DNA of 64,000 nt from Alphaproteobacteria bacterium. Lineage in GTDB: Bacteria; Pseudomonadota; Alphaproteobacteria; Micropepsales; Micropepsaceae. How positions within the stretch are numbered: the first letter of the stretch is position 1; each line of letters begins with the position of its first letter. The notes under the pieces were generated by a model. The model did not search any database, was not told where the DNA came from, and worked only from the letters and a program-made list of their open reading frames with translations. The position numbers were made by a program, and so were the translations under genes. Below, in pieces: positions 1 through 64,000 of this stretch. The DNA lies in the NCBI GenBank assembly GCA_019247845.1, contig JAFBAL010000045.1, positions 27,460-91,459 of the forward strand, written 5' to 3'.

Positions 1-893
1 TGCGGAAGTGCGAACCCGGGATCGAGGGCGAGCGCCTTTTCATATTCGTCGGTGGCTTTCGCGTAGCTTCTCGACTGCTCGTATATATTGCCGAGATTGT
101 GGTGCGGCAGCGCCGATGCCGGCGCCAATCGCATCGCTTCGCGGTATTCGCCCATGGCCGCTGCGGTCTGCCCGCGGTCGCTGAGGATGTTGCCTTTCAG
201 ATCGTGAGCGAAGGCGACGTTCGCGTCCGTCTCGGGATAGCGTCGGATGATCGAATCCGCCTCGCTCAGCGCGAGCGCCGGGTTCTTCAAATCATACGAC
301 GCCACGACATAGGGCTGCGACTGCCAGACGATCGCGCGCGCGGCCTCGGGAAACAGGTCGTCGGGGTCGTCGCGCGGGCCGATGGTCTTCAGCCCGGCGA
401 GGCGTCCGCCCATCCTGATGGTCAGGGAGAAGCTGCCTTTCCGCTCGGTGATCTCGCCCGTCACGTAGCTGCGCGACGAAAGGTGGAAGAAGTGCAGCGC
501 CGAGGAGATCAGGCCCGCGAACTGGCTGCTTGACGCGGGCACCAGCGCTTCCTCGCCGCCGACGGATATGTGCTCGCGCTTCATCCGCGTCGTCGCCCCG
601 GCCATGATCGCGGCGACGGCGTCGTCCAGCCGCTGAGCCACGACCGCAGGCGTGTAGCCCTGGCCGTTCAGAGAGGACGGCACCGAGATCGGCTCGATCG
701 CCAGCGAATTGTCGAAGGCTTCGAAGCCCAGTTGCCAGGCGAGCGCGAGCGTCGCGGCCGCGATCGGCACATAGGCGATCAGGAGCTGCGAGGTCCTCAG
801 GATGGCGCCCGGCTCGAGCGAGATCGCCGCGCGGATCCTGTCCCGAAATGAACCCCCGCCTGCCGCGCGTCGCGGCCCCGATGCCTCGGACAT
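1..893 (-). CDS. TPR-repeat membrane protein, 3' end outside window
   Basis: This gene is absent from the ORF track because its stop lies beyond the window edge. Reading the minus strand from the ATG at 893 gives 297 open residues. An arginine-rich cytoplasmic start (MSEASGPRRAAGGG) leads into one membrane segment at about residues 38-57 (LLIAYVPIAAATLALAW). A periplasmic region of about 140 residues follows. From about residue 200 there are tetratricopeptide-type helices with the usual spacing (AMGEYREAMRLAPASALPHHNLGNIY, then KATDEYEKALALDPGFALP). A GGGGG ribosome-binding-like run lies upstream. It probably acts as a scaffold at the inner membrane. The function is unknown, and such architectures also occur in adenylate cyclase-like or toll-like regulators. 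Confidence 0.72.
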   Translation of the reverse strand, partial: MSEASGPRRAAGGGSFRDRIRAAISLEPGAILRTSQLLIAYVPIAAATLALAWQLGFEAFDNSLAIEPISVPSSLNGQGYTPAVVAQRLDDAVAAIMAGATTRMKREHISVGGEEALVPASSSQFAGLISSALHFFHLSSRSYVTGEITERKGSFSLTIRMGGRLAGLKTIGPRDDPDDLFPEAARAIVWQSQPYVVASYDLKNPALALSEADSIIRRYPETDANVAFAHDLKGNILSDRGQTAAAMGEYREAMRLAPASALPHHNLGNIYEQSRSYAKATDEYEKALALDPGFALP

Positions 894-1041
894 CGCCGCA
901 TCCCCCGTCGAAAGCCGAATCTTGAAATTCGCCCACGGGTAGATAAACACCGGGGCGGCCGCCGGTCCATTGCCGGGGTCCTGTTTCCGGCTAATTCTTA
1001 ACGGCGCCTTAGGGCTGATCCGGCAATATTGGAGACCTGTA

Positions 1042-1446
1042 ATGTCCTCGCGCGTAGTGTTGGTGGTGGCGTGCGCGCTGATAGACGCGGACGGTCGCGT
1101 GCTGATCGCACAGCGGCCCATGCAGAAGGCGATGGGTGGCTTATGGGAATTCCCGGGTGGCAAGGTCGAGGCCGGCGAGACGCCGGAAGCCTCTCTGATC
1201 CGCGAGCTCGCCGAGGAGCTCGGCATCGCGGTCAAGGAAGCCTGTCTCGCGCCGTTCACTTTCGCATCGCACGCCTATCCCGACTTCCATCTGATGATGC
1301 CGCTGTATGTGTGCCGCCGCTGGGAAGGCACGCCCCGCCCATGCGAGCACACGGCGCTCAAATGGGTCATGCCGAAGGACTTGAGCAAATGGCCGATGCC
1401 GCCGGCGGACTTGCCGCTCATTCCGATGCTGCGCGATCTTTTGTAG
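1042..1446 (+). CDS. mutT: MutT-type Nudix hydrolase (8-oxo-dGTP diphosphatase)
   Basis: A 134-residue Nudix protein that should hydrolyse oxidised nucleotides such as 8-oxo-dGTP and so keep them out of DNA. The Nudix box is complete (GGKVEAGETPEASLIRELAEELGI, the GX5EX7REUXEEXGU pattern) near residues 38-60. The length fits MutT. The ATG at 1042 is preferred over the upstream ORF start at 970 because GGAG sits seven bases before it and family proteins begin close to this point (MSSRVVLVVACALID). Its 3' end overlaps the Flp-pilin gene by 58 bases in another frame. Confidence 0.9.
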   Translation: MSSRVVLVVACALIDADGRVLIAQRPMQKAMGGLWEFPGGKVEAGETPEASLIRELAEELGIAVKEACLAPFTFASHAYPDFHLMMPLYVCRRWEGTPRPCEHTALKWVMPKDLSKWPMPPADLPLIPMLRDLL

Positions 1447-1583
1447 GCGACCGCAGCGGCGCCACCGCGATCGAATATGCGATGATCGCGAGCCTGATCT
1501 CCATCATGATCGTTGCCGGCGCGACCACGATCGGCACGCAGGTGAAAACCTTCTTCGAGCAGATGATCGTTCCGTTCCTGTAG
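1389..1583 (+). CDS. Flp/Fap-type pilin component
   Basis: A 64-residue protein ending in SGATAIEYAMIASLISIMIVAGATTIGTQVKTFFEQ, the signature of Flp-family type IVb pilins. It has a glycine followed by the conserved glutamate/tyrosine pair and a single hydrophobic helix. The only in-frame start is the ATG at 1389, inside mutT, preceded by AAGGA at a nine-base spacing, so the two genes overlap by 58 bases. The N-terminal leader (MADAAGGLAAHSDAARSFVGDRSG) is longer than usual. No tad/cpa assembly genes, prepilin peptidase or secretin lie in the window, so export must depend on genes elsewhere. The identification by motif is strong, but the exact start is less certain. Confidence 0.8.
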   Translation: MADAAGGLAAHSDAARSFVGDRSGATAIEYAMIASLISIMIVAGATTIGTQVKTFFEQMIVPFL

Positions 1584-1592
1584 GCCGTTCCT

Positions 1593-2342
1593 CTAGGCCT
1601 TCCGCTCCGTCGTGCCCAGCGCCTCGGCGAGGCGCGCTTTCGCGCTGCCCGGCTTGAGCGGCTGCTGCTGGCTCTCATGCGGCGCCCAGCCGGTCAGATA
1701 GACGATGTCGAAGGTGGCTACGACCGGGTCGTACGCCGCGACCAGCGCCGCAAGCGTCGCGCGCCGAAGCGGCTTCAGGCTGCGGCTGGTCATCGCGTTG
1801 GTCTCGCCCTCGGCGCGCAGGTCTGCGACCAGTCTGGCGAAGCCTCGATAGTTGACCGTCGTGCGCTCGACATCGGCGACGGGCAAGGCGAATCCCGCGC
1901 GCTGCAGCAGCCCGCCCAGATCGCGCACGTCGGCGAAAGGCGCGACGCGCGGACTGACGCCGCCCATGGTCTCGATCTCGGCCGCGGTGAAGGCCTCGCG
2001 CAGCTCGCGCAGAGTCTCGCCGCCGAACAGGGCGCCCAGGAACAGCCCATCGGGTTTCAGCTTGCGGCGGATCTGAACGAGCACGCCGGGAAGATCGTTG
2101 ACCGTGTGCAGCGCCAGCACGCTCGTGACCAGATCGAAGGCGCCGTCCTCGCCGGGCACGACCTCGTCTTCGCCCAGCGCATCGACCGCGAGCGCGCGTT
2201 CGAAGCTGCGGTTGGTGGCGGCGAGGCGGAGGTCGAGACTTTCCCGCGCCTCGCGCGCCAGGAACCGGTCGCCCGCGATCCGCGCGGCGCGGGCACGGTG
2301 CAGGGCAAGCGCTTTGGGATCGAAGAGGCGCGGCGGGTTCAT
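1593..2342 (-). CDS. BioC/NDUFAF5-like SAM-dependent methyltransferase
   Basis: A 249-residue methyltransferase-like protein. After an N-terminal helical part (MNPPRLFDPKALALHRARAARIAGDRFL) comes the class I fold, including the motif II-III stretch DGAFDLVTSVLALHTVNDLPGVLVQIRRKLKPDGLFLGALFGGETLRELREAF. This is typical of the BioC/NDUFAF5 group found next to comF and a glutaredoxin gene in many alphaproteobacteria. The canonical GxGxG loop of motif I is weak here, as is common in this subgroup, so catalytic activity is not assured. The ATG at 2342 lies back to back with comF (19 bases between). The longer 494-codon ORF in the track is an antisense extension through comF and was rejected. Confidence 0.8.
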   Translation of the reverse strand: MNPPRLFDPKALALHRARAARIAGDRFLAREARESLDLRLAATNRSFERALAVDALGEDEVVPGEDGAFDLVTSVLALHTVNDLPGVLVQIRRKLKPDGLFLGALFGGETLRELREAFTAAEIETMGGVSPRVAPFADVRDLGGLLQRAGFALPVADVERTTVNYRGFARLVADLRAEGETNAMTSRSLKPLRRATLAALVAAYDPVVATFDIVYLTGWAPHESQQQPLKPGSAKARLAEALGTTERKA

Positions 2343-2360
2343 CGTGGCTATACTAGCAAG

Positions 2361-3125
2361 ATGACGGCGATGCTGCAGAGCGGGCTTAAGCGGGCGGGGC
2401 GGAGCGCGCTCGACTTCGTCTATCCGCCGCTCTGCGTGGGCTGCCGCGCGCTGGTCGCGGAGCCGGGCAGCCTGTGCGCCGAATGCTGGAGCAAAATCGA
2501 GTTCCTCGACGGTCCGTGCTGCACCTGTTGTGGACTGCCGTTCGATCTCGATCCGGGGCCGGGCACGCGCTGCGCCGGGTGCCTCACCGAGCCGCCATCC
2601 TTCGACAGCGCCCGTGCGGTCATGCGCTATGACGACGACAGCCGCGGGCCGATCCTGGCGCTCAAGCATGCCGACCGGCTGGACCTCGTGCCTGGCTTCG
2701 CCCGCTGGCTCGACCGTGCGGGGCGCGATCTCCTGGATGAAATCGACGTCATCGTCGCCGTGCCGCTTCACCCTTCGCGATTGTGGTGGCGGCGCTACAA
2801 CCAGTCGGCGGAGCTCGCCCGGGGGCTGGGCCGGCTCGCCGCCAAGCCCTTCGCGCACCAGGCACTGGCCCGATTGCGCGCCACGCCCAGCCAGGGCGAA
2901 ATGCCCTCCGCCAAAGCCCGGAAGCGCAACATGCGCGGCGCGTTCCAGGTGCCGGCAAGGCGCCGCGGCGAGGTCGACGGCCGGTCCATCCTGCTGGTCG
3001 ACGACGTGCTGACCACCGGCGCCACGGTCGATGCCTGCGCCCGTGCCCTGAAGCGCGCAGGCGCCGCGAAAGTGCATGTTTTGGCGCTGGCCCGCGTTGT
3101 TAGGCCGCTAACCTCGTCTATATAG
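2361..3125 (+). CDS. comF: ComF family phosphoribosyltransferase-like protein
   Basis: A 254-residue ComF protein. The N-terminal zinc-ribbon part carries the expected cysteine pairs (CVGC, CAEC, CCTCCGLPF, CAGC). The C-terminal half is a phosphoribosyltransferase fold with the PRPP-binding loop ILLVDDVLTTGAT near residues 212-224 and the family segment RYNQSAELARGL. In naturally competent bacteria ComF supports handling of incoming DNA. In most alphaproteobacteria its role is untested. The start at 2361 is preferred because the family begins a few residues before the first Cys pair. The track ORF from 1677 runs through the antisense of the neighbouring methyltransferase gene. Confidence 0.88.
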   Translation: MTAMLQSGLKRAGRSALDFVYPPLCVGCRALVAEPGSLCAECWSKIEFLDGPCCTCCGLPFDLDPGPGTRCAGCLTEPPSFDSARAVMRYDDDSRGPILALKHADRLDLVPGFARWLDRAGRDLLDEIDVIVAVPLHPSRLWWRRYNQSAELARGLGRLAAKPFAHQALARLRATPSQGEMPSAKARKRNMRGAFQVPARRRGEVDGRSILLVDDVLTTGATVDACARALKRAGAAKVHVLALARVVRPLTSSI

Positions 3126-3171
3126 TTGTTATACAAATATGACACCGATTCCGCAGGCGAGTGTCCCGCGT

Positions 3172-3432
3172 ATGTCCAAGGTCCTGATCTACACCACCCC
3201 GATCTGCCCCTATTGCGTCCGCGCCAAGTCGCTTCTGAAGAAGAAGGGCGCCGAGTACCGCGAGGTCGACGTCTTCATGGACCACGACGCGCGCATGGAG
3301 ATGGAAGCCAAGGCCAACGGACGGCGCACCGTGCCGCAGATCTTCATCGACGATACCCATGTCGGCGGCTGCGACGACCTCTATGCGCTGGAGCGCGAGG
3401 GCCGGCTCGACCCGCTGCTGGAAAAGCGATGA
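3172..3432 (+). CDS. grxC: Glutaredoxin 3 (GrxC type)
   Basis: An 86-residue dithiol glutaredoxin with active site CPYC near residue 11 (TTPICPYCVRAKSLL), the TVPQIF cis-proline loop and the GGCDDL glutathione-binding motif. It reduces protein disulfides and mixed disulfides with glutathione in the cytoplasm. The ATG at 3172 gives the usual length. The track start at 3139 would add 11 unlikely residues (MTPIPQASVPR) and sits next to TATACA, which looks more like a -10 element. Its TGA overlaps the next ATG as ATGA, implying translational coupling with the amidase gene. Confidence 0.9.
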   Translation: MSKVLIYTTPICPYCVRAKSLLKKKGAEYREVDVFMDHDARMEMEAKANGRRTVPQIFIDDTHVGGCDDLYALEREGRLDPLLEKR

Positions 3433-4250
3433 GCGCGTTCCGCGCCGCCTGCGTCCAGCTGCGCTCGTCGGACGACGTGGCCGAGAACATCCGCATCGCT
3501 TCCGAGCTGATCCGCCAAGCGCGTGGCAAAGGTGCCGATTTCATCGCGACGCCCGAGAACACCACGCTGATGGCGCCCGACGGCGGCGCGAAGCTCGAGC
3601 GCAGCTTCGCCGAAGACGCCGATCCGGCGCTGCCGAAGTTCCGCGCGCTGGCCGAGGAGCTGGGCGCTTGGCTGCTGATCGGCTCGCTGGCGATCAAGAC
3701 GAGCGAGACCAGGACCGCGAACCGTTCGTTCCTGATCGATGCCAGGGGCCGCATCGCGGCGCGCTACGACAAGGTCCATCTCTTCGACACCGATCCGGGC
3801 AAGGGCGAGAGCTATCGCGAGTCGAACACGGTGGCGGGCGGCAGCCGCGCCGTCGTGGCCGACACGCCGTGGGGCAGGCTGGGCATGACGATCTGCTATG
3901 ACCTGCGCTTCCCGCAGCTCTATCGCGCGCTCGCCAAGAAGGGCGCCACCATGCTGAGCGTGCCTTCGGCTTTCACCGAGACGACGGGCAAGGCGCATTG
4001 GCACGTGCTGTTGCGCGCGCGCGCGATCGAGAACGGCGCGTTCGTGATCGCGCCGGCGCAGGGCGGTATGCATGCCAATGGGCGCGCGACCTATGGCCAT
4101 TCGCTCATCATCGCGCCATGGGGCGAGATCCTGGCCGAAGCCGGTACCGAGCCCTGCGTGATCGCGGCGGACATCGATATGTCCGCGGTCGAGGCGGCAC
4201 GCACGCGCGTGCCCAGCCTCGGCCACGACCGCGACTTCACGTTTTCCTAG
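3429..4250 (+). CDS. Nitrilase-family carbon-nitrogen hydrolase (Nit1-like amidase)
   Basis: A 273-residue member of the nitrilase superfamily with all three catalytic positions visible: Glu in TPENTT, Lys in YDKVHLFD and Cys in ICYDLRFP. The close spacing to the Lys motif and HLFDTDPGKGE suggest the Nit1/deaminated-glutathione amidase group, which removes a toxic side product of glutathione. That would fit the ATGA overlap with grxC just upstream. Start 3429 is set by that overlap. The stop TAG shares CTAG with the convergent tail-collar gene. The substrate is an inference from family and context. Confidence 0.86.
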   Translation: MSAFRAACVQLRSSDDVAENIRIASELIRQARGKGADFIATPENTTLMAPDGGAKLERSFAEDADPALPKFRALAEELGAWLLIGSLAIKTSETRTANRSFLIDARGRIAARYDKVHLFDTDPGKGESYRESNTVAGGSRAVVADTPWGRLGMTICYDLRFPQLYRALAKKGATMLSVPSAFTETTGKAHWHVLLRARAIENGAFVIAPAQGGMHANGRATYGHSLIIAPWGEILAEAGTEPCVIAADIDMSAVEAARTRVPSLGHDRDFTFS

Positions 4251-4831
4251 TTGCGTTTCGGAAAGTCGCCCGTTACTGCCACGCAATAGCGCAGCACCAG
4301 CGACGGCTGGTACTGATCGAAGGGCTTGCTCTCGCCCGCCATCGCCGTCGACTCCGCGACCATAGGCACCACCGGCGCCGTGGTCGCATAGGCGGTGCTC
4401 GCAGCCGGGAAGGTCGCGAGCGCCGCGCCGGCCACGGGCTTGACGTTCGGCGGCGACGGCGAGGCGTTGAAGGCGTGGTTGTGCACCGGCATCTGGTCGA
4501 CGGTCAGCGTCGTCGCCGCCTCGCCCGTCACTTCACCTTGCGGCGTGGAAGCGAGGCCCTTGCCCAGGCCCGTATGCGCCGCGACGCGTCCGCGCAGGTC
4601 GGGGATGGCGAAGGTCGTCTGCCCGTTGCCGCCATAGGTCGTGCCGAACAGCGCGAACAGGGCGGTGTTCTGCGCGATGTTCATGATCTGGCCGTCGGCC
4701 TCCACCCACCCCGCCGGGCAGAACTGGAACGCGGTCGGCATGATCTGGCCGAGCATCGGCGTCTGCTGCGCATGGGCCGCGCCCGTCAGCAAAAGCACCG
4801 GAACGGCAGCGACGAGATATGGGCGTTTCAT
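4247..4831 (-). CDS. Secreted phage tail-collar-like domain protein
   Basis: A 194-residue protein with a clear Sec signal peptide (MKRPYLVAAVPVLLLTGAAHAQ) followed by a tail-collar fold: GQIMPTAFQFCPAGWVEADGQIMNIAQNTALFALFGTTYGGNGQTTFAIPDLRGRVAAHTGLG, and the terminal motif QYQPSLVLRYCVAV. The family is best known from microcystin-dependent proteins and phage fibre tips. No other phage gene is nearby and the signal peptide argues for an exported host protein of unknown role. Its stop shares CTAG with the amidase gene. A truncated relative lies 12 bases upstream on the same strand. Confidence 0.82.
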   Translation of the reverse strand: MKRPYLVAAVPVLLLTGAAHAQQTPMLGQIMPTAFQFCPAGWVEADGQIMNIAQNTALFALFGTTYGGNGQTTFAIPDLRGRVAAHTGLGKGLASTPQGEVTGEAATTLTVDQMPVHNHAFNASPSPPNVKPVAGAALATFPAASTAYATTAPVVPMVAESTAMAGESKPFDQYQPSLVLRYCVAVTGDFPKRN

Positions 4832-4843
4832 GATCCGTCCCTC

Positions 4844-5074
4844 TCACTTGCCTTGCTTCGGGATGCCGCCCTGCGCCGACACGCAGTAGCGCAGCACCAA
4901 GGTCGGCTGGTATTGCGCGAAGGGCTGGCCGCCTCCCACGGTGCCGACCGTGCCGGCGGCGAGCGCGGTCGCGGGCGGCGGGGGCGCGTAGAGCTTCTGC
5001 ATCAGCGTGCCCAGCGCCGCGCCCGACGGGTCGCCCTGCGTCGGCGGATGTGGGTATCGCGGCTTCTTCAGCAT
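4844..5074 (-). pseudogene. Truncated tail-collar paralogue (C-terminal remnant)
   Basis: The 76-codon frame contains the end of a tail-collar domain: LYAPPPPATALAAGTVGTVGGGQPFAQYQPTLVLRYCVSAQGGIPKQGK. This aligns with the final part of the intact protein next door (QYQPSLVLRYCVAVTGDFPKRN). The N-terminal two thirds of the domain, including the signal peptide and the WxxADG region, are missing. The first 25 residues (MLKKPRYPHPPTQGDPSG) resemble neither a signal peptide nor the family. It is most simply a decayed tandem duplicate. A functional short protein cannot be excluded. Confidence 0.65.
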
Positions 5075-5132
5075 TTCCAGCAGGTTGCGACTGCTGTCGC
5101 GCCGATGCGCTGCCGCGTGGCATTATGAGGCC

Positions 5133-5702
5133 ATGGCGAAGACGACGGCTGCGCTGGGGGTGCGCGCCCATTCGGGCTGGGCGGCCTATGTCGTGCTCGG
5201 CGGCGATGCGAGGGCGCCCGATATCCTCGGGCGCGGCCGCATGACGCTGTGCGACAGCGCCGAGACCAAGATGCCGTTCCACGCCGCCGAGCCGATGGCG
5301 TTCGCGCGTGGTGAGGCCTTCATCGCGCAATGCCGCGCGGTCGCCGCGAAGCTCGCGGACAGGGAGATCGAGGGTATCGGTGCGGTCGTCGGTTGCTGCG
5401 TGCTCGCGGCCGCAGGCAAGCCGTTGCCCGATCTCAGAACCATCCTCGCGTCGCATGCGCTGATCCACGCGGCCGAAGGCGAGTTCTATCGTGATGCCAT
5501 CGCGCAGGCCTGCAGCCGCGCCGGTATCGCGGTCACGCGCATCCGCGAGCGCGACGTCGAAGCGGAAGCCGGGCATCTCGGCGCCTGGCGCGAACGTCTC
5601 GCGGCGTTCGGCAAGACGGTGGGCCCGCCATGGACGCAGGACGAGAAGCTCGCGAGCCTCGGCGCCTGGCTCGTGCTTGCCGCCAAGCGCTCGAAGCGCT
5701 AG
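5133..5702 (+). CDS. Conserved hypothetical protein, unknown function
   Basis: A 189-residue cytoplasmic protein I do not recognise. The opening strand LGVRAHSGWAAYVVLGG followed by AFARGEAFIAQCRAVAAKLADREIEGIGAVVGCCVLAAAG has an alternating strand/helix pattern that could be an RNase H-like or actin-like fold, but no catalytic residues can be assigned. The ATG at 5133 follows GAGG. It is the first gene of a tight co-directional trio with DUF1178 (9 bases downstream) and a small secreted protein (19 bases after that). Coding is supported by start context and by the tight packing, not by homology. Confidence 0.7.
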   Translation: MAKTTAALGVRAHSGWAAYVVLGGDARAPDILGRGRMTLCDSAETKMPFHAAEPMAFARGEAFIAQCRAVAAKLADREIEGIGAVVGCCVLAAAGKPLPDLRTILASHALIHAAEGEFYRDAIAQACSRAGIAVTRIRERDVEAEAGHLGAWRERLAAFGKTVGPPWTQDEKLASLGAWLVLAAKRSKR

Positions 5703-5711
5703 GGCTGGGCG

Positions 5712-6128
5712 ATGATCGTCTACAATCTCCGTTGCAAATCGGGCCACGAGTTCGAAGGCTGGTTCAAGGACGGCGCCGCATTCGACGCGCAGTCGGCCGC
5801 GAACAAGCTCGTCTGTCCGACCTGCAACTCGCGCAAGATCGAGAAGGCGATCATGGCGCCCGCGGTCTCGGGCACGAAGAAGAAGACCACAGCGCCGGAC
5901 GAGATGCGCAAGATGCGCCAGTTCATGACTGGCCTGCGCAAATACGTCCAGGACAACGCCGACTATGTCGGCCCCAATTTCGCCGAAGAGGCGCGCAAGA
6001 TTCACTATGGCGAGACCGAGGAGCGCCAGATCTACGGCGAGTCCACGGTGCAGGAGGCGATCGATCTGGTCGAGGAGGGCATCGATGTGGCGCCGCTGCC
6101 GCCCGACCTCGACGAGACGGCCAACTAG
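5712..6128 (+). CDS. DUF1178 family protein
   Basis: A 138-residue DUF1178 protein, a small alpha- and betaproteobacterial family of unknown function. The N-terminal zinc-ribbon-like part shows LRCKSGHEFEGWFKDGAAFDAQ then CPTCNSRKIEKAIMAPAV, the family hallmark. The C-terminal part has VGPNFAEEARKIHYGETEERQIYGESTVQEAIDLVEEGIDVAPLP, which is also conserved. The length matches the family. It probably shares a transcript with the unknown gene nine bases upstream. Confidence 0.88.
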   Translation: MIVYNLRCKSGHEFEGWFKDGAAFDAQSAANKLVCPTCNSRKIEKAIMAPAVSGTKKKTTAPDEMRKMRQFMTGLRKYVQDNADYVGPNFAEEARKIHYGETEERQIYGESTVQEAIDLVEEGIDVAPLPPDLDETAN

Positions 6129-6147
6129 GGGCCGATAGGGGGAGCCG

Positions 6148-6534
6148 ATGAAGCCGACCGTGCTGTTCACGCTGCTGGTGGCGATCGTGGTCGCGACCGG
6201 CATGGGACGCTATCGCGACAGCCTCTCCGACGGCGATCTGGTGAAATACGCAAGGCCGTTCCACGGCAGCCACGATTGGGCGTCCTTCCCCAAGGACGGC
6301 GCCGTCGTCGGCACCCACAAGAGCACCAAGGTCGTGGCCACGGTCCGCTGCAGCGACCTCTGCCCCCAGTACACGCGGCTCGTCATCCACTATGACGCCA
6401 AGCCCGGCGCGGAATGCCGCGCCGCCGGCGGCCGCGAGGTGCAGGTCCCCATGCCGATCGCCATCGCGGTCCGCAACGAGACGTTCTGCGTGCCCGCCGC
6501 GCTCGAGAAGGACCGGCTCTACGCCGCGCCTTAG
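6148..6534 (+). CDS. Small secreted hypothetical protein
   Basis: A 128-residue protein with an N-terminal hydrophobic segment (PTVLFTLLVAIVVATGMG) that acts as a signal or anchor. The remainder holds four cysteines in a pattern suited to two disulfides (VRCSDLCPQY, AECRAAG, FCVPA). A GGGGGAG ribosome-binding run precedes the ATG. No family is recognised. Its position 19 bases after DUF1178 suggests the same transcript. The TTAGGT sequence just after its stop is repeated (gcgccgcgccttaggt), a short duplication of the gene end. Confidence 0.62.
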   Translation: MKPTVLFTLLVAIVVATGMGRYRDSLSDGDLVKYARPFHGSHDWASFPKDGAVVGTHKSTKVVATVRCSDLCPQYTRLVIHYDAKPGAECRAAGGREVQVPMPIAIAVRNETFCVPAALEKDRLYAAP

Positions 6535-6550
6535 GTCTTGGCGCCGCGCC

Positions 6551-7327
6551 TTAGGTTTTGGCGTTGTCCACGATCACGGAATTGGTGATCCAGCCGATCA
6601 CCGGATCGTCGGCTTTGCCGGTCGTGGTGGCGAAAACGTCCTGCGCGCCGTCGGTTCCGTCCATCGCGGTCTTTGCGTCGGCCAGCGTCCCGCTCGATCC
6701 CATGACCGCGAAGACCTTGGCGAGGCCGCGCGTATCGTCGAAGTCCAGGAAATCCTTGAGCGTCTTCTTGTCCTTGTCCGCGTCGGGGCTGCGCGCGTAG
6801 TAGCGGTACAGCAGGCTCTCATGGATGAGATAGACGATGCCGTGCCGCTCGCTGAACACGGGAATGCGCGTCACCACCTTGGACAGCATGTTCAAGACGT
6901 CGGGCAGGGCGATCTTGTCTTCGGTCTTGTCCGCGGAGAGCTCGATGCCTTTTATGGCGCTCATCGGGATCCAGACGGTCTCGATGCGAACCTTGCGAAG
7001 CTTCTCGTCCATCTGCCCTAGCAGGCTCTGCGTCGTGGCGGCGGCGTCCTTGAAGTTCTGGTTCGAGAAGTAATAGGCGAGCACGGTGCCGACCCAGGTG
7101 CCGAACAGCGGGAGCAGGGCGTTGAACACCGTCCCGGTCTGCTTGGACATGTCTTCGGCCATCGTTCCCCGATGCGCGATATCGGTCAAAGCGATGGGAA
7201 CTATGGCGACCAGGATGACCAGCATAGAGATCACGACAATGCCTGCCGCGGACCAGGTGATGATCTTGAGCGCGATCGCGTCGCGCTTGTCGGTGTCGTT
7301 CGCCGCTGTCGTCGTGGTGTCGGCCAT
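6551..7327 (-). CDS. Two-TM membrane protein with a CBS-like C-terminal region
   Basis: A 258-residue membrane protein. After a charged N-terminus come two membrane helices (IITWSAAGIVVISMLVILVAIVPIAL at about 22-47, and FNALLPLFGTWVGTVLAYYFS at about 68-88). A cytoplasmic region follows with the segment IPVFSERHGIVYLIHESLLYRYYA and a final ADDPVIGWITNSVIVD. The last two segments resemble the strand-helix pairs of CBS nucleotide-sensing domains. I cannot name a family. It might sense a nucleotide or ion and act on a partner in the membrane. The gene stands alone, convergent with the upstream trio. Confidence 0.68.
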   Translation of the reverse strand: MADTTTTAANDTDKRDAIALKIITWSAAGIVVISMLVILVAIVPIALTDIAHRGTMAEDMSKQTGTVFNALLPLFGTWVGTVLAYYFSNQNFKDAAATTQSLLGQMDEKLRKVRIETVWIPMSAIKGIELSADKTEDKIALPDVLNMLSKVVTRIPVFSERHGIVYLIHESLLYRYYARSPDADKDKKTLKDFLDFDDTRGLAKVFAVMGSSGTLADAKTAMDGTDGAQDVFATTTGKADDPVIGWITNSVIVDNAKT

Positions 7328-7494
7328 CGGTATTCCCCTTCGTGCTCCGATGCACTATAGCACGAAAACTCGCATAGATTGTAGGGCCTGCACCGGCGGC
7401 GCTGGAAGATCGGAGCCGCCAAACCGTGCCTTGAGCGCGACGCATTCCTGAAGTAGTTTTCGCAATGTTGGAAATCTACGCACGGGATGACGCC

Positions 7495-7995
7495 ATGGTC
7501 CGCACGATGATTTTGGCCGCAGCCGCCACGATCCTGGTGGCCGGCACGGCTCAGGCGCAGAAAGTGGGAACCTATTCCGGCACCGCCGCCGACGGCACCT
7601 ACATCAGCTTCACGGTGGACAAGAACGGCACTGCCGGAGCGTTCCGCTTCGCCAATGGCGACGTGAACTTCGAGGCGCAGTGCACGCATCCCAGCCGCGT
7701 CGCGAGCGAGGGCTGGGGCTTCTTCGTCGGCCAGGACATTGTGGCAGGCGCGAACCCGTTCCATTCCGGCAACGACTATTACGACACTGCCGGCTCGATG
7801 CATTTCGTGAACAACAACACGCTCGCGGGAACCATCACCAGCGTGACCGCGGTCTTCGTTCCCGGCAGCACCCCGCCGGTGAATGCGCAGTTCTGCAAGT
7901 CGGCCAAGCAGGCTTTCACGCTGCACTGGTCGGCCGCGCCCGGCCGCACGCAGTACCCGACCGCGACGGTGCTCGAGAAGCGCCGGACGAACTAA
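7495..7995 (+). CDS. Secreted single-domain protein related to the 62 kb two-domain protein
   Basis: A 166-residue exported protein with signal peptide [22 protein letters not shown]. The mature part begins [23 protein letters not shown] and ends [17 protein letters not shown]. The same order of motifs (G-Y-G-DG, a hydrophobic strand, FC, QxFxLxW) occurs twice in the protein at 62151-62990, so both belong to one secreted beta-rich family I cannot name. The ATG at 7495 is preferred over the ORF start at 7465 because it begins the signal peptide directly. The stop shares CTAA with the convergent ubiG. Confidence 0.75.
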
Positions 7996-8723
7996 GCGGA
8001 CCGCGTCGCCACGATCATGTAGTTCACGTCCAAGTCGGACGCGAGCTTCCAGTTCCACGACAATGGGGCGAACGCGACCCCCTGTTTTTTCAAGACGTTG
8101 AGGCCCGACTCTTCAAGCATTTCTTGAAGTCGCTCGGGCGCGAGGAAGCGGTTCCAGTCGTGGGTGCCGCGCGGCAGCCAGCCCAGCACGTATTCCGCGC
8201 CGATCTTGGCGAGCGCGAGCGACTTGAGCGTCTTGTTCAGGGTGGCGACGAAGGTCAGCCCGCCCGGCCGGACCAGCCGCGCGCAGGCGGCCAGATAGCC
8301 CTCGAGGTCGGCGACGTGCTCGACCACCTCCATGTTCAGCACCACGTCGAACGTGAGGTCCTGGGCCGCCAGCGCCTCCGCGGTGGTGGCGCGATAGTCG
8401 ATGCCGAGCCCGGCGGCGTGGGCGGCCGCGGTCCTGACGTTCTTCTCCGAGGCGTCGGCGCCCAGCACCGCAAACCCCATCCGCGCCATCGGCTCGGACA
8501 GAAGCCCGCCGCCGCAGCCGATGTCGAGCAGGCTGAGGCCTTCGAAGGGTCTGAGCGCACGCGAGTCGCGGCCGAAATGGGCGGCCGCCGTGTCGCGGAT
8601 GAAGCCGAGGCGGACGGGGTTGAACTTGTGCAGCGGCGCGAACTTGCCGCTGGGGTCCCACCATTCCTCCGCCATGGCGGCGAATTTGGCGATTTCGGCG
8701 TCGTCGACCGAGGCAGACTGCAT
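7992..8723 (-). CDS. ubiG: Ubiquinone biosynthesis O-methyltransferase UbiG
   Basis: A 243-residue UbiG, which performs both O-methylations of the ubiquinone ring. Signature segments are [34 protein letters not shown], motif [36 protein letters not shown] and GTHDWNRFL, all in the usual order. The ATG at 8723 matches where family proteins begin. The alternative at 8747 would add eight residues and place its start codon inside the same CCATGG as the start of the divergent hydrolase gene. It ends in a CTAA overlap with the secreted protein gene. Confidence 0.92.
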
Positions 8724-8745
8724 GGCGTTCGTGTAGCCTAAAGCC

Positions 8746-10956
8746 ATGGACTGGTCACTATCCCGAAGATACCTGCTGGCCGGCAGCGCTGCCGCGGCCT
8801 TGGTGCGCCCCGTCTTTGCCGCCGGTGCGAAGCCGGACCTGAGCGAAGCGGGCGCGAAACCCGTGCCGCTGGAGACGGTGCGGCTGACGCCGTCGCTTTA
8901 TCTCGATGCGGTGACGTCCAATTGCGCCTACCTGCACCGCCTGGAGCCGGACAGGCTGCTGCACAACTTCCGCAAGCAGGCCGGCCTCGTGCCCAAAGGC
9001 GAGGTCTATGGCGGCTGGGAGAGCGACACCATCGCCGGCCACACGCTGGGCCATTACCTCAGCGCCCTGTCGCTGATGCATGCCCAGACCGGCGACGAGG
9101 AATGCAAGCGCCGTGTAGAATACATCGTCGACGACCTCGCGGCCTGCCAGGCGGCGCATGGCGACGGCTATGTCGCTGGCTTCACGCGCCGGAGCGGCGA
9201 TGCGATCGAGGACGGCAAGCGCATCTTCCCGGAGATCGTGGCGGGCGACATCCGCGTGATGCCGTTCGACCTCAACGGCTGCTGGGTGCCGCTCTACAAT
9301 TTCCACAAGACCTTCGCCGGCCTGTTCGACGCCGAGCGCCATTGCGGCAACGCCAGGGCGCGCGAGGTGGCGCTGGGGCTGGCGGTGTATATCGACGGCG
9401 TCTTTGCGCAGTTGAGCGACGAGCAGGTCCAGCACATCCTCGACTGCGAGCACGGCGGCTTGAACGAGTCCTTCGCGGAGCTCTACGACCGCACCGGCAA
9501 CATCCGCTGGATGGCGCTCGCCGCGCGGCTCTATCACCGCAAGGTACTGAACCCGCTTGCCGAGGGGCGCGACGAGCTTGCCGATCTCCACGCCAATACC
9601 CAGATCCCCAAGGTGATCGGGGTGGCGCGGCTCTACGACGTCGGCGGCCAGCCGGAACACCAGAAGGCGGCGAGGTTCTTCTGGCAGGCGGTCACGCGCG
9701 ATCATTCCTACGTCATCGGCGGCCATGGCGACCGCGAGTACTTCCAGCCGCCGCGCACGATCTCGAAATACGTGACCGAGCAGACCTGCGAGTCCTGCAA
9801 CAGCTACAACATGCTCAAGCTCACGCGGCAGCTATACCGATGGGCGCCGGATGCCGCGCTGTTCGACTATTACGAGCGCGCGCATATCAACCACATCCTG
9901 GCGCAGCACGATCCCTCGACCGGCATGTTCACCTACATGATGCCGCTGATGGAGGGCGCCAAGCGCGAGTTCTCCACCGCCTTCGACGATTTCTGGTGTT
10001 GCATGGGCACGGGCATGGAGAGCCATTCCAAGCACGGCGACAGCGTCTATTGGGAGCGCGGCGACACGCTGTTCGTGAACCTGTTCGTGCCGTCGCAGCT
10101 CGCCTGGCGCGGCGGCGCGTTCGAGCTTTCGACGTCGTATCCGCTGTCCGAGGACGTGACATTCACGGTGCGTCGGCCGGCGCGGTTCGCGCTGGCGCTC
10201 CGGCTGCCCGGCTGGTGCGCCGCGCCGCGGCTCAGCCTCAACGGCAAGCCTTCGAAGATCGAGCGCCGCGACGGCTATGCGATGGTGCGGCGCCGGTGGC
10301 GGGCGGGCGACACGATCGCGCTCACCTTGCCGATGACCTTGCGCACCGAGCCCACGCCGGACGACCCGCGCATGGTGGCCTACCTCAAAGGCCCGGTGGT
10401 GCAGTCCAAGGTGGGCGGCAACCTGGTGCCGTTCTTCCGGCAATACGGCGAGCCCGCCAAGGTCTATTTCAAGACCTACAGCCAGGAAGAGCGGGCGGCG
10501 TCGAACGCGGAGGCGCTCAGGCTCTCCGATCTGGATTCGCATTCCACCGACATCGCCGAGTTGGGCGACGACGCGGACGAGAAGGCGCACGCGCTCGCCT
10601 CCAAGACGTCCTACGCGGTGGTCTATCGCGGGCGGAAGGGGCGCGACGCGCGCAGCGGCGGCTTCTTCGAGCTCGACATGAAGCCGGGCAGGGGCAACCT
10701 CGCGCTGAACGCGATCTACTCCGGGGACGACAAGCGGCGGCTGTTCCACATTCTCGTCGAAGGGGAAAGGATCGCGACCCAGGCGCTGGAAGCGGAGAGC
10801 CGCGGCGGCTTCATCGAGCGCAACTACCCGATCCCGCCGTCGCTGGTTAACGGAAAGTCACGGTTGAGGATTCGCGTCGAGCCGGAACCGGGACATTCTG
10901 CCGGTCCCATCTTCGGTCTTCGGTTGTTGAGCGACGCGCCGCCGCCGTCTATGTAG
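8746..10956 (+). CDS. Glycoside hydrolase GH127-type (beta-L-arabinofuranosidase-like, DUF1680)
   Basis: A 736-residue exported enzyme with a Tat-like leader ([20 protein letters not shown]). The catalytic (alpha/alpha)6 barrel is recognisable from [23 protein letters not shown] and from the metal/nucleophile cluster [16 protein letters not shown] plus [21 protein letters not shown]. In GH127 enzymes the Glu and Cys of these two motifs bind zinc, and one Cys is the nucleophile. The C-terminal beta-sandwich follows. It should release arabinofuranose from plant glycans in the periplasm. The exact linkage cannot be read from sequence, and GH146 is the alternative. It is followed by lysC after only four bases. 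Confidence 0.85.
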
Positions 10957-10960
10957 GGGC

Positions 10961-12184
10961 ATGGCCAAGATCGTCATGAAATTCGGCGGAACCTCCGTCG
11001 CCGATCTGGATCGCATCCGTCACGTCGCCACGCTGGTGAAGCGCGAGGTGGACGCGGGCAACCAGGTCGCCGTCACCGTGTCCGCCATGGCCGGCGAGAC
11101 CAACAAGCTGGTGGCCTGGACGCGCGAGCTTTCGCCGCTCTACGACGCGCGCGAATACGACGTCGTGGTGGCTTCCGGCGAGCAGGTCTCGGCCGGGCTG
11201 CTGGCCGTCGCGCTGCAGACGATCGGCGTCAACGCCCGCTCCTGGATGGGCTGGCAGCTCCCGGTGCGGACCTCGGCGATTCATTCCTCGGCGCGCATCG
11301 AGAGCATCGATTCGTCCGAGCTCGACCGCCGCCTGGCCGAGGGCGAGACCGCGGTCGTGGCCGGCTTCCAGGGCGTCGCCCCCGACAACCGCATCACCAC
11401 CATCGGCCGCGGCGGCGGCGATACCTCGGCGGTCGCGGTCGCGGCGGCGCTCAAGGCCGACCGTTGCGACATCTATACCGACGTCGACGGCGTCTATACC
11501 ACCGACCCGCGCATCGTGGCCAAGGCGCACCGCCTCGAGAAGGTCACCTATGAGGAGATGCTCGAGATGGCGTCCTTGGGCGCCAAGGTGCTCCAGACGC
11601 GTTCCGTCGAGATCGCCATGCTTCACCGCGTGCCCGTGCGCGTGCTTTCGACCTTCGATCCGGAAGCCGGCGGAACGCTAGTCTGCGACGAGGAAGACAT
11701 CGTGGAAAAGAAATCCGTCACCGGCATCGCCTATTCGCGCGACGAGGCCAAGATCACGCTGCACAAGATCCCGGACCGGCCCGGCATCGCGGCCGCGATC
11801 TTCGGTCCGCTCGCCGACAGCGGCATCAACGTCGACATGATCGTGCAGAACGTGTCCGAGGACGGCCGCAAGACCGATCTGACCTTCACGGTGGGGCGCG
11901 GCGAGCTGGCGGCGGCGCTCAAGGCTTGCGAGCAGGCCGGGGCCGCGATCGGCTATCGCGACATCACCTCGGACGCCAACGTCGCCAAGGTCTCGGTGGT
12001 CGGCATCGGCATGCGCACCCATTCCGGCATCGCCCAGACCATGTTCCGCACGCTGTCCGAGAAGGGCATCAACATCCAGGTGATCTCGACCTCCGAGATC
12101 AAGGTGAGCGTGCTGATCTCCGAGGAATATGTGGAGCTGGCGGTGCGCGCTCTGCATTCCGCCTACGAGCTGGACGCGGGGTAG
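10961..12184 (+). CDS. lysC: Aspartate kinase
   Basis: A 407-residue monofunctional aspartate kinase, the first step of the aspartate pathway to lysine, threonine and methionine. The N-terminal amino acid kinase domain starts KFGGTSVADLDRIRHVA and holds VVAGFQGV, TTIGRGGGDTSAVAVAAALKA and CDIYTDVDGVYTTDPR. Two C-terminal ACT domains (KITLHKIPDRPGIAAAIFGPLAD and VSVVGIGMRTHSGIAQTMFRTLSEKGINIQVISTSEIKVS) give feedback control by lysine or threonine. The length is standard. It sits five bases before ptsP. Confidence 0.96.
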   Translation: MAKIVMKFGGTSVADLDRIRHVATLVKREVDAGNQVAVTVSAMAGETNKLVAWTRELSPLYDAREYDVVVASGEQVSAGLLAVALQTIGVNARSWMGWQLPVRTSAIHSSARIESIDSSELDRRLAEGETAVVAGFQGVAPDNRITTIGRGGGDTSAVAVAAALKADRCDIYTDVDGVYTTDPRIVAKAHRLEKVTYEEMLEMASLGAKVLQTRSVEIAMLHRVPVRVLSTFDPEAGGTLVCDEEDIVEKKSVTGIAYSRDEAKITLHKIPDRPGIAAAIFGPLADSGINVDMIVQNVSEDGRKTDLTFTVGRGELAAALKACEQAGAAIGYRDITSDANVAKVSVVGIGMRTHSGIAQTMFRTLSEKGINIQVISTSEIKVSVLISEEYVELAVRALHSAYELDAG

Positions 12185-12189
12185 GGCCC

Positions 12190-14457
12190 ATGCCAGCGCT
12201 CGGCGCCACCGGACCGCGCACGCTGCTTCGGCGCCTGCGCGAGATCATGGCCGAGCAGATCAGCGCGCAGTCGCGGCTCGACAAGCTCGTGATGCTGATC
12301 GCGACCAACATGGTCGCCGAGGTGTGCTCGATCTATCTGCGCCGCGCCGGCAAATATCTCGAGCTGTTCGCGACCGAAGGCCTGAACCGCGCCGCCGTGC
12401 ACAAGACGCGGCTGAAGGAGGGCGAGGGCCTGGTCGGCCTGGTCGCCGAGACGGGCGAGGCGGTGAACCTCTCGGACGCGCCTTCCGACCCGCGCTTCTC
12501 CTACCGGCCCGAGACGGGCGAGGATCCGTACAAGTCGTTCCTGGGCGTGCCGATCGTGCGGGGCGGGCAGGTGTTCGGCGTGCTCACCGTGCAGAACCGC
12601 GCCGCCGTCCTCTATTCCGAGGAAGAGGTCGAGGCGCTGCAGACCGTCGCCATGGTGCTGGCCGAGGTCGTGGCGCAGGGCGGCCTGTTCAACATCGCCG
12701 AACTCGACGAGCCCGAGCTGCGCGCCGACCGGCCGCGGATGTTCAAGGGCGACGGATTGTCGGAAGGCGTCGCGGTGGGCCGCGTCGTCCTGCACGAGCC
12801 GCGCGTCAAGGTCGAGCGCATGATCGCCGACAATCCGCAGGAAGAGCTCAAGCGCCTCGAGGACGCCATCGGCAAGCTGCGCGAGAACGTCGACGAGATG
12901 CTCGACTCCAGCGAGCTCGACCTGACCGGCGAGGGCCGCGAGGTGATCGAGGCCTATCGCCTCTTCGCCTACGACCAGGGCTGGCGCCAGCGCATGCGCG
13001 ACGCCGTGCGCACGGGCCTGACCGCCGAGGCCGGCGTCGAGCGCGTGCAGGACGAGATGCGCGTGCGCGTGCAGCGCTTCGGCGATCCGGTGCTGCGCGA
13101 GCGCGCCCACGACCTCGACGACCTGGCGCGACGGCTGCTGCGGCATCTGTCGGGGGACGGCAGCATCGCTCCCGGCGATCTTCCGAACGAGGCGGTGATC
13201 GTCGCGCGCTCGATGGGACCGGCCGAGCTGCTCGACTACGGCCGCGAGAAGCTGCTCGGCCTCGTGCTCGAGGATGCGGCTGCGACCTCGCATGTCGCGA
13301 TCGTCGCGCGCTCGATGGGTTTGCCGCTGGTGAGCTCGGTCGAAGGCGTCAGCGACAGCGCGCGCGCGGGCGACGGCATCGTCGTCGACGGCGAGGCGGG
13401 CGAGGTGCATCTGCGGCCGATGCCCGAGGTCGTCAAGACCTTCGAGATCAAGCGCGCGCTGCGCGCCAACCGCGTCGCGCATTTCGCGCAGATCCGCGAC
13501 ACCGCGGCCGTCACCAAGGACGGCGTGCACATCAAGCTGATGATGAACGCGGGCCTTCTGCTCGACATGGCGCATATGCGCGAGTCCGGTGCCGACGGCG
13601 TCGGCCTGTTCCGCACCGAGCTGCAGTTCATGATCGGCGAGACCATGCCGCGGCTGGCCGACCAGATCGAGTTCTATCGAGACGTGCTGGAGGCCGCGGG
13701 CGACAAGCCGGTGGTGTTCCGCACCCTCGACCTCGGCGGCGACAAGGTGCTCCCCTACGCGCGCTTCGAGCGCGAGGCCAATCCGGCGCTCGGCTGGCGC
13801 GCGATCCGCATCGCGCTCGATCGCCCCGCCTTGCTGCGCTACCAGGTGCGCGCGCTGATCCAGGCGGCGAAGGGGCGCATCCTGAACGTGCTCCTGCCCA
13901 TGATCAGCGACGTCGCGGAGTTCAACCAGGCACGCGCGCTGATCGACCGCGAGACCGAGCGCGCGCGTCTGCTCCAGCTGCCGCAGCCGCGCCAGATCCG
14001 CGTCGGCGCCATGCTCGAAGTGCCGGCGCTCGCCTTCATGCTACCGCAGATCATGCGCAGCGCCGATTTCGTCTCCATCGGCTCCAACGACCTGTTTCAG
14101 TTCGTCTTCGCCGTCGACCGCACCAATCCGCGCGTCTCGAAGCGCTACGATCCGCTGAACCCGCCAGCACTGACCTTGATCCGCCAGATCGTGCATTCGG
14201 CCAGCGAATCGCCCGGCGACCTGTCGCTGTGCGGCGAGATGGCGGGCAAGCCGCTCGACGCCATGGCGCTGATCGGACTGGGCCTGCGCACGCTCTCCAT
14301 GCAGCCGGCCAATATCGGGCCGGTGAAGATGATGATCCAAAGCCTGGACTTGCGAGAAGTGTCGCAGTTTGTCGATAGGCTTTGCGGCCGGACCGACGGT
14401 AGCTTAAGACCCCGTCTCGCGGCCTTCGCGGCCGAGCGCGGAATTGCGATCAAATAG
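12190..14457 (+). CDS. ptsP: Phosphoenolpyruvate-protein phosphotransferase PtsP (EI-Ntr)
   Basis: A 755-residue EI-Ntr, first enzyme of the nitrogen phosphotransferase system. An N-terminal GAF sensor (about residues 20-165, LYSEEEVEALQTVAMVLAEVV) precedes the EI region. The phospho-histidine lies in EDAAATSHVAIVARSMGLPLVS. The PEP-binding barrel shows DGVGLFRTELQFM, TLDLGGDKVLPY, IGSNDLFQFVFAVDR and LCGEMAGKP. The ATG at 12190 is chosen because the long ORF upstream runs through lysC. In alphaproteobacteria GAF binding of glutamine is known to tune this protein, linking it to the ntrBC/ntrYX genes later in the window. Confidence 0.94.
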   Translation: MPALGATGPRTLLRRLREIMAEQISAQSRLDKLVMLIATNMVAEVCSIYLRRAGKYLELFATEGLNRAAVHKTRLKEGEGLVGLVAETGEAVNLSDAPSDPRFSYRPETGEDPYKSFLGVPIVRGGQVFGVLTVQNRAAVLYSEEEVEALQTVAMVLAEVVAQGGLFNIAELDEPELRADRPRMFKGDGLSEGVAVGRVVLHEPRVKVERMIADNPQEELKRLEDAIGKLRENVDEMLDSSELDLTGEGREVIEAYRLFAYDQGWRQRMRDAVRTGLTAEAGVERVQDEMRVRVQRFGDPVLRERAHDLDDLARRLLRHLSGDGSIAPGDLPNEAVIVARSMGPAELLDYGREKLLGLVLEDAAATSHVAIVARSMGLPLVSSVEGVSDSARAGDGIVVDGEAGEVHLRPMPEVVKTFEIKRALRANRVAHFAQIRDTAAVTKDGVHIKLMMNAGLLLDMAHMRESGADGVGLFRTELQFMIGETMPRLADQIEFYRDVLEAAGDKPVVFRTLDLGGDKVLPYARFEREANPALGWRAIRIALDRPALLRYQVRALIQAAKGRILNVLLPMISDVAEFNQARALIDRETERARLLQLPQPRQIRVGAMLEVPALAFMLPQIMRSADFVSIGSNDLFQFVFAVDRTNPRVSKRYDPLNPPALTLIRQIVHSASESPGDLSLCGEMAGKPLDAMALIGLGLRTLSMQPANIGPVKMMIQSLDLREVSQFVDRLCGRTDGSLRPRLAAFAAERGIAIK

Positions 14458-14554
14458 TCGCCCAACCGGGCAAAGATTAAGGATTTCCAATTGTCTAACC
14501 GCCATCCTTCGCGTTACATACAGATGCGCAATTTTCCTTTGGCGCGCAATTTTT

Positions 14555-14581
14555 CGGGCGAATGGCTACGCCATTCTCCCG
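14555..14581 (+). promoter_or_regulatory. Hairpin in leader of the RodZ-like gene
   Basis: The sequence cgggcgaatggctacgccat forms a stem of seven pairs (GAATGGC/GCCATTC) around TAC. A mismatch then four more pairs (CGGG/CCCG) extend the stem. The alternative upstream ATG at 14562 lies inside the stem, which would hide it and favours the start at 14616. No U-tract follows, so a terminator is unlikely. A translation-control or processing role is only inferred. Confidence 0.35.
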
Positions 14582-14615
14582 ATTGCGCTTATGGGGCGCG
14601 GGATACGGCCGGATC

Positions 14616-15581
14616 ATGACCAAAGTCACCCATCTCACTGTCGAGGAAGGCGGAGCCCAGAACCGCCGCCGCATCCACCTGCGCGAGATCTCCGGCGACA
14701 GCGACGCGCCGCTCGAAACGGTGGGCCAGGATCTGCGCGCCGCCCGGCTGCGCCGCGGCGACGACCTCGCGACCGTGTCCAAGGCGCTGAAGATTCGTAA
14801 AGATCACCTCGAGGCTCTGGAAGAGGACCGCATCGAGAGCCTGCCCGGCCGCACCTATGCGGTGGGCTTCGTGCGCACCTATGCGGACTTCCTGGGGCTG
14901 GACGCGGCGCAGAGCGTCGAGCGCTTCAAGGCGCAGATCGCCGGACGCGCCGACGAGCCGCAGCCCACCATCACCGTCATCGACGAGGACGAGCATCGCC
15001 GCCTGCCGCAGGGCTGGAAGATCATCGCCGGGGTGGTGCTGCTGCTCTTCGCCTACGGCGCCTATTATCTGCTCGTGCCCGCGGCCGACAAGATGCTGAC
15101 GCCGCCGGTCGCCCCGGTGCCGCAGCAGCAGGTCGCCGCCAAGCCGAAGCCGAGGGTCGCGCCACCGCCCGCTCCGGTGGCGACCGCGCCGACGACGATC
15201 GCGCCCGTGACCACGCCTGCGATAACGCCGCCGGGCACCGCGCCTGCCGCGACCGACACGGCCAATGCGGCACCGGTTCCCGCCGGCAAGGTCTATGGCC
15301 AGAACAATCGCAACGCCCGCGTGGTCCTGCGCATGAAGCAGACGACGCGCGTGCTGGTGCAGAGCGCCGACGGCATGACCTTCATCAACCGCACGCTCAA
15401 CGCGGGCGACAGCTACATGGTGCCGGATCAGGTGGGGCTGACGCTCACTGCCGCCAATGCGGGGGCCATCGAAGTCGATCTCGACGGCGCGCCGATGGGC
15501 ACCGCGGGCCGTGTTGGACAGATCGCCGAAACCTTGTCGCTCGATCCGCAAGCCATCGCGGACCGCGCCAACCGACGGTAA
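14616..15581 (+). CDS. RodZ-like helix-turn-helix membrane protein (DUF4115)
   Basis: A 321-residue bitopic protein. A RodZ-type HTH occupies about residues 35-105 ([61 protein letters not shown]). One membrane helix lies at about 136-154 ([19 protein letters not shown]). A long Pro/Ala/Thr-rich periplasmic linker leads to a C-terminal DUF4115 domain ([34 protein letters not shown]). RodZ links MreB filaments to the cell-wall elongation machinery. The gene sits directly before ispG (five bases), the arrangement seen in other Proteobacteria. Start 14616 is preferred to 14562, which lies in a hairpin. Confidence 0.85.
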
Positions 15582-15586
15582 GTGCC

Positions 15587-16717
15587 ATGAGCCTGAGAGC
15601 CTATCGCGACATCCACCGCCGCAAGTCCCGCCAGATCATGGTGGGCAAGGTGCCCGTGGGCGGCGACGCGCCGATCACGGTGCAGACCATGACCAACACC
15701 GTCACCGGTGACGCGCGCGCGACCATCGACCAGATCAGGAAGATCGAAGAAGCAGGCTGCGACATCGTCCGCGTCTCGTGTCCCGACGAGGACGCGACCA
15801 AGGCGATGAAGGCGATTACGCGTGCCTCCAGCATCCCGGTCGTCGCCGACATCCACTTCCACTACAAGCGCGCCATCGAGGCGGCCGAGGCGGGCGCGGC
15901 CTGCCTGCGCATCAATCCCGGCAATATCGGCAGCGCCCAGCGCGTGAAGGACGTGGTCAAGGCGGCGAAAGATCACGGCTGCTCGATGCGCATCGGCGTC
16001 AATGCCGGCTCGCTCGAGAAGGAACTGCTCGAACGCTACGGCGAGCCGTGTCCCGAGGCGATGGTCGAGAGCGCGCTGAACCACGCCAAGATCTTGGACG
16101 ATCTCGACTTCCGCGAATACAAGATCTCGGTGAAGGCGTCGGACGCCTTCCTGGCCGTCGCCGCCTATCAAGGCCTGGCCGACGCGGTCGATTGCCCGAT
16201 CCATCTGGGCATCACCGAAGCCGGCGGCATGATCTCCGGCACGGTCAAATCGTCGATCGGCATGGGCATGCTGTTGTGGAGCGGCATCGGCGACACCATC
16301 CGCGTCTCGCTCTCGGCCGATCCGGTGGAAGAGGTGCGCGTCGGCTTCGATATTCTCAAGAGCCTCAACTTGCGCCATCGCGGCGTGAATATCGTCTCGT
16401 GCCCGTCCTGCGCGCGGCAGGGCTTCAACGTCATCGACACCGTGCGCGTGCTCGAGGACCGGCTGAAGCACATCGCCACCCCGATGACGCTGTCGATCAT
16501 CGGTTGCGTCGTGAACGGCCCGGGCGAGGCGCGCGAGACCGACCTCGGCTTCACCGGCGGCGGTGCCGGCAAGGGTCACGGCCAGATCTATCTGAACGGC
16601 GAGCCCGCCTATCGCCTCGAGAACGAGAAGCTCGTCGACCATATCGTCGAGCTCTGCGAGAAGAAGGCCGCCACCATCGAGGCCGAGCGCGGCAAGGTGC
16701 TCGAGCCCGCGCAGTAG
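15587..16717 (+). CDS. ispG: 4-hydroxy-3-methylbut-2-en-1-yl diphosphate synthase (flavodoxin)
   Basis: A 376-residue IspG (GcpE), the penultimate enzyme of the MEP isoprenoid pathway, converting MEcPP to HMBPP with a 4Fe-4S cluster. The TIM-barrel part starts [27 protein letters not shown]. The cluster ligands appear in [10 protein letters not shown] and in [10 protein letters not shown] with the conserved Glu after the third Cys. The length fits the bacterial form without the plant insertion. It works in the same pathway as the ispDF gene at 42.6 kb. Confidence 0.96.
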
Positions 16718-16742
16718 CGGCGTTCCGCGCTAAGCTGCAGCC

Positions 16743-17806
<1,064 letters not shown>

Positions 17807-17810
<4 letters not shown>

Positions 17811-18550
17811 CGGGCGCGATCGCCGGTACGATCGAACGGCTGCGCGAAGCGGGCGTCGACAATCCGCGCCTCGATGCGCGCCTGCTCACCACCGAAGAGC
17901 AGATCGCGCGGCGCGTCGTGCGCGAGCCCGTCGCTTACATCCTGGGACACAAAGGATTCTGGACACTCGATATCGCGGTCGGCCCGGGCGCGCTGGTGCC
18001 GAGGCCCGAAACCGAGACGCTCATCGAGCAATTGCTGAAGCATGCGCCCGACCGCACGGCGGCGCTCGACATCCTCGATTTGGGAACGGGCACTGGATGC
18101 CTGCTGCTGGCGGCATTGAGCGAGTACCCGAACGCGCGTGGGGTTGGTGTCGACAGCTCGGCGGAAGCGCTCGCCTGGGCACGCAGGAATGTCGAAAAGC
18201 AGGGGGCGAATGCGCGGCTCGTGGAATGCGACTTCACGGAAATCGACGGCGCCTATGATGTAATCCTGTCCAACCCTCCCTATATCAGGACCGGGGACAT
18301 CGCCGGTCTGGCGCCCGAGGTGCGGCTCTATGAGCCGGTCAGGGCGCTGGACGGCGGGGCGGATGGGCTCGATGCCTACCGGGCCCTGGCGCCGGCGATC
18401 CGATGCCTATTGAAGCCCGGAGGGTTGGTATTCCTGGAAATCGGGGCCGGGCAGGGGGCCGAGGTCAGCGCCATCCTGGGCCTTGAAATCCTTGGAATAG
18501 CGTCCGACCTGGCAGGGGTAGAAAGATGCGTGGTAGGACGAAAGTCTTAG
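17807..18550 (+). CDS. prmC: Release factor glutamine methyltransferase PrmC, TTG start, shortened N-domain
   Basis: PrmC methylates the GGQ glutamine of release factors. The catalytic domain is intact: [35 protein letters not shown], motif [16 protein letters not shown] and the substrate motif ILSNPPYI. No ATG or GTG exists at the expected start. The TTG at 17807 overlaps the prfA stop (TTGA) and gives 247 residues. The N-terminal helical domain is short: RLDARLL runs straight into [20 protein letters not shown], so roughly 25-30 residues usual in the family are missing. The ORF track extends this frame far into prfA, which is not real coding. Confidence 0.88.
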
Positions 18551-18608
18551 GGGCGCGCAAGAAAACCCTTGGAAGTAACAGGGGGACTCGTTAGTTTCCC
18601 GGCGCAGG

Positions 18609-18660
18609 CACGGACCCGGGCATCAGGGGGATTACAGCGCGCTTAGCGCGCCGGTCCGTG
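18609..18660 (+). other. Nested inverted repeats between prmC and the DUF4167 gene
   Basis: An outer pair CACGGACC (18609-18616) / GGTCCGTG (18653-18660) encloses a perfect inner hairpin GCGCGC-TTA-GCGCGC (18637-18651). It could act as a terminator after prmC, but no U-tract follows. It could instead be a structured leader for the DUF4167 gene. The inner core GCGCTTAGCGC also occurs in the ntrY leader at 47.47 kb. Confidence 0.4.
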
Positions 18661-18748
18661 GCCAGAAAGCGAACGCCGAACTGCCAAAGTCCTGCCGCCG
18701 GCAACGTGCGGCGGCCGCGGTTCGGAACATGACGATGAAGGGATAGCA

Positions 18749-19240
18749 GTGAAACGCTCTCGTAGAGGCGGCCGCAGGCCGCAAGGCAGTCACAACGGTC
18801 ACAACGGCGGTGGTGGTGGTGGCGGTGGCGGTGGCGGCGGCTCGTTCAACCCGAACCGCACCTATGATTCCAACGGGCCGGACATCAAGGTCCGCGGCTC
18901 GGCCGCGCATATCTACGAGAAGTATCTGCAGCTCGCTCGCGACGCGAACACCCAGGGCGACCGCGTCATGGCCGAGAACTATCTCCAGCATGCCGAGCAC
19001 TATTTCCGCATCCTGAGCGCGGTCCAGGCCCAGCAGGCGCAGCAGCTCGCCGCCCAGCAGGCACAGCAGCAGCAAGCCGGCGTCAACGGAAACGGCAACG
19101 GCAACGGCCAGTACCGGCCGCCGCAGGGTTCCGGCGAGCAACCGTATATCCAGGGCGCGCCGCAGCCGCCCGGACCGTCCTTCTCACTCGTCGATGGCGC
19201 CGCCGGTCTCGTCGGTGACGAAGACGAGGGCGAAGAGTAA
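18749..19240 (+). CDS. DUF4167 domain protein, GTG start
   Basis: A 163-residue protein of the alphaproteobacterial DUF4167 family. It has an Arg-rich start (MKRSRRGGRR) and then a run of glycines. The conserved domain DIKVRGSAAHIYEKYLQLARDANTQGDRVMAENYLQHAEHYFRIL follows at about 45-90, then a Gln-rich tail and an acidic end (DEDEGEE). The composition suggests an RNA- or ribosome-associated protein, but the role is unproven. The GTG at 18749 is supported by AAGGGA six bases upstream. The position after prfA-prmC is usual for the family. Confidence 0.88.
   Translation: MKRSRRGGRRPQGSHNGHNGGGGGGGGGGGGSFNPNRTYDSNGPDIKVRGSAAHIYEKYLQLARDANTQGDRVMAENYLQHAEHYFRILSAVQAQQAQQLAAQQAQQQQAGVNGNGNGNGQYRPPQGSGEQPYIQGAPQPPGPSFSLVDGAAGLVGDEDEGEE
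18806..18841 (+). repeat. GGT/GGC codon repeat encoding poly-glycine
   Basis: About twelve consecutive GGT or GGC codons (ggcggtggtggtggtggcgg and onward) encode the glycine run of the DUF4167 protein. Such trinucleotide runs change length by slippage. Units are in frame, so length changes would not break the gene. Confidence 0.85.
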
Positions 19241-19317
19241 GCGTCAAGCCGATCTCCAATGCCGGGATTTCGTCCGGCAGAACAGGTGGCCGTCATGAAG
19301 GGGCTCGCTAGCTTCTA

Positions 19318-19336
19318 GTCCTCGCCTTTCGAGGAC
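19318..19336 (+). other. Small hairpin before the MFS gene
   Basis: GTCCTCG-CCTTT-CGAGGAC is a perfect seven-pair inverted repeat in the 157-base gap between the DUF4167 gene and the MFS transporter gene. There is no U-tract, so it is not a classical terminator. It may be a weak terminator or a leader structure. Confidence 0.35.
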
Positions 19337-19397
19337 CAAGGCCCGCGTTCGCGCATCGCCGCGAGCGCTCGCGCATATCTGTTCGCTGGAGATTGTC

Positions 19398-20651
19398 TTG
19401 CAAAATTTCGCACCGTCCGGGGCGCTGTGGCGCCATGCCGGGTTCCTGCGGCTTTGGGCCGCCCAGACCGTTTCGTCCTTCGGCTCGCGCATCGCGCGCG
19501 AGGGTTTCGCCATGTCGGCGATCCTGTCGATCCGTGCCACGCCCGCCGAGCTGGGCGTGCTGGCCGCACTGGCGCGCGGACCGGGCGCCGTCGTCGGATT
19601 GTTCGCGGGCGGCATCGTCGACCGCCGCAGCCGCCGCCGCGTGATGATCGCGAGCGACTTGGCGCGCACCGCGCTGATCGCGACCGTGCCGCTCGCGGCA
19701 TGGATGGATGTCCTCACCATGCCGCAGCTCTATCTCGTGGCGGCGCTGGCAGGCGCGGCGAGCGTGTTCTTCGATATCGCCGACCACGCTTTCCTACCGT
19801 CGCTCATCGCGCGCGAACACCTGCTCGACGGCAATGCAAAGCTTGGGCTGACCGAAGCCGTCGCCGAGATCGGCGGGCCGGCGGTCGCAGGCATCCTGTT
19901 CCAGCTCTTCACGCCGCCCTTCGCGATGCTGGGTACGGCGCTCACCTATCTCGTCTCGGCGCTGTTCCTGTTAGCCGTGCCGGTGCGCGAGCTGCCGGCC
20001 GAGAAGACGCGCAAGCCATGGCACGAGGACATCGGGCTGGGCCTGCGGGCCGTGCTCGACGAGCCGCTGGTGCGGCCACTGCTCGGGATGACCGTCGTGT
20101 TCTCGGGCTTCGGCGCGTTCTTCGCGCCTCTATACCTGCTCTATGGGATCAAGGTGCTGGGGCTGTCGCCGGCGCTCATGGGCATCACCATCGCCTGCGG
20201 CGGCGTGGGCGCGTTGCTGGGCGCGAGCCTGTCGAACCTGCTCACGCGACGCATCGGCATCGGGCCGACGATTTGGGGATGCTGCTTCGTCTATACCGCG
20301 TCGCTCCTGCTGGTGCCGCTGGCGCAGGGGCCGGTGTGGCGGGCGACCACGATGCTGATGATCGCGCAGCTCGGCGGCGACGGCTTCGCGGCGGCGTTCA
20401 TGATCCCGATAACGAGCCTGAGACAAGCCGTGTTGCCGCGCGCCGTGCTGGGCCGTACCGCCGGCCTGTTCAGCGCGGTGTCGGGGATCGTGACCGTGCT
20501 GGGGGCGATTCTGGGCGGCTTGCTCGGCGGCTGGATCGGCATCCGCGAAGCGCTCTTGATCTCGGTCGCGGGCATGGCGGCGGCGCCGATCTTCGTCCTG
20601 TTCTCGCCGCTCAGGTCTTTGAAGACGATCCCGGTCTCGGCACCTGCGTGA
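19398..20651 (+). CDS. Major facilitator superfamily transporter, TTG start
   Basis: A 417-residue inner-membrane protein with about twelve hydrophobic helices. It has the MFS features LWAAQTVSSFGSRIAREGFAMSAI (helix 1) and GGIVDRRSRRRVMIASDLART (loop 2-3 motif G-x3-D-R-x-R-R). It resembles enterobactin-exporter/EntS-like and multidrug efflux members. The TTG at 19398 is the best start because it begins immediately before the first helix and GGAG stands seven bases upstream. The substrate cannot be told. The 3' end overlaps the convergent GFA gene by 41 bases. Confidence 0.83.
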   Translation: MQNFAPSGALWRHAGFLRLWAAQTVSSFGSRIAREGFAMSAILSIRATPAELGVLAALARGPGAVVGLFAGGIVDRRSRRRVMIASDLARTALIATVPLAAWMDVLTMPQLYLVAALAGAASVFFDIADHAFLPSLIAREHLLDGNAKLGLTEAVAEIGGPAVAGILFQLFTPPFAMLGTALTYLVSALFLLAVPVRELPAEKTRKPWHEDIGLGLRAVLDEPLVRPLLGMTVVFSGFGAFFAPLYLLYGIKVLGLSPALMGITIACGGVGALLGASLSNLLTRRIGIGPTIWGCCFVYTASLLLVPLAQGPVWRATTMLMIAQLGGDGFAAAFMIPITSLRQAVLPRAVLGRTAGLFSAVSGIVTVLGAILGGLLGGWIGIREALLISVAGMAAAPIFVLFSPLRSLKTIPVSAPA

Positions 20652-21018
20652 TGTCGAACGCCCAGGGCATGGCGGATTCGCAGAAGCCCTGCAGGCGGGG
20701 CGGCAGCTCCGCCCGCTGCTTCACCGCGCCGAGGCGCAGGTTTAGATAGGGCGGGTCGTTGCGGCGGTGCGAATAGAGCGGGGTGCCGCACCCGCCGCAA
20801 AAGGCCTGGACGATGGCGTTGCCGCTGGCGGCGGTCTTTACATAGGACTTCGGCTCGCCGCTGAGCTGGAAGTTCTCGGGGCGCACCGGCACGCTCGCCC
20901 GGTACGGCGCGCTCGAGAACGTCTGGCAGTCGGTGCAGTGGCAGAGCACCACCCGCGCCGGGTCGATCCGCGCCTCGTAAGTTATCCGCCCGCAATGGCA
21001 GGCGCCCTGGATATCCAC
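20611..21018 (-). CDS. GFA / CENP-V family zinc protein, GTG start
   Basis: A 135-residue protein of the glutathione-dependent formaldehyde-activating/CENP-V family. The zinc-binding cysteine pattern is complete: GACHCGRITYEA, LCHCTDCQTFSSAPYRASVPV and FCGGCGTPLYS. The GTG at 21018 follows AAGGGGAAAGG and gives the normal start (VDIQGACHCG). The track frame runs on antisense through clpB, which is not real. Most members have no proven formaldehyde activity. The gene lies divergent to clpB and its upstream region overlaps the candidate clpB heat-shock promoter. Confidence 0.85.
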   Translation of the reverse strand: MDIQGACHCGRITYEARIDPARVVLCHCTDCQTFSSAPYRASVPVRPENFQLSGEPKSYVKTAASGNAIVQAFCGGCGTPLYSHRRNDPPYLNLRLGAVKQRAELPPRLQGFCESAMPWAFDITQVPRPGSSSKT

Positions 21019-21028
21019 GGCCTTTCCC

Positions 21029-21057
21029 CTTGAAGAGCACGAACCCGGAACCCACAT
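21029..21057 (+). promoter_or_regulatory. Candidate sigma-32 (RpoH) promoter of clpB
   Basis: CTTGAA (21029-21034) is followed after 16 bases by CCCACAT (21051-21057), close to the heat-shock pattern CTTGAA-N13/16-CCCCAT. It lies about 94 bases upstream of clpB on the correct strand. ClpB is a classic RpoH target in alphaproteobacteria. The assignment rests on the motif only. Confidence 0.5.
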
Positions 21058-21150
21058 ACACCTGAACCGTGCCCTTGGGGGCGGTATTCTGCGTTTTGGA
21101 TTCGGTGGATCGGCCCCAAGGGCGAGGCACCGGAGGCTAGAGAGGCTCAT

Positions 21151-23757
<2,607 letters not shown>

Positions 23758-23815
23758 GGCCTTGAACGGCTGCCTGCGGTGCCTACATCTGGTTCAGACA
23801 CCTCAGGGGCCGTTC

Positions 23816-24214
23816 ATGACCGTCCACATCGCCGATCCGGATATCGCCGAAGTCGCGGAGATCGAACGAAGGCTGACCGAGCGCATCCTCGCCGACGACG
23901 CCGAAGCTTTCGCGGCAGCCTTCGCGCCCGACTGCCTGGTGCATGCGCCGCACAACAAAGTGATCCAGGGCAAGGACTCCATCGGCCTCTTCAACGCCGG
24001 CATGATCGCCTATTCCTCGTTCGAGCAGCATGTCGAGCGCCGCGCGAAGCTGGGCGACTACGTCGTCACCATGGGCGAAGAGGTCATGGTGCCCAAGGGC
24101 AAGGCATTCCACGCCGGCAAGACCGTGCGCCGCCGCTTTACCGACGTTTGGGGCCGCGAGAACGGCGCCTGGAAGCTCAAGCTTCGCCAGGCGACGATCA
24201 TCTCGGTGGAATAG
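23816..24214 (+). CDS. SnoaL/NTF2-like family protein
   Basis: A 132-residue NTF2-fold protein: long N-terminal helix (VAEIERRLTERILADDAEAFAAAFAPDCLVHAPHNKVIQGKDSI), then strands ending in TDVWGRENGAWKLKLRQATIISV. Such small cone-shaped proteins serve as enzymes or binding domains with very varied substrates, so no function can be assigned. The ATG at 23816 starts right before the first helix. The longer track ORF overlaps the clpB end. Confidence 0.75.
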   Translation: MTVHIADPDIAEVAEIERRLTERILADDAEAFAAAFAPDCLVHAPHNKVIQGKDSIGLFNAGMIAYSSFEQHVERRAKLGDYVVTMGEEVMVPKGKAFHAGKTVRRRFTDVWGRENGAWKLKLRQATIISVE

Positions 24215-24226
24215 CGCTGCGGTCCC

Positions 24227-25123
24227 TTACTTCTTCTTGTGGTTCCACTGCTCGAAGCTGACGAGCGCCGGCTGCGCTTGCGGCGAAGCGGGGGCGGCGG
24301 GAACAGCGCCGCTCTGCGCCTGCTCCTGACGGTCGGTGAAAACCGGCGGCAGCGATGCGGGAGCGGCCGGCGCCGCCGCCGGCGCGGCCCCTTCGGCGAC
24401 CACGAAGCGGAAATCGTGCTCGTCGCCGTTCCAGCGGATGTGCAGCACGATGTTTTCCGGCAAATCCGACGACGACAGCGCGTCCGCGACCACCACGCCG
24501 CCGGTGGTCTGGTCGCTGTCGACCGTCGTTGTCTGCAGGATGTTGTTGCGGTAGTTCGCGATGGTCGCATCCAGTGAAGCTTCGATGCGCTGCAGGCCAT
24601 AGCCGGTCGCGGCCGCCGCGCTTGCCGTGCCGAGATAGGCCGCGGCGGGATCGTAGGTGCGGGCGTAGAACGTGGCGCCGCCATAGGGCGTGGAGATCGC
24701 GCCGTTGGTCGTCGAATAGGCATTGGCTTGCGCCGCGCCGGCCGCCAGGCCGCCTGCCAGGATGGTCGCGGCCTCGGCCCATTGCGCCGCGACCTTGGCC
24801 TCGTGGACGAGCTCGTTGCTCGTGAACACCTTGTCGAGCGAACCGTTCGCGAGCTCGAGCGTCACGTTCTCGACGCCGAAGTTCGACGGTCCCGGCGATT
24901 TGTTGAAGGCCGCGATCTCGAACGCCGGCCGCATCCGGTCGTTCAGGCCCAGCGGCGTCACCTGGATCGCGCCTGCGGCTTTCTCGGAATAGGTCGTCGC
25001 GCGGCCTTGCGCATAGCGGATCTGCTGTCCGTCCTGGGCGACCGGCGCGACGCTGTATTCCGTGGAGCAGGCCGAAAGCGCCGCGCCGAGCGCCATCGCG
25101 AATGAAACGGTCCAACGCGGCAT
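24227..25123 (-). CDS. Lipoprotein of unknown function
   Basis: A 298-residue lipoprotein with signal MPRWTVSFAMALGAALSAC, where LSAC is the lipobox. The mature part has mixed beta structure (AFEIAAFNKSPGPSNFGVENVTLELANG, ENIVLHIRWNGDEHDFRFVVAEG) and an Ala/Gly-rich middle (WAEAATILAGGLAAGAAQANAYS). A Pro/Ala-rich tail ends in KKK. GGGGGGG precedes the start. No family is recognised. It is convergent with the NTF2-like gene. Confidence 0.72.
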   Translation of the reverse strand: MPRWTVSFAMALGAALSACSTEYSVAPVAQDGQQIRYAQGRATTYSEKAAGAIQVTPLGLNDRMRPAFEIAAFNKSPGPSNFGVENVTLELANGSLDKVFTSNELVHEAKVAAQWAEAATILAGGLAAGAAQANAYSTTNGAISTPYGGATFYARTYDPAAAYLGTASAAAATGYGLQRIEASLDATIANYRNNILQTTTVDSDQTTGGVVVADALSSSDLPENIVLHIRWNGDEHDFRFVVAEGAAPAAAPAAPASLPPVFTDRQEQAQSGAVPAAPASPQAQPALVSFEQWNHKKK

Positions 25124-25203
25124 GACCAGCCCCCCCTGTTTTCGAAGGCGCGACCATAGGTTGCGCGATTTGAATATCCCGTAAACCCGACGGTTCAAAT
25201 TCG

Positions 25204-26097
25204 ATGCAATTGCAAGATCGCGGCCTTGAGCCGAGAATTGTTCCAATGGGGCCGGATCTCGAAGACATTGCGACACAGGACGTTTGGCGCGCGCTGGCGC
25301 CGGCGTTCCACATCGCGGATGCGCAGTATCTGGCGCCCCAAGGCGCGGTCGCGGAGGTTCGCCGGGCCGAGGCCGCCGCCGGCATCGACGCGGAGGGCTA
25401 TGTCCATCTCCCCGGTCTGGATCTCGATGCACCGTGGGACGCGATGGCAGCCGTCGCGCGGCGCCTGTCGGAAGTGGGGCTCGATGCCGTGTTCGTCTTC
25501 GTCTATGACGAGTTCTGGCGGCCCTACTATCGGCTCGATGCGCTCTTCCGCCATCTGCTCGGCCGCTACACGTTCCTGCCGGACTTCTGGGCCTGGGACG
25601 TCGATCCGAAGCGCCGCAACGAAGGCTGGTCGATCCATCGCGACCGCGGCCGCCAATCGCTGCGTCCCGACGGCTCGCCGATCTCGCTGACGGCGTGGAT
25701 CGCGATCAGCCAAGCCACCCGCGACAACGGCTGCATCCGCCTGGTGCCCAAGACCGCCGACCGGGACTACGGCACCGAGACCGAGAACGCCTTCCGCTTC
25801 CGCGAGGAAGACGTGCGCGTGCTGGAAGCCGCGCCCGGCGACGTGATCGTCTGGGACCAGGCGGTGCTGCATTGGGGCGGCAAGGCCTTGGCCCATGCGC
25901 CGCATTCGCGCGTCAGCATGTCGTTCGAGGTGCAGCGGCTCGACGTGCCTTCGACCGAGGCGCCGCTGATCGCGCCGGGAGAGATCGTGCCGTTCGAGGC
26001 GCGTCTGAAGCTGATCGGACAGAAGCTCCTGCACTACCGCCACATGCACGCGATCGCGCCCGCGCTGGAGACGCTGGCCCGGCGTCTCGCCGGCTAG
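25204..26097 (+). CDS. Phytanoyl-CoA dioxygenase (PhyH)-like Fe(II)/2-oxoglutarate oxygenase
   Basis: A 297-residue protein with the double-stranded beta-helix of PhyH-type oxygenases. The iron facial triad is visible as H-x-D in WSIHRDRG and the distal His in WDQAVLHWGGKALAH, with a later Arg (HSRVSMSFEVQ) for 2-oxoglutarate. Substrates of this family range from fatty acyl chains to small natural products and are not predictable here. A start at 25246 (MGPDLEDI) is also possible. The stop shares CTAG with the convergent methyltransferase gene. Confidence 0.75.
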   Translation: MQLQDRGLEPRIVPMGPDLEDIATQDVWRALAPAFHIADAQYLAPQGAVAEVRRAEAAAGIDAEGYVHLPGLDLDAPWDAMAAVARRLSEVGLDAVFVFVYDEFWRPYYRLDALFRHLLGRYTFLPDFWAWDVDPKRRNEGWSIHRDRGRQSLRPDGSPISLTAWIAISQATRDNGCIRLVPKTADRDYGTETENAFRFREEDVRVLEAAPGDVIVWDQAVLHWGGKALAHAPHSRVSMSFEVQRLDVPSTEAPLIAPGEIVPFEARLKLIGQKLLHYRHMHAIAPALETLARRLAG

Positions 26098-26825
26098 CCG
26101 CGGCGGCGGAACTCGAAATCGATCGGCTGGGTCTCGAAGCCGTTGCGCGTGCTGGGCTTGCCGAGCACGGTGCGAACGAGCTCGAGCTCGCAAAGCGCGT
26201 CGCGATAGAACGCCAGCGGCCACGACCAGCCGTCGAACTCGAAGCGCACCGGCGTCGGCGAGATACGGGCGCTGAACACCAGCCTTGCGCCCGGCTTGTG
26301 CGTCAGCCTGAGGAGGTTGCCGAAATACTCCGCCGTCTCGTCGGGATGGACGTGCACGCAAACGACGTTGCTGTAGACGACGTCGGCGCCGAAGGCCTCG
26401 CCGAGCGCGATGCCCGCCTCGTCGATGAGGTGGAAGCGCGGCGCCTTCTCGGCCAGAAGCGCCGCGCCGACCGCCTGCTTGCCGAATTCGTAGAAGCCGT
26501 CGATGAGGTCCAGGCCCAGGAAGCAGCCCGGATTCTGCCTGCGGATGAAATGCGCGCCGATGCGCAGCGCGCCGCAGCCGTAGTCGATGATCTTGTCGGT
26601 GGGCACCGGCGCTATGGCGGCGAGCAGCGTCCTGGCTCTCGCTTCGCCCGCGCTCCAGAAGCTTTCGCCCAGCGCCACCGAAATGGCGCCGTCCGGATTG
26701 CCGATATCGCCGCGCGCCAGGCTGGCATGCATGCGCTCGGCCATGTAGCGGCCGAAGCTCAGCGAAGGGTCGCGCTTCTTGAACTTGCGAAAGCGCAGGT
26801 CGCGCTTCTCGTACGGGTTTTCCAT
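26094..26825 (-). CDS. Class I SAM-dependent methyltransferase
   Basis: A 243-residue methyltransferase. Motif I is IIDYGCGALRIGAHFIR and the following acidic strand end is FLGLDLIDGFYEFG. The later strand FGADVVYSNVVCVHVHPDETAEYFGNLLRLTHKPGARLVFSA gives the standard order. The N-terminal part (FGRYMAERMHASLARGDIG) resembles sugar- or glycan-modifying methyltransferases, but no substrate is assigned. It sits 11 bases after the M23 peptidase gene on the same strand, so the two may be co-transcribed. Confidence 0.75.
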   Translation of the reverse strand: MENPYEKRDLRFRKFKKRDPSLSFGRYMAERMHASLARGDIGNPDGAISVALGESFWSAGEARARTLLAAIAPVPTDKIIDYGCGALRIGAHFIRRQNPGCFLGLDLIDGFYEFGKQAVGAALLAEKAPRFHLIDEAGIALGEAFGADVVYSNVVCVHVHPDETAEYFGNLLRLTHKPGARLVFSARISPTPVRFEFDGWSWPLAFYRDALCELELVRTVLGKPSTRNGFETQPIDFEFRRRG

Positions 26826-26836
26826 GCGCCGCGGCG

Positions 26837-28453
26837 CTATTTCGCCTTGGCCTGCCTGAGGTCGGTCGAGACGTCGGCGAGCTTGGTCTCGAGCTTCATG
26901 GCGGCCAGCTGCGCATCGATGTGCAGCCGCTCGCTCATGAACAGCTGACGCTCCTTGCCCGAAAGCAGGCGGCCGGTGGCGACCTTGACCTTCAGCGGAT
27001 TGACCTGCGCGCCGCTGACCAGGATCTCGTAGTGCAGATGCGGGCCGGTCGACATGCCGGTATTGCCGCTATAGGCGACGATCTGGCCCTGATGCACGTG
27101 GCTGCCGGAATGGATGCCCGGCGCCAGACGCGACAGGTGGCCGTAGGCGGTGCCGTAGCCGTTCTGATGGTTGATGCGCAGGTAGTTGCCATAGCCGCCG
27201 AGGCGCCCGGCAATCTGCACCACGCCCGAGCCCGCGGCCATCACCGGCGTTCCCACCGGCACGGCGAAGTCGATGCCCTTGTGCATGCGGCTGTAGCCCA
27301 GCACCGGATGGAAGCGCATGCCGAAGCCCGACGAGATGCGCGCGCCGTCGACCGGCGTCTTCATCAGCATCGACTTGGCGCTCTGACCCTTGGCGTTGAA
27401 GTAGTCCGCCGGTTCCTTCGGATCGGGCTGGTAGCGATAGAGCGTGACCGTGCGTCCGCCCAGGTTCATCGTCACATAGCTGACGTCGCCCGCGCGCGCA
27501 TGTTCGCCGTCGGGCGTGTCGTAATAGCTGTAATAGACCTCGAAGGTGTTGCCGGGGCGCAGGTCGCGCTGGAAGTCCACCTCATAAGAGAAGACGTGGA
27601 TCATCTGCACGACGATGTCGGCCGGGATGCCGGCCTGGCGCGCCGCGAGATAGAGGCTGGAATCGATCGTGCCGCCGGCGCGGTGCTCGTGCCGGGCGAG
27701 CTGCTTGGTCGTCTGGTTGGCGACGAAGGCGCCGGACGCGTCGCGCGCGATGGTGATGTCCTGCTCGACCGACGGCGAGAACGAGATCGAGACGAGGTGG
27801 CTGACCGGCGTGGTCGTCGCGGGCTCGATCGGGCCGTTGGCGTCGGCGTCGTCCTCTTCGCCGGTCGTGGTGGAGAACTGCGAAGACTGCTCCGCCTCGT
27901 GCACCGCGGCCGGGTCGGTCGAATAGGTGATGTCGAAGGACTGTCCGGCGCGCAGGTCGCGCGAATCGTACACCTTGACCAGCGCGGCCACGGCCGCGGT
28001 GGCGTCGTCGCCCGAGATGCCCGCATCCTCGAGCGCGCCGGCCAGCGTGTCGCCCGAATCGAGCGTGACGGTGCGCGTCTCGATGCTGGGAGATTTCGGC
28101 TCGTCGTCGCTCTGGTCGAGGACCGGCGCGGGCGGGGCCTTCGGGCGGCTGTTTGACGCGGGTCCGAAGGGCGCGATCGAGGCATAGGCGCCGTCGGCCG
28201 AGCGGGTCAGCCGCTGGAAAAGCGTATAGGGAAGGAACGTCGAATGGCCTGAGGCGTTAGCACCATGGCCCTTCATCGGCGGCATGGTGCCGATGGCGAG
28301 CCAGGCGATCGATCCCGCGATCATCGCGGTCAGCGAGGTCGAGACGAGCGCCCAGCGGCCGTCGGTGCTGCCGAGGGCGGATGCGGCCGTGCGGGCGGAC
28401 TTCTGCCAGTCGTTGGCCGCGCTCAGAATCGTGAATTGGCTGCGTCGCTCCAC
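26837..28453 (-). CDS. M23 family metallopeptidase, cell-wall hydrolase or regulator
   Basis: A 538-residue bitopic protein. A short cytoplasmic start is followed by a membrane helix at about residues 35-55 (ALVSTSLTAMIAGSIAWLAIG). A LysM-like/OapA-type region (VTLDSGDTLAGALEDAGISGDDATAAVAALVKVYDSRDLRAGQSFDITY) comes next. The C-terminal LytM domain has metal ligands HKGID, the GNYLRINH strand, YGHL and HLHYE, so it looks catalytically complete. It should cleave peptidoglycan cross-bridges in the periplasm during growth or division. A Pro/Ser/Thr-rich linker connects the domains. Confidence 0.88.
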   Translation of the reverse strand: MERRSQFTILSAANDWQKSARTAASALGSTDGRWALVSTSLTAMIAGSIAWLAIGTMPPMKGHGANASGHSTFLPYTLFQRLTRSADGAYASIAPFGPASNSRPKAPPAPVLDQSDDEPKSPSIETRTVTLDSGDTLAGALEDAGISGDDATAAVAALVKVYDSRDLRAGQSFDITYSTDPAAVHEAEQSSQFSTTTGEEDDADANGPIEPATTTPVSHLVSISFSPSVEQDITIARDASGAFVANQTTKQLARHEHRAGGTIDSSLYLAARQAGIPADIVVQMIHVFSYEVDFQRDLRPGNTFEVYYSYYDTPDGEHARAGDVSYVTMNLGGRTVTLYRYQPDPKEPADYFNAKGQSAKSMLMKTPVDGARISSGFGMRFHPVLGYSRMHKGIDFAVPVGTPVMAAGSGVVQIAGRLGGYGNYLRINHQNGYGTAYGHLSRLAPGIHSGSHVHQGQIVAYSGNTGMSTGPHLHYEILVSGAQVNPLKVKVATGRLLSGKERQLFMSERLHIDAQLAAMKLETKLADVSTDLRQAKAK

Positions 28454-28536
28454 ATCGGCTCCTGGTATGTCGAGCCGAAGGTTTCCCCCCAGCCCAGGCC
28501 CCCACTAGTCATGCGCCCGGCGAACCGGCAGCAACT

Positions 28537-28560
28537 CCTTATAGCGCAAAGGCTATTAGG
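28537..28560. promoter_or_regulatory. Imperfect dyad upstream of the M23 peptidase gene
   Basis: CCTTATAGC-gcaaag-GCTATTAGG is a nine-pair inverted repeat with one mismatch, 84 bases upstream of the M23 start in the 233-base gap before it. It could be an operator or simply overlap a -10 element. No known regulator is matched. Confidence 0.3.
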
Positions 28561-28626
28561 CGCGTCAACCCTTACCGCGGCCTTAACGATCCGTGGGGTT
28601 AACGGGACGCATGCGGGGTCCCAAGC

Positions 28627-28661
28627 AAAAAAAGCGCCGCGAATCTGTCGATCCGCGGCGC
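28627..28661 (-). terminator. Rho-independent terminator of the PadR-HAAS operon
   Basis: On the minus strand the HAAS gene is followed after 26 bases by an eight-pair GC stem (GCGCCGCG/CGCGGCGC) with a 12-base loop. Seven U residues come directly after it (the aaaaaaa run at 28627-28633). This is the clearest intrinsic terminator in the window. Confidence 0.88.
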
Positions 28662-28686
28662 AGGGTGTGTCCGGCAGGAAGGGGGC

Positions 28687-29592
28687 TTAAAGCCGGACGA
28701 GGAGAAGCTCGGCGATGCGGCCGTGCAGCCAGCCGATGCCGCGCGCGATGTGCAGCACCACGAAGAACAGCAGCACGCCCAGCAGCGCGAAGACGATCAG
28801 GCCCGGGGCGGTATGGAGCAGGTGGTCGAGCCACGGCACGCCGTCCATGTGGATGTGGCTGGCATCGTTGGTGACCAGCGCATAGATGCTGGTGCCGGTC
28901 ACGCCGAGCGAGAGCGCAAGGCCCGTCACCGCCGCCGTGAAGTAGGCGATGCCCAGCGGCAGCTTCAGGATGAAGTAGAACATCGACGACCAGGTGCGGC
29001 TGTCGGAAAGGCCGTCCTTGATGCGCGACCACAGCGTCTCGTCGGCTTGCGTGGCCGGCGGCAGGCGGCGCGGCATGCGCACGCCGAGCAGGCCTTCGAC
29101 GATGCGGCCTTCGACATGGCTGAGCACCCGCACCGAGCCGATGAAGAGCAGCGCGAAGGGGATGCCGAAGATCAGGATCGCGAAGCCGACGGTCAGCGAG
29201 ATGCCGACGACCGTCCAGGTGAAATAGAAGATGCCGGTGATCAGCGACAGCAGCATGTAGAGCAACGCGCCGTAGGTGCGCGGATCGGAGATGACGTTGA
29301 AGAACCCGTAGCGGCGCTCCGGCGTCATCTCGGCCTTGGGGAAGGGCCCGCCGATAGTGGCTTCCATGTCTCGATACTCCTCTGCGATTTCTTGCGGCGT
29401 GCCGTAGGTGTCGATGACGGCGGCCAGGATTGCGGATTCCGGAAGCTCCGGATTGTGGGATATCTCGTTGTTCAGATGGTCTTCGGTGTCGGCGAGCGCG
29501 TCCGCGATCAGGCCGGCCGGCGCGCCCTTGAGCGCACGCCTGAGCTCGTCCAGATAGGCGCGGACTGTTTCAGGCGGACGGTCTTGCGTCAT
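28687..29592 (-). CDS. HAAS-domain plus sensor-type membrane protein
   Basis: A 301-residue membrane protein. The N-terminal HAAS module (VRAYLDELRRALKGAPAGLIADALADTEDHLNNEI then YGTPQEIAEEYRDME) is the helical domain that typically couples to PadR regulators. Two related membrane units follow, each starting with SDPRTYGALLYMLLSLITGIFYFTWTVVGISLTVG or SDSRTWSSMFYFILKLPLGIAYFTAAVTGLALSLG, an internal duplication of a sensor-like domain. The gene overlaps the PadR gene by 23 bases. Partner and signal are unknown, and an envelope-stress role would fit the class. Confidence 0.82.
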   Translation of the reverse strand: MTQDRPPETVRAYLDELRRALKGAPAGLIADALADTEDHLNNEISHNPELPESAILAAVIDTYGTPQEIAEEYRDMEATIGGPFPKAEMTPERRYGFFNVISDPRTYGALLYMLLSLITGIFYFTWTVVGISLTVGFAILIFGIPFALLFIGSVRVLSHVEGRIVEGLLGVRMPRRLPPATQADETLWSRIKDGLSDSRTWSSMFYFILKLPLGIAYFTAAVTGLALSLGVTGTSIYALVTNDASHIHMDGVPWLDHLLHTAPGLIVFALLGVLLFFVVLHIARGIGWLHGRIAELLLVRL

Positions 29593-29968
29593 CGCCTGCT
29601 CCTGCGACCGCGCCGGCTTTCAGCGCATCGTCGACGAATTCGCGCATGTCCCGCCAGGCGAACTGCCATTCGGCCAGTGCGCGGCGTCCGTCGTCGGTGA
29701 TGTTGTAGTAGCGGCGGGGCGGACCGAAGGCCGAAGCCTCGACCCGGCTTTCCAGCAAGCCCGTCGCGTGGAGGGACCGCAGGACCGGATAGATCGCGCC
29801 CTGCTTGAAGATCAGCCCGCCTTCGCCCTCGGCCTTAACCGCCTTGGCGATTTCGTATCCATACATCTCCCTCCCGGCGCGGGCGAGCACCGCCAGAAGG
29901 ACGAGCGAAGAGAGCCCGGCCATGAGTTCCTTACGGAATTTGCGCGTGTAATCGGTTTCTGGTGCCAC
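29570..29968 (-). CDS. PadR family transcriptional regulator, GTG start
   Basis: A 132-residue PadR-type winged-helix repressor: AGLSSLVLLAVLARAGREMYGYEIAKAVKAEG, then FKQGAIYPVLRSLHATGLLESRVEASAFGPPRRYYNITDDGRRAL, the family signature. The GTG at 29968 follows GGAAAG at nine bases. The track start is a TTG at 29992 that would abut the upstream palindrome. It should repress its own operon with the HAAS membrane protein gene. The phenolic-acid sensing known for PadR itself is not implied. Confidence 0.87.
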   Translation of the reverse strand: MAPETDYTRKFRKELMAGLSSLVLLAVLARAGREMYGYEIAKAVKAEGEGGLIFKQGAIYPVLRSLHATGLLESRVEASAFGPPRRYYNITDDGRRALAEWQFAWRDMREFVDDALKAGAVAGAGDDARPSA

Positions 29969-29993
29969 GACGCGCTGCTTTCCGCCTCCCAAC

Positions 29994-30029
29994 TATTGCG
30001 GAGTTACATCTAGCATGGAGTTCGCAATA
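29994..30029. promoter_or_regulatory. Inverted repeat upstream of padR, candidate autoregulatory operator
   Basis: TATTGCG (29994-30000) and CGCAATA (30023-30029) form a perfect seven-base dyad, with the inner sequence tacatctagcatgg also roughly symmetric (ACAT/ATG as in PadR operators). It lies directly upstream of the PadR-HAAS operon, where an autorepressor would bind. No binding evidence exists. Confidence 0.45.
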
Positions 30030-30143
30030 TACAAGTCCACACTATGAGGAACAGCCAAATATTTTCGAGTCCCCAGGCGGTATCGCTGGGGATATTGTTT
30101 GTTTTCATGGGCTTAAGAAATCGCGCTCGCATAGGCGAAAGCG

Positions 30144-30168
30144 GGCACCTGCCGCCGGGGCAGGTGCC
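30144..30168 (-). terminator. Strong hairpin downstream of the 30.2 kb lipoprotein gene
   Basis: GGCACCTGCC-GCCGG-GGCAGGTGCC is a perfect ten-pair stem with a five-base loop, 27 bases past the stop of the minus-strand lipoprotein gene. Only a short U-rich patch follows, so termination efficiency is uncertain. It may also shield an mRNA 3' end. Confidence 0.5.
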
Positions 30169-30194
30169 GCAGGTCGTCGTTCAGGCCGAATCGC

Positions 30195-30830
30195 CTATTT
30201 CGGCGGGACGAGGGAGGTCACGGTCACCGTCACCCGCCCGTTGTGGGCATAAATGTACGTGTCCTGCGATTCCGTCCCGGAATGGATCGCGTAGGTCGCG
30301 TAGCCGTTCGAGGCATAGGTGACCTGGGTGGCATCGTTGATCCGCGAGGTCGACGAGCCCACCGTCGCCGGATCGGACGCGACGACGATATAGGCCTCGT
30401 CGCCATGCTTGGGGATCCGCACGCCATAGCCTTCGCCGCGGAACTCCATCTGCTTGCCCGGGAAGGTGCGCTTCACGCTGCCGTCGCCGGCCAGAAGCAT
30501 TACCTGCGGCGCGAACAGCGTGCCGCCGCGCGACGTGCTGGCGACGCCGATCACATAGGGCTCGTCGGTTTGCGGCAGGCCATAGACGACATACAACGCC
30601 GCGCCCGAAGCCGTCTTCAGGCAAGGCATCGCGTCCGCCATGTCGACGACCTGCTTGGTCTCGTCCTTGGTCTTGTAGAGCAGGACTGCGGCGGTGGCGA
30701 TGTCGGCCGAGGCCGCGCATTGGCGCCCCGAAAGCGTGGTGAGCGGCGGCAGCGGCCTTTCCTGGACGGCGCAGGCGCCGAGCAGGCACAGGCTCGACAG
30801 CGCCGCCAGGCGGTACGTCCGGAATTGCAT
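30195..30830 (-). CDS. Lipoprotein of unknown function
   Basis: A 211-residue lipoprotein: signal MQFRTYRLAALSSLCLLGAC with lipobox LGAC. The mature protein has predominantly beta character (ALYVVYGLPQTDEPYVIGVAST, VKRTFPGKQMEFRGEGYGVRIPKHGDEAYIVVASDP) and ends GRVTVTVTSLVPPK. The layout loosely recalls MalM-type periplasmic proteins, but I would not name it so. It lies 12 bases after another lipoprotein gene on the same strand, so the pair likely forms an operon. Confidence 0.72.
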   Translation of the reverse strand: MQFRTYRLAALSSLCLLGACAVQERPLPPLTTLSGRQCAASADIATAAVLLYKTKDETKQVVDMADAMPCLKTASGAALYVVYGLPQTDEPYVIGVASTSRGGTLFAPQVMLLAGDGSVKRTFPGKQMEFRGEGYGVRIPKHGDEAYIVVASDPATVGSSTSRINDATQVTYASNGYATYAIHSGTESQDTYIYAHNGRVTVTVTSLVPPK

Positions 30831-30842
30831 TGTCGCCGCCTC

Positions 30843-31562
30843 CTAGCGCAGCAGGCGGCCGACCGCGTCGGTCGTCTGCTGGACCGAAGCGTCGAGACCG
30901 GAGACGACTTGATCCGGCTGGCTCTCCATCGTGTTGAAGTCGACGAAGGTGTAGGCCGGGTCGGGCGAGATCGAGACGTTCTTGCCTTGGCCGAACGGCG
31001 CCACCGGATCGTAGAAGATCGCGTCCTGCATCATCACGCTGCTGTCCGACGCGCGCACCAGCTTGCAATTGAGATAGACGAACGGGCGATAGGGCGTCGA
31101 GGTGCCGATGCCGGCGGCGACATAGCCGTAGTTCACCGCGCTGATGTCGAGATAGGCGTCCGCGCCGGTTTCCGCGGTGGAGGGGAAGGCCTTGAGCGGC
31201 TCGCCCTGCTTGCGCGTCACGGTCACGGGCTTGACCTCGTAGCCCTGCGCCCTCAGCGAGGCCTCGAGCGACTTCTCGAAGCGCTCCTTGGGATCGACGC
31301 CGTGGCTCCGGAGCATCGCCGACAGCTTGTCGTTGCGGTTTTCTTCCATGCTGACGTCGACGAGCGCGCCGATCAGGCCGAAGCTCTGGCCCATGGAGCT
31401 CGCCAGCCAGACGCGCGGCCGGTCGGGCAGGTTCGGCGTCACGATGCCGATGGTGCGAACGTTCGCGTTGGCGCTCTTGTCGAACGGTATCTCGGGCTGC
31501 CCCGCGCAGCCGGCAAGCAACGACGCCGCGGCCGCAGCCACGATCCACTTCACGATTTTCAT
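30843..31562 (-). CDS. Lipoprotein of unknown function
   Basis: A 239-residue lipoprotein with signal MKIVKWIVAAAAASLLAGC (lipobox LAGC). The mature part contains RTIGIVTPNLPDRPRVWLASSMGQSFGLIGALVD, then an Asn/Asp-rich helix, DAYLDISAVNYGYVAAG and a final region rich in Asp, Gln and Val. No family is assigned. The ATG at 31562 follows GGGGGA at a good distance. The track start at 31715 would overlap the divergent nat gene. It is the first gene of the two-lipoprotein operon. Confidence 0.74.
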   Translation of the reverse strand: MKIVKWIVAAAAASLLAGCAGQPEIPFDKSANANVRTIGIVTPNLPDRPRVWLASSMGQSFGLIGALVDVSMEENRNDKLSAMLRSHGVDPKERFEKSLEASLRAQGYEVKPVTVTRKQGEPLKAFPSTAETGADAYLDISAVNYGYVAAGIGTSTPYRPFVYLNCKLVRASDSSVMMQDAIFYDPVAPFGQGKNVSISPDPAYTFVDFNTMESQPDQVVSGLDASVQQTTDAVGRLLR

Positions 31563-31580
31563 GTTTGTCCCCCAACAGCC

Positions 31581-31602
31581 GTTGCGCGTAGATAAGCGCA
31601 AC
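31581..31602. promoter_or_regulatory. Perfect dyad in the divergent lipoprotein/nat promoter region
   Basis: GTTGCGC-gtagataa-GCGCAAC is a perfect seven-base inverted repeat in the 145-base gap between the divergently transcribed lipoprotein operon and nat. A second short dyad TACCT-T-AGGTA lies at 31689-31699, nine bases before the nat ATG. Either could be an operator. The regulator is unknown. Confidence 0.4.
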
Positions 31603-31707
31603 GCATGCCCACAGCACGGCGATGCTATAGTGTTCGTGCGCACGCGAGAAGTGAATTCGACGGTTTCTCGCGGTGCACGGTAAATTCCTACCTTAGGTAA
31701 GACGCAG

Positions 31708-32517
31708 ATGGACATTGATCGTTACCTGCGACGCATCGGCATCGATGTCCGCCCGCGACCGGACCTCGAAGGTCTTCGTGCGCTTCACCGCGCCCATCTG
31801 CGCGCCATTCCTTACGAGAACCTGGACGTCCAGCTCGGCCGTCCGGTGACGATCGAGCGCAAGCCGACGCTCGAGAAGATCCTCGAGCGCGGCCGCGGCG
31901 GCTGGTGCTACGAGATGAACGGCACGCTGGGCTGGGCGCTCGAGGCGCTGGGCTTCAACGTCACGCGGCTCGCGGGCGCGGTGATGCGCGAAGCCTTCGG
32001 CGACCAGTTCGCCGGCAATCACCTCGTGCTGCTGGTCGAGCTTCCGGAAGGACTGTATTTCGCCGATGTCGGCTTCGGCGACGGCCCGCTGGAGCCTTTC
32101 CGCGTTGCGGAGGGGACGTTCTCCTGCAACGGCTTTGATTTCAATCTCGGCCGTCTCGACGAGACGTGGTGGCGCCTGCACAACCATCCCTATGGCGGCG
32201 CCAAGTCGTTCGACGTCACGCTCGCGCCCGCGGACGAGGCGCAGCTCGCCGGCATGTGCCACAGGCTGCAGACCGAAGACTGGTCGCCCTTCGTGCAGAA
32301 CCTCGTGGCGCAACGCCACACGCCCGAAGGTCTCGTCGTCCTGCGCGGCCGCGTGGTGCGCAAGGTGACGCCCGCAGGCTGTACCGACCGGATCCTGGAC
32401 AACGCCGACGAGCTGGTGCGCTTTCTCGACGAGGCCTTCGCCATCCGCGAGCCCGAAGCGGCGTCGTTATGGCCCAGGATCTGCGCACGTCATGAAACCA
32501 TGTTTGGAGGGAATTGA
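31708..32517 (+). CDS. nat: Arylamine N-acetyltransferase
   Basis: A 269-residue NAT, which transfers acetyl groups from acetyl-CoA to arylamines and hydrazines. The catalytic triad is complete: Cys in ERGRGGWCYEMNGTLGWALE, His in FAGNHLVLLVEL and Asp in YFADVGFGDGPLEPF. The N-terminal region YLRRIGIDVRPRPDLEGLRALHRAHLRAIPYENLDV is typical. The stop codon TGA overlaps the ATG of the next gene (TGATG), linking it with an alpha/beta hydrolase in a probable detoxification or catabolic pair. Confidence 0.93.
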   Translation: MDIDRYLRRIGIDVRPRPDLEGLRALHRAHLRAIPYENLDVQLGRPVTIERKPTLEKILERGRGGWCYEMNGTLGWALEALGFNVTRLAGAVMREAFGDQFAGNHLVLLVELPEGLYFADVGFGDGPLEPFRVAEGTFSCNGFDFNLGRLDETWWRLHNHPYGGAKSFDVTLAPADEAQLAGMCHRLQTEDWSPFVQNLVAQRHTPEGLVVLRGRVVRKVTPAGCTDRILDNADELVRFLDEAFAIREPEAASLWPRICARHETMFGGN

Positions 32518-33239
32518 TGCCGGCCGTTTTCGTTCACGGCGTGCCCGACACGCCCGGCGTCTGGGCGCCGACGCTCGCGAAGCTCGCGCGCCAGGACACG
32601 ATCGCGCTCAGGCTGCCCGGCTTCGGCTGCGCGCTGCCCGCGGGGTTCGAGCCGACCAAGGACAACTATGCGGCCTGGCTGGTCGCCGAGCTCGGCAAGT
32701 TATCCGGTCCCATCGATCTCGTCGGTCACGACTGGGGCGCGCTGCTGTGCTACCGCGCGCTGAGCCTCGAGCCCCGGCTGGTGCGCAGCTGGGCCGCGGG
32801 CGGCGCGCCGCTCGATCCCGATTATGTCTGGCACGACATGGCGCAGGCCTGGCAGACGCCCGGCGTCGGTGAAGAGGTGATGAAGCAGTTGATCCCCGAG
32901 GCGATGGCGCCGGGATTGATGGCGCAGGGCCAGCCGAAAGAGGTTGCCGAGGAATCCGCGGGCGCGCTCGACGCCACGATGAAAGCCGCGATCCTCTCGT
33001 TATACCGCTCCGCCAAGACCGTCGGCCGCGACTGGTACGACGACCTCGAGCGCATCGCGGCACCCGGCCTCGTCATCTTCGGTGAGCGCGATCCTTACGT
33101 GAACTGGACCTTCGGCGAGAAGCTCGCCCGGCATGTCGGCGCGCGGTTCGCGCTGATCAAGGATTGCGGCCATTGGTGGGAGGCCGAGAAGCCCGCAGAG
33201 GTGGCTGCGGCGCTGGAGGAATTCTGGGCGTCACTGTAG
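32517..33239 (+). CDS. Alpha/beta hydrolase with Asp nucleophile (dehalogenase/epoxide hydrolase-like)
   Basis: A 240-residue alpha/beta hydrolase: oxyanion-hole HGVPDTPGVW, nucleophile elbow VGHDWGALLCYRA with Asp instead of Ser, acid residue in IFGERDPYVNWTF and catalytic His in DCGHWWEAEKP. The Asp elbow places it with haloalkane dehalogenases, epoxide hydrolases and related enzymes, but the substrate cannot be fixed. GGAGGGA precedes the ATG at 32517. It is coupled to nat by TGATG. The 3' end overlaps the convergent esterase gene by nine bases. Confidence 0.83.
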   Translation: MPAVFVHGVPDTPGVWAPTLAKLARQDTIALRLPGFGCALPAGFEPTKDNYAAWLVAELGKLSGPIDLVGHDWGALLCYRALSLEPRLVRSWAAGGAPLDPDYVWHDMAQAWQTPGVGEEVMKQLIPEAMAPGLMAQGQPKEVAEESAGALDATMKAAILSLYRSAKTVGRDWYDDLERIAAPGLVIFGERDPYVNWTFGEKLARHVGARFALIKDCGHWWEAEKPAEVAAALEEFWASL

Positions 33240-33953
33240 GAAGCGGTCGAGCGCCGCGTTCAAGACGTCCGGCGGGACTTCGTGGCCGCCGTCGAAGGGA
33301 TGGAACGCGACGTCGTATCCCGCCGCCGACAGCGTGGCGGCGATGCGCTCGGCACCGCTGAACGGCAGCACGCGGTCGTTGCGTCCATGGCTGATGAAGA
33401 TGCGCGGGCTGCCGGCGCGCGCGCGGATGCGGAACAGGCCGGCGGAGAATGCGATCACGTCGCCGAACAGATCGCCGTTCGCCAGTCCCAGCGACAGCGC
33501 GAACGAGGCGCCGTCGGAGATGCCCGCAAGCGCGAGCCTTGCCACGGCGACGTGGGCGAAGGCCTGGTCCAGCGCATCGTCGATTGTGTCGGCGTCCTCG
33601 CTTTCGGGCATGTGATGCAGGTCCCAGGTCGCGTTGTGCGACTTCGGCGCCAGCACGAACATGCCCCGCGCGTCGGCCGCCGGCGCAAAATCTCTCGCCG
33701 TCGAAAGCGCATCTCCGCCTGCGCCGTGCAGCATCGCCAGCAGCGGCATCGGCGATTCCGGCGCGAACGTCTTGGGGACATAGAGCATCGCGCCGCCGCG
33801 CAGCGGGATGAAGGTGCCGGGCGAGGGGGCCGGCAGGGTCGGCGGCGACGGCCGCGAGACGAGGCGCCCGTCCTTGGCTGCACCGGCGCGCGCCGGCAGG
33901 CAAAGCGAAGCGGCGCCGATGAGACCGAGCACCGCCCGCCGCGTCTGTGTCAC
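33231..33953 (-). CDS. Secreted serine esterase (PHB-depolymerase/feruloyl-esterase-like), GTG start
   Basis: A 240-residue exported alpha/beta hydrolase. The leader MTQTRRAVLGLIGAASLCLPARAGA has a twin-arginine flavour. The oxyanion segment LLAMLHGAGGDALSTARDFAPAADARGMFVLAP, the serine elbow AGISDGASFALSLG, the acid region HGRNDRVLPF and the His motif FDGGHEVPPDV are all present. The GTG at 33953 overlaps the stop of the upstream seven-repeat gene (GTGA), so both are probably translated together. The natural ester substrate is unknown. Confidence 0.8.
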   Translation of the reverse strand: MTQTRRAVLGLIGAASLCLPARAGAAKDGRLVSRPSPPTLPAPSPGTFIPLRGGAMLYVPKTFAPESPMPLLAMLHGAGGDALSTARDFAPAADARGMFVLAPKSHNATWDLHHMPESEDADTIDDALDQAFAHVAVARLALAGISDGASFALSLGLANGDLFGDVIAFSAGLFRIRARAGSPRIFISHGRNDRVLPFSGAERIAATLSAAGYDVAFHPFDGGHEVPPDVLNAALDRFLQ

Positions 33954-35257
33954 GGGGTCAGCTCGTAGACCGTTCCGCCGTGATTGGCGCCGCCGTACTG
34001 GGTCGCGCCGTAGATCTTGCCATTCGCCGCGAAGGTCAGCGGCCCCGACGGGTTTTCGCCGTCGGTGCAGTTCGCCTGGCTGCAGAACCGGTAGAGCGTC
34101 GTGTGCGTCGATCCGCTCTGCTTGTAGATGACGCCGCCGTCGTTGCCGCCGCCGTCGGTGGTGATGCCGAACACCTCGCCGGCCGCGTTGAAGGCTACGG
34201 TGGTCGGGCTGCCGCCGTCGGGGCAATTCGTGCTGCAGAACAGGAACACGGTCGACTCCGTCCCGTTGGGCGCGATCTTGAAAAGCGTGCCGGGAACGTT
34301 GCCGCCGCCCTGGGCGCCGCCCCAGATATAGCCGTTCTTGGCCAGCGCGACGCCGGAGGACGGGAACCCGCCGTCGCCGCAGCCCACTTGCGGGCAGAAG
34401 GAATAGGCCAGGCTTTCGTTCCAGGTCGGCGCGCCCTTGGCCTTGACCAGCTTGAAGACCGCGCCGTGCTGATGCGCTCCGCCGCCCATCGCCGTGCCGA
34501 GCAGCGTCGTGGCGTTGGCCACGACGAGCTGACCTAGCGGCTGCCAGCCGTCGGTGCAGCTGCCGAGTTTGGGGCAGAAGCGGTAGAGCACGCTGTAGGC
34601 CCAGCGCTTTTCGGTCCTGGGATATATGCGATAGAGCACGCCGCACCCGCCGCCGAAGCAGGAGCCGTCGTCCTGCTTGCCGCCCGAGGCAAGGCCGTAG
34701 AGCGGCGTGGCACCGTCATAGAGCTTGCCGTCCTTCTGTCCGAGATAGGCGAGGCCGTAGTTGGGTCGATAGCCGTTGTCGCATGTGGGCGTGGAGGTGG
34801 AGGTGCAGAACGAATACAGCGTCTTGAGCTTCCATTTCGTGCGGTCGGCGTTGGGGCTGAGGCGGAAAATCGATCCGACGCGTCCCTTGCCGCCGAAATT
34901 CGTCACGCCGTAGAGCGCGCCGTTCGTGTCCAGAACCAGATGCCCGGTGGGATTTCCGCCGTCGGCGCAATCCGGCTCCGAACAGAAGGTATGGACAACC
35001 TGATGCGTCCAGGTCCCGTCGCCGTTGGGGGTGAGCGCGTAGACCGTGCCGTAGCCGTCGGGGCCCCCATTGTAGGTCGCGCCATAAAGCGTTCCGGACG
35101 CGTCCATGGTCACGCCGCCGGTCGGCACGACGCCGCCGGCGCAGTCGAAGGCGCCGCAGAAGTCGTGAATCGTCTTGAGCGTCGCGGCATCGGCCCGCGA
35201 TGCGAGCATGCTCATGGCCGCCGCGAGCAGCGACAGCATCAAACCCCGAACGCGCAT
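33950..35257 (-). CDS. Secreted seven-repeat GloVer-type protein, Cys pair in every repeat
   Basis: A 435-residue exported protein: signal MRVRGLMLSLLAAAMSMLASRADA, then seven repeats of about 50-60 residues. Each contains an aromatic-Phe-Cys start, C-x-DG, a P-x-G turn, G-x-LYG-x-T and a closing G-x-V/I-x-L. The cysteine pair recurs in all seven (DFCGAFDC, TFCSEPDC, SFCTSTSTPTC, RFCPKLGSC, SFCPQVGC, LFCSTNC, RFCSQANC). The motif set is that of the TIGR03803 GloVer repeats, and seven units suggest a seven-bladed propeller. It lies between an acyl-adenylating enzyme gene and an esterase gene in one operon. The function is unknown. Confidence 0.87.
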   Translation of the reverse strand: MRVRGLMLSLLAAAMSMLASRADAATLKTIHDFCGAFDCAGGVVPTGGVTMDASGTLYGATYNGGPDGYGTVYALTPNGDGTWTHQVVHTFCSEPDCADGGNPTGHLVLDTNGALYGVTNFGGKGRVGSIFRLSPNADRTKWKLKTLYSFCTSTSTPTCDNGYRPNYGLAYLGQKDGKLYDGATPLYGLASGGKQDDGSCFGGGCGVLYRIYPRTEKRWAYSVLYRFCPKLGSCTDGWQPLGQLVVANATTLLGTAMGGGAHQHGAVFKLVKAKGAPTWNESLAYSFCPQVGCGDGGFPSSGVALAKNGYIWGGAQGGGNVPGTLFKIAPNGTESTVFLFCSTNCPDGGSPTTVAFNAAGEVFGITTDGGGNDGGVIYKQSGSTHTTLYRFCSQANCTDGENPSGPLTFAANGKIYGATQYGGANHGGTVYELTP

Positions 35258-35268
35258 GGCAGTTCCCC

Positions 35269-36858
35269 CTAGGCCGCCCCTTCGGCCGGCAGCATCTTCT
35301 GCACCCCGACATAGTCGGTCTTGCCGGTGCCGAGCACCGGAATCTCGTCGACGACGACGATGCGCCGCGGAATGGCGAGCTCGGAGACACCGTGGTTGTG
35401 AGCCCAGCCCACGATGTCGTGGCGGTTGGCGTCCTTGTTGTTGGTGACGAGCACGATCTGCTCGCCCTTGCGGCCGTCGGGCACGGTGATCGCGGCGTGG
35501 CTGAAATCGGGCCACAGCGCCGAGGCGCAGCTCTCGACCACCGCTAGCGACACCGACTCGCCGCCGATCTTGGCGAAGCGCTTCAGCCGCCCCTTGATCG
35601 CGATGAAGCCGTCCTCGTCGACCGAGACGACGTCGCCGGTATCGTGCCAGCCGCCCGCCGGGGGATCGATCCTGCCCGGCGCTTCGGGGCGCAGATAGCC
35701 GAGCATCACGTTCGGACCCTTCACGACCAGGCGCCCGGCATTGGGGATGCCTTCGACGGGTTCGAGGCGATACTGCATGTCGGCCATCATCTGGCCGACC
35801 GTGCCGGGGCGGTTGGCGCCCGGACGGTTCGCCGCGATCACGGGCGAGGTCTCGGTCACGCCATAGCCCTCGAGCAGCTCGATGCCGTGCTTGCGCCGCA
35901 AGAGCGCGCGCGTCTCGTCGCGCAGCCGCTCGGCGCCACAGACCGTCAGGCGCAGCGACGACAGATCGCCGGGCTCGCCGACGCGCGCATATTGCGTGAT
36001 GAAGGTGTCGGTCGAGACCAGGATCGTCGCCTTGTGCTTTTTGATGCGCGCGACGATCTCCTTCGGCTGCAGGGGCGTGGGATGGCAGACGACCTTCAAG
36101 CCCAGAAGCGGCGGCATCAGCGAGCCGACCGTCAGGCCGAAGCAATGGAAGGCGGGCAGGGGGTTGAGCAGGATGTCGGTCGGATAGAGCGCCAGGTGCA
36201 CGCGCACCTGCTCGACGTTGGCGAGCAGGTTGCGATGCGACAGCGCCACGCCCTTCGGCTCGCCCTCGGTGCCCGAGGTGAACAGGATCACCGCCGGCGA
36301 ATCCGGCGACGGGCGCTTGGTCACGAGGCTGGGGAAGATCGAGCCCACGACCGCGGCCAGCTTGTCGACGATCGAAAGCTTGCCGCGCAGCTCTTCCAGA
36401 TAGACGATCTCGAAGTCGCGGGAGAGCTCCTCGACCAGCGGCTTCAGGCCGGCCATGTCGACCAGGCGCTTGGCGGTGGCGATCTTCTTCACCTGCGCCG
36501 TGCGCAGCGCCGATTTGATCGCGGCCGCGCCCGAGGTGAAGTTCAGCATCGCCGGCACGCGGCCGTAAGCCGAGAGCGCGAGGAAAGTCGCGATCGCGCC
36601 GGCGCCGGTCGGCAGCATCACGCCCACGCACTCGCCGGCCTTGGTGCCCGCCTTCAGCGCATGGCCGAGCGCCAGCGCGCCGCGCATGATGTCGTCATAG
36701 CTGCGCTCGCTGTCGTCGACGTCGGCGATGCATATCCTGGAGCCGCCGAACTCGGCGCGCGCCCTGACGAAGGCGCGGAACACGGGCCTGCCGGTGCTCG
36801 AGATATCGAAAGGGCAGACGTCCTCGCCGGAAGCAGCGGCAATCGTGGATAGTGTCAA
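35269..36858 (-). CDS. Acyl-CoA/acyl-ACP synthetase (AMP-binding), Aas C-domain-like
   Basis: A 529-residue adenylate-forming enzyme. The core motifs are A3 ILFTSGTEGEPKGVALSHRN, A5 EGYGVTETSPVIAANR, A7-8 GWHDTGDVVSVDEDGFIAIKGRLKRFAKIGGE and the C-terminal catalytic Lys region PVLGTGKTDYVGVQK. It resembles the acyl-ACP synthetase half of Aas (2-acylglycerophosphoethanolamine acyltransferase) without the acyltransferase half. It should activate free fatty acids for membrane lipid repair or uptake. It heads an operon with the secreted seven-repeat protein gene 11 bases downstream and then the esterase gene. Confidence 0.87.
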   Translation of the reverse strand: MTLSTIAAASGEDVCPFDISSTGRPVFRAFVRARAEFGGSRICIADVDDSERSYDDIMRGALALGHALKAGTKAGECVGVMLPTGAGAIATFLALSAYGRVPAMLNFTSGAAAIKSALRTAQVKKIATAKRLVDMAGLKPLVEELSRDFEIVYLEELRGKLSIVDKLAAVVGSIFPSLVTKRPSPDSPAVILFTSGTEGEPKGVALSHRNLLANVEQVRVHLALYPTDILLNPLPAFHCFGLTVGSLMPPLLGLKVVCHPTPLQPKEIVARIKKHKATILVSTDTFITQYARVGEPGDLSSLRLTVCGAERLRDETRALLRRKHGIELLEGYGVTETSPVIAANRPGANRPGTVGQMMADMQYRLEPVEGIPNAGRLVVKGPNVMLGYLRPEAPGRIDPPAGGWHDTGDVVSVDEDGFIAIKGRLKRFAKIGGESVSLAVVESCASALWPDFSHAAITVPDGRKGEQIVLVTNNKDANRHDIVGWAHNHGVSELAIPRRIVVVDEIPVLGTGKTDYVGVQKMLPAEGAA

Positions 36859-37000
36859 ATAGCGTCTCCCCGGAAACCCGGCTGTTGCCGCCGGTGTTCC
36901 GGCGGAAACTTAGCGCAGCACGGCTTTAAGGCAAAATGGCGCTCGACAGGGGCTGCACATGGGCGGAATCGGGATATTCCTGAGCTGGACGCGGAATCTT

Positions 37001-38227
37001 CTAAGGCGTGAACTCGAACACCGTGCCGGAGCCCGCGCCGCCGCCATGGACGGTCACGCCGTAGAAATGGTTGTGACCGTCGCCGGCCAGCGAACCCAGG
37101 GGACCCGAACCGTCCGCGCAATCGCTCTGCGCGCAGAAGGAATAGAGCGTGCGGAACTGGCCGCTCAGCGCGAAGATCGCGCCGGCGTCGTTCGTGCCGC
37201 CCTGGTTGGTCACGCCGAGCAGGCGCGTCGCACCGGCCGGCGTGAGACCGCCGAACGGAGACGAACCGTCGGAGCAGTCCAAGTTCGGGCAGAAAGCGTG
37301 CAGCACCGTCTCAGTGCCGTCCGGCGCGAGCTTGTAGGCGACGCCGCAGCATGCATCGCCACGGCCGCCGATGAAGGTCGTGCCGATGAGATTGCCGGCG
37401 GCATCGAGCGTCGCGCTGTTGGAGATGGGCGTGGAGCCGTCGGGGCATCCGGCCTTGGCGCAGAAATCGTAGAGCACCGTCTCTTTCCAATTGCCCGCGG
37501 CGGGCGCCAGCTTGAACGCGACGCCCCCGACGTATTTGCCGCCGCTCGCGGTGACGCCGTAGAGGTTGCCGCCGCCATCCATCGTCAGCGTATCGAAGGG
37601 CGACCAGCCGTCGCGGCACTGGGCGCGGCGGCAGAAGGTGTAGATGACCTCGTAGTCCCACGTCGCGCCGTTCGGCGTCAGCGAGAAGACGGTGCCGTGC
37701 GCGGTGCGTCCGCCGATCGCCGATGGGCCATAGAGCGGCGAGGTGCCGTCATAAGGAAGACCGGCGGCCGCACCCCGATAGGTCAGCGCGCCTTCGCTGG
37801 CATAGCGATTCTGCGCGAAGCGGTGCAGCACCTTGTAAGCGCCGTCGGGCGACAGGCGGAAGATCTCGCCCCCGCGTTGAACGCCGTTGGGCGCGGCCGT
37901 GCCGTAGAGATTGCCCGCACCATCGACGATCAGGGGCGAGCTCGGGATCAACCCGGCGCCCGTGGTGAAGCTGTAGAGCGTCGTCAGCGTCCAGCCATGC
38001 GCGCCCGGGCTCAGCCTGTAGATCGTGCCCAGGTTCTGCGTCGCCACGCCGGTCGTGCCGTAGAGGTTCCCCGCCGCGTCGCGCACCGGTGCCGATTGCG
38101 GCGGCGTGCCGTCGAACGCATAGAGCGTCTTGAGGCCATGGGCCCCCGCCGAGCCGCAAAGCGCCAGGGCGGCGGCTGCGATGGCAAAGTTGCGCAGGCC
38201 GGCGCGGGCGAGATATTTCAGGCTCAT
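37001..38227 (-). CDS. Secreted seven-repeat GloVer-type protein, mixed repeat types
   Basis: A 408-residue exported protein: signal MSLKYLARAGLRNFAIAAAALALCGSAGA followed by seven repeats. Repeats 1-3 lack the cysteine pair (YAFDGTPPQ, YSFTTGAG, HRFAQNRY). Repeats 4-7 have it (TFCRRAQC, DFCAKAGC, AFCPNLDC, SFCAQSDC). Each unit carries the G-NLYGTT and G-G-x-V/I-F-x-L marks. The ATG at 38227 follows AAGGGAG at eight bases and is preferred over upstream Met codons. A 142-base gap separates it from the acyl-synthetase gene, so it probably has its own promoter. Confidence 0.86.
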   Translation of the reverse strand: MSLKYLARAGLRNFAIAAAALALCGSAGAHGLKTLYAFDGTPPQSAPVRDAAGNLYGTTGVATQNLGTIYRLSPGAHGWTLTTLYSFTTGAGLIPSSPLIVDGAGNLYGTAAPNGVQRGGEIFRLSPDGAYKVLHRFAQNRYASEGALTYRGAAAGLPYDGTSPLYGPSAIGGRTAHGTVFSLTPNGATWDYEVIYTFCRRAQCRDGWSPFDTLTMDGGGNLYGVTASGGKYVGGVAFKLAPAAGNWKETVLYDFCAKAGCPDGSTPISNSATLDAAGNLIGTTFIGGRGDACCGVAYKLAPDGTETVLHAFCPNLDCSDGSSPFGGLTPAGATRLLGVTNQGGTNDAGAIFALSGQFRTLYSFCAQSDCADGSGPLGSLAGDGHNHFYGVTVHGGGAGSGTVFEFTP

Positions 38228-38312
38228 GTGAGGGGCTCCCTTCATGCGGGAGTGTCCTAAGAACACCTTAAAACGCCGTTCTCGAAGATGTGTCGAAATC
38301 GGACGCGAAGCA

Positions 38313-38324
38313 GCCTATATAGGC
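38313..38324 (+). promoter_or_regulatory. Palindromic -10-like element abutting the lipA start
   Basis: GCCTATATAGGC is a perfect 12-base palindrome ending four bases before the lipA ATG. If CTATAT serves as the -10 element, the transcript would begin at or within a base or two of the ATG. No ribosome-binding sequence is present. A leaderless lipA mRNA is therefore possible. The -35 region is weak. Confidence 0.4.
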
Positions 38325-38328
38325 GCCC

Positions 38329-39267
38329 ATGACGATCGTCATCGACAACACCGCGCGCCATCCCGAAAAGGCGCACCGCCCCGACAACCCGGTCCAGCGC
38401 AAGCCGGACTGGATCCGCGTCAAGGCGCCGGTGAGCCGCGAATACGCGGTGACGCGCGAGATCGTGCGCGAGCACAAGCTTCACACGGTCTGCGAAGAGG
38501 CGGCGTGCCCGAACATCGGCGAGTGCTGGACCCATCGCCACGCGACGATGATGATCTTGGGCGACACCTGCACGCGCGCCTGCGCATTCTGCAACGTCAA
38601 GACCGGGCTGCCCGGCGCGCTGGACGAAGGCGAGCCCGAGAACGTCGCACGCGCGGTCGCCAAACTCGGCTTGAAGCACGTCGTCGTGACCTCGGTCGAC
38701 CGCGACGATCTCGCCGACGGCGGCGCCGGCCATTTCGCGCGCACCATCCGCGCCATTCGGGCCGCGAGCCCGGACACCAGCATCGAGGTGCTGACGCCCG
38801 ACTTCCTGCGCAAGGACGGCGCGCTGGACGTCGTGATGGACGCGCGTCCCGACGTCTTCAACCACAATCTCGAGACCGTGCCGCGGCTCTATCTGTCGGT
38901 GCGGCCCGGCGCGCGCTATTTCGCGTCGCTGCGCCTGCTCGAGCGCGCCAAGGAACTGGTGCCGGACGGCTTCACCAAGTCGGGGCTGATGGTCGGCCTG
39001 GGCGAGAGCCGCGAAGAGATCATGCAGGTGATGGACGACCTGCGCGCCGCGCGCGTCGATTTCCTCACCATCGGGCAGTATCTCCAGCCGACCCGCAAGC
39101 ACGCCGCGCTCGCGCGGTTCTGGACGCCGGAGGAATTCAAAGGATTGGAACAGGTCGCGCGGGCGAAGGGCTTCCTGATGGTGTCGGCGAGCCCGCTGAC
39201 GCGCTCGTCCTATCATGCCGATGCCGATTTTGCTCGGATGAAGGCCGCGCGCCAGTCGCAGGGATGA
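38329..39267 (+). CDS. lipA: Lipoyl synthase
   Basis: A 312-residue radical-SAM lipoyl synthase, which inserts two sulfurs into protein-bound octanoate. The auxiliary cluster ligands lie in [13 protein letters not shown] and the radical-SAM cluster in [14 protein letters not shown] (CX3CX2C). RSSY-like end LTRSSYHAD is also present. The length is standard. It begins a cluster with a SIMPL-domain gene and a RatA/COQ10 gene, the last being a common alphaproteobacterial neighbour of lipA. Confidence 0.96.
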
Positions 39268-39289
39268 CGTCACGAGGATGAGGGTGCGG

Positions 39290-40018
39290 ATGAGGGGGAC
39301 CATGCGGGCATGGCTTTGGGGAAGCGCGCTGCTGCTGCCTGCGGCACCGGCCGGCGCCGACACGATCAACCTGGCCCATACCATCACCGTCGACGGCGAC
39401 GCGACGATCTATGTCGATCCCGATCATGCCAGCATCGATCTCGGCGTCGAGACGGCGGCGGAGAACGTCGGCACGGCGCTGTCGCAGAACAACGCCAAGA
39501 TGGCGGCCGTGCTCGCATCGCTGCGCGCGGTGGGCATCGGCCGGTCGCAGATCAGCACCTCGCAGTTCTCGATCGCGCCGCAGCATCCGCTGCTCGATCC
39601 CAAGAGCTATCAGATCGACTATTCGAGGATCTCGGGTTACGAGGTGACCAACAAGATCGTGGTCACGGTGTCCGATCTTTCCAAGACCGGCGCGGTGATC
39701 GACGCCGCCGCCTCCGCCGGGGCCAATTCGTCCAACAACGTGGTGTTCGAGATCTCGAACCGCGAGAGCCTGCTCGACAAGGCGCGCGCCGACGCCATGC
39801 GCAACGCCAAGCACAAGGCCGAGATGATGGCGAACGCGGTCGGCGCCGAGGTCGGGCCGCTGATCACGGTCGGCAATACCCAGGTGCGCTCGATGGACTA
39901 CGACGCGGCCCCGATGGCGCCGCCTCCGCCCCCACCGCCGCCGGCCGCCGGCGCGTCGATCCTGCCGGGGCAGCTCGAGGTCACCGCCCACGTCACGGCG
40001 GTGTTCGCCCTCAAGTGA
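39290..40018 (+). CDS. Periplasmic SIMPL-domain (DUF541) protein
   Basis: An exported SIMPL/DUF541 protein of 242 residues from this start. The signal MRGTMRAWLWGSALLLPAAPAGA precedes ITVDGDATIYVDPDHASIDLGVETAAENVGTALSQNNAKMAAVLASLRAVGIGRSQISTSQFSI, the family core. SGYEVTNKIVVTVSDLSKTGAVIDAAASAGAN and DKARADAMRNAKHKAEMMANAVG follow. A poly-proline stretch stands before the end. Starts at 39278, 39290 and 39302 are all in frame, and 39290 has the best spacing to AGGG. Family members are linked to oxidative stress and membrane integrity. It overlaps the RatA gene by GTGA. Confidence 0.84.
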   Translation: MRGTMRAWLWGSALLLPAAPAGADTINLAHTITVDGDATIYVDPDHASIDLGVETAAENVGTALSQNNAKMAAVLASLRAVGIGRSQISTSQFSIAPQHPLLDPKSYQIDYSRISGYEVTNKIVVTVSDLSKTGAVIDAAASAGANSSNNVVFEISNRESLLDKARADAMRNAKHKAEMMANAVGAEVGPLITVGNTQVRSMDYDAAPMAPPPPPPPPAAGASILPGQLEVTAHVTAVFALK

Positions 40019-40476
40019 CCGCGCACACCGAAACCCGCATCGTTCCGTATACGGCCGATCTCATGTTCGAGATCGTGGCCGACGTCGAGTCCTATCCCCA
40101 GTTCCTGCCCTGGGTGACGGGCGCGCATGTGCTCGCGCGGCACGGCAACATCGTCGATGCCGACATGTCGGTCGGCTTCGGCCGCTTCGCCGAAACCTAT
40201 ACCAGCCGCGTGACGCTCGACCCCGAGAGCCGCACCATCGCGGTGGCCCAGACCAAGGGGCCGTTCCGCAAGCTCGAGAACAATTGGCGCTTCACGCCGG
40301 AGGGCCCAGAGCCCGATCAAGGCTGCCGGATATTCTTCTCGATCGTGTTCGAGTTCCGCAATCCGCTGCTGAACATGGTGGCGGGCGCGGCCTTCGAGCG
40401 CGTCTCCCGGCGCATGGCCGAAGCGTTCGAGAACCGTGCCAAGGTTCTGACGCGCAGGAACAGCAAGAAGAAATAG
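40015..40476 (+). CDS. RatA/COQ10-type START-like protein, GTG start
   Basis: A 153-residue polyketide-cyclase/START-fold protein: HTETRIVPYTADLMFEIVADVESYPQFLPWVTGAHVLARHG, then KGPFRKLENNWRFTPEGPEPDQGCRIFFSIVFEFRNPLLNMVAGAAFERVSRRMAEAFENRAKVL. Relatives are COQ10 (ubiquinone binding, respiratory chain) and E. coli RatA, which was reported as a ribosome-association inhibitor. In alphaproteobacteria the coenzyme Q role is the more likely. The GTG at 40015 overlaps the upstream TGA as GTGA. Confidence 0.88.
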   Translation: MTAHTETRIVPYTADLMFEIVADVESYPQFLPWVTGAHVLARHGNIVDADMSVGFGRFAETYTSRVTLDPESRTIAVAQTKGPFRKLENNWRFTPEGPEPDQGCRIFFSIVFEFRNPLLNMVAGAAFERVSRRMAEAFENRAKVLTRRNSKKK

Positions 40477-40477
40477 C

Positions 40478-41641
40478 CTAAGGCGCGCCCCAGGCGGTGT
40501 AGTCGGCCAGCGCCTCGCTGCACGGCTTGCCATGCGCGATCTCGTCGGCGTTCATGGCGGCCACGCGGTTGCCGATCTCGCTGTCGCTGGCATGGCGCAG
40601 CCGGTCCGGCGGCGGCTCGATGCGCGTGGCGGCCGCGAAATCGCCCTGGGCCGCACGGACGCAAGCGAGCGTATTGGCATTGACGGGCTCGTCCGACAGC
40701 GACCAAGCGCGCCGCGCATAATCGAGCGCCAGCGCGCGCTTCTCGGGCGCCGGCCGCATCACCGTGTAGTACCAGGCGATCTCGTCATAGGGATAGTCGA
40801 GCTCGGGGTCCTCGCGGATCGCGGCTTCGAACGCCGTCAGCACGGGAGTGAAGTCCGGATCGGCTTTGCCCGCCAGCCGGAAGCGGATGCCCTGCGCGAC
40901 CAAAGCGTGATGGAAGCCGAAAATCTGCGCGCGCGTCAGGTTCTCGAGCTCGTGGCGATGGCTGTATGTCGAGCGCCTGCCGAGGAAGAACGGGCGGTAG
41001 CGCTGCTGCTCTCCCGCGGCGCCCGGCGCGGCGAAGGTTCCCTGCGTCGTTTCGAAATCGAGCGCGCCCGGCATCCAGCGCACGAAGGCGTGATCGGGGA
41101 TGACGACGAAGGCCAGCGGCAGGTGCAGCGCCTCCGCCACGCCCAGATAGAGGAAGGCTCCGGTGTCGCAATCGACCGCGTAGTAGTCGTGCGACGCGCG
41201 CGCCTTGACGAGCCGATTGCGACGGAGATCGCCGGTCAGGTACTCGCGATAGTCCTCGGCATGGACGGGGGTGAGCCCATCGCTGAGCAGCAGCACGGTA
41301 TGCTCGCCCCACACGAAGCCGTTCGCCGTCAGCACGCAGTCGATGATCGGCAACGCGCGGCGGCCATATCTTTCGGCTTCCGCTTCGGATGGATGATCGG
41401 GATAGGGCGGCAGCTCCGCGCGCGCCTGGTCGATGACCGCATCCAGGACGGCATACATCTGCGGCGTCACCTGTCCGGTCGGCCGCTCGTTGTCGAGCAG
41501 CGTGTGCGCGATGGTGTCGTGCTTGCGCTGATAGTCGGCACCTGCCGGGGCGATGGTCCTGATGCCGCTTGAGCAGGCGCCCCCCGCAAGCGCACCCGTC
41601 GTCGACAGGATCAGCGCGAGCGCGGCGCAAGCGGCCTTCAC
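40478..41641 (-). CDS. Exported transglutaminase-like protein with TPR-like C-terminus
   Basis: A 387-residue protein with leader MKAACAALALILSTTGALAGGACSS, which may be a lipoprotein signal. The region HDYYAVDCDTGAFLYLGVAEALHLPLAFVVIPDHAFVRW has the spaced Cys and His-Ala-Phe-Val/Arg-Trp of transglutaminase-like/SirB1-type proteins. The C-terminal part (YPYDEIAWYYTVMRPAPEKRALALDYARRAWSLSDEPVNANTLACVRAAQGDFAAAT) is helical and TPR-like. A true enzyme would cleave or cross-link peptides, but the activity is not proven. It lies one base after the cinA-type gene on the same strand. Confidence 0.72.
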   Translation of the reverse strand: MKAACAALALILSTTGALAGGACSSGIRTIAPAGADYQRKHDTIAHTLLDNERPTGQVTPQMYAVLDAVIDQARAELPPYPDHPSEAEAERYGRRALPIIDCVLTANGFVWGEHTVLLLSDGLTPVHAEDYREYLTGDLRRNRLVKARASHDYYAVDCDTGAFLYLGVAEALHLPLAFVVIPDHAFVRWMPGALDFETTQGTFAAPGAAGEQQRYRPFFLGRRSTYSHRHELENLTRAQIFGFHHALVAQGIRFRLAGKADPDFTPVLTAFEAAIREDPELDYPYDEIAWYYTVMRPAPEKRALALDYARRAWSLSDEPVNANTLACVRAAQGDFAAATRIEPPPDRLRHASDSEIGNRVAAMNADEIAHGKPCSEALADYTAWGAP

Positions 41642-41642
41642 G

Positions 41643-42137
41643 TCAAAACAGCCTCTGCAACAGCTCCAGCGCGGCCTCGACGGTCTTGATGCGCACCTCG
41701 CCGCGGCCGATGTCGCCGAAGCGGTGCGCTTCGTGCAGGATCGAGCGGTTCTCGCGCGCGACGGCGATATGGACGAGACCGACGGGCTTCATCGCCGTGC
41801 CGCCGCCGGGGCCTGCGATGCCGGTGACCGCGACGGCCATGTGGGCGTTTGAGTTCTCGACCGCGCCTTCGGCCATCATGCGCGCGACGGCTTCCGACAC
41901 GGCGCCCATATCGGCGATGAGGTCGCCGGGCACGCCCAGCATGTCCTGCTTGGCGCGGTTGGAATAGACGACGAAGCCGCGCTCGAAGACGTCCGACGAG
42001 CCCGGCACCTCGGTGAGCAGCGCGCCGATCAGCCCGCCGGTGCAGCTTTCGGCGGTCGCGATGCGCAGCTTCTTCTCGCGCGCCTGCGCGACCACCATCT
42101 CGGCCAGCCGCAGCAGGGGCGCGGGGAACAGGCTCAT
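41643..42137 (-). CDS. CinA-family nicotinamide-nucleotide amidohydrolase (PncC)
   Basis: A 164-residue stand-alone CinA C-terminal domain. Signature segments are LRIATAESCTGGLIGALLTEVPGSSDVFERGFVVYSNRAKQDMLGV and AVTGIAGPGGGTAMKPVGLVHIAVA. It deamidates nicotinamide mononucleotide in the NAD salvage route. The ATG at 42137 overlaps the pgpA stop as ATGA. The association cinA-pgpA-ispDF is common in alphaproteobacteria. Confidence 0.9.
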   Translation of the reverse strand: MSLFPAPLLRLAEMVVAQAREKKLRIATAESCTGGLIGALLTEVPGSSDVFERGFVVYSNRAKQDMLGVPGDLIADMGAVSEAVARMMAEGAVENSNAHMAVAVTGIAGPGGGTAMKPVGLVHIAVARENRSILHEAHRFGDIGRGEVRIKTVEAALELLQRLF

Positions 42138-42601
42138 ATCAGTCCCGCCGTGTCGACGACCGCGACGATGCCGCCCGCGATCAGCCCCGCCACGACGTCG
42201 TCGCCGACGATGCCGAGCCCGCCGGGCAGCCGCTCGAACATCGAGATCGGCCAGAGCTTCGAGATGTCGAACAGCCGGAACAGCAGGAACGCCATCGCGA
42301 AGCCGAGCAGCGAGAACGGCGCCAGCGCGCAGGCCAGCAGCTGTCCCGCCAGCTCGTCGATCACGCATTCCGACGGGTCGTAGACGCCGCGGTCCTTTGC
42401 ATAGGTGTCGCTCGCCCACATCCCGAGCGCCGCCACCGCGAGCCCCAGGACGAACACGCCGATCTGTCCGAAATAGCGCATCGTGACCCAGGCGATGGGC
42501 AGCGCGACAAGGCTCGCGACGGTGCCGGGCGCGAACCCGACGCGGCCGATCCCGAAAAGCGTGGCGGCGTTCTCGCTCACGACGGAGGCATTGTCGTTCA
42601 T
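42134..42601 (-). CDS. pgpA: Phosphatidylglycerophosphatase A
   Basis: A 155-residue inner-membrane PgpA that dephosphorylates phosphatidylglycerol phosphate. The motifs [41 protein letters not shown] and [33 protein letters not shown] are typical, including the Asp/Glu cluster of the active site. It overlaps ispDF and cinA by ATGA on either side. The real frame was hidden in an overlong track ORF running antisense through ispDF and ntrB. Confidence 0.93.
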
Positions 42602-43737
42602 GGCAGTCGCACCGTGGCGATGGCTTGGGCGGCGAGGCCTTCCTGGCGGCCGGTGAAGCCCATGCCTTCCGTCGTCGTCGCCTTCACGCTGACGCGCTCT
42701 GGTTCGAGCTTCAGGATCTCGGCGATGCGCGCGCGCATGGCTTCGCGGTGCGGGCCGATCTTGGGCCGCTCGCAGATCAGCGTGACGTCGCAATGCGTGA
42801 CCGCGCCGCCCTTGTCGCGCACCAGGCCCGCCGCATGGTCGAGGAACTTCCACGACGGCGCGCCGCGCCAGCGTTCGTCCGTAGGCGGAAAATGCTGGCC
42901 GATGTCGCCGGCGCCGATGGCGCCCAGGATGGCGTCGGTCAGCGCGTGCAGCCCGGCATCGGCATCGGAGTGGCCTTCGAGCGCATGGGTATGCGGCACC
43001 TTGATGCCGCAAAGCCAGACGTGGTCGCCGGGCGCGAACCGATGCGCGTCGTAGCCCAAGCCGGTGCGCGTGTCGCCGAGCCGCGCGGACAACAACTGCT
43101 CCGCCATCGCAAAGTCTTTCGCTGTGGTGATCTTCAAATTGGTCTCTTCCCCGGGGACGACAACGATATCGAGCCCTGCGAGTTCCGCCAGGGCCATGTC
43201 GTCGGTCAGCGCCAGGGCCTTGTGGTCGCGATGCGCGGCCAGGATCTTCGCGAACCGGAACCCCTGCGGCGTCTGCGCCCGCATCAGGCGATCGCGCGTC
43301 ACGCCGACCCATTTGCCGTTTTCCTGCTTGCGCAAGGTATCGGCGACGGGCAGCAGCGGCACGGCGGCGTCGGCGCCGGCTTCCAGCGCCGCAACCACGC
43401 CGTCGACCAAGGCGGGCGAGACAAGCGGCCGCGCGGCGTCGTGGATCAGCACGAAATCGGGCTTCACGGCGATCAGCGCCTCCAGCCCATGCATCACGGA
43501 ATGCTGCCGCGTCGGCCCACCGGCGACGGGGGTGAGGGTCTTCAGGCCCGCCATGGCGGCGCCGAACGCGGCCTCGTCCCGGGTGCCGACGACCGGCTGG
43601 ATGACGAGCCCGGCGAAGGCCTCGGCGGTCCAGCGCAGCACCGGCTTGCCGAGCAGGGGCACGTATTGCTTGGGCACAGCGCCGCCTGCGCGCTCGCCGC
43701 GCCCCGCCGCCACCAGAACAACCGCCACCTTCGCCAT
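42598..43737 (-). CDS. ispDF: Bifunctional IspD/IspF
   Basis: A 379-residue fusion that performs two steps of the MEP isoprenoid pathway. The IspD part starts [34 protein letters not shown] and includes [10 protein letters not shown]. The IspF part includes [49 protein letters not shown] and [26 protein letters not shown]. The fusion is characteristic of alpha- and epsilonproteobacteria. The ATG at 43737 with GAGGG upstream is favoured over the GTG at 43755. It is divergent from ntrB. The dusB gene that often lies between them is absent. Confidence 0.95.
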
Positions 43738-43799
43738 CAGGCCCTCGATTTGCACAGAATATGATCATACCCATATGCTGCCTAGAGAATAGGCAGTCT

Positions 43800-44843
43800 A
43801 TGGCCCTCGAACCTCTGATCGCCAACGCGCTCCCGATGCCGGTCCTGGTCGTGGATTCGGCACAGCAACTCATCTTCGTCAACCCGGCCGCGGAGCAGTT
43901 CTTCGGGACGGGGGCGGGGCTGCTCCTCAAGCACCGGCTCGACGACCTCGTCCCTTTCGGCTCTCCGCTCCTCGGATTGGTGGCACAGGCACGCGAGCGC
44001 GGCGCTTCGGTCGGCGAGCGCGACATGGATCTCGCCACGCCGCGCCAAGGCGAGCGCATCGCCGACGTGACCGCGACGCCGATCGGAGACGGCGCGGTGC
44101 TGATCGCCTTGCAGGAGAGGAGCCTGGCGCAGCGCATCGACCGCCAGCTCGTCCATCGCGGCGCGGTGCGCTCGATGCATGGCATGGCGGCAGTGCTTGC
44201 GCACGAGATCAAGAACCCGCTCGCCGGCATCCGCGGCGCGGCGCAGCTCATCGAGGACACCGTCGACGACAAGACGCTGACGCGCCTGATCTGCGACGAG
44301 ACCGACCGCATCCGCAACCTGATCGACCGCATGGAGTCGTTCGGCGCCGCGCGCGGCTTCGCACGCAAGCCGGTCAACATCCACGAGGTGCTGGACCGCG
44401 TGCGCCGCCTTGCGGAGGCCGGCTTCGCGCGCGACGTGAGCGTCCGCGAAAATTTCGATCCGTCGCTGCCCGAGGTCGCCGGCGATTTCGACCGGCTGGT
44501 GCAGGTGTTCCTGAACCTGGTGCGCAACGCGGCCGATGCGTCGCCGCAGAGCGGCGGCGAGATCGTGCTGACCACCGGCTATCGGCCCGGCGTGCGCTTC
44601 GGCGCGGCCGTCGCGGGCGAGCGGATCAGCCTGCCCATCGAGGTGACGGTGCGCGACAACGGCGCGGGCGTAGCGCCCGAGCTGCTGCCGCACATCTTCG
44701 ATCCCTTCGTCACGACCAAGCCGCACGGCACGGGGCTCGGCTTGGCGCTGGTCGCCAAGATCGTCGGCGACCATGGCGGAATCGTCGAATGCGACAGCGT
44801 CCCCGCGAAAACCGTCTTCCGCATACTTCTGCCGAAAGCCTGA
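43800..44843 (+). CDS. ntrB: Nitrogen regulation histidine kinase NtrB
   Basis: A 347-residue soluble histidine kinase. A PAS domain at about 10-75 ([25 protein letters not shown]) precedes the H-box [23 protein letters not shown] and the ATPase motifs [32 protein letters not shown] and [13 protein letters not shown]. It phosphorylates NtrC under nitrogen limitation and is controlled by PII. The ATG at 43800 is used because the PAS domain begins shortly after it. A 16-base piece of its 3' end is repeated just downstream. Confidence 0.93.
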
Positions 44844-44880
44844 ACGATGCAGCCGTTCTCCTTCCTTCTGCCGAAAGCCT
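44826..44880 (+). repeat. Short direct repeat spanning the ntrB stop
   Basis: CTTCTGCCGAAAGCCT occurs at 44826-44841 (coding for the last ntrB residues) and again at 44865-44880, 39 bases later. The second copy lies in the gap and ends eight bases before the ntrC ATG. It looks like a small tandem duplication that lengthened the ntrB-ntrC gap. Confidence 0.85.
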
Positions 44881-44887
44881 AGACAGC

Positions 44888-46324
<1,437 letters not shown>

Positions 46325-46417
46325 GCCAGTCCGGCAGATAGCCATCCGCGGCGAGCGCAAGCGGGCGCCACTGGTTCGGCCGCGCCCTTTTGCTATTGTG
46401 GTTCGACGGAGGGGATC

Positions 46418-46873
46418 ATGCGCTACATCGCATTCGCGTTGCTTCTGGGCCTGAGCGTCGGCGCGGCCGCGGCCTCGGACGAGCATTGGATCGTCATCAA
46501 GTCGGTCGACGGCGCTTACGGCTACGACCAGGGCTCGGTGGTGGACAAGGGCGAGGGCCATTTCACGTTCTCGAGCGGCCTCTACACGCCCAAGCCCGTA
46601 ACGGCCGCGGGGGTCACCTACAGCTACATGCTCACCGACTCCGAGCTGAGCTGCAGCGATGGGGCCTACACCACGAGCGCGTTCTACCTGTTCGACGACA
46701 ACGCCAAGATGCTCGACATGAAGGAAGGCAACGGCCATTGGGACAGCACCGGGAACAACGGCGTCCTGGACATCCTGGCCGGCATGATCTGCTCGCACGA
46801 GCCCGTCAAGGGCGCCGTCGAGGCCGGCGACATGGAGCAGGCGATGAAGACGATGCGGGGCTATTTCAAGTAG
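46418..46873 (+). CDS. Small secreted protein, surface-adhesin-E-like
   Basis: A 151-residue exported protein: signal MRYIAFALLLGLSVGAAAAS, then DEHWIVIKSVDGAYGYDQGSVVDKGEGHFTFSSGLYTPKP, SELSCSDGAYTTSAFYLFDDNAKMLDM and a terminal LAGMICSHEP. The W-x-x-I start, the tyrosine/acidic turn and the single Cys pair resemble the surface-adhesin protein E group, but the match is only by pattern. Together with the convergent unknown gene it separates ntrBC from ntrYX. Confidence 0.68.
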   Translation: MRYIAFALLLGLSVGAAAASDEHWIVIKSVDGAYGYDQGSVVDKGEGHFTFSSGLYTPKPVTAAGVTYSYMLTDSELSCSDGAYTTSAFYLFDDNAKMLDMKEGNGHWDSTGNNGVLDILAGMICSHEPVKGAVEAGDMEQAMKTMRGYFK

Positions 46874-47330
46874 TCACGATCGGCGTCAGAAGCTCCTTCA
46901 GGTCCTCGACGCCGGTGTCGGGATAGCCCGGCAGGGCCCGCCACTCCGGCATCGACGGATCGATGGGCTCCATCTGCGCCCAATGCGTGAGGTTGTAGGT
47001 GGACGATCCGGCGGTCATCTGCATCACGAACATGTCCCGGGCGAAGGTCCCGTCGCCGATCGTGATGGCAGCGTCGTCGTCGTGGAGCGGCGAGAAGCTG
47101 AGCTTCACCAGGCCGCTCGGCGCAATGGAGCCGACGATCATCGTGTAGGACCAGCCGTCTCCCGTGTTGGTCGCGCTGATGCCGGTGACGTAGCCGTTCT
47201 CGCAAGTTTGGAAACGCCATACCGTCTGGTCGACGACGGTGGAGACATGAGGCATGGGATCGGTCCCGGCCTCGACCGCGGGCAGGAACTGGGTGGGGAC
47301 GTACCAGTAGGTACCGGTCAGGTTGTTCAT
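46866..47330 (-). CDS. Hypothetical protein, unknown function
   Basis: A 154-residue protein without signal peptide: MNNLTGTYWYVPTQFLPAVEAGTDPMPHVSTVVDQTVWRFQTCENGYVTGISAT, followed by a beta-rich part (WSYTMIVGSIAPSGLVKLSFSPLHDDDAAITIGDGTFARDMFVMQM). Its composition suggests a lipocalin-like or beta-sandwich fold, and I cannot assign a family. It is convergent with the preceding gene, overlapping by eight bases. Coding is supported by a codon pattern like its neighbours and a length-consistent fold. Confidence 0.62.
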   Translation of the reverse strand: MNNLTGTYWYVPTQFLPAVEAGTDPMPHVSTVVDQTVWRFQTCENGYVTGISATNTGDGWSYTMIVGSIAPSGLVKLSFSPLHDDDAAITIGDGTFARDMFVMQMTAGSSTYNLTHWAQMEPIDPSMPEWRALPGYPDTGVEDLKELLTPIVTT

Positions 47331-47387
47331 TGGGGAGATTCCATCTTACATCGCCGCGATCCTAATTGTTGACCGCCCCCTTAACCC

Positions 47388-47421
47388 TGTTGCAAATTCG
47401 CACCGCAGCAAACTTGCAACA
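47388..47421. promoter_or_regulatory. TTGCAA dyad upstream of ntrY, candidate NtrX site
   Basis: TGTTGCAA (47388-47395) and TTGCAACA (47414-47421) form a perfect eight-base inverted repeat, each with a TTGCAA palindrome, 24 bases apart start to start. Between them GCAA-AC-TTGC adds a third half-symmetric element matching the CAA-N-TTG pattern reported for NtrX sites. It lies about 100 bases before ntrY, the natural place for autoregulation. Confidence 0.45.
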
Positions 47422-47465
47422 GTCTGTGGCACGGGTACACTGCCGCCCGATTATCGAAGGCGGCT

Positions 47466-47480
47466 AGGCGCTTAGCGCCT
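47466..47480 (+). other. Hairpin in the ntrY leader
   Basis: AGGCGC-TTA-GCGCCT is a perfect six-pair hairpin 36 bases before the ntrY ATG. Its core GCGCTTAGCGC also appears in the prmC-DUF4167 gap at 18.64 kb. A role in translation or transcript stability is possible. Confidence 0.35.
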
Positions 47481-47516
47481 TCCCCAAAATCGGATCGCAC
47501 AACGCAGTCGGAAGCA

Positions 47517-49763
47517 ATGGCGGCACTTGAGACAAAGGCGCCCGGTTGGATCGGAGCGGTGCGGGCGGCAGGGCCGTCGCGGCTGCTCCTTGCCGTCGGC
47601 CTTTTGGCGGCCCTGTCCGGCGGCCTCATCTACGCGACGCTGAAGGGCCTCATTCCGATCACCCCCACCATGAGCTGGCTGGCCGTGGTGCTGGCAGCGC
47701 TGGTGGCCGGCATCGCATGGCCGCTGGTGCGGCTGTGGCGCGAACGGCGCTCGGGCCGGGCCGGCGCGCGCCTGCACGTGCGCCTGGTCGCGATGTTCAG
47801 CGTCATGGCGGCAGTGCCGGCGGTCTTCATCGCCATCTTCGCGGTCGCGATCCTGAACCTGGGAATGGAGTCGTGGTTCTCGGCCCGCGTGAAATCGGCG
47901 ATCGGCAACGCGGTGGGCGTCGCGCACCAATATGCGCTCGAGACCACGCGCGGCATCGTCATAGACGCCGGCGAGATGGCCGACGGCATCCAGCACGACC
48001 GCTCGCTCTTCGACGAGCAGAACCACGTCAAGGTCGCCTTGATGGTCGAGAAGCTCGCCATCATGACCAACGACCGCGGGCTGATCGCCTCGTTCATCGT
48101 GGATTCCCACGGCAACGAGCTCGCCGCCAGCACCAAGCTCAAATATTCCGCCGCGCTCAAGCCGGCGGCGGCAGATTTCGGCGACGCGCGCGCGGGACGC
48201 ATCGTCGTCGACGTCGATGCCCAGGACGGCATGGTGCATGCGCTGGTGCATCTGCCGTGGCTGAACGACGCCTATCTGCTGGTCGTGCGCGCGGTCGATC
48301 CCAAGGTGTTCGGCTACTACCGCAAATCGCGCAGCGCCGTCGACGAATACACCAAGCTCGAGGAGAACCGTTCCGAAATCCAGGGCAATTTCGCGGTCCT
48401 CTACGGCGTCGTCTTCCTGGTCATCCTGACCGCCGCGATCTGGATGGGCTTGTGGCTGGCCAACGGGCTGGTCAGGCCGGTGTCGAACCTGATCCGCGCG
48501 GCGGAGCGCGTCTCCGAAGGCGACCTGAAAGCGCAGGTGACGGTCGAGCGCGACGACGACGAGATCGGCACGCTGGGCGTCGCCTTCAACCGCATGACGT
48601 CGCAGTTGAGCACGCAGCGCGCGGCGCTGATCGACGCCAACCTGCAGATCGACGAGCGCCGCCGCTTCACCGAGACGGTGCTCGCCGGCGTCAGCGCGGG
48701 CGTCATCGGCCTGGACGGCGACGGGCAGATCACCATCGTCAACCGCGCCGCGGCGCGCCTGCTCAACGCCACGCATGAGGAGATCGAGGGCCGTCACTAT
48801 TCCGAGGCCGTGCCCGAGCTGGCCGCCCTGATCCGCAAGACGATCTCCGAGCCCGTCGGCCGCGCCAGCGGCGAGGTCTCGATCAAGCGCACCGGCACGC
48901 CGCGGACCCTGAGCGTCCAGGTAACGAGCGAGCACGGGGCGCAGGCATCCGGCTATGTCGTGACCTTCGACGACATCACCGATCTGATGTCGGCGCAGCG
49001 CACGGCCGCCTGGGCCGACGTCGCGCGCCGCATCGCGCACGAGATCAAGAACCCGCTCACCCCGATCCAGCTCTCGGCCGAGCGGCTGAAGCGAAAATAC
49101 GGGAAAGAGGTCACCTCCGACCCGGAAGTGTTCAGCCAGTGCACCGACACGATCATCCGCCAGGTCGGCGACATCGGCCGCATGGTCGACGAGTTCTCGT
49201 CCTTCGCGCGCATGCCGCAGCCGGTGATGCGCCGCGAGAACGCGCAGGAATTGCTCCAGCAGGCGGTGTTCCTGCAGCGCGAGGGCAATCCGTCGATCGC
49301 CTACGAGACCAAGGCGCCGAAGGAGGCCGTGTATTTCGAGGTCGACGGGCGGCTCGTCTCTCAGGCGTTGACCAACGTCATCAAGAACGCGGGCGAGGGC
49401 ATCGCTTCGCGCATCGAGAAGGGCGACGACACGCCGGGACGCATCGTCGTGTCGCTCACCTGTGCGGACGACAAGGTCGTCTTTGCGGTCCGCGACAACG
49501 GCATAGGCCTGCCGCCGGAGCACCGTCACCGGCTGACCGAGCCCTATGTCACCACGCGTGCGAAGGGCACGGGGCTCGGCCTCGCGATCGTGCGCAAGAT
49601 CATGGAAGACCACGGCGGAGACATAGTTCTGCGTGATGCCGAAATGGGGGGCGACGAAGCGCGCGGCGCGGAGGTCCTGCTGACCTTCCCGCTGCGCCAG
49701 AAGATCGCCAAAGAGAAAGGGTTGATGGATGAGCAAGGCCGGCTTGCCGCAAACGACGTCTGA
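47517..49763 (+). CDS. ntrY: Nitrogen-sensing histidine kinase NtrY
   Basis: A 748-residue membrane kinase. N-terminal helices (LLLAVGLLAALSGGLIYATL, MSWLAVVLAALVAGIAWPL, VAMFSVMAAVPAVFIAIFAVAILNL) and a periplasmic loop lead to a further helix (VLYGVVFLVILTAAIWMGLWLANGL). HAMP (RAAERVSEGDLKAQVTVERDDDEIGTLGVAFNRM), PAS, H-box [25 protein letters not shown] and ATPase motifs (VRDNGIGLPPE, GTGLGLAIVRKIM) follow. It overlaps ntrX by 35 bases. In alphaproteobacteria NtrY/NtrX affects nitrogen use, envelope, redox and microaerobic functions. Confidence 0.95.
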   Translation: MAALETKAPGWIGAVRAAGPSRLLLAVGLLAALSGGLIYATLKGLIPITPTMSWLAVVLAALVAGIAWPLVRLWRERRSGRAGARLHVRLVAMFSVMAAVPAVFIAIFAVAILNLGMESWFSARVKSAIGNAVGVAHQYALETTRGIVIDAGEMADGIQHDRSLFDEQNHVKVALMVEKLAIMTNDRGLIASFIVDSHGNELAASTKLKYSAALKPAAADFGDARAGRIVVDVDAQDGMVHALVHLPWLNDAYLLVVRAVDPKVFGYYRKSRSAVDEYTKLEENRSEIQGNFAVLYGVVFLVILTAAIWMGLWLANGLVRPVSNLIRAAERVSEGDLKAQVTVERDDDEIGTLGVAFNRMTSQLSTQRAALIDANLQIDERRRFTETVLAGVSAGVIGLDGDGQITIVNRAAARLLNATHEEIEGRHYSEAVPELAALIRKTISEPVGRASGEVSIKRTGTPRTLSVQVTSEHGAQASGYVVTFDDITDLMSAQRTAAWADVARRIAHEIKNPLTPIQLSAERLKRKYGKEVTSDPEVFSQCTDTIIRQVGDIGRMVDEFSSFARMPQPVMRRENAQELLQQAVFLQREGNPSIAYETKAPKEAVYFEVDGRLVSQALTNVIKNAGEGIASRIEKGDDTPGRIVVSLTCADDKVVFAVRDNGIGLPPEHRHRLTEPYVTTRAKGTGLGLAIVRKIMEDHGGDIVLRDAEMGGDEARGAEVLLTFPLRQKIAKEKGLMDEQGRLAANDV

Positions 49764-51144
49764 GATCCTGATCGTCGACGACGAAGAGGACATCCGCGAC
49801 CTGATCGCGGGCATCCTCAAGGACGAGGGCTACGAGACCCGCGTCGCGGGAGACGGCGATGCGGCCATCGCCGCGGTGCGCACGCGCAAGCCGCAGCTCG
49901 TCATCCTCGACATCTGGCTGCAGGGCTCCAAGCTCGACGGCATCCAGGTGCTCGAAGCACTCAAGCGCGACTACGCCGATCTGCCCGTCGTGATGATCAG
50001 CGGCCACGGCACCATCGAGACCGCGGTGTCCTCGATCAAGAAGGGCGCCTACGACTTCATCGAGAAGCCGTTCAAGGCCGACCGGCTGATCCACGTCGCG
50101 GCGCGCGCTCTCGAAGCCGCGCGGCTGAAGCGCGAGGTCGCCGAGCTGCGCCTGCGCGCCGGCGACGACAGCGAGCTGGTCGGACAGTCGTCCGCGATCT
50201 CGCAACTGCGCCAGCTCGTCGAGAAGATCGCGCCGACCGGCAGCCGCGTGATGGTCACCGGCCCATCGGGCTCGGGCAAGGAGGTCGTGGCGCGGCTCAT
50301 CCATGCGCGCTCGCGCCGCGCCGGCAATGCGTTCGTCGCGATCAACTGCGCGACGATGGAGCCCAGCCGCATCGAGGCCGAGCTGTTCGGCGTCGAGGGC
50401 GGCGACGGGCCGCGCAAGATCGGCCTGTTCGAGCTCGCGCATAACGGCACGCTCTATCTCGACGAAGTCGCCGACATGCCGATGGAGACGCAGGGGAAGA
50501 TCCTTCGCGTGCTCGTCGACCAGACCTTCACGCGCATCGGCGGCACGCAGCGCGTCCAGGTCGACGCGCGCGTGATCTCGTCGACGACGGCGGACCTGCG
50601 CCTGGAGATCGGCGACGGCAAGTTCCGCGAGGACCTCTATCACCGCCTCAACGTCGTGCCGGTGCGTGTCCCGTCGCTGGCCGAGCGCCGCGACGACATC
50701 CCGCTGCTGGTCGCGCATTTCATGAAGCGCCTCTCGGCGGCGTCGGGCCTGCAGATGCGCGAGATCGGCGACGACGCGATGGCGGTGCTTCAGGCGCATA
50801 GCTGGCCCGGCAACATCCGCCAGCTCCGGAACATCGTCGAACGCCTCCTCATATTGGCGACCGACGACGCCCAACAGGCGATCAGTGCCGACCTGCTGCC
50901 CAGCGACCTCGGCGCCAGCGCCCCCTGGGGCGGCCAAGGCCGCGGCGACCTCGTCATCTCGATGCCGCTGCGCGAAGCGCGCGAGATCTTCGAACGCGAC
51001 TACCTCGTCGCCCAGATCAACCGCTTCGGCGGCAATATCTCGCGCACCGCGGCGTTCATCGGGATGGAGCGGTCGGCGCTACACCGCAAGCTGAAGAGCC
51101 TGGGCGTGGGCGGCAACGGCCGGGAGCAGCAGTTCAACGCGTGA
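49729..51144 (+). CDS. ntrX: Response regulator NtrX, lacking the GAFTGA motif
   Basis: A 471-residue NtrC-family regulator: receiver (EILIVDDEEDIRDLIAGILKDEGYETRVAGDG, phospho-Asp LVILDIWLQGS), AAA+ domain (Walker A VTGPSGSGKEVVARLIHARS, Walker B GTLYLDEVADMP) and a Fis-type HTH (FGGNISRTAAFIGMERSALHRKLKSLG). Where sigma-54 activators carry GAFTGA it reads ELFGVEGGDGPRKIGLFE, so contact with sigma-54 is unlikely. Many alphaproteobacterial NtrX proteins share this. It should act at sigma-70-type promoters. The gene overlaps ntrY by 35 bases. Confidence 0.95.
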   Translation: MSKAGLPQTTSEILIVDDEEDIRDLIAGILKDEGYETRVAGDGDAAIAAVRTRKPQLVILDIWLQGSKLDGIQVLEALKRDYADLPVVMISGHGTIETAVSSIKKGAYDFIEKPFKADRLIHVAARALEAARLKREVAELRLRAGDDSELVGQSSAISQLRQLVEKIAPTGSRVMVTGPSGSGKEVVARLIHARSRRAGNAFVAINCATMEPSRIEAELFGVEGGDGPRKIGLFELAHNGTLYLDEVADMPMETQGKILRVLVDQTFTRIGGTQRVQVDARVISSTTADLRLEIGDGKFREDLYHRLNVVPVRVPSLAERRDDIPLLVAHFMKRLSAASGLQMREIGDDAMAVLQAHSWPGNIRQLRNIVERLLILATDDAQQAISADLLPSDLGASAPWGGQGRGDLVISMPLREAREIFERDYLVAQINRFGGNISRTAAFIGMERSALHRKLKSLGVGGNGREQQFNA

Positions 51145-51192
51145 GGTCGTGCTGCTCGAACTCCGCTCGAACAGGCCCCGCTGAACCGGGCC

Positions 51193-51456
51193 TTACCGCC
51201 GCCGCTTCTCCGGGTTCGCATAGTGGCGCGCCACGTCGTCGGGCGAGATGCGCTTGCCGGTGGCATGCTCGATGGTGGCCGCGACCTCGGCGTCGGTGCC
51301 GCCGCGGGCGCGCAGCTTCTCGATCTCGTCGCTGAGCATCCCGATCAACGCGGGCAGGGGAAAGGTCTCGTCGCCCAGGCCGAGCCGTTTGCGCAGTTCG
51401 CGTTGCGCGGCCAGGGCCTGTTCGGTCGTGAAGGTCGTATCGTCGTCGCCGGTCAT
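51193..51456 (-). CDS. Small helical protein of unknown function
   Basis: An 87-residue, highly charged helical protein: TTEQALAAQRELRKRLGLGDETFPLPALIGMLSDEIEKLRARGGTDAEVAATIEHATGKRISPDDVARHYANPEKRRR. The last part (DAEVAATIEHATGKRISPDDVARHY) looks like a small helical DNA-related fold. It is antisense to the surrounding genes, between ntrX and the vapBC pair. No family is recognised, and the Arg-rich end suggests nucleic-acid or protein binding. Confidence 0.62.
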   Translation of the reverse strand: MTGDDDTTFTTEQALAAQRELRKRLGLGDETFPLPALIGMLSDEIEKLRARGGTDAEVAATIEHATGKRISPDDVARHYANPEKRRR

Positions 51457-51524
51457 GCGCTGCTAACGCGCGAATGCGCGATTTGCTTCGGCTTGTCAGC
51501 GCTTGTTCATGTCATTGCGTCATG

Positions 51525-51545
51525 GTATATCCCAGTGGGATATAC
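51525..51545. promoter_or_regulatory. Perfect palindromic operator of vapBC
   Basis: GTATATCCC-AGT-GGGATATAC is a perfect nine-base inverted repeat 11 bases before the vapB ATG. Antitoxins with MazE/AbrB-type N-termini bind such dyads and repress their own operon, more strongly with the toxin bound. It is the most symmetric site in the window. Confidence 0.75.
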
Positions 51546-51556
51546 AAGGCTCGCCC

Positions 51557-51787
51557 ATGGTCTCGCGCTCGACTGTGTTCAAATCCAATCGCAGCCAAGC
51601 CGTTCGCTTGCCCAAAGACGTCGCCTTTCCCGAGAACGTCCACGAGGTCGAGATCATCAAAGTCGGCAACACGCGGGTCATCAGCCCGGTGGGCCACCGC
51701 TGGGACGCATTCTTCGACGGGCCGCGCTTCTCGGAGGATTTCATGACGGACCGCGAGCAGCCGCCCATGCAGAAGCGCAAGTATTGA
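51557..51787 (+). CDS. vapB: VapB-type antitoxin
   Basis: A 76-residue antitoxin: SRSTVFKSNRSQAVRLPKDVAFPENVHEVEIIKVGNTRVISPVGHRWDAFFDGPRFSEDFMTDREQPPMQKRKY. The first 45 residues are the swapped-hairpin DNA-binding fold (SNRSQAVRLPKDVAFP). The acidic, aromatic tail wraps the toxin. It neutralises VapC and represses the operon through the palindrome just upstream. Its TGA overlaps the toxin ATG (TGATG). Confidence 0.92.
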   Translation: MVSRSTVFKSNRSQAVRLPKDVAFPENVHEVEIIKVGNTRVISPVGHRWDAFFDGPRFSEDFMTDREQPPMQKRKY

Positions 51788-52185
51788 TGCTTCAGTACAT
51801 GCTCGACAGCGATACATGCATCTATATCGGCAAAGCGTCTCCTTCGAAGTTGGTGGAACGGTTCAACCGCGTCGGAAACCAGATCTGCATTTCGACGATC
51901 ACGTTGGCCGAGCTTTTTTACGGTGTCGAGAATTCCGGCCGGCGAGCCGGAAACCTGGAGACGCTGGATGGCCTCGTCGGCCGGCTGACCGTGCTGCCCT
52001 TTTCCGCCGACGCAGCGTCGCATTACGGGCAAATATGTGTTGAGCTTCAGAAAGCGGGTACGCCGATCGGGCCTTATGACATGCTGATCGGCGCGCATGC
52101 GCGCGCTGAAGGTCTCGTCCTAGTGACGAACAACGAACGCGAGTTTCGCCGCATCACCGGACTTCGTGTGGAAAACTGGATTTGA
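51787..52185 (+). CDS. vapC: VapC-type PIN-domain ribonuclease toxin
   Basis: A 132-residue PIN toxin with the acidic active-site set: Asp in YMLDSDTCIYIG, Glu in ISTITLAELFYGVENS, Asp in GPYDMLIGAHARAEGLVLVTNN and the trailing acidic residue of NNEREFRRITGLRVENW. Such toxins cleave tRNA or rRNA when released from VapB. The 3' end overlaps dat as TTGA, so translation of an amino-acid enzyme is tied to this operon. Catalytic residues are intact. Confidence 0.93.
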   Translation: MLQYMLDSDTCIYIGKASPSKLVERFNRVGNQICISTITLAELFYGVENSGRRAGNLETLDGLVGRLTVLPFSADAASHYGQICVELQKAGTPIGPYDMLIGAHARAEGLVLVTNNEREFRRITGLRVENWI

Positions 52186-53078
52186 CTTCTCACCACTGGC
52201 CCCACCGCGCGCCTTCGGGCCGCACAGCCTATGTCAACGGCCGCTTCGTGCCGCACGGGCACGCCGGCGTGCATATCGAAGACCGCGGGTTGCAGCTTGG
52301 CGACGCCGTGTATGAGGTGTTTCTCATCCGCTCCGGCTCGCTGTGCGATGAGCCGGGGCATCTCGATCGTCTCGAACGCTCGGTCGGCGAGATCGAGATG
52401 GCGATGCCGATGGGGCGGGCAGCGCTCAGGCTGGTGATGCGCGAGCTCGTCAGGCGCAATCGGGTGCGCGACGGGTTTCTTTATCTGCAGGTGACGCGTG
52501 GGGCGGTGAAACGCGATCACCCGTTTCCGTCGGCGCCGCCGCGGCCGACGCTCATCATGACGGCGCGGCCGTTCGATCTCGCGGGCGCGAACACGAGGGC
52601 GGCCGAAGGCATCGCGGTGGTGACGCGGCCCGACGCGCGCTGGGGGCGCTGCGACATCAAGACCACGCAGCTGCTCGCCAATGCGATGGCGAAGACTGAG
52701 GCGCGGCGCGCGGGCGGGTATGAGGCCTGGCTTGTCGACGAGGAGGGTTTCGTCACCGAAGGCGCCTCGACCACGGCCTGGATCGTCGACGCCGACGGCC
52801 GCGTGATCACGCGCGCGCTGTCGAACGCGATCCTGCCCGGTGTCACGCGGCGCGTGATCCTGGAGGCGGCGGCGGAAGCGCAGATCCCCGTCGTGGAGCG
52901 GGCGTTCACGCCCGACGAGGCGAAGCGGGCGCGCGAGGCGTTCATTTCGTCCGCGTCGGGGGCCGCGGTGCCGGTGGTGACGATCGACGGCGTGGCGGTG
53001 GGAGACGGCAAGCCGGGGCCGCTTACGCGGCGGATCGCGGAACTTCATGCCATGAAGAATGCCGGAGCCGATCCATGA
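52182..53078 (+). CDS. dat: D-amino acid aminotransferase (branched-chain-type fold IV), TTG start
   Basis: A 298-residue PLP enzyme of fold class IV. Segments are TAYVNGRFVPHGHAGVHIEDRGLQLGDAVYEVFL, FLYLQVTRGAVKRDHPFP, the catalytic Lys in CDIKTTQLLANAMAKTEA and the phosphate-binding VTEGASTTAWIVD and LPGVTRRVI. It should make D-amino acids for peptidoglycan. The best start is the TTG at 52182, overlapping the vapC stop as TTGA, as no ATG or GTG lies before the conserved region. Next to ntrX and hfq this is the usual alphaproteobacterial place for dat, so vapBC was added upstream. Confidence 0.87.
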   Translation: MTSHHWPHRAPSGRTAYVNGRFVPHGHAGVHIEDRGLQLGDAVYEVFLIRSGSLCDEPGHLDRLERSVGEIEMAMPMGRAALRLVMRELVRRNRVRDGFLYLQVTRGAVKRDHPFPSAPPRPTLIMTARPFDLAGANTRAAEGIAVVTRPDARWGRCDIKTTQLLANAMAKTEARRAGGYEAWLVDEEGFVTEGASTTAWIVDADGRVITRALSNAILPGVTRRVILEAAAEAQIPVVERAFTPDEAKRAREAFISSASGAAVPVVTIDGVAVGDGKPGPLTRRIAELHAMKNAGADP

Positions 53079-53404
53079 AGCTCGCCCGCATCATCCTCTT
53101 CACCGCCCAGATGGAGGCGATGACGGCTTTCTACCGCGACGTTCTCGGCCTCAAGCAGGTGACAAACGAGAAAGGTTGGCGCGAGTTCGCGGCCGGCGCC
53201 AGTCGCGTCGCGCTCCACTCCGGCCCGCCGTCGCCCGGCCGCAAGGGGCCCAAGATCGTCTTCCATGCGAAGGACGTAGCGGCAACCCGCGCCAAGCTCG
53301 TGGCCCGCGGCGCCCGCCTGGGCAAAGTCCACCAGTTCGAGAGCCTCGCCATGTGTGACGGCAAAGACCCAGACGGCAACCCGATCCAGCTCTCCAACCG
53401 CTGA
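53075..53404 (+). CDS. VOC/glyoxalase-like domain protein
   Basis: A 109-residue single-domain VOC protein ([48 protein letters not shown], ending [15 protein letters not shown]). Two beta-alpha-beta-beta-beta units give a metal-binding fold used by glyoxalases, dioxygenases and antibiotic-binding proteins. No activity can be assigned. ATGA overlap with dat implies co-translation. Confidence 0.83.
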
Positions 53405-53510
53405 GCACCCCTTCCGGGCGCTCCAGGGCTTTCGCTCCCGCAGCAAAGGGCCGTATGCTCCTGCGACTGCTTCGCGGGGCGCGGGGCCAAGAACCGAAGT
53501 GGGCAAACCC

Positions 53511-53759
53511 ATGAGCGAAAAACAACAAAACCTGCAGGACACCTTCCTCAATGCCGTCCGCAAGTCGAAGTCGTCGGTGACGATCTTCCTGGTGAACGGC
53601 GTCAAGCTTCAAGGGAACATCACTTGGTTCGACAATTTCTGCGTGCTGCTTCGGAGGGACGGGCAAGCCCAGCTCGTCTACAAGCACGCGATCTCGACCG
53701 TCATGCCGCTGGGTCCGATCCAGCTCATGGACGCCGAGACCGTGGCCGAGACGGTCTGA
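53511..53759 (+). CDS. hfq: RNA chaperone Hfq
   Basis: An 82-residue Hfq: [71 protein letters not shown]. Sm1 and Sm2 motifs are complete, including [10 protein letters not shown] and YKHAISTV. The hexamer mediates small-RNA control of mRNAs. The ATG at 53511 gives the normal start, while the longer track ORF is not supported. The hflX frame begins at or over its stop codon. Confidence 0.97.
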
Positions 53760-55075
53760 CCTCCAAGCCCACCGACACGCGCAAGCACACCGCCTTCGTG
53801 CTCCATGTGGAGCCCAAGGCGCGCAAATCCGCGCTCGACCGCGACGCCGAGGCGCGGCTGGAGGAGGCGATCGGGCTGACCGCCGCCATCGGTCTGACGG
53901 TCGTGGGCAGCCATATCGCGCCGCTGGCGCGTCCGGTGCCGGCGACGCTCATCGGCAGCGGCAAGGTCGAGGAGATCGCGGCCGAGGCGCGGATGCTCGA
54001 GCCCGAGGTCATCGTCGTCAATGCACAGCTTTCGCCGATCCAGCAGCGCAATCTCGAGAAGGAATGGAAGACCAAGGTCCTCGACCGCACCGCGCTGATC
54101 CTTGAGATCTTCGGCGCGCGGGCGCAGACCCGCGAGGGCCGGCTTCAGGTCGAGCTGGCGCACCTGACCTATCAGCGCTCGCGGCTGGTCCGGTCCTGGA
54201 CCCACCTGGAGCGCCAGCGCGGCGGCTTCGGCTTCCTGGGCGGCCCCGGCGAGACGCAGATCGAGACCGACCGCCGCCTGATCGGCGAGCGCATCGTCAA
54301 GATCAAGTCCGAGCTCGAGGGCGTGAAGCGCACCCGCGGACTGCAGCGCCGCGCCCGCAAGCGCGTGCCGTTCCCGGTCGTCGCGCTGGTGGGGTACACC
54401 AATGCCGGCAAGTCGACGCTTTTCAACCGGCTGACCCAGGCGGATGTCCTGGCCAAGGACCTGCTGTTCGCGACCCTCGACCCGACCATGCGGGGGCTGA
54501 AGCTGCCGGGTGGCACCAAGGCCATCCTCTCCGACACCGTCGGCTTCATCGCCGACCTGCCGCACGAGCTGGTCGCCGCCTTCCGCGCCACGCTGGAGGA
54601 GGTGCTGGAGGCCGACGTGATCGCCCATGTCCGCGATGCCAGCCATGACGAGACCGAGGCGCAGAAGGCCGACGTGCTCAAGGTGCTCGCCGAGCTCGAC
54701 ATCGAAGGCGCCGATATCGAAATCCTCAACAAAATCGATCTGTTGGACGAGGATATTCGCGCAGGACTTCAAGCGCGTGGCAGGGGGAGGGAAGGGGCTC
54801 CGGTCGCCGTCTCGGCGCTGAGCGGCGACGGCCTCGACCTTCTACTCGCCCGGTTCGAGGCGCTGTTGACGCGTGACAACATCGAGCTTCGCCTGAGGCT
54901 TAGTCCGGAAGACGGCGAGGGTCTGGCCTGGGCCTACCGCCACGGCAGGGTCCGCGAGCGCCGCGACGGCGACGACGGCGTCGAGCTTCTGCTCACAGCC
55001 AGTCCACAGGATGCCGAACGCTTTTCCGCCCGATTTGGGGATAAGCTGTTGGTATGTGGACAAGACGGGGAGTAA
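53756..55075 (+). CDS. hflX: Ribosome-associated GTPase HflX, start codon unclear (possible CTG)
   Basis: A GTPase that splits stalled ribosomes. The N-domain [57 protein letters not shown] and [19 protein letters not shown] precede G1 [18 protein letters not shown]3 [17 protein letters not shown]4 LNKIDL and the G5 region. No ATG/GTG/TTG occurs where family proteins start (before [12 protein letters not shown]). The only frame-matching candidate there is a CTG overlapping the hfq TGA (CTGA). A GTG at 53798 and an ATG at 53624 inside hfq are the alternatives. 439 residues from CTG. Confidence 0.9.
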
Positions 55076-55944
55076 TCGCGGGCGCGGCGGTTGGGCCGCT
55101 TGTCGGCTCGCTTTCTTTCGCTGGGCTTCTGTCTTTCGCGGCAAGGGCCGGGGACAACCCCGCCGGCCTGATCCAGGCGATCGAGGCGCGGGCCGGTGGG
55201 CGGCTGGGCGTCGCCGCCCTCGACACCCAGACCGGGCGGCGCATCGCCTGGCGCGACGGCGAGCGCTTCCCGATGTGCTCGACCTTCAAGCTGCTGCTGG
55301 TGACGCGGGTGCTGGCCAAGGCCGACAAAGGCCAGGAGAGACTCGACCGCTGGGTCAAATACGGCAAGGACGATCTGCTCGACTATGCGCCGGTCGCCAG
55401 GGAGCATCTCGCCCAAGGCGGCATGACGGTGAAGGACCTGGCCGAGGCTGCCATCGTGTGGAGCGACAACACCTGCGCCAACCTGCTGCTCGCCGCCGAC
55501 GGCGGGCCCGCGGGCGTGACCGCGCAGGCGAGGGCGCTGGGCGACCCGGTCACGCGGCTCGACCGCAACGAGCCGACGCTCAACACCGCCATCCCCGGCG
55601 ACCCGCGCGACACGACCGCGCCTGCGGCGATGCTCGACGACATGGACCGCGTCCTGCTGGGCGACGCGCTGTCGGAGTCTTCGCGCGAGATGTTGACCGG
55701 TTGGATGATCGCCTGCCGGACCGCGCCGCGCCGCATCGGTGCCGGGCTGCCTTCGGGCTGGAAGCGCGGCCACAAGACGGGCACCGGCGCGAACGGCTCG
55801 ACCAACGACATCGCGATCTGCTGGCCGCCGGGGCGCAAGCCGATCCTGCTTACGGTCTATTTCACCGGCTCGAGCGCCGGCGACGACGAGCGCGAGGCCG
55901 CCATCGCCGATGTCGCGCGGATCGTGAGCGAGACTTTCGTTTGA
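55054..55944 (+). CDS. Class A beta-lactamase
   Basis: A 296-residue serine beta-lactamase. The leader [32 protein letters not shown] has a twin-arginine-like pair. The class A motifs are all there: nucleophile SxxK in MCSTFKLLLV (76-79), SDN (137-139), the omega-loop ExxLN in RNEPTLN (173-177) and KTG in GHKTGTGANG (241-243). The Cys before the catalytic Ser matches the position of the KPC/SME disulfide, but the partner position in KTGTG-A is Gly. It overlaps hflX by 22 bases, so it is a settled chromosomal gene. Spectrum cannot be predicted. Confidence 0.93.
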   Translation: MWTRRGVIAGAAVGPLVGSLSFAGLLSFAARAGDNPAGLIQAIEARAGGRLGVAALDTQTGRRIAWRDGERFPMCSTFKLLLVTRVLAKADKGQERLDRWVKYGKDDLLDYAPVAREHLAQGGMTVKDLAEAAIVWSDNTCANLLLAADGGPAGVTAQARALGDPVTRLDRNEPTLNTAIPGDPRDTTAPAAMLDDMDRVLLGDALSESSREMLTGWMIACRTAPRRIGAGLPSGWKRGHKTGTGANGSTNDIAICWPPGRKPILLTVYFTGSSAGDDEREAAIADVARIVSETFV

Positions 55945-55993
55945 ACCTCATGGTAGTGTTGCTGGAATGACTCCCGCGTAAAGGGATTCAGCC

Positions 55994-57133
55994 ATGACCC
56001 GAGCGTTTCTCGCCGCGGCTTTCGCCGCCTCGCTTGCCGGTGGTGCCCATGCCGCCGCGACCGTCACTTTCCTCCACGTCTTCGACGGCGCCGACGGAGG
56101 CTGTGGGCCTCAGGCGGGGGTGACGTTCGACAGCGCGGGAAACCTCTACGGCACGACCGCCTCCTGCGGCGCGCTGCAAAGAGGCACGATCTACAAGCTT
56201 GCGCCCGACGGCACGTTCAGCGTGCTGAGCGACTTTTCCGAATCCGGCGCCGGGTTGGTGCCGGAGGGCGAGATGTCCAGGTCCCACACCGACAATTTCT
56301 TCGGCACCACGATCGGCGGCGGCGCCAATAACGGCGGCACGCTCTTCAGGTTCAGGCCCGCCGGCGGCCGGATGAATATCCTGCACGCATTCGCGGACGG
56401 CGCCGGTGGCCGCGATCCGCGCTACGCGCTATTGCGCGATAGAGACCGCACGATCTACGGCGTCGCTATCCAGGGCGGCAGCACCGGCCTGGGCACGGTG
56501 TACAAGCTCACCGAGGACGGCACCTATGCCGTGCTGCACGATTTCACGAATTTCCTTCTGGGCGAGACGCCGAGTTCGAATCTCGTCGCCGACGCGCAAG
56601 GCAATCTCTACGGCGCAGCCGGCGGTGGCCCCAACGACGCCGGGATCATCTACAAGATCGCGGCGGGCGGCGCCTATTCCATTCTCTATGCCTTCGGTTC
56701 GGTCCGACATGACGGCACAGGACCCAATGGACCGATCGCGATCGACGACGACGGCAACATCTATGGAACGGCGGGCGGCGGCCGGCACAGCTCCGGCGTC
56801 GTCTACAGGGTCGCGCCCGACGGCACCGAGACGATGCTGCATGTTTTCGGAGACTCGAAAGACGACGGTATCGGGCCCAATGGGCTGATGCTTTCGCGCG
56901 GCGCGCTCTACGGCACCACCTGGAGCATCCCGGACGACGTGGGGACGGTCTTCAAATACGCGATCACCCGCGGGCGCTTCCGCACGCTCTGCTCCTTCAA
57001 CGGGACAAAGGGCGAATTGCCGGCCGGGAGACTCCGGCGAGGGCCGGACGGCGCCATCTATGGCGTGACCCAGTTCAACACCAGACGCCCTTCCGCCGGG
57101 ACGATCTTCAAGCTTGTCGAGGGGATGCCCTAG
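55994..57133 (+). CDS. Secreted seven-repeat GloVer-type protein without the Cys pairs
   Basis: A 379-residue exported protein: signal MTRAFLAAAFAASLAGGAHAA, then seven repeats starting HVFDGADGG, SDFSESGAG, HAFADGAGG, HDFTNFLLG, YAFGSVRHD, HVFGDSKDD and CSFNGTKGE. Each has G-NLYGT/IYG and G-G-x-V/I-Y-x-L endings (SAGNLYGTT, GTIYKL). Almost all of the per-repeat cysteine pairs of the 34 and 37 kb relatives are absent. Seven units again suggest a seven-bladed propeller. The role is unknown. A plain ATG at 55994 leads the signal peptide. Confidence 0.85.
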   Translation: MTRAFLAAAFAASLAGGAHAAATVTFLHVFDGADGGCGPQAGVTFDSAGNLYGTTASCGALQRGTIYKLAPDGTFSVLSDFSESGAGLVPEGEMSRSHTDNFFGTTIGGGANNGGTLFRFRPAGGRMNILHAFADGAGGRDPRYALLRDRDRTIYGVAIQGGSTGLGTVYKLTEDGTYAVLHDFTNFLLGETPSSNLVADAQGNLYGAAGGGPNDAGIIYKIAAGGAYSILYAFGSVRHDGTGPNGPIAIDDDGNIYGTAGGGRHSSGVVYRVAPDGTETMLHVFGDSKDDGIGPNGLMLSRGALYGTTWSIPDDVGTVFKYAITRGRFRTLCSFNGTKGELPAGRLRRGPDGAIYGVTQFNTRRPSAGTIFKLVEGMP

Positions 57134-57262
57134 GCGGACCGACCGCGCTATTCGCTTTCGGCACAACGGCTTCGCTTGCCGAGCATGAGCGATCGATAGC
57201 CCGGGCGCTGCGGCGCGCTACAAATCCCTCACGGCGATTTTATCCCGTAAGCCGAAATTCAA

Positions 57263-57284
57263 TCCAAAGTAATTTTGCTTTGGA
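57263..57284. promoter_or_regulatory. AT-rich dyad upstream of the JmjC-type gene
   Basis: TCCAAAG-taattttg-CTTTGGA is a perfect seven-base inverted repeat with an eight-base AT-rich centre, 47 bases upstream of the JmjC-type gene in a 197-base gap. It is a fair candidate operator or promoter-region site. No regulator is matched. Confidence 0.42.
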
Positions 57285-57330
57285 GCGTTAGACACCTACC
57301 TTTGCCGTGGCTGGGGCGTCATTGGGGATA

Positions 57331-58524
57331 ATGCCGTTGCTGTTGGAGGATGCACGAGTCGTCGTGCAGCGGCTGCTGGCGCCGCTGCCCCTGGATCGCT
57401 TTCTCGACGACGTGCTGGGCAAGCGTTTCGCGCTCGAGAACGGAGAAGAGGGGCGTCAGGCGAGGCGCGTGCTTCTAGGCGACGACCCGGAAAGCGCCAT
57501 CCTGAACGCCTATGCGAATCTGGCAGCGACGCTGGCCTTCCATTCCGCCGACGCGAAGGGCCCGCCGCCGCGCCTTGAAGCCGTCGCCGACGCCGCCGCG
57601 TTCAAGCGCAAGATCGACGAGTTTCACGACCGCGGCTACACGGTTCGCACCGACGACGTCGGCGGGCTGTCGGCCGAGCTCGACCGGACCATCCGCGCGC
57701 TCGAGGTCCTGTTCCACCAGAAGGTCGGCGTGAAGCTGTTCTGGAGCCGCGGCGACGGCACCGCGCCGGTGCACTATGACGAATACGACCTGCTCGTCGT
57801 GCAGCTCAAGGGCCGCAAGCGCTGGTTCGTCTCCACCGACCCGTCCGACCTGCCCAACGTCTGGAAGAAGATGCCGGGCTCGTTCGATTTCGAGCGCCAT
57901 GCGAGCTTCGAGGTCGGGCCCGGCGATCTGCTTTATATGCCGCGCGGCACGCCGCATCGCGTCGAGGCGATGGAGGATTCGCTTCATCTCTCCATCGGCT
58001 TCATTCCGGTGACGTTGCGCGATGCGCTGATCGCCTGCATCGACCGGCTGTCCGACGTTCACCGGCCGCTGCGCGAGACCGTGGGCGAGCGCATCGCCGC
58101 GCAGACGCGCGCCAACGATTTCGGCCGCATCCCCGACATGGTGCGCGACGGCGCCGCCGCTCTGTTCGGCTATTGCCGTTCCGACGAGTTCATCCGCGAC
58201 GCGCTCCAGCACCGCTCGTCGCAGGCGGTCGCCGACCTCAAGAAGCCGCCGGCGCGCACGCAATTCCCCGGCCCGCTCACGCCGCAGACGCGCCTGCGCC
58301 ACAGCCCGCTAGCCGCCTGTCACGTGATGGGCAACGCCAACGAGATCGATTTCGCCTATCCGGGCGGGCATCACTATGTCCATCGCGGCGCGCAGGAGAG
58401 CATCGTCTTCGTGATGCGCACGCCCGAGTTCTCGCTGGGCGAGGTGCCCGCCGCCTCGCACGAGGTGCGCGAGGCGCTGGTCGAGCGGCTCCTTGCCAGC
58501 CGCTTCCTGGAACGGATCGATTGA
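57331..58524 (+). CDS. JmjC/cupin-type Fe(II)/2-oxoglutarate oxygenase
   Basis: A 397-residue protein with a JmjC fold of the ribosomal-oxygenase (ROX/YcfD) type: VKLFWSRGDGTAPVHYDEYDLLVVQLKGRKRWFV with the H-x-D iron motif, then FEVGPGDLLYMPRGTPHRVEAMEDSLHLSIGF with the distal His and strand pattern. A longer C-terminal helical and winged part follows. Substrate proteins of this family are ribosomal, but small-molecule targets are possible. The ATG at 57331 after GGGGA is preferred to the GTG at 57307. The next frame continues directly into a broken seven-repeat gene. Confidence 0.82.
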   Translation: MPLLLEDARVVVQRLLAPLPLDRFLDDVLGKRFALENGEEGRQARRVLLGDDPESAILNAYANLAATLAFHSADAKGPPPRLEAVADAAAFKRKIDEFHDRGYTVRTDDVGGLSAELDRTIRALEVLFHQKVGVKLFWSRGDGTAPVHYDEYDLLVVQLKGRKRWFVSTDPSDLPNVWKKMPGSFDFERHASFEVGPGDLLYMPRGTPHRVEAMEDSLHLSIGFIPVTLRDALIACIDRLSDVHRPLRETVGERIAAQTRANDFGRIPDMVRDGAAALFGYCRSDEFIRDALQHRSSQAVADLKKPPARTQFPGPLTPQTRLRHSPLAACHVMGNANEIDFAYPGGHHYVHRGAQESIVFVMRTPEFSLGEVPAASHEVREALVERLLASRFLERID

Positions 58525-59428
58525 TCCTGGGACGGCGCCGCCAGCACTGAGACCATCCTCTATCAGTTCGACGGAAAGACCGACGGATCGACGCCGAGCA
58601 ATGCGCTCCTGCGCGACGGCAAGGGAAATCTCTACGGCACCACCGCGGGTGGCGGCGCGCACGGCCGGGGAATCGTGTTCAAGATCACGCCAAAGGGAAA
58701 GGAGACCCTCCTGCACGATTTCGCGGGCGGCGACGACGGCGCTGAGCCGTTCTCCAACGTCGTGATGGACAAGGACGGCAATCTTTACGGCACGACCGTC
58801 GACGGCGGCAACGGCCGTCAGCAGGGCGCCGATTGCGAAAACGACTGCGGCACGGTCTACAAGATGTCGCGCGGCGGCAACATCGCCATCCTGCATGCTT
58901 TTACCGGATTGGATGACGGCGGCGAGCCTTTCGGCGGCATCACCATCGATGCGCAAGGCAATACCTACGGCACCACGCAGAAGGCCGGTGCGGGCCACAA
59001 CGGCGTCTTGTTCAAGGTCACGCCGGAAGGGGCCTACAGCGTCGTTCATGCATTCGCCGGCGGCTCCGACGATGGCGCGCGGCCCATCGGGAACCTGACC
59101 CTGGACGATGCCGGGAATATCTACGGCAGGGCTTTGGGCGGACTCGGCAACTTGTTCAAAGTGACGCCGGAGGGCGCAGGATGCATTCGGGAACTTCTAC
59201 GGCGTCGCCGCCGGCGGCAGCAAGGAGACCCGCAAATGCAACGCCGGCTGCGGCATCGTCTATCGGCTCACCGCGGCGGGCAAGTTCAGCGTCCTGTACA
59301 GCTTCGGGGTGCATGACGACGGCGCCAATCCGGCAACACCGATCCTGGACGACAAGGGCGTGCTCTACGGCGTGACGGGCAGCGGCGGGGCGGGCAAGGG
59401 CGTGGTCTACAAGCTCAAGATCCGCTAG
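58525..59428 (+). pseudogene. Broken GloVer-type seven-repeat gene, deletion frameshift
   Basis: Directly after the JmjC stop the same frame encodes repeat units with no start or signal peptide: ETILYQFDGKTDG, HDFAGGDDG, HAFTGLDDG, HAFAGGSDDG, each with GNLYGTT or GNIYG. At about 59175 the frame breaks after VTPEGA. The next unit continues in another frame as DAFGNFYGVAAGG and YSFGVHDDG, ending KLKIR. The missing middle of one repeat (about 25 codons, not a multiple of three bases) shows a deletion, not a sequencing slip. The 5' end was also lost. Its TAG shares CTAG with mazG. Confidence 0.78.
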
Positions 59429-60240
59429 CGCGCTTCTTTCTTCGCGCGCTGCCACAACGCTTCCATCTCTTCGAGCGTCGCTTCGGAGGTCGTGCGTCCT
59501 GCGGCCGCGAGCGCCGCTTCGATCCAGCGGAACCGCCGGATCACTTTCGCATTGGTGACGCGCAGCGCGGCTTCGGGATCGACCTTCAGGTGCCGTGCCA
59601 GGTTGGCGACGACGAAGAGCAGGTCGCCGATCTCGCCCTCGATCTCGGCATGGCTTGCGCCAGCGGCATGCGCCTCGACGATCTCGCCGGCCTCCTCGGC
59701 GATCTTGTCGAGCACGCGCTCGGGACTGTCCCAGTCGAAGCCCACGCTCGCCATGCGCTTCTGCAGCTTCTCGGCGCGCAGCAGCGCGGGCAGGGCGCGC
59801 GTCACGTCGTCGAGCAGGCCGTTCTTCCGCCCGGGAACCTGCCGTTCGGCCGCTTCCTGCTTGGCCGCGCGCTCGCGCTTCTTGTGCTCTTCCCAGGCGA
59901 TCGTCTGCGCCTGCGCGTTCCCGATCGCCGCCGCGTCGCCGAACACATGCGGATGGCGCGCGATCATCTTGGTGGAGATCGCTTCGACGACGACGCCGAA
60001 ATCGAAGAGGCCGCGCTCTTCGGCCATGCGCGCGTGATAGACGACCTGAAGCAGCAGGTCGCCGAGCTCTTCCTTCAACCCGCTCCAGTCCTCGTCCTCG
60101 ATCGCGCCCGCCACCTCATAGGCTTCTTCGATCGTATAGGGCGCGATGGTCTCGAAGCTCTGCTCGATATCCCAGGGGCAGCCGCCCTGCGGATCGCGCA
60201 GGCGGCGCATGATCTCAATCAGCTCGTCGATCTTGGCCAT
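59425..60240 (-). CDS. mazG: Nucleoside triphosphate pyrophosphohydrolase MazG
   Basis: A 271-residue MazG. The first domain shows RLRDPQGGCPWDIEQSFETIAPYTIEEAYEVAGAIEDEDWSGLKEELGDLLLQVVYHARMAEERG with the ExxE-ExxD metal motifs. The second has DKIAEEAGEIVEAHAAGASHAEIEGEIGDLLFVVANLARHLKVDPE. It hydrolyses NTPs and, in some bacteria, lowers ppGpp during starvation. The length is standard. Convergent CTAG overlap with the broken repeat gene. It is followed on the same strand by MerR and VOC genes but not obviously co-regulated. Confidence 0.93.
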   Translation of the reverse strand: MAKIDELIEIMRRLRDPQGGCPWDIEQSFETIAPYTIEEAYEVAGAIEDEDWSGLKEELGDLLLQVVYHARMAEERGLFDFGVVVEAISTKMIARHPHVFGDAAAIGNAQAQTIAWEEHKKRERAAKQEAAERQVPGRKNGLLDDVTRALPALLRAEKLQKRMASVGFDWDSPERVLDKIAEEAGEIVEAHAAGASHAEIEGEIGDLLFVVANLARHLKVDPEAALRVTNAKVIRRFRWIEAALAAAGRTTSEATLEEMEALWQRAKKEAR

Positions 60241-60246
60241 GCCCCG

Positions 60247-61023
60247 TCATAGCTTGGACGCCGCCTTCTGCACAAAGGCGAAGATCTCGGGATTGAGCGG
60301 AAGCTTCGGCGCCGCCTTCGGATCGGCCATCGCCTCCTTCCACATCGCCATGACCTTCTCGCCGACCTTGACGTCGCCTTGCGTGAACAGGCGCACCTGC
60401 GCCTGCCAGCGACGCGCCAGCTCCTTGGCCGCGGGCGAGTAGGGGTCGCCCTTGGCCATCAGCGCCTTGGCCTCGTCGATCAGGCTCTCCCAGCTCCGGC
60501 TGGCCTCGGCCTGGTCGAAGCTGCGCCGACGCAGCGCCGCGTTCTCCTCGGCGGTGAAATGCTTCTGGGCGAGGGGATCGAAGATCGCCTGCATCTCTTC
60601 GGGCGTCGCTTTGTTCGTCATGGTGGTCTCCCTGGTGAGCGTGGTGAGGTCGTCGACGGAGAGGGTGTCGCCCTTTTCGAGCTTGGCGCGCGCCGCGCGC
60701 ACGATCTCGAGCGCCTTGGCGACGCGCTGGCCCTCGCGGGCGAGCACGCGCTCCTGCAGGTCGAGCACTGCTGCCAGCGCATCGCCGCCCTCGAGCACCT
60801 CCGCGATGCGCTTCAACGTCAGGCCGAGGCGCTTCAGCGCCACGATCTGGTGCAGCCGCGCGATCTCCTTCGGACCATAGGTCCGCCAGTCGGCCGCGCT
60901 GCGCAGCGGCTTGACCAGGCCGTGGCTCTCATAGACGCGCAGCGCCTTGACGCTGACGCCCAGCCGCCTGGCGGCCTCGGCCGGGGAGAAGTGCCTGTCT
61001 TCCTTCACAACGTCTGCGCTCAT
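60247..61023 (-). CDS. MerR family regulator with TipAS drug-binding domain
   Basis: A 258-residue regulator: MerR winged helix (HFSPAEAARRLGVSVKALRVYESHGLVKPLRSAADWRTYGPKEIARLHQIVALKRLGLTLKRIAEVL), then a coiled-coil dimerisation helix, then a TipAS-like helical domain (MQAIFDPLAQKHFTAEENAALRRRSFDQAEASRSWESLIDEAKALMAKGDPYSPAAKELARRWQAQVRLFTQGD) that binds peptide antibiotics in TipA. It is expressed after the VOC gene with a four-base ATGA overlap. The pair looks like a small drug-response operon. Confidence 0.88.
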   Translation of the reverse strand: MSADVVKEDRHFSPAEAARRLGVSVKALRVYESHGLVKPLRSAADWRTYGPKEIARLHQIVALKRLGLTLKRIAEVLEGGDALAAVLDLQERVLAREGQRVAKALEIVRAARAKLEKGDTLSVDDLTTLTRETTMTNKATPEEMQAIFDPLAQKHFTAEENAALRRRSFDQAEASRSWESLIDEAKALMAKGDPYSPAAKELARRWQAQVRLFTQGDVKVGEKVMAMWKEAMADPKAAPKLPLNPEIFAFVQKAASKL

Positions 61024-61463
61024 GACCGCGTTACGTTAGCCACTACGGCGGCCAAGTCGAGATCGCGCTTGATGGGACCGAAGGTGAAGGTCAGCGCATA
61101 ACCGTCTGGATCGGCAAGGGAAAAGTCGCGCGCGTTCCAGGGCCTATCGCCCGGTTCGCGCAGGATTTTGGCGCCCGCGGTCCGGGCGCGCGCGGCCAAT
61201 GTGTCGAGGTCCTCCGCGACCGCACCGGCGGTCCAGGCAAAGGTGAGGGTGACGCCCGCGCCCTTGAGGCCGTCGACCGCGCCCGGCCGGAGCATCAGGT
61301 CGGCATACTTCGCCCAGCGCAGATGGGCCAGCGCCGGTGCGCCGCCCGGCCCCGGCATCACGAACACGGTCTCGAAGCCCAGCGCCTCGTAGAAGGCGGT
61401 CGAGGCCGCCAGGTCGCTCACGGTGAGGGTCGGGAAGCTCGGCATGGGGTAGAAGTCGCTCAT
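61020..61463 (-). CDS. VOC/glyoxalase-like (bleomycin-resistance type) protein
   Basis: A 147-residue VOC protein: MPSFPTLTVSDLAASTAFYEALGFETVFVMPGPGGAPALAHLRWAKYADLMLRPG, then ARTAGAKILREPGDRPWNARDFSLADPDGYALTFTF. The ending, with the paired D-PDG and aromatic Thr-Phe, resembles antibiotic-sequestering members. It overlaps the TipAS-type MerR gene by ATGA and so is probably made with its own regulator. The actual ligand is unknown. Confidence 0.83.
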   Translation of the reverse strand: MSDFYPMPSFPTLTVSDLAASTAFYEALGFETVFVMPGPGGAPALAHLRWAKYADLMLRPGAVDGLKGAGVTLTFAWTAGAVAEDLDTLAARARTAGAKILREPGDRPWNARDFSLADPDGYALTFTFGPIKRDLDLAAVVANVTRS

Positions 61464-61535
61464 CGGGGTCTCGCGGTTGGTTTCTGGCCGATGGGCGTAA
61501 GGTCGGACCCTGGGGACGGATCAAGGGCGGGAACC

Positions 61536-62046
61536 GTGCGGGCGGCGATTTTTTTCTTCGCAGCGCTGCTGTCGACCGCCGGCGCGGCCCTGGCGGCCCA
61601 GGCGGACCTCGACGCGTTCCAGCACGCGCTGCTCGACTTGCACAATCGCGAGCGCGCGAGCTTGGGCTTGCGGCCGCTCATCTGGAGCGACACCCTGGCA
61701 CGCGGTGCTGCGGCCTGGGCTAAGCCCTCGCCGAGACCGGCCGGTTCGAGCACTCCAGGCTCGAAGAGCGCGACGGCGAGGGCGAAAACCTCTGGCAAGG
61801 CACCGCGGGGTTCTACGGGCCGGAGCGCATGTCGGCGACTGGCTCGCGGAAAAAAGGGATTTCGCGCCGGGCATCTTCCCGGTGGTCGCCAAGGACGGCA
61901 ATCCGCGCACGGTCGGGCACTACACGCAGATCGTCTGGCGCGAGACCACCAAGCTCGGCTGCGCCACGGCGAGCTCGAAGGACTGGGATGTCCTGGTCTG
62001 CCGCTATAGCCCGCCGGGAAATACGATCGGGCAGAGAGTGTATTGA
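61536..62046 (+). pseudogene. CAP/SCP-domain secreted protein with two frameshifts
   Basis: A GTG start after AAGGGCGGG opens a signal peptide (MRAAIFFFAALLSTAGAALAAQADL) and the CAP-domain beginning FQHALLDLHNRERASLGLRPLIWSDTLARGAAAWAK. The rest of a normal CAP domain continues in the third frame (LAETGRFEHSRLEERDGEGENLWQGTAGFYGPERM), then the second (VGDWLAEKRDFAPGIFPVVAKDGNPRTVGHYTQIVWRETTKLGCA). Each break equals one missing base, in a run where GG would be expected (aag-cc near 61724, atg-tc near 61832). It is a real pseudogene or two assembly errors. Confidence 0.78.
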
Positions 62047-62150
62047 CGGCAGGCGCCGCCGCGGCCGCCCGCCACACAATTCGCGTCCATTTTTTCGTAT
62101 AAGATATATTATGAGAAATACGAGGGCGATTCATGGGCGGGGCGGGCGGC

Positions 62151-62990
62151 TTATGGTCCGGTCGGCCCGGTACGGCTCAGCGAAAAGCTCTGCCACGGCG
62201 CCAAGCAGAGCCGCGCCTTGTTGGGAGCCCCGCCGCGCAACTGACCGACCGCAGAGCGCACGACGATGCCGCCGGCGGCCGTCCCGGCATCCGGAAAGCG
62301 GACCTGGAATTTGACGGCGGCATAGCCGTTGAAGAACGCCACGCCGGTCTTGTTCCCGGCGATTTCGACATCCGGGCTCCAGCTCCAGCTCGGGACCGCG
62401 CATCTCGACGCCACGGTCGCGCCGGCGATCTCCAGATGGCCGGTCGCGGAATCGTTCGCGACCGTCAGATACATGACCTTGCCGTCGGCGCTGGCGCCGT
62501 CATAGCTGCCGACCTGCGCCGCGTCGGCCTCACCGCCGCCGCCGCCCGGTCCCACATAGCGCGTGTCGAGGTGCTGCCACTGACGCCTGCCGCAGACCGT
62601 CGCGCGATATCCGCCGGCCATCGGCACCAGTACCGAATTCGCGAATTGAAACGGTCCGGAGAACCGTCCCAGATGCGCTTTCATATAAAAGTTGATGAAG
62701 GTGGACGTGTTGTTGAGCCTGACGGTCGTGTGCTGCGCGCCGAGATCGACGTTCGGCGTCCAGCTCCACTGGCCAGCGAAATCGCCGCCGGTCCCTAGGC
62801 TGGCGCACGGCGTCTGAAAGCTCAGCGTCGCCGTTGCGACCCGCAGCTTGTCGTTCGACGGATTGCGATCGATGGTGAAGGCGAGCATCGTGCCGTCCGA
62901 GAGCGAACCCGCATACCGTCCCTCGCGCTGCGCGGAAGCCGTTCCGCAGAGCAGCGCCAGAACCATCGTGCCGGGCAAGATCGCGCGCAT
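62151..62990 (-). CDS. Secreted two-domain protein, duplicated family domain
   Basis: A 279-residue exported protein: signal MRAILPGTMVLALLCGTASAQ, then two related domains. Domain 1 starts REGRYAGSLSDGTMLAFTIDRN and has PC-x-W motifs ending RATVCGRRQWQHLDTRY. Domain 2 starts VGSYDGASADGKVMYLTVANDS and ends RLCLAPWQSFSLSRTGP. Both follow the order G-x-Y-x-G, DG, hydrophobic strand, C, W-x-W-x-P. The single-domain protein at 7495-7995 has the same plan. No named family. The ATG at 62990 starts the signal peptide, and the longer track start adds 17 unlikely residues. Confidence 0.76.
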   Translation of the reverse strand: MRAILPGTMVLALLCGTASAQREGRYAGSLSDGTMLAFTIDRNPSNDKLRVATATLSFQTPCASLGTGGDFAGQWSWTPNVDLGAQHTTVRLNNTSTFINFYMKAHLGRFSGPFQFANSVLVPMAGGYRATVCGRRQWQHLDTRYVGPGGGGGEADAAQVGSYDGASADGKVMYLTVANDSATGHLEIAGATVASRCAVPSWSWSPDVEIAGNKTGVAFFNGYAAVKFQVRFPDAGTAAGGIVVRSAVGQLRGGAPNKARLCLAPWQSFSLSRTGPTGP

Positions 62991-63048
62991 GCGAAGAACG
63001 CTGAGCTTCGGCACCGGCGCTGTCAATCGCTTCAGGTGCACTATCGCG

Positions 63049-63360
63049 TCAGGTCCACTCCCGCATCAGCCGCCGCGTCCGCGGAAACCTCGGATCGTCC
63101 TGCGGCAGCCGGTCGCCGTTGCAAAAGACGATGCCGCTGATCGGGCTGCCGTTCTCGTCGACGCTGTCGAGCACGCCGCAGATCGTCGTCGCGGGATCGC
63201 CGAGCATCACATAGAGAATATGCGGCGCGTAGCCGGGCACCACGATCGGCGCCGGCATCGACCAGCTGCAAGGCAGAGTGAACAGCGCGCTGGACATCGT
63301 GACGGCCATGACCCAGGCGAAAGATTTTCTTTCTGACAGGACGTCTGCGACCGTTGTCAT
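63049..63360 (-). CDS. Hypothetical protein, 103 residues
   Basis: A 103-residue protein beginning MTTVADVLSERKSFAWVMAVTMSSALFTLPCSWSMPAP, which contains one hydrophobic stretch that may anchor or export it. Then comes VVPGYAPHILYVMLGDPATTICGVLDSVDENGSPISGIVFCNGDRLPQDDPRFPRTRRLMREWT. The conserved-looking pieces (LGDPATTICGVLDS, CNGDRLPQDDPRF) suggest a real gene. The position of the start is uncertain, and an internal Met at the hydrophobic stretch is possible. No family is assigned. Confidence 0.55.
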   Translation of the reverse strand: MTTVADVLSERKSFAWVMAVTMSSALFTLPCSWSMPAPIVVPGYAPHILYVMLGDPATTICGVLDSVDENGSPISGIVFCNGDRLPQDDPRFPRTRRLMREWT

Positions 63361-63405
63361 GGCGCGCCTGTTCCCCCGTGGCAAAAATATTCGTAAAGAG
63401 TCGCC

Positions 63406-63963
63406 ATGGCGGAATTGAGGCACAGGCCGGCCACGGCAGACGACATCCCGGCGCTGACGCGGCTCATGGCGCGCGCGATCGCGGAGCTGCAGCGCGGCTT
63501 CCTCGATGCGGCCCAGATCGCGGCGTCGGCGTCGGTCATGGGCATGGACACGCAGCTGATCGCCGACGGCACATATTACGCGATCGAAAGCGACGGCCGC
63601 TTCGCGGGCTGCGGCGGCTGGAGCAGGCGCGCGACCTTGTTCGGCGGCGACCACTCCGCGGGCCGCGATGCCGCCCTGCTCCATCCGGCACGCGATGCGG
63701 CGCGGGTGCGCGCCATGTACACCGCGCCGGAATTCGCGCGGCGCGGCGTCGGCCGCATGATCCTGACGCTCTGCGAGGACGCGGCCGCGCGCGAAGGCTT
63801 CCGGCGCGTCGAGCTCGCGGCGACGCTCGCCGGCGAGCCGCTCTATCGCGCCTGCGGCTATCGCGTCATCGAGACGTTCGAGGCCGACACGCCTCAGGGC
63901 GTGCGCGTGCCGCTGAAGCGCATGGGCAAGGAGATCGCCAGCGAAATCCTGAGCCCGTCGTAA
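63406..63963 (+). CDS. GNAT family N-acetyltransferase
   Basis: A 185-residue acetyltransferase. Segments are RPATADDIPALTRLMARAIAELQRGFLDAAQIAASASVMGMDTQLIADGTYYAIESDGRFAGCGGWSRR, then motif A RVRAMYTAPEFARRGVGRMILTLCEDAAAREGFRRVELAATLAGEPLYRACGYRVIETF. The R/Q-x-x-G-x-G/A CoA-binding loop is RRGVGR. The substrate is not predictable. The ATG at 63406 is close to the first strand. The gene is divergent from the small hypothetical gene. Confidence 0.86.
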   Translation: MAELRHRPATADDIPALTRLMARAIAELQRGFLDAAQIAASASVMGMDTQLIADGTYYAIESDGRFAGCGGWSRRATLFGGDHSAGRDAALLHPARDAARVRAMYTAPEFARRGVGRMILTLCEDAAAREGFRRVELAATLAGEPLYRACGYRVIETFEADTPQGVRVPLKRMGKEIASEILSPS

Positions 63964-64000
63964 GCGGGCTCGACACCGTCGGGCAGCTCGCGCTTCAAGG

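Follow-up and report, generated by a model that had tools for sequence, protein, structure and literature searches.

A tightly spaced acyl-ACP synthetase, GloVer propeller and esterase gene trio: probably a lineage-specific operon around an old gene

Introduction

Three genes on the minus strand of the window (the whole stretch of DNA that was analysed, 64,000 nucleotides) are so tightly spaced that a common function comes to mind. They code for an acyl-activating enzyme (AAS), a GloVer repeat protein (GV2) and an alpha/beta hydrolase (EST). A preliminary description of this DNA had proposed a small unit for the scavenging of lipids or polyesters, in which an exported esterase, an exported propeller-like protein and a cytoplasmic fatty-acid adenylating enzyme cooperate, and had suggested that other genomes be searched for the same gene order. 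The question is thus which of these adjacencies, if any, reflects a joint function.

Layout of the locus

The features of the locus and the GloVer genes of the window are as follows.

31708..32517, plus strand: arylamine N-acetyltransferase-like gene, convergent, kept in many relatives
32514..33239, plus strand: alpha/beta hydrolase gene (PF12697, 81 bits), convergent; 9 bases at its 3' end are shared with EST
33953-33231, minus strand: EST, 240 aa, GTG start
33950..33953, minus strand: overlap of the GV2 stop with the EST start, four bases, GTGA
35257-33950, minus strand: GV2, 435 aa, ATG start
35258..35268, minus strand: AAS-GV2 gap, 11 bases, GGGGAACTGCC; the GGGGAA inside is the likely ribosome-binding site of GV2
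36858-35269, minus strand: AAS, 529 aa, TTG start
37001..38227, minus strand: GV1, another gene with GloVer repeats, 142 bases upstream of AAS (TIGR03803, 207 bits)
38329..39267, plus strand: lipA (lipoyl synthase), divergent from AAS and conserved as its neighbour in the genus
55994-57133 and 58675-59316: GloVer genes, listed for the window together with GV1 (37001-38227) and GV2 (33950-35257)

The three reading frames, their 11-base spacing and the GTGA overlap are found in the sequence as they had been described. Coding periodicity is strong in all three frames (GC3 of 0.91, 0.87 and 0.87 for AAS, GV2 and EST, versus GC2 of 0.47, 0.55 and 0.54). It is likely that the genes are co-transcribed, because no minus-strand terminator-like site was seen between them. 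A promoter and terminator scan of the locus gave nothing above chance, and Rfam returned zero matches between positions 28000 and 45000. Profile matches, periodicity and spacing agree with the families and the operon arrangement given in the preliminary description.

Functional assignment of the three proteins

AAS carries an AMP-binding domain (PF00501, 220 bits). By far its best NCBIfam match is NF005291/PRK06814 (660 bits, model positions 624-1130 of 1140), the model for acyl-ACP--phospholipid O-acyltransferase. AAS covers only the acyl-ACP synthetase half of this model, and its score lies below the full-length cut-off of 1349. The remaining part of the model corresponds to LplT plus PlsC. 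The adenylation P-loop (TSGTEGEPKG) is present, as is the C-terminal catalytic lysine (GTGK, within LGTGKTDY). AAS is probably a stand-alone acyl-ACP synthetase of the type represented by the C-terminal half of Aas, so that the attribution as a fatty-acid adenylating enzyme is borne out by PF00501 and by the synthetase half of PRK06814. The full length of AAS aligns with the synthetase half of the bifunctional 2-acyl-GPE acyltransferase/acyl-ACP synthetase Aas (PRK06814/PRK08043, with LplT as partner). Aas has, however, LplT and PlsC acyltransferase halves, both of which are absent from AAS (only AMP-binding domains were found in profile searches of its 529 residues). LplT-Aas has been described as a system of lysophospholipid remodelling (PMC11416262).

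Vibrio harveyi AasS and Chlamydia AasC are stand-alone acyl-ACP synthetases, and AAS is likewise a single-domain adenylating enzyme. AasS has been described (PMC11271967); free fatty acid and ACP are the substrates expected for a single-domain adenylating enzyme. AAS is, however, remote in sequence from the known stand-alone enzymes: the solved acyl-ACP synthetase 8hsy reaches 71 bits, and the fatty acid-ACP ligase model PRK06334 reaches 230 bits versus a cut-off of 847. Judged by its family, AAS would activate a free fatty acid with ATP, load it on ACP and return it to lipid synthesis; the product would putatively be acyl-ACP rather than acyl-CoA.

EST scores above the Pfam cut-offs of PF02230 (31.9 bits versus 23) and PF00756 (26.5 versus 22). 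It has a catalytic triad (Ser146/Asp193/His224) with the motifs GISDG (the G-x-S-x-G nucleophile), HGRND and GGHE, and a Tat-like signal at its N-terminus (TRRAVLGL). All three EST orthologues, from the window and from the related genomes G035 and G089, share the triad and the twin arginine. EST is likely an exported serine alpha/beta hydrolase (esterase), as had been proposed, and would, after Tat export to the periplasm or the medium, cleave an ester outside the cytoplasm. Its best model is that of type 1 short-chain PHA depolymerases (NF050058), with 60 bits for EST, 73 and 64 bits for the orthologues and a cut-off of 150. Because these scores are far under the cut-off, EST was not assigned to this family, and the proposed polyester role is hinted at by the best match of all three proteins and goes no further. 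Extracellular type 1 short-chain PHA depolymerases and feruloyl/carboxyl esterases (NF050058; LC-Est1C, 3wyd) are the best distant relatives of EST, which has the Ser-Asp-His triad. EST differs from the depolymerases in its low score and in being short, with a single domain and a Tat-like signal. A structure model of EST, computed from two sequences, was too poor for use (pLDDT 46).

GV2 contains 6 GloVer repeats (TIGR03803, 160 bits versus a cut-off of 44), and GV1, too, is well above this cut-off. Both thus resemble the GloVer choice-of-anchor tandem repeat proteins but are without a C-terminal anchor past the last repeat. Such a surface anchor is frequent in GloVer proteins and not required; GV2 ends at its last repeat (...GTVYELTP). 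A signal-like stretch was seen upon inspection of the N-terminus, and GV2 is likely exported, which is in line with the secreted protein of the preliminary description. An AlphaFold (AF2) model of GV2 from four sequences is all-beta (pLDDT 77, pTM 0.83). In Foldseek, this model is best matched in the PDB by propellers, first by PLL2 and PHL, which are sugar-binding lectins of Photorhabdus, and then by sialidases and paraoxonase. With TM-scores of only 0.4-0.6, the matches are insufficient to identify a ligand. The earlier guess of a propeller holds at the level of the predicted fold. In the open papers searched, nothing was found on the GloVer/TIGR03803 family. An origin of GV1 and GV2 by tandem duplication was rejected, as five other GloVer genes of the genome outscore GV1 against GV2.

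Gene order around AAS in related genomes

Up to 20 kb around AAS were fetched from the genome of the window (G000) and from its relatives, and the neighbours were mapped for roughly 55 AAS loci. Of the 51 loci with sufficient flank, 49 have AAS and lipA in divergent orientation (exceptions: G089 and G090), and lipA itself is mostly 77-90% identical within the genus. By this pattern, AAS is inherited genus-wide and is the old gene of the locus. The genes downstream of AAS vary: a co-directional PhaZ gene in 26 loci, bacterioferritin in 18, and N-acetyltransferase or other genes elsewhere.

The order AAS-GloVer-EST was found in no locus besides that of the window. Among the genomes examined, this one alone has the trio, and the proposed conserved three-gene unit is thus not supported. 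What recurs beyond close strains is the AAS-EST pair, which is present in G035 and G089. G035 is the nearest relative (AAS 88% identical) and has the order lipA-GV1-AAS-EST, its GV1 positional counterpart being 53% identical. G013 (AAS 85% identical) has neither a GloVer gene nor EST at the AAS locus.

Tandem duplicates of AAS were seen in G007, G010, G026, G033, G076, G077 and G080 (e.g., loci L086, L087, L088, L091, L255 and L261). The copies have about 57-61% and 64-69% identity to AAS from the window and, in the neighbourhoods that were fetched, adjoin lipA. In L106 (G003) and L102 (G029), AAS is represented by two overlapping frames (frameshift or assembly error).

The AAS-EST pair

Among the same-genus genomes searched, EST orthologues with more than 45% identity are restricted to G035 (56%) and G089 (48%). 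In both, EST immediately follows AAS on its downstream side, after gaps of 159 and 52 bases, respectively. In G089, no lipA is near AAS within the fetched 20 kb, so that the pair has outlasted a relocation. The AAS genes of L250 (G089) and L251 (G090) have a PleD-type response regulator nearby in place of lipA, which still adjoins AAS in the sister genome G096.

In the AAS tree, G000/G035/G013 and G089/G090/G096 form separate, well-supported clades. Since the pair occurs in both clades, either a single gain was followed by several losses or it was assembled twice. We take the adjacency as modest evidence for a functional coupling of AAS and EST. This evidence is weaker than it appears because only three genomes carry the pair; two of these probably hold it by common descent, and shared ancestry with losses among the relatives could account for it in the absence of coupling.

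The AAS-EST gap of G035 (L074:10542-10700) contains an inverted repeat with arms of over 20 bases each, located around CATGGCCCGCGAATGCGGGCCACCCAG and its complement. It fills the gap that is occupied by GV2 in the window and resembles an interspersed palindromic element; it may separate the expression of AAS and EST in G035. A GloVer remnant was looked for between these two genes of G035, and none was seen.

GloVer genes across the genome and the family

For the genome of the window, 151 GloVer matches are listed, corresponding to about 37 genes, 36 of which were detected by a simple gene caller. These genes are scattered, with neighbours that include GMP synthase, glutamine synthetase, methylmalonyl-CoA mutase and Clp protease; no Pfam family accounts for more than 2 of the 45 neighbours. 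Six of the 24 non-GloVer upstream neighbours are co-directional and within 60 bases, and short gaps ahead of GloVer genes are therefore common in this genome. In the window, a class A beta-lactamase with a twin-arginine start (55054-55944) is followed after 49 bases by the GloVer gene at 55994-57133.

GloVer repeats occur in 9 of 96 genomes of the family, all nine from the genus of the window, and in none of the remaining 87. The number of GloVer matches listed is 18 in G004 and at least 62 in each of the other eight carriers; the first look gave 37 candidates in G004 and 86 to 378 in the other carriers. The GloVer genes have thus undergone a burst within a single alphaproteobacterial genus, in a few of its species.

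The best matches of GV2 in G013 and G035 have about 40-43% identity, with numerous paralogs, and an ortholog was not found in the genus genomes searched. GV2 is probably a recent local insertion, by chance, into the gap between AAS and EST. In genomes with such a GloVer load, a propeller gene beside an enzyme gene is almost uninformative on function.

Interpretation of the locus

We favor, with some confidence, an ordinary lineage-specific operon around the old AAS gene, with EST as a possible supplier of acids and GV2 as a passenger. The acid released by EST may pass through the membrane and then be reclaimed by AAS, as the stable adjacency of their genes suggests. GV2 would be one of the about 37 exported GloVer propellers of this genome, and is probably a recent arrival that is likely co-transcribed by its position. 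On the evidence at hand, it would be a passenger with respect to the AAS-EST pathway. As far as the sequences tell, the pair is clade-restricted and all parts are from known families.

It is also conceivable, if rather unlikely, that all adjacencies are accidental. AAS would then be conserved beside lipA for a job of its own, and EST and GV2 would be accessory genes without relation to it that are read through. The variability downstream of AAS within the genus (bacterioferritin or PhaZ in many loci, N-acetyltransferase or others elsewhere) is consistent with this, as are insertions that differ even between G000 and G035. However, all EST orthologues found directly follow AAS, and this includes G089, which lacks the lipA neighbour.

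We regard as improbable the scavenging unit in its original form, i.e., a co-evolved trio in which EST frees fatty or hydroxy acids, GV2 binds the substrate or the cell surface and AAS activates the acid. Tight spacing with the GTGA overlap, a propeller fold closest to sugar-binding lectins, recurrence of the AAS-EST pair and retention of the upstream GV1 in G035 would fit such a unit. Yet a second genome with the trio is missing among those examined, GV2 is without an ortholog, and all over the genome GloVer genes have unrelated neighbours.

Very improbable is a role of EST as a replacement PHA depolymerase in a clade that keeps PHA synthase and is without the intracellular PhaZ found downstream of AAS in relatives (26 loci): PF06850 was not found in G000, G035, G013, G003 and G011, PhaC_N is present in G000, G035 and G013, and the best match of the ESTs is the type 1 PHA depolymerase model, but an exported enzyme with a Tat-like signal misses the cytoplasmic PHA granules, G013 is without both PhaZ and EST, the scores of 60-73 are about half of the cut-off or less, the absence of PhaZ refers to the PF06850 type alone, and G000 is 92% complete. 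PF06850 is absent from all five GloVer-rich genomes tested, three of which were checked for PhaC_N and retain it, and is present in 21 of 31 GloVer-free congeners tested, a contrast that ignores shared ancestry.

Conclusions

A lineage-specific operon with a possible acid supplier and a passenger propeller thus remains the preferred reading of the locus. This corrects a tempting guilt-by-association call on a propeller and its enzyme neighbours. It is tempting to speculate further that AAS-EST is a clade-specific acid-recapture pair kept through rearrangement, and that the GloVer propellers are diversified surface lectins that deliver esters to exported hydrolases; we consider this a long shot. 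An exported esterase and a stand-alone acyl-ACP synthetase could provide a route from substrate to lipid in a mostly uncultured alphaproteobacterial genus. The carrier species have tens to hundreds of GloVer repeats per genome, and most relatives have none. With GloVer-rich and GloVer-free species side by side, this genus offers a sharply bounded natural experiment on the function of GloVer propellers.

Follow-up and report, generated by a model that had tools for sequence, protein, structure and literature searches.

This locus raises two questions: how a toxin-antitoxin (TA) module came to lie between ntrX and dat, and what its presence means for the expression of dat, which begins on the stop codon of the toxin gene. 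The window, that is, the whole stretch of 64,000 nucleotides analyzed here, comes from an alphaproteobacterial genome (G000), and direct reading together with the ORF listing gave a head-to-tail order of ntrX, a palindrome, vapB, vapC, dat, and a small VOC gene, followed by hfq and hflX. The sigma-54 response regulator gene ntrX (49729-51144, + strand) was recognized by Pfam Response_reg, Sigma54_activat, and HTH_8, vapB (51557-51787, + strand, ATG start) by PF04014 and NF040493, vapC (51787-52185, + strand) by PF01850, NF010285, and NF047863, the class IV (D-amino-acid) transaminase gene dat (52182-53078, + strand) by PF01063 and PRK06680, and the small VOC/glyoxalase-fold gene (53075-53404, + strand) by PF00903. 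From vapB onward the genes overlap. TGATG joins vapB and vapC, which share 1 nt; at TTGA (52182-52185, + strand) the dat start TTG (52182-52184) lies over the vapC stop TGA (52183-52185); and dat runs into the VOC gene at ATGA. The initial annotation had placed vapBC in the ntrX-dat interval with the vapC stop on the dat TTG, and the coordinates, the curated families, and a direct reading of 52182-52185 bear this out.

Some 380 nt separate ntrX from the palindrome in G000, and this spacer holds an orphan 87-aa ORF divergent from vapB (51193-51456, - strand; ORF listing), with no Pfam or NCBIfam match. It was present in G000 alone among 69 genomes and may be a second lineage-specific insertion at the ntrX-dat junction or spurious.

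The module itself was readily assigned. VapB scored 111.7 bits against NF040493 (cut-off 60) and has an AbrB/MazE-type N-terminus and a REQ motif at 66-68. VapC, a PIN-domain protein, exceeded the cut-offs of NF010285, tRNA(fMet)-specific VapC (150.1 bits; cut-off 143), and NF047863 (154; cut-off 140), matched PF01850 with 61.1 bits, and aligned end to end with solved Shigella/Salmonella-type toxins (PDB relatives 6ifc and 3tnd). Its catalytic acids D7, E42, and D98, with roles and numbering from PMC3384007, are kept in G000 and in a second genome of the genus carrying vapBC at this site, G011. The family score, these acids, the AbrB-type antitoxin gene upstream, and the palindrome identify vapBC as a predicted type II TA system of the tRNA(fMet)-specific VapC subfamily. 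It shares this common family and its acids with mvpAT/vapBC of Shigella and Salmonella (PDB 3tnd, 6ifc; PMC3384007), as well as an AbrB-type VapB and an operator upstream of vapB (putative here), but here the first catalytic Asp is followed by DSD and not by DTN, and vapC by dat (and the VOC gene). Elsewhere in the genus, a vapC homologue of G004 (L156, C79:1276-1671) carries Asn where the third catalytic Asp would stand (GAHN) and is possibly inactive.

The palindrome upstream of vapB, GTATATCCCAGTGGGATATAC (51525-51545, no strand assigned), consists of perfect, fully complementary 10-bp arms around a central G (GTATATCCCA-G-TGGGATATAC), in agreement with the operator palindrome described initially and presumed to bind VapB or VapBC. 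It was the single match in the G000 genome at ≤3 mismatches, and palindromes of the same type precede related vapBC pairs in G011, G004, G067, and other families of the class. The palindrome thus appears to travel with this vapBC subfamily as a putative operator, and TATATC within it could serve as a candidate -10 element.

Dat scored 368.9 bits against the D-amino-acid transaminase model PRK06680 (cut-off 320) and fell below the cut-off of the stricter equivalog TIGR01121 (238.9/277.45). Its TTG is the only plausible start, because the next in-frame GTG/ATG codons fall inside the conserved "YVNGRFVPHG" core and because the N-terminal extension from TTG, HHWPHRAPSGR (MTSHHWPHRAPSGR), aligns with the Dat N-termini of the genus, which begin at the same place by ATG, GTG, or TTG. 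The claim that dat has no ATG or GTG alternative therefore holds, and a start further downstream, named at the outset as one of two observations that would overturn the coupling idea, is rejected on the basis of the conserved N-terminus. A Shine-Dalgarno-like GGA(A/G) lies upstream of the TTG within the vapC VENW codons (GGAA in G000, GGTGGAG in G011). At -3.3 kcal/mol the G000 site is predicted to be weak; that of G011, at -6.5, is stronger. A candidate Shine-Dalgarno sequence, GGAAGG, also occurs in the last ntrX codons of G027, a relative in which ntrX directly precedes dat, so that the upstream gene holds it in both arrangements.

To place the insertion among relatives, Dat searches over 69 genus genomes and locus retrieval yielded 55 junctions with ntrX and dat both readable on one contig. 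Only 2 of the 55, those of G000 and G011, contained vapBC. The distance from the ntrX stop to the dat alignment was below 150 nt in 43 of 55 junctions, and ntrX and dat were also adjacent in several other alphaproteobacteria, with one gene of ~1.4 kb between them in others; dat does commonly follow ntrYX, as had been proposed. The flanking genes are thus adjacent without a TA pair in relatives, and vapBC is a TA insertion in a conserved operon. Apart from the insert, gene order matches the alphaproteobacterial ntrYX-(trkA)-dat-hfq-hflX cluster, which is broken by vapBC in G000 and G011 and, in G000 only, by the orphan ORF and the VOC gene; the orphan ORF is missing from the G011 junction, and no VOC gene adjoined dat at the loci examined in relatives. 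No vapBC was present at any of 38 named alphaproteobacterial dat loci, and dat lay next to vapC at no further VapC locus retrieved by searching the genus and the class.

The same comparison, suggested in the initial annotation, confirmed the insertion but also revealed an existing overlap between the dat start and the ntrX stop at 22 of the 55 junctions, of 4 nt at 14 (5 TTGA, 5 ATGA, and 4 GTGA) and of 1 nt at 8. The remaining junctions had a short gap (21/55) or a gap of ≥150 nt (12/55), the latter including all four members of the clade of G000, G011, G035, and G013. The junctions with an ntrX/dat TTGA and no vapBC include two in the sister clade (G027 and G021). The stop/start overlap and the TTG start of dat are hence not products of the vapBC insertion, and ntrX is the ancestral upstream partner of dat. 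Since relatives lacking vapBC already show the overlap, and even the TTGA, the insertion changed the partner, from ntrX to vapC, and not the principle.

The vapBC-TTGA-dat junction recurs in the independent genome G011 (L004), where the order is ntrX, 32 nt, the palindrome GTATATCCCAGCGGGATATAC, vapB, vapC, TTGA, dat, hfq, and hflX, which speaks against chance and rules out an assembly artefact. Identity between G000 and G011 was 82% for VapB, 67% for VapC, and 77% for Dat, and 96% over the C-terminal 112 aa of NtrX. Synonymous divergence, near saturation and so to be read as rough, was 1.10 for vapB, 1.11 for vapC, 0.81 for dat, and 0.71 for ntrX, with dN/dS of 0.10, 0.21, and 0.22 for vapB, vapC, and dat, respectively. 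These ratios indicate that vapBC in both genomes is under purifying selection, and vapB and vapC dS values similar to or slightly above those of dat and ntrX, together with low dN/dS, fit an old common descent under constraint.

Whether the two modules go back to one event can be judged from two trees. The VapCs of G000 and G011 were sisters at 100/99, apart from free-standing homologues, and the tree of Dat, NtrX, Hfq, and HflX had the topology G011,(G000,(G035,G013)) with SH-aLRT 90. A single insertion would need one later loss or replacement because the locus tree joins G000 with G035 and G013, not with G011, and a search for a vapBC remnant in G035 and G013 found none. That topology, and the different inserts present in G035 and G013 at a site that takes DNA repeatedly, would suit two independent insertions of related modules at one hot spot, in G011 and G000 separately. 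We consider this quite unlikely, given the sister relationship of the two VapCs and the fact that both modules end at exactly the same TTGA, a coincidence less probable than a single gain with a single later replacement. A single old insertion in the clade ancestor, followed by loss or replacement in G035 and G013, is the simplest history and probably the actual one.

As for the joining itself, vapC ends as ENW[IV]-TGA, often TTTGA, and free-standing VapC relatives can end ATT-TGA or GTT-TGA (L161, L163). With VapCs ending in TTTGA and a TTGA at the ntrX-dat junction of relatives, both recombination sides could carry TTGA, and vapC may plausibly have been joined to dat through a microhomology of 4 nt.

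In G035 (L153) two genes occupy the gap between ntrX and dat, one of them with a PD-(D/E)XK match that is weak and below cut-off; in G013 (L154) the gap is taken by a gene whose lipase match is likewise weak and below cut-off. These unrelated inserts suggest that the site is insertion prone in this clade. TA pairs inserted in intercistronic regions have been described, for example between relA and mazG and between dinB and yafP, with cases of mazEF, yafNO, parDE, and ccd, and plastic TA insertion sites also take other DNA (PMC7167474). As at ntrX-dat, the TA pairs in relA-mazEF-mazG and dinB-yafNO-yafP of Escherichia coli lie between genes paired undisturbed in relatives (PMC7167474), and the relA-mazG site takes parDE in Salmonella just as the ntrX-dat site takes other inserts. 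The TA families and host genes differ from the E. coli mazEF and yafNO cases, and here the downstream start overlaps the toxin stop. TA insertion between operon genes is thus already described, and the twist at this locus appears to be that the upstream gene overlapping dat was exchanged; among the open-licence papers searched, none dealt with a vapBC-dat arrangement.

Taken together, we consider it likely that a vapBC module was inserted at the ntrX|dat junction with vapC replacing ntrX as the overlapping partner of dat. A mobile, self-regulated module of operator, vapB, and vapC would have entered the ancestor of a small clade, probably in a single event and precisely at a junction where the dat start commonly overlaps an upstream stop; the vapC 3' end would have joined dat at TTGA, leaving the dat start still on an upstream stop, and purifying selection would since have kept the module in G000 and G011. 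VapBC complexes should repress at the palindrome, and a vapB-vapC-dat(-VOC) message would be made from the VapBC-repressed promoter when VapB is depleted or VapC is in excess, probably with some added read-through from ntrX. We infer that dat is most likely translated from vapC by termination-reinitiation at the TTG or by initiation dependent on upstream translation.

The proposal that dat is coupled to vapBC stands in part. The dat start overlaps the upstream stop as in translationally coupled pairs, and overlapping gene pairs were coupled in 13 of 14 experimentally tested cases (PMC6728339), but overlap and TTG are not consequences of the insertion, as the 22 overlaps of dat with ntrX, five of them TTGA, indicate. 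Judged from the gene arrangement, co-expression of dat with vapBC is likely. A promoter scan of 51140-53600 returned no sigma-70-type site, vapB included, and was uninformative for this GC-rich genome; because no site was found even at vapB, the scan does not tell which promoter drives dat. RNA folding at the junction was no stronger than in shuffles (z +1.3), leaving a junction hairpin acting as a translational switch without support, and no known RNA family was found in the region. Synonymous-site constraint was lacking at the vapC 3' end (69% identical codons at sites with identical amino acids, versus 42-70% in the rest of vapC), which gives no sign of a hidden regulatory signal there.

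The insertion could also be neutral, with dat expressed mainly by ntrYX read-through or from an internal promoter and TTGA being inherited spacing. The overlap of dat with its upstream gene is common in relatives, no convincing terminator was found after ntrX, and read-through from ntrX into dat is possible, especially in G011, where it could dominate given the 32 nt between ntrX and the palindrome. However, some 380 nt and the opposite-strand ORF intervene in G000, and with the only dat start sitting on the vapC stop, vapC translation at least should matter; we regard a wholly neutral insertion as unlikely. Somewhat unlikely, too, is a promoter capture in which dat moved from an NtrX-coupled to a VapB/VapC-controlled unit, its start type unchanged, with Dat rising when VapC exceeds VapB and TTG initiation in turn susceptible to the toxin's destruction of initiator tRNA.

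In a further reading, selection would have favored vapBC at this position for placing toxin release and a D-amino-acid/cell-wall enzyme under common VapB control, derepression raising Dat at VapC excess. The anatomy permits it, two species as diverged as 77% identity in dat both retain the arrangement with its palindrome and TTGA, and conditional cooperativity reaches a downstream gene in ccdAB-rsdB (PMC5065971). Against it, vapBC-dat occurs in 2/55 genus junctions, at 0/38 named alphaproteobacterial dat loci, and at no other VapC locus searched; unrelated genes fill the same gap in G035 and G013, as fits a permissive site; and operon-inserted TA pairs are regarded as functionally unlinked in the review literature (PMC7167474). 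The G000 genome also encodes glutamate racemase (murI, 215.9 bits; cut-off 146.65) and alanine racemase (alr, 256.2 bits; cut-off 168). With these racemases present, neither D-glutamate nor D-alanine has to come from Dat alone, and Dat need not limit peptidoglycan, so the earlier suggestion of dat as a control point of peptidoglycan supply is weak, and a tie between toxin activation and that supply via dat is speculation. We hold selection for such a linkage to be very doubtful; under the preferred reading of an exchanged partner, the insertion was most likely tolerated through preserved dat expression and not through a need to link toxin and D-amino-acid metabolism.

The closest regulatory parallel is ccdAB of pSLT, which controls rsdB further down its operon, rsdB being partly expressed without the TA promoter (PMC5065971). 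This six-gene ccdAB_ST operon likewise has a TA promoter followed by non-TA genes at short spacings, with a 4-bp overlap further down, but it consists of plasmid genes with 1 nt from ccdB to the next gene, and its downstream protein level was shown to follow the TA complex, whereas vapBC-dat involves a chromosomal metabolic gene and is known from sequence. If the coupling is true, vapBC-dat would be a natural chromosomal counterpart of ccdAB-rsdB. The locus is a clean case of a TA module settling in a core operon without breaking it, the start/stop overlap preserved and the upstream partner swapped. A recent review describes the way in which TA systems enter genomes as unknown (PMC7167474); with relatives that keep the site empty and a clade that has filled it with several different inserts, this junction gives a tangible place for studying TA integration.

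At two further loci (L041 and L084), the stop of a vapC homologue overlaps the start of a following ORF, as ATGA (123 aa) and GTGA (107 aa), respectively, both putative genes. Downstream of hflX in the window, a class A beta-lactamase-like gene was identified at 55054-55944 (+ strand; PF13354, 139 bits).
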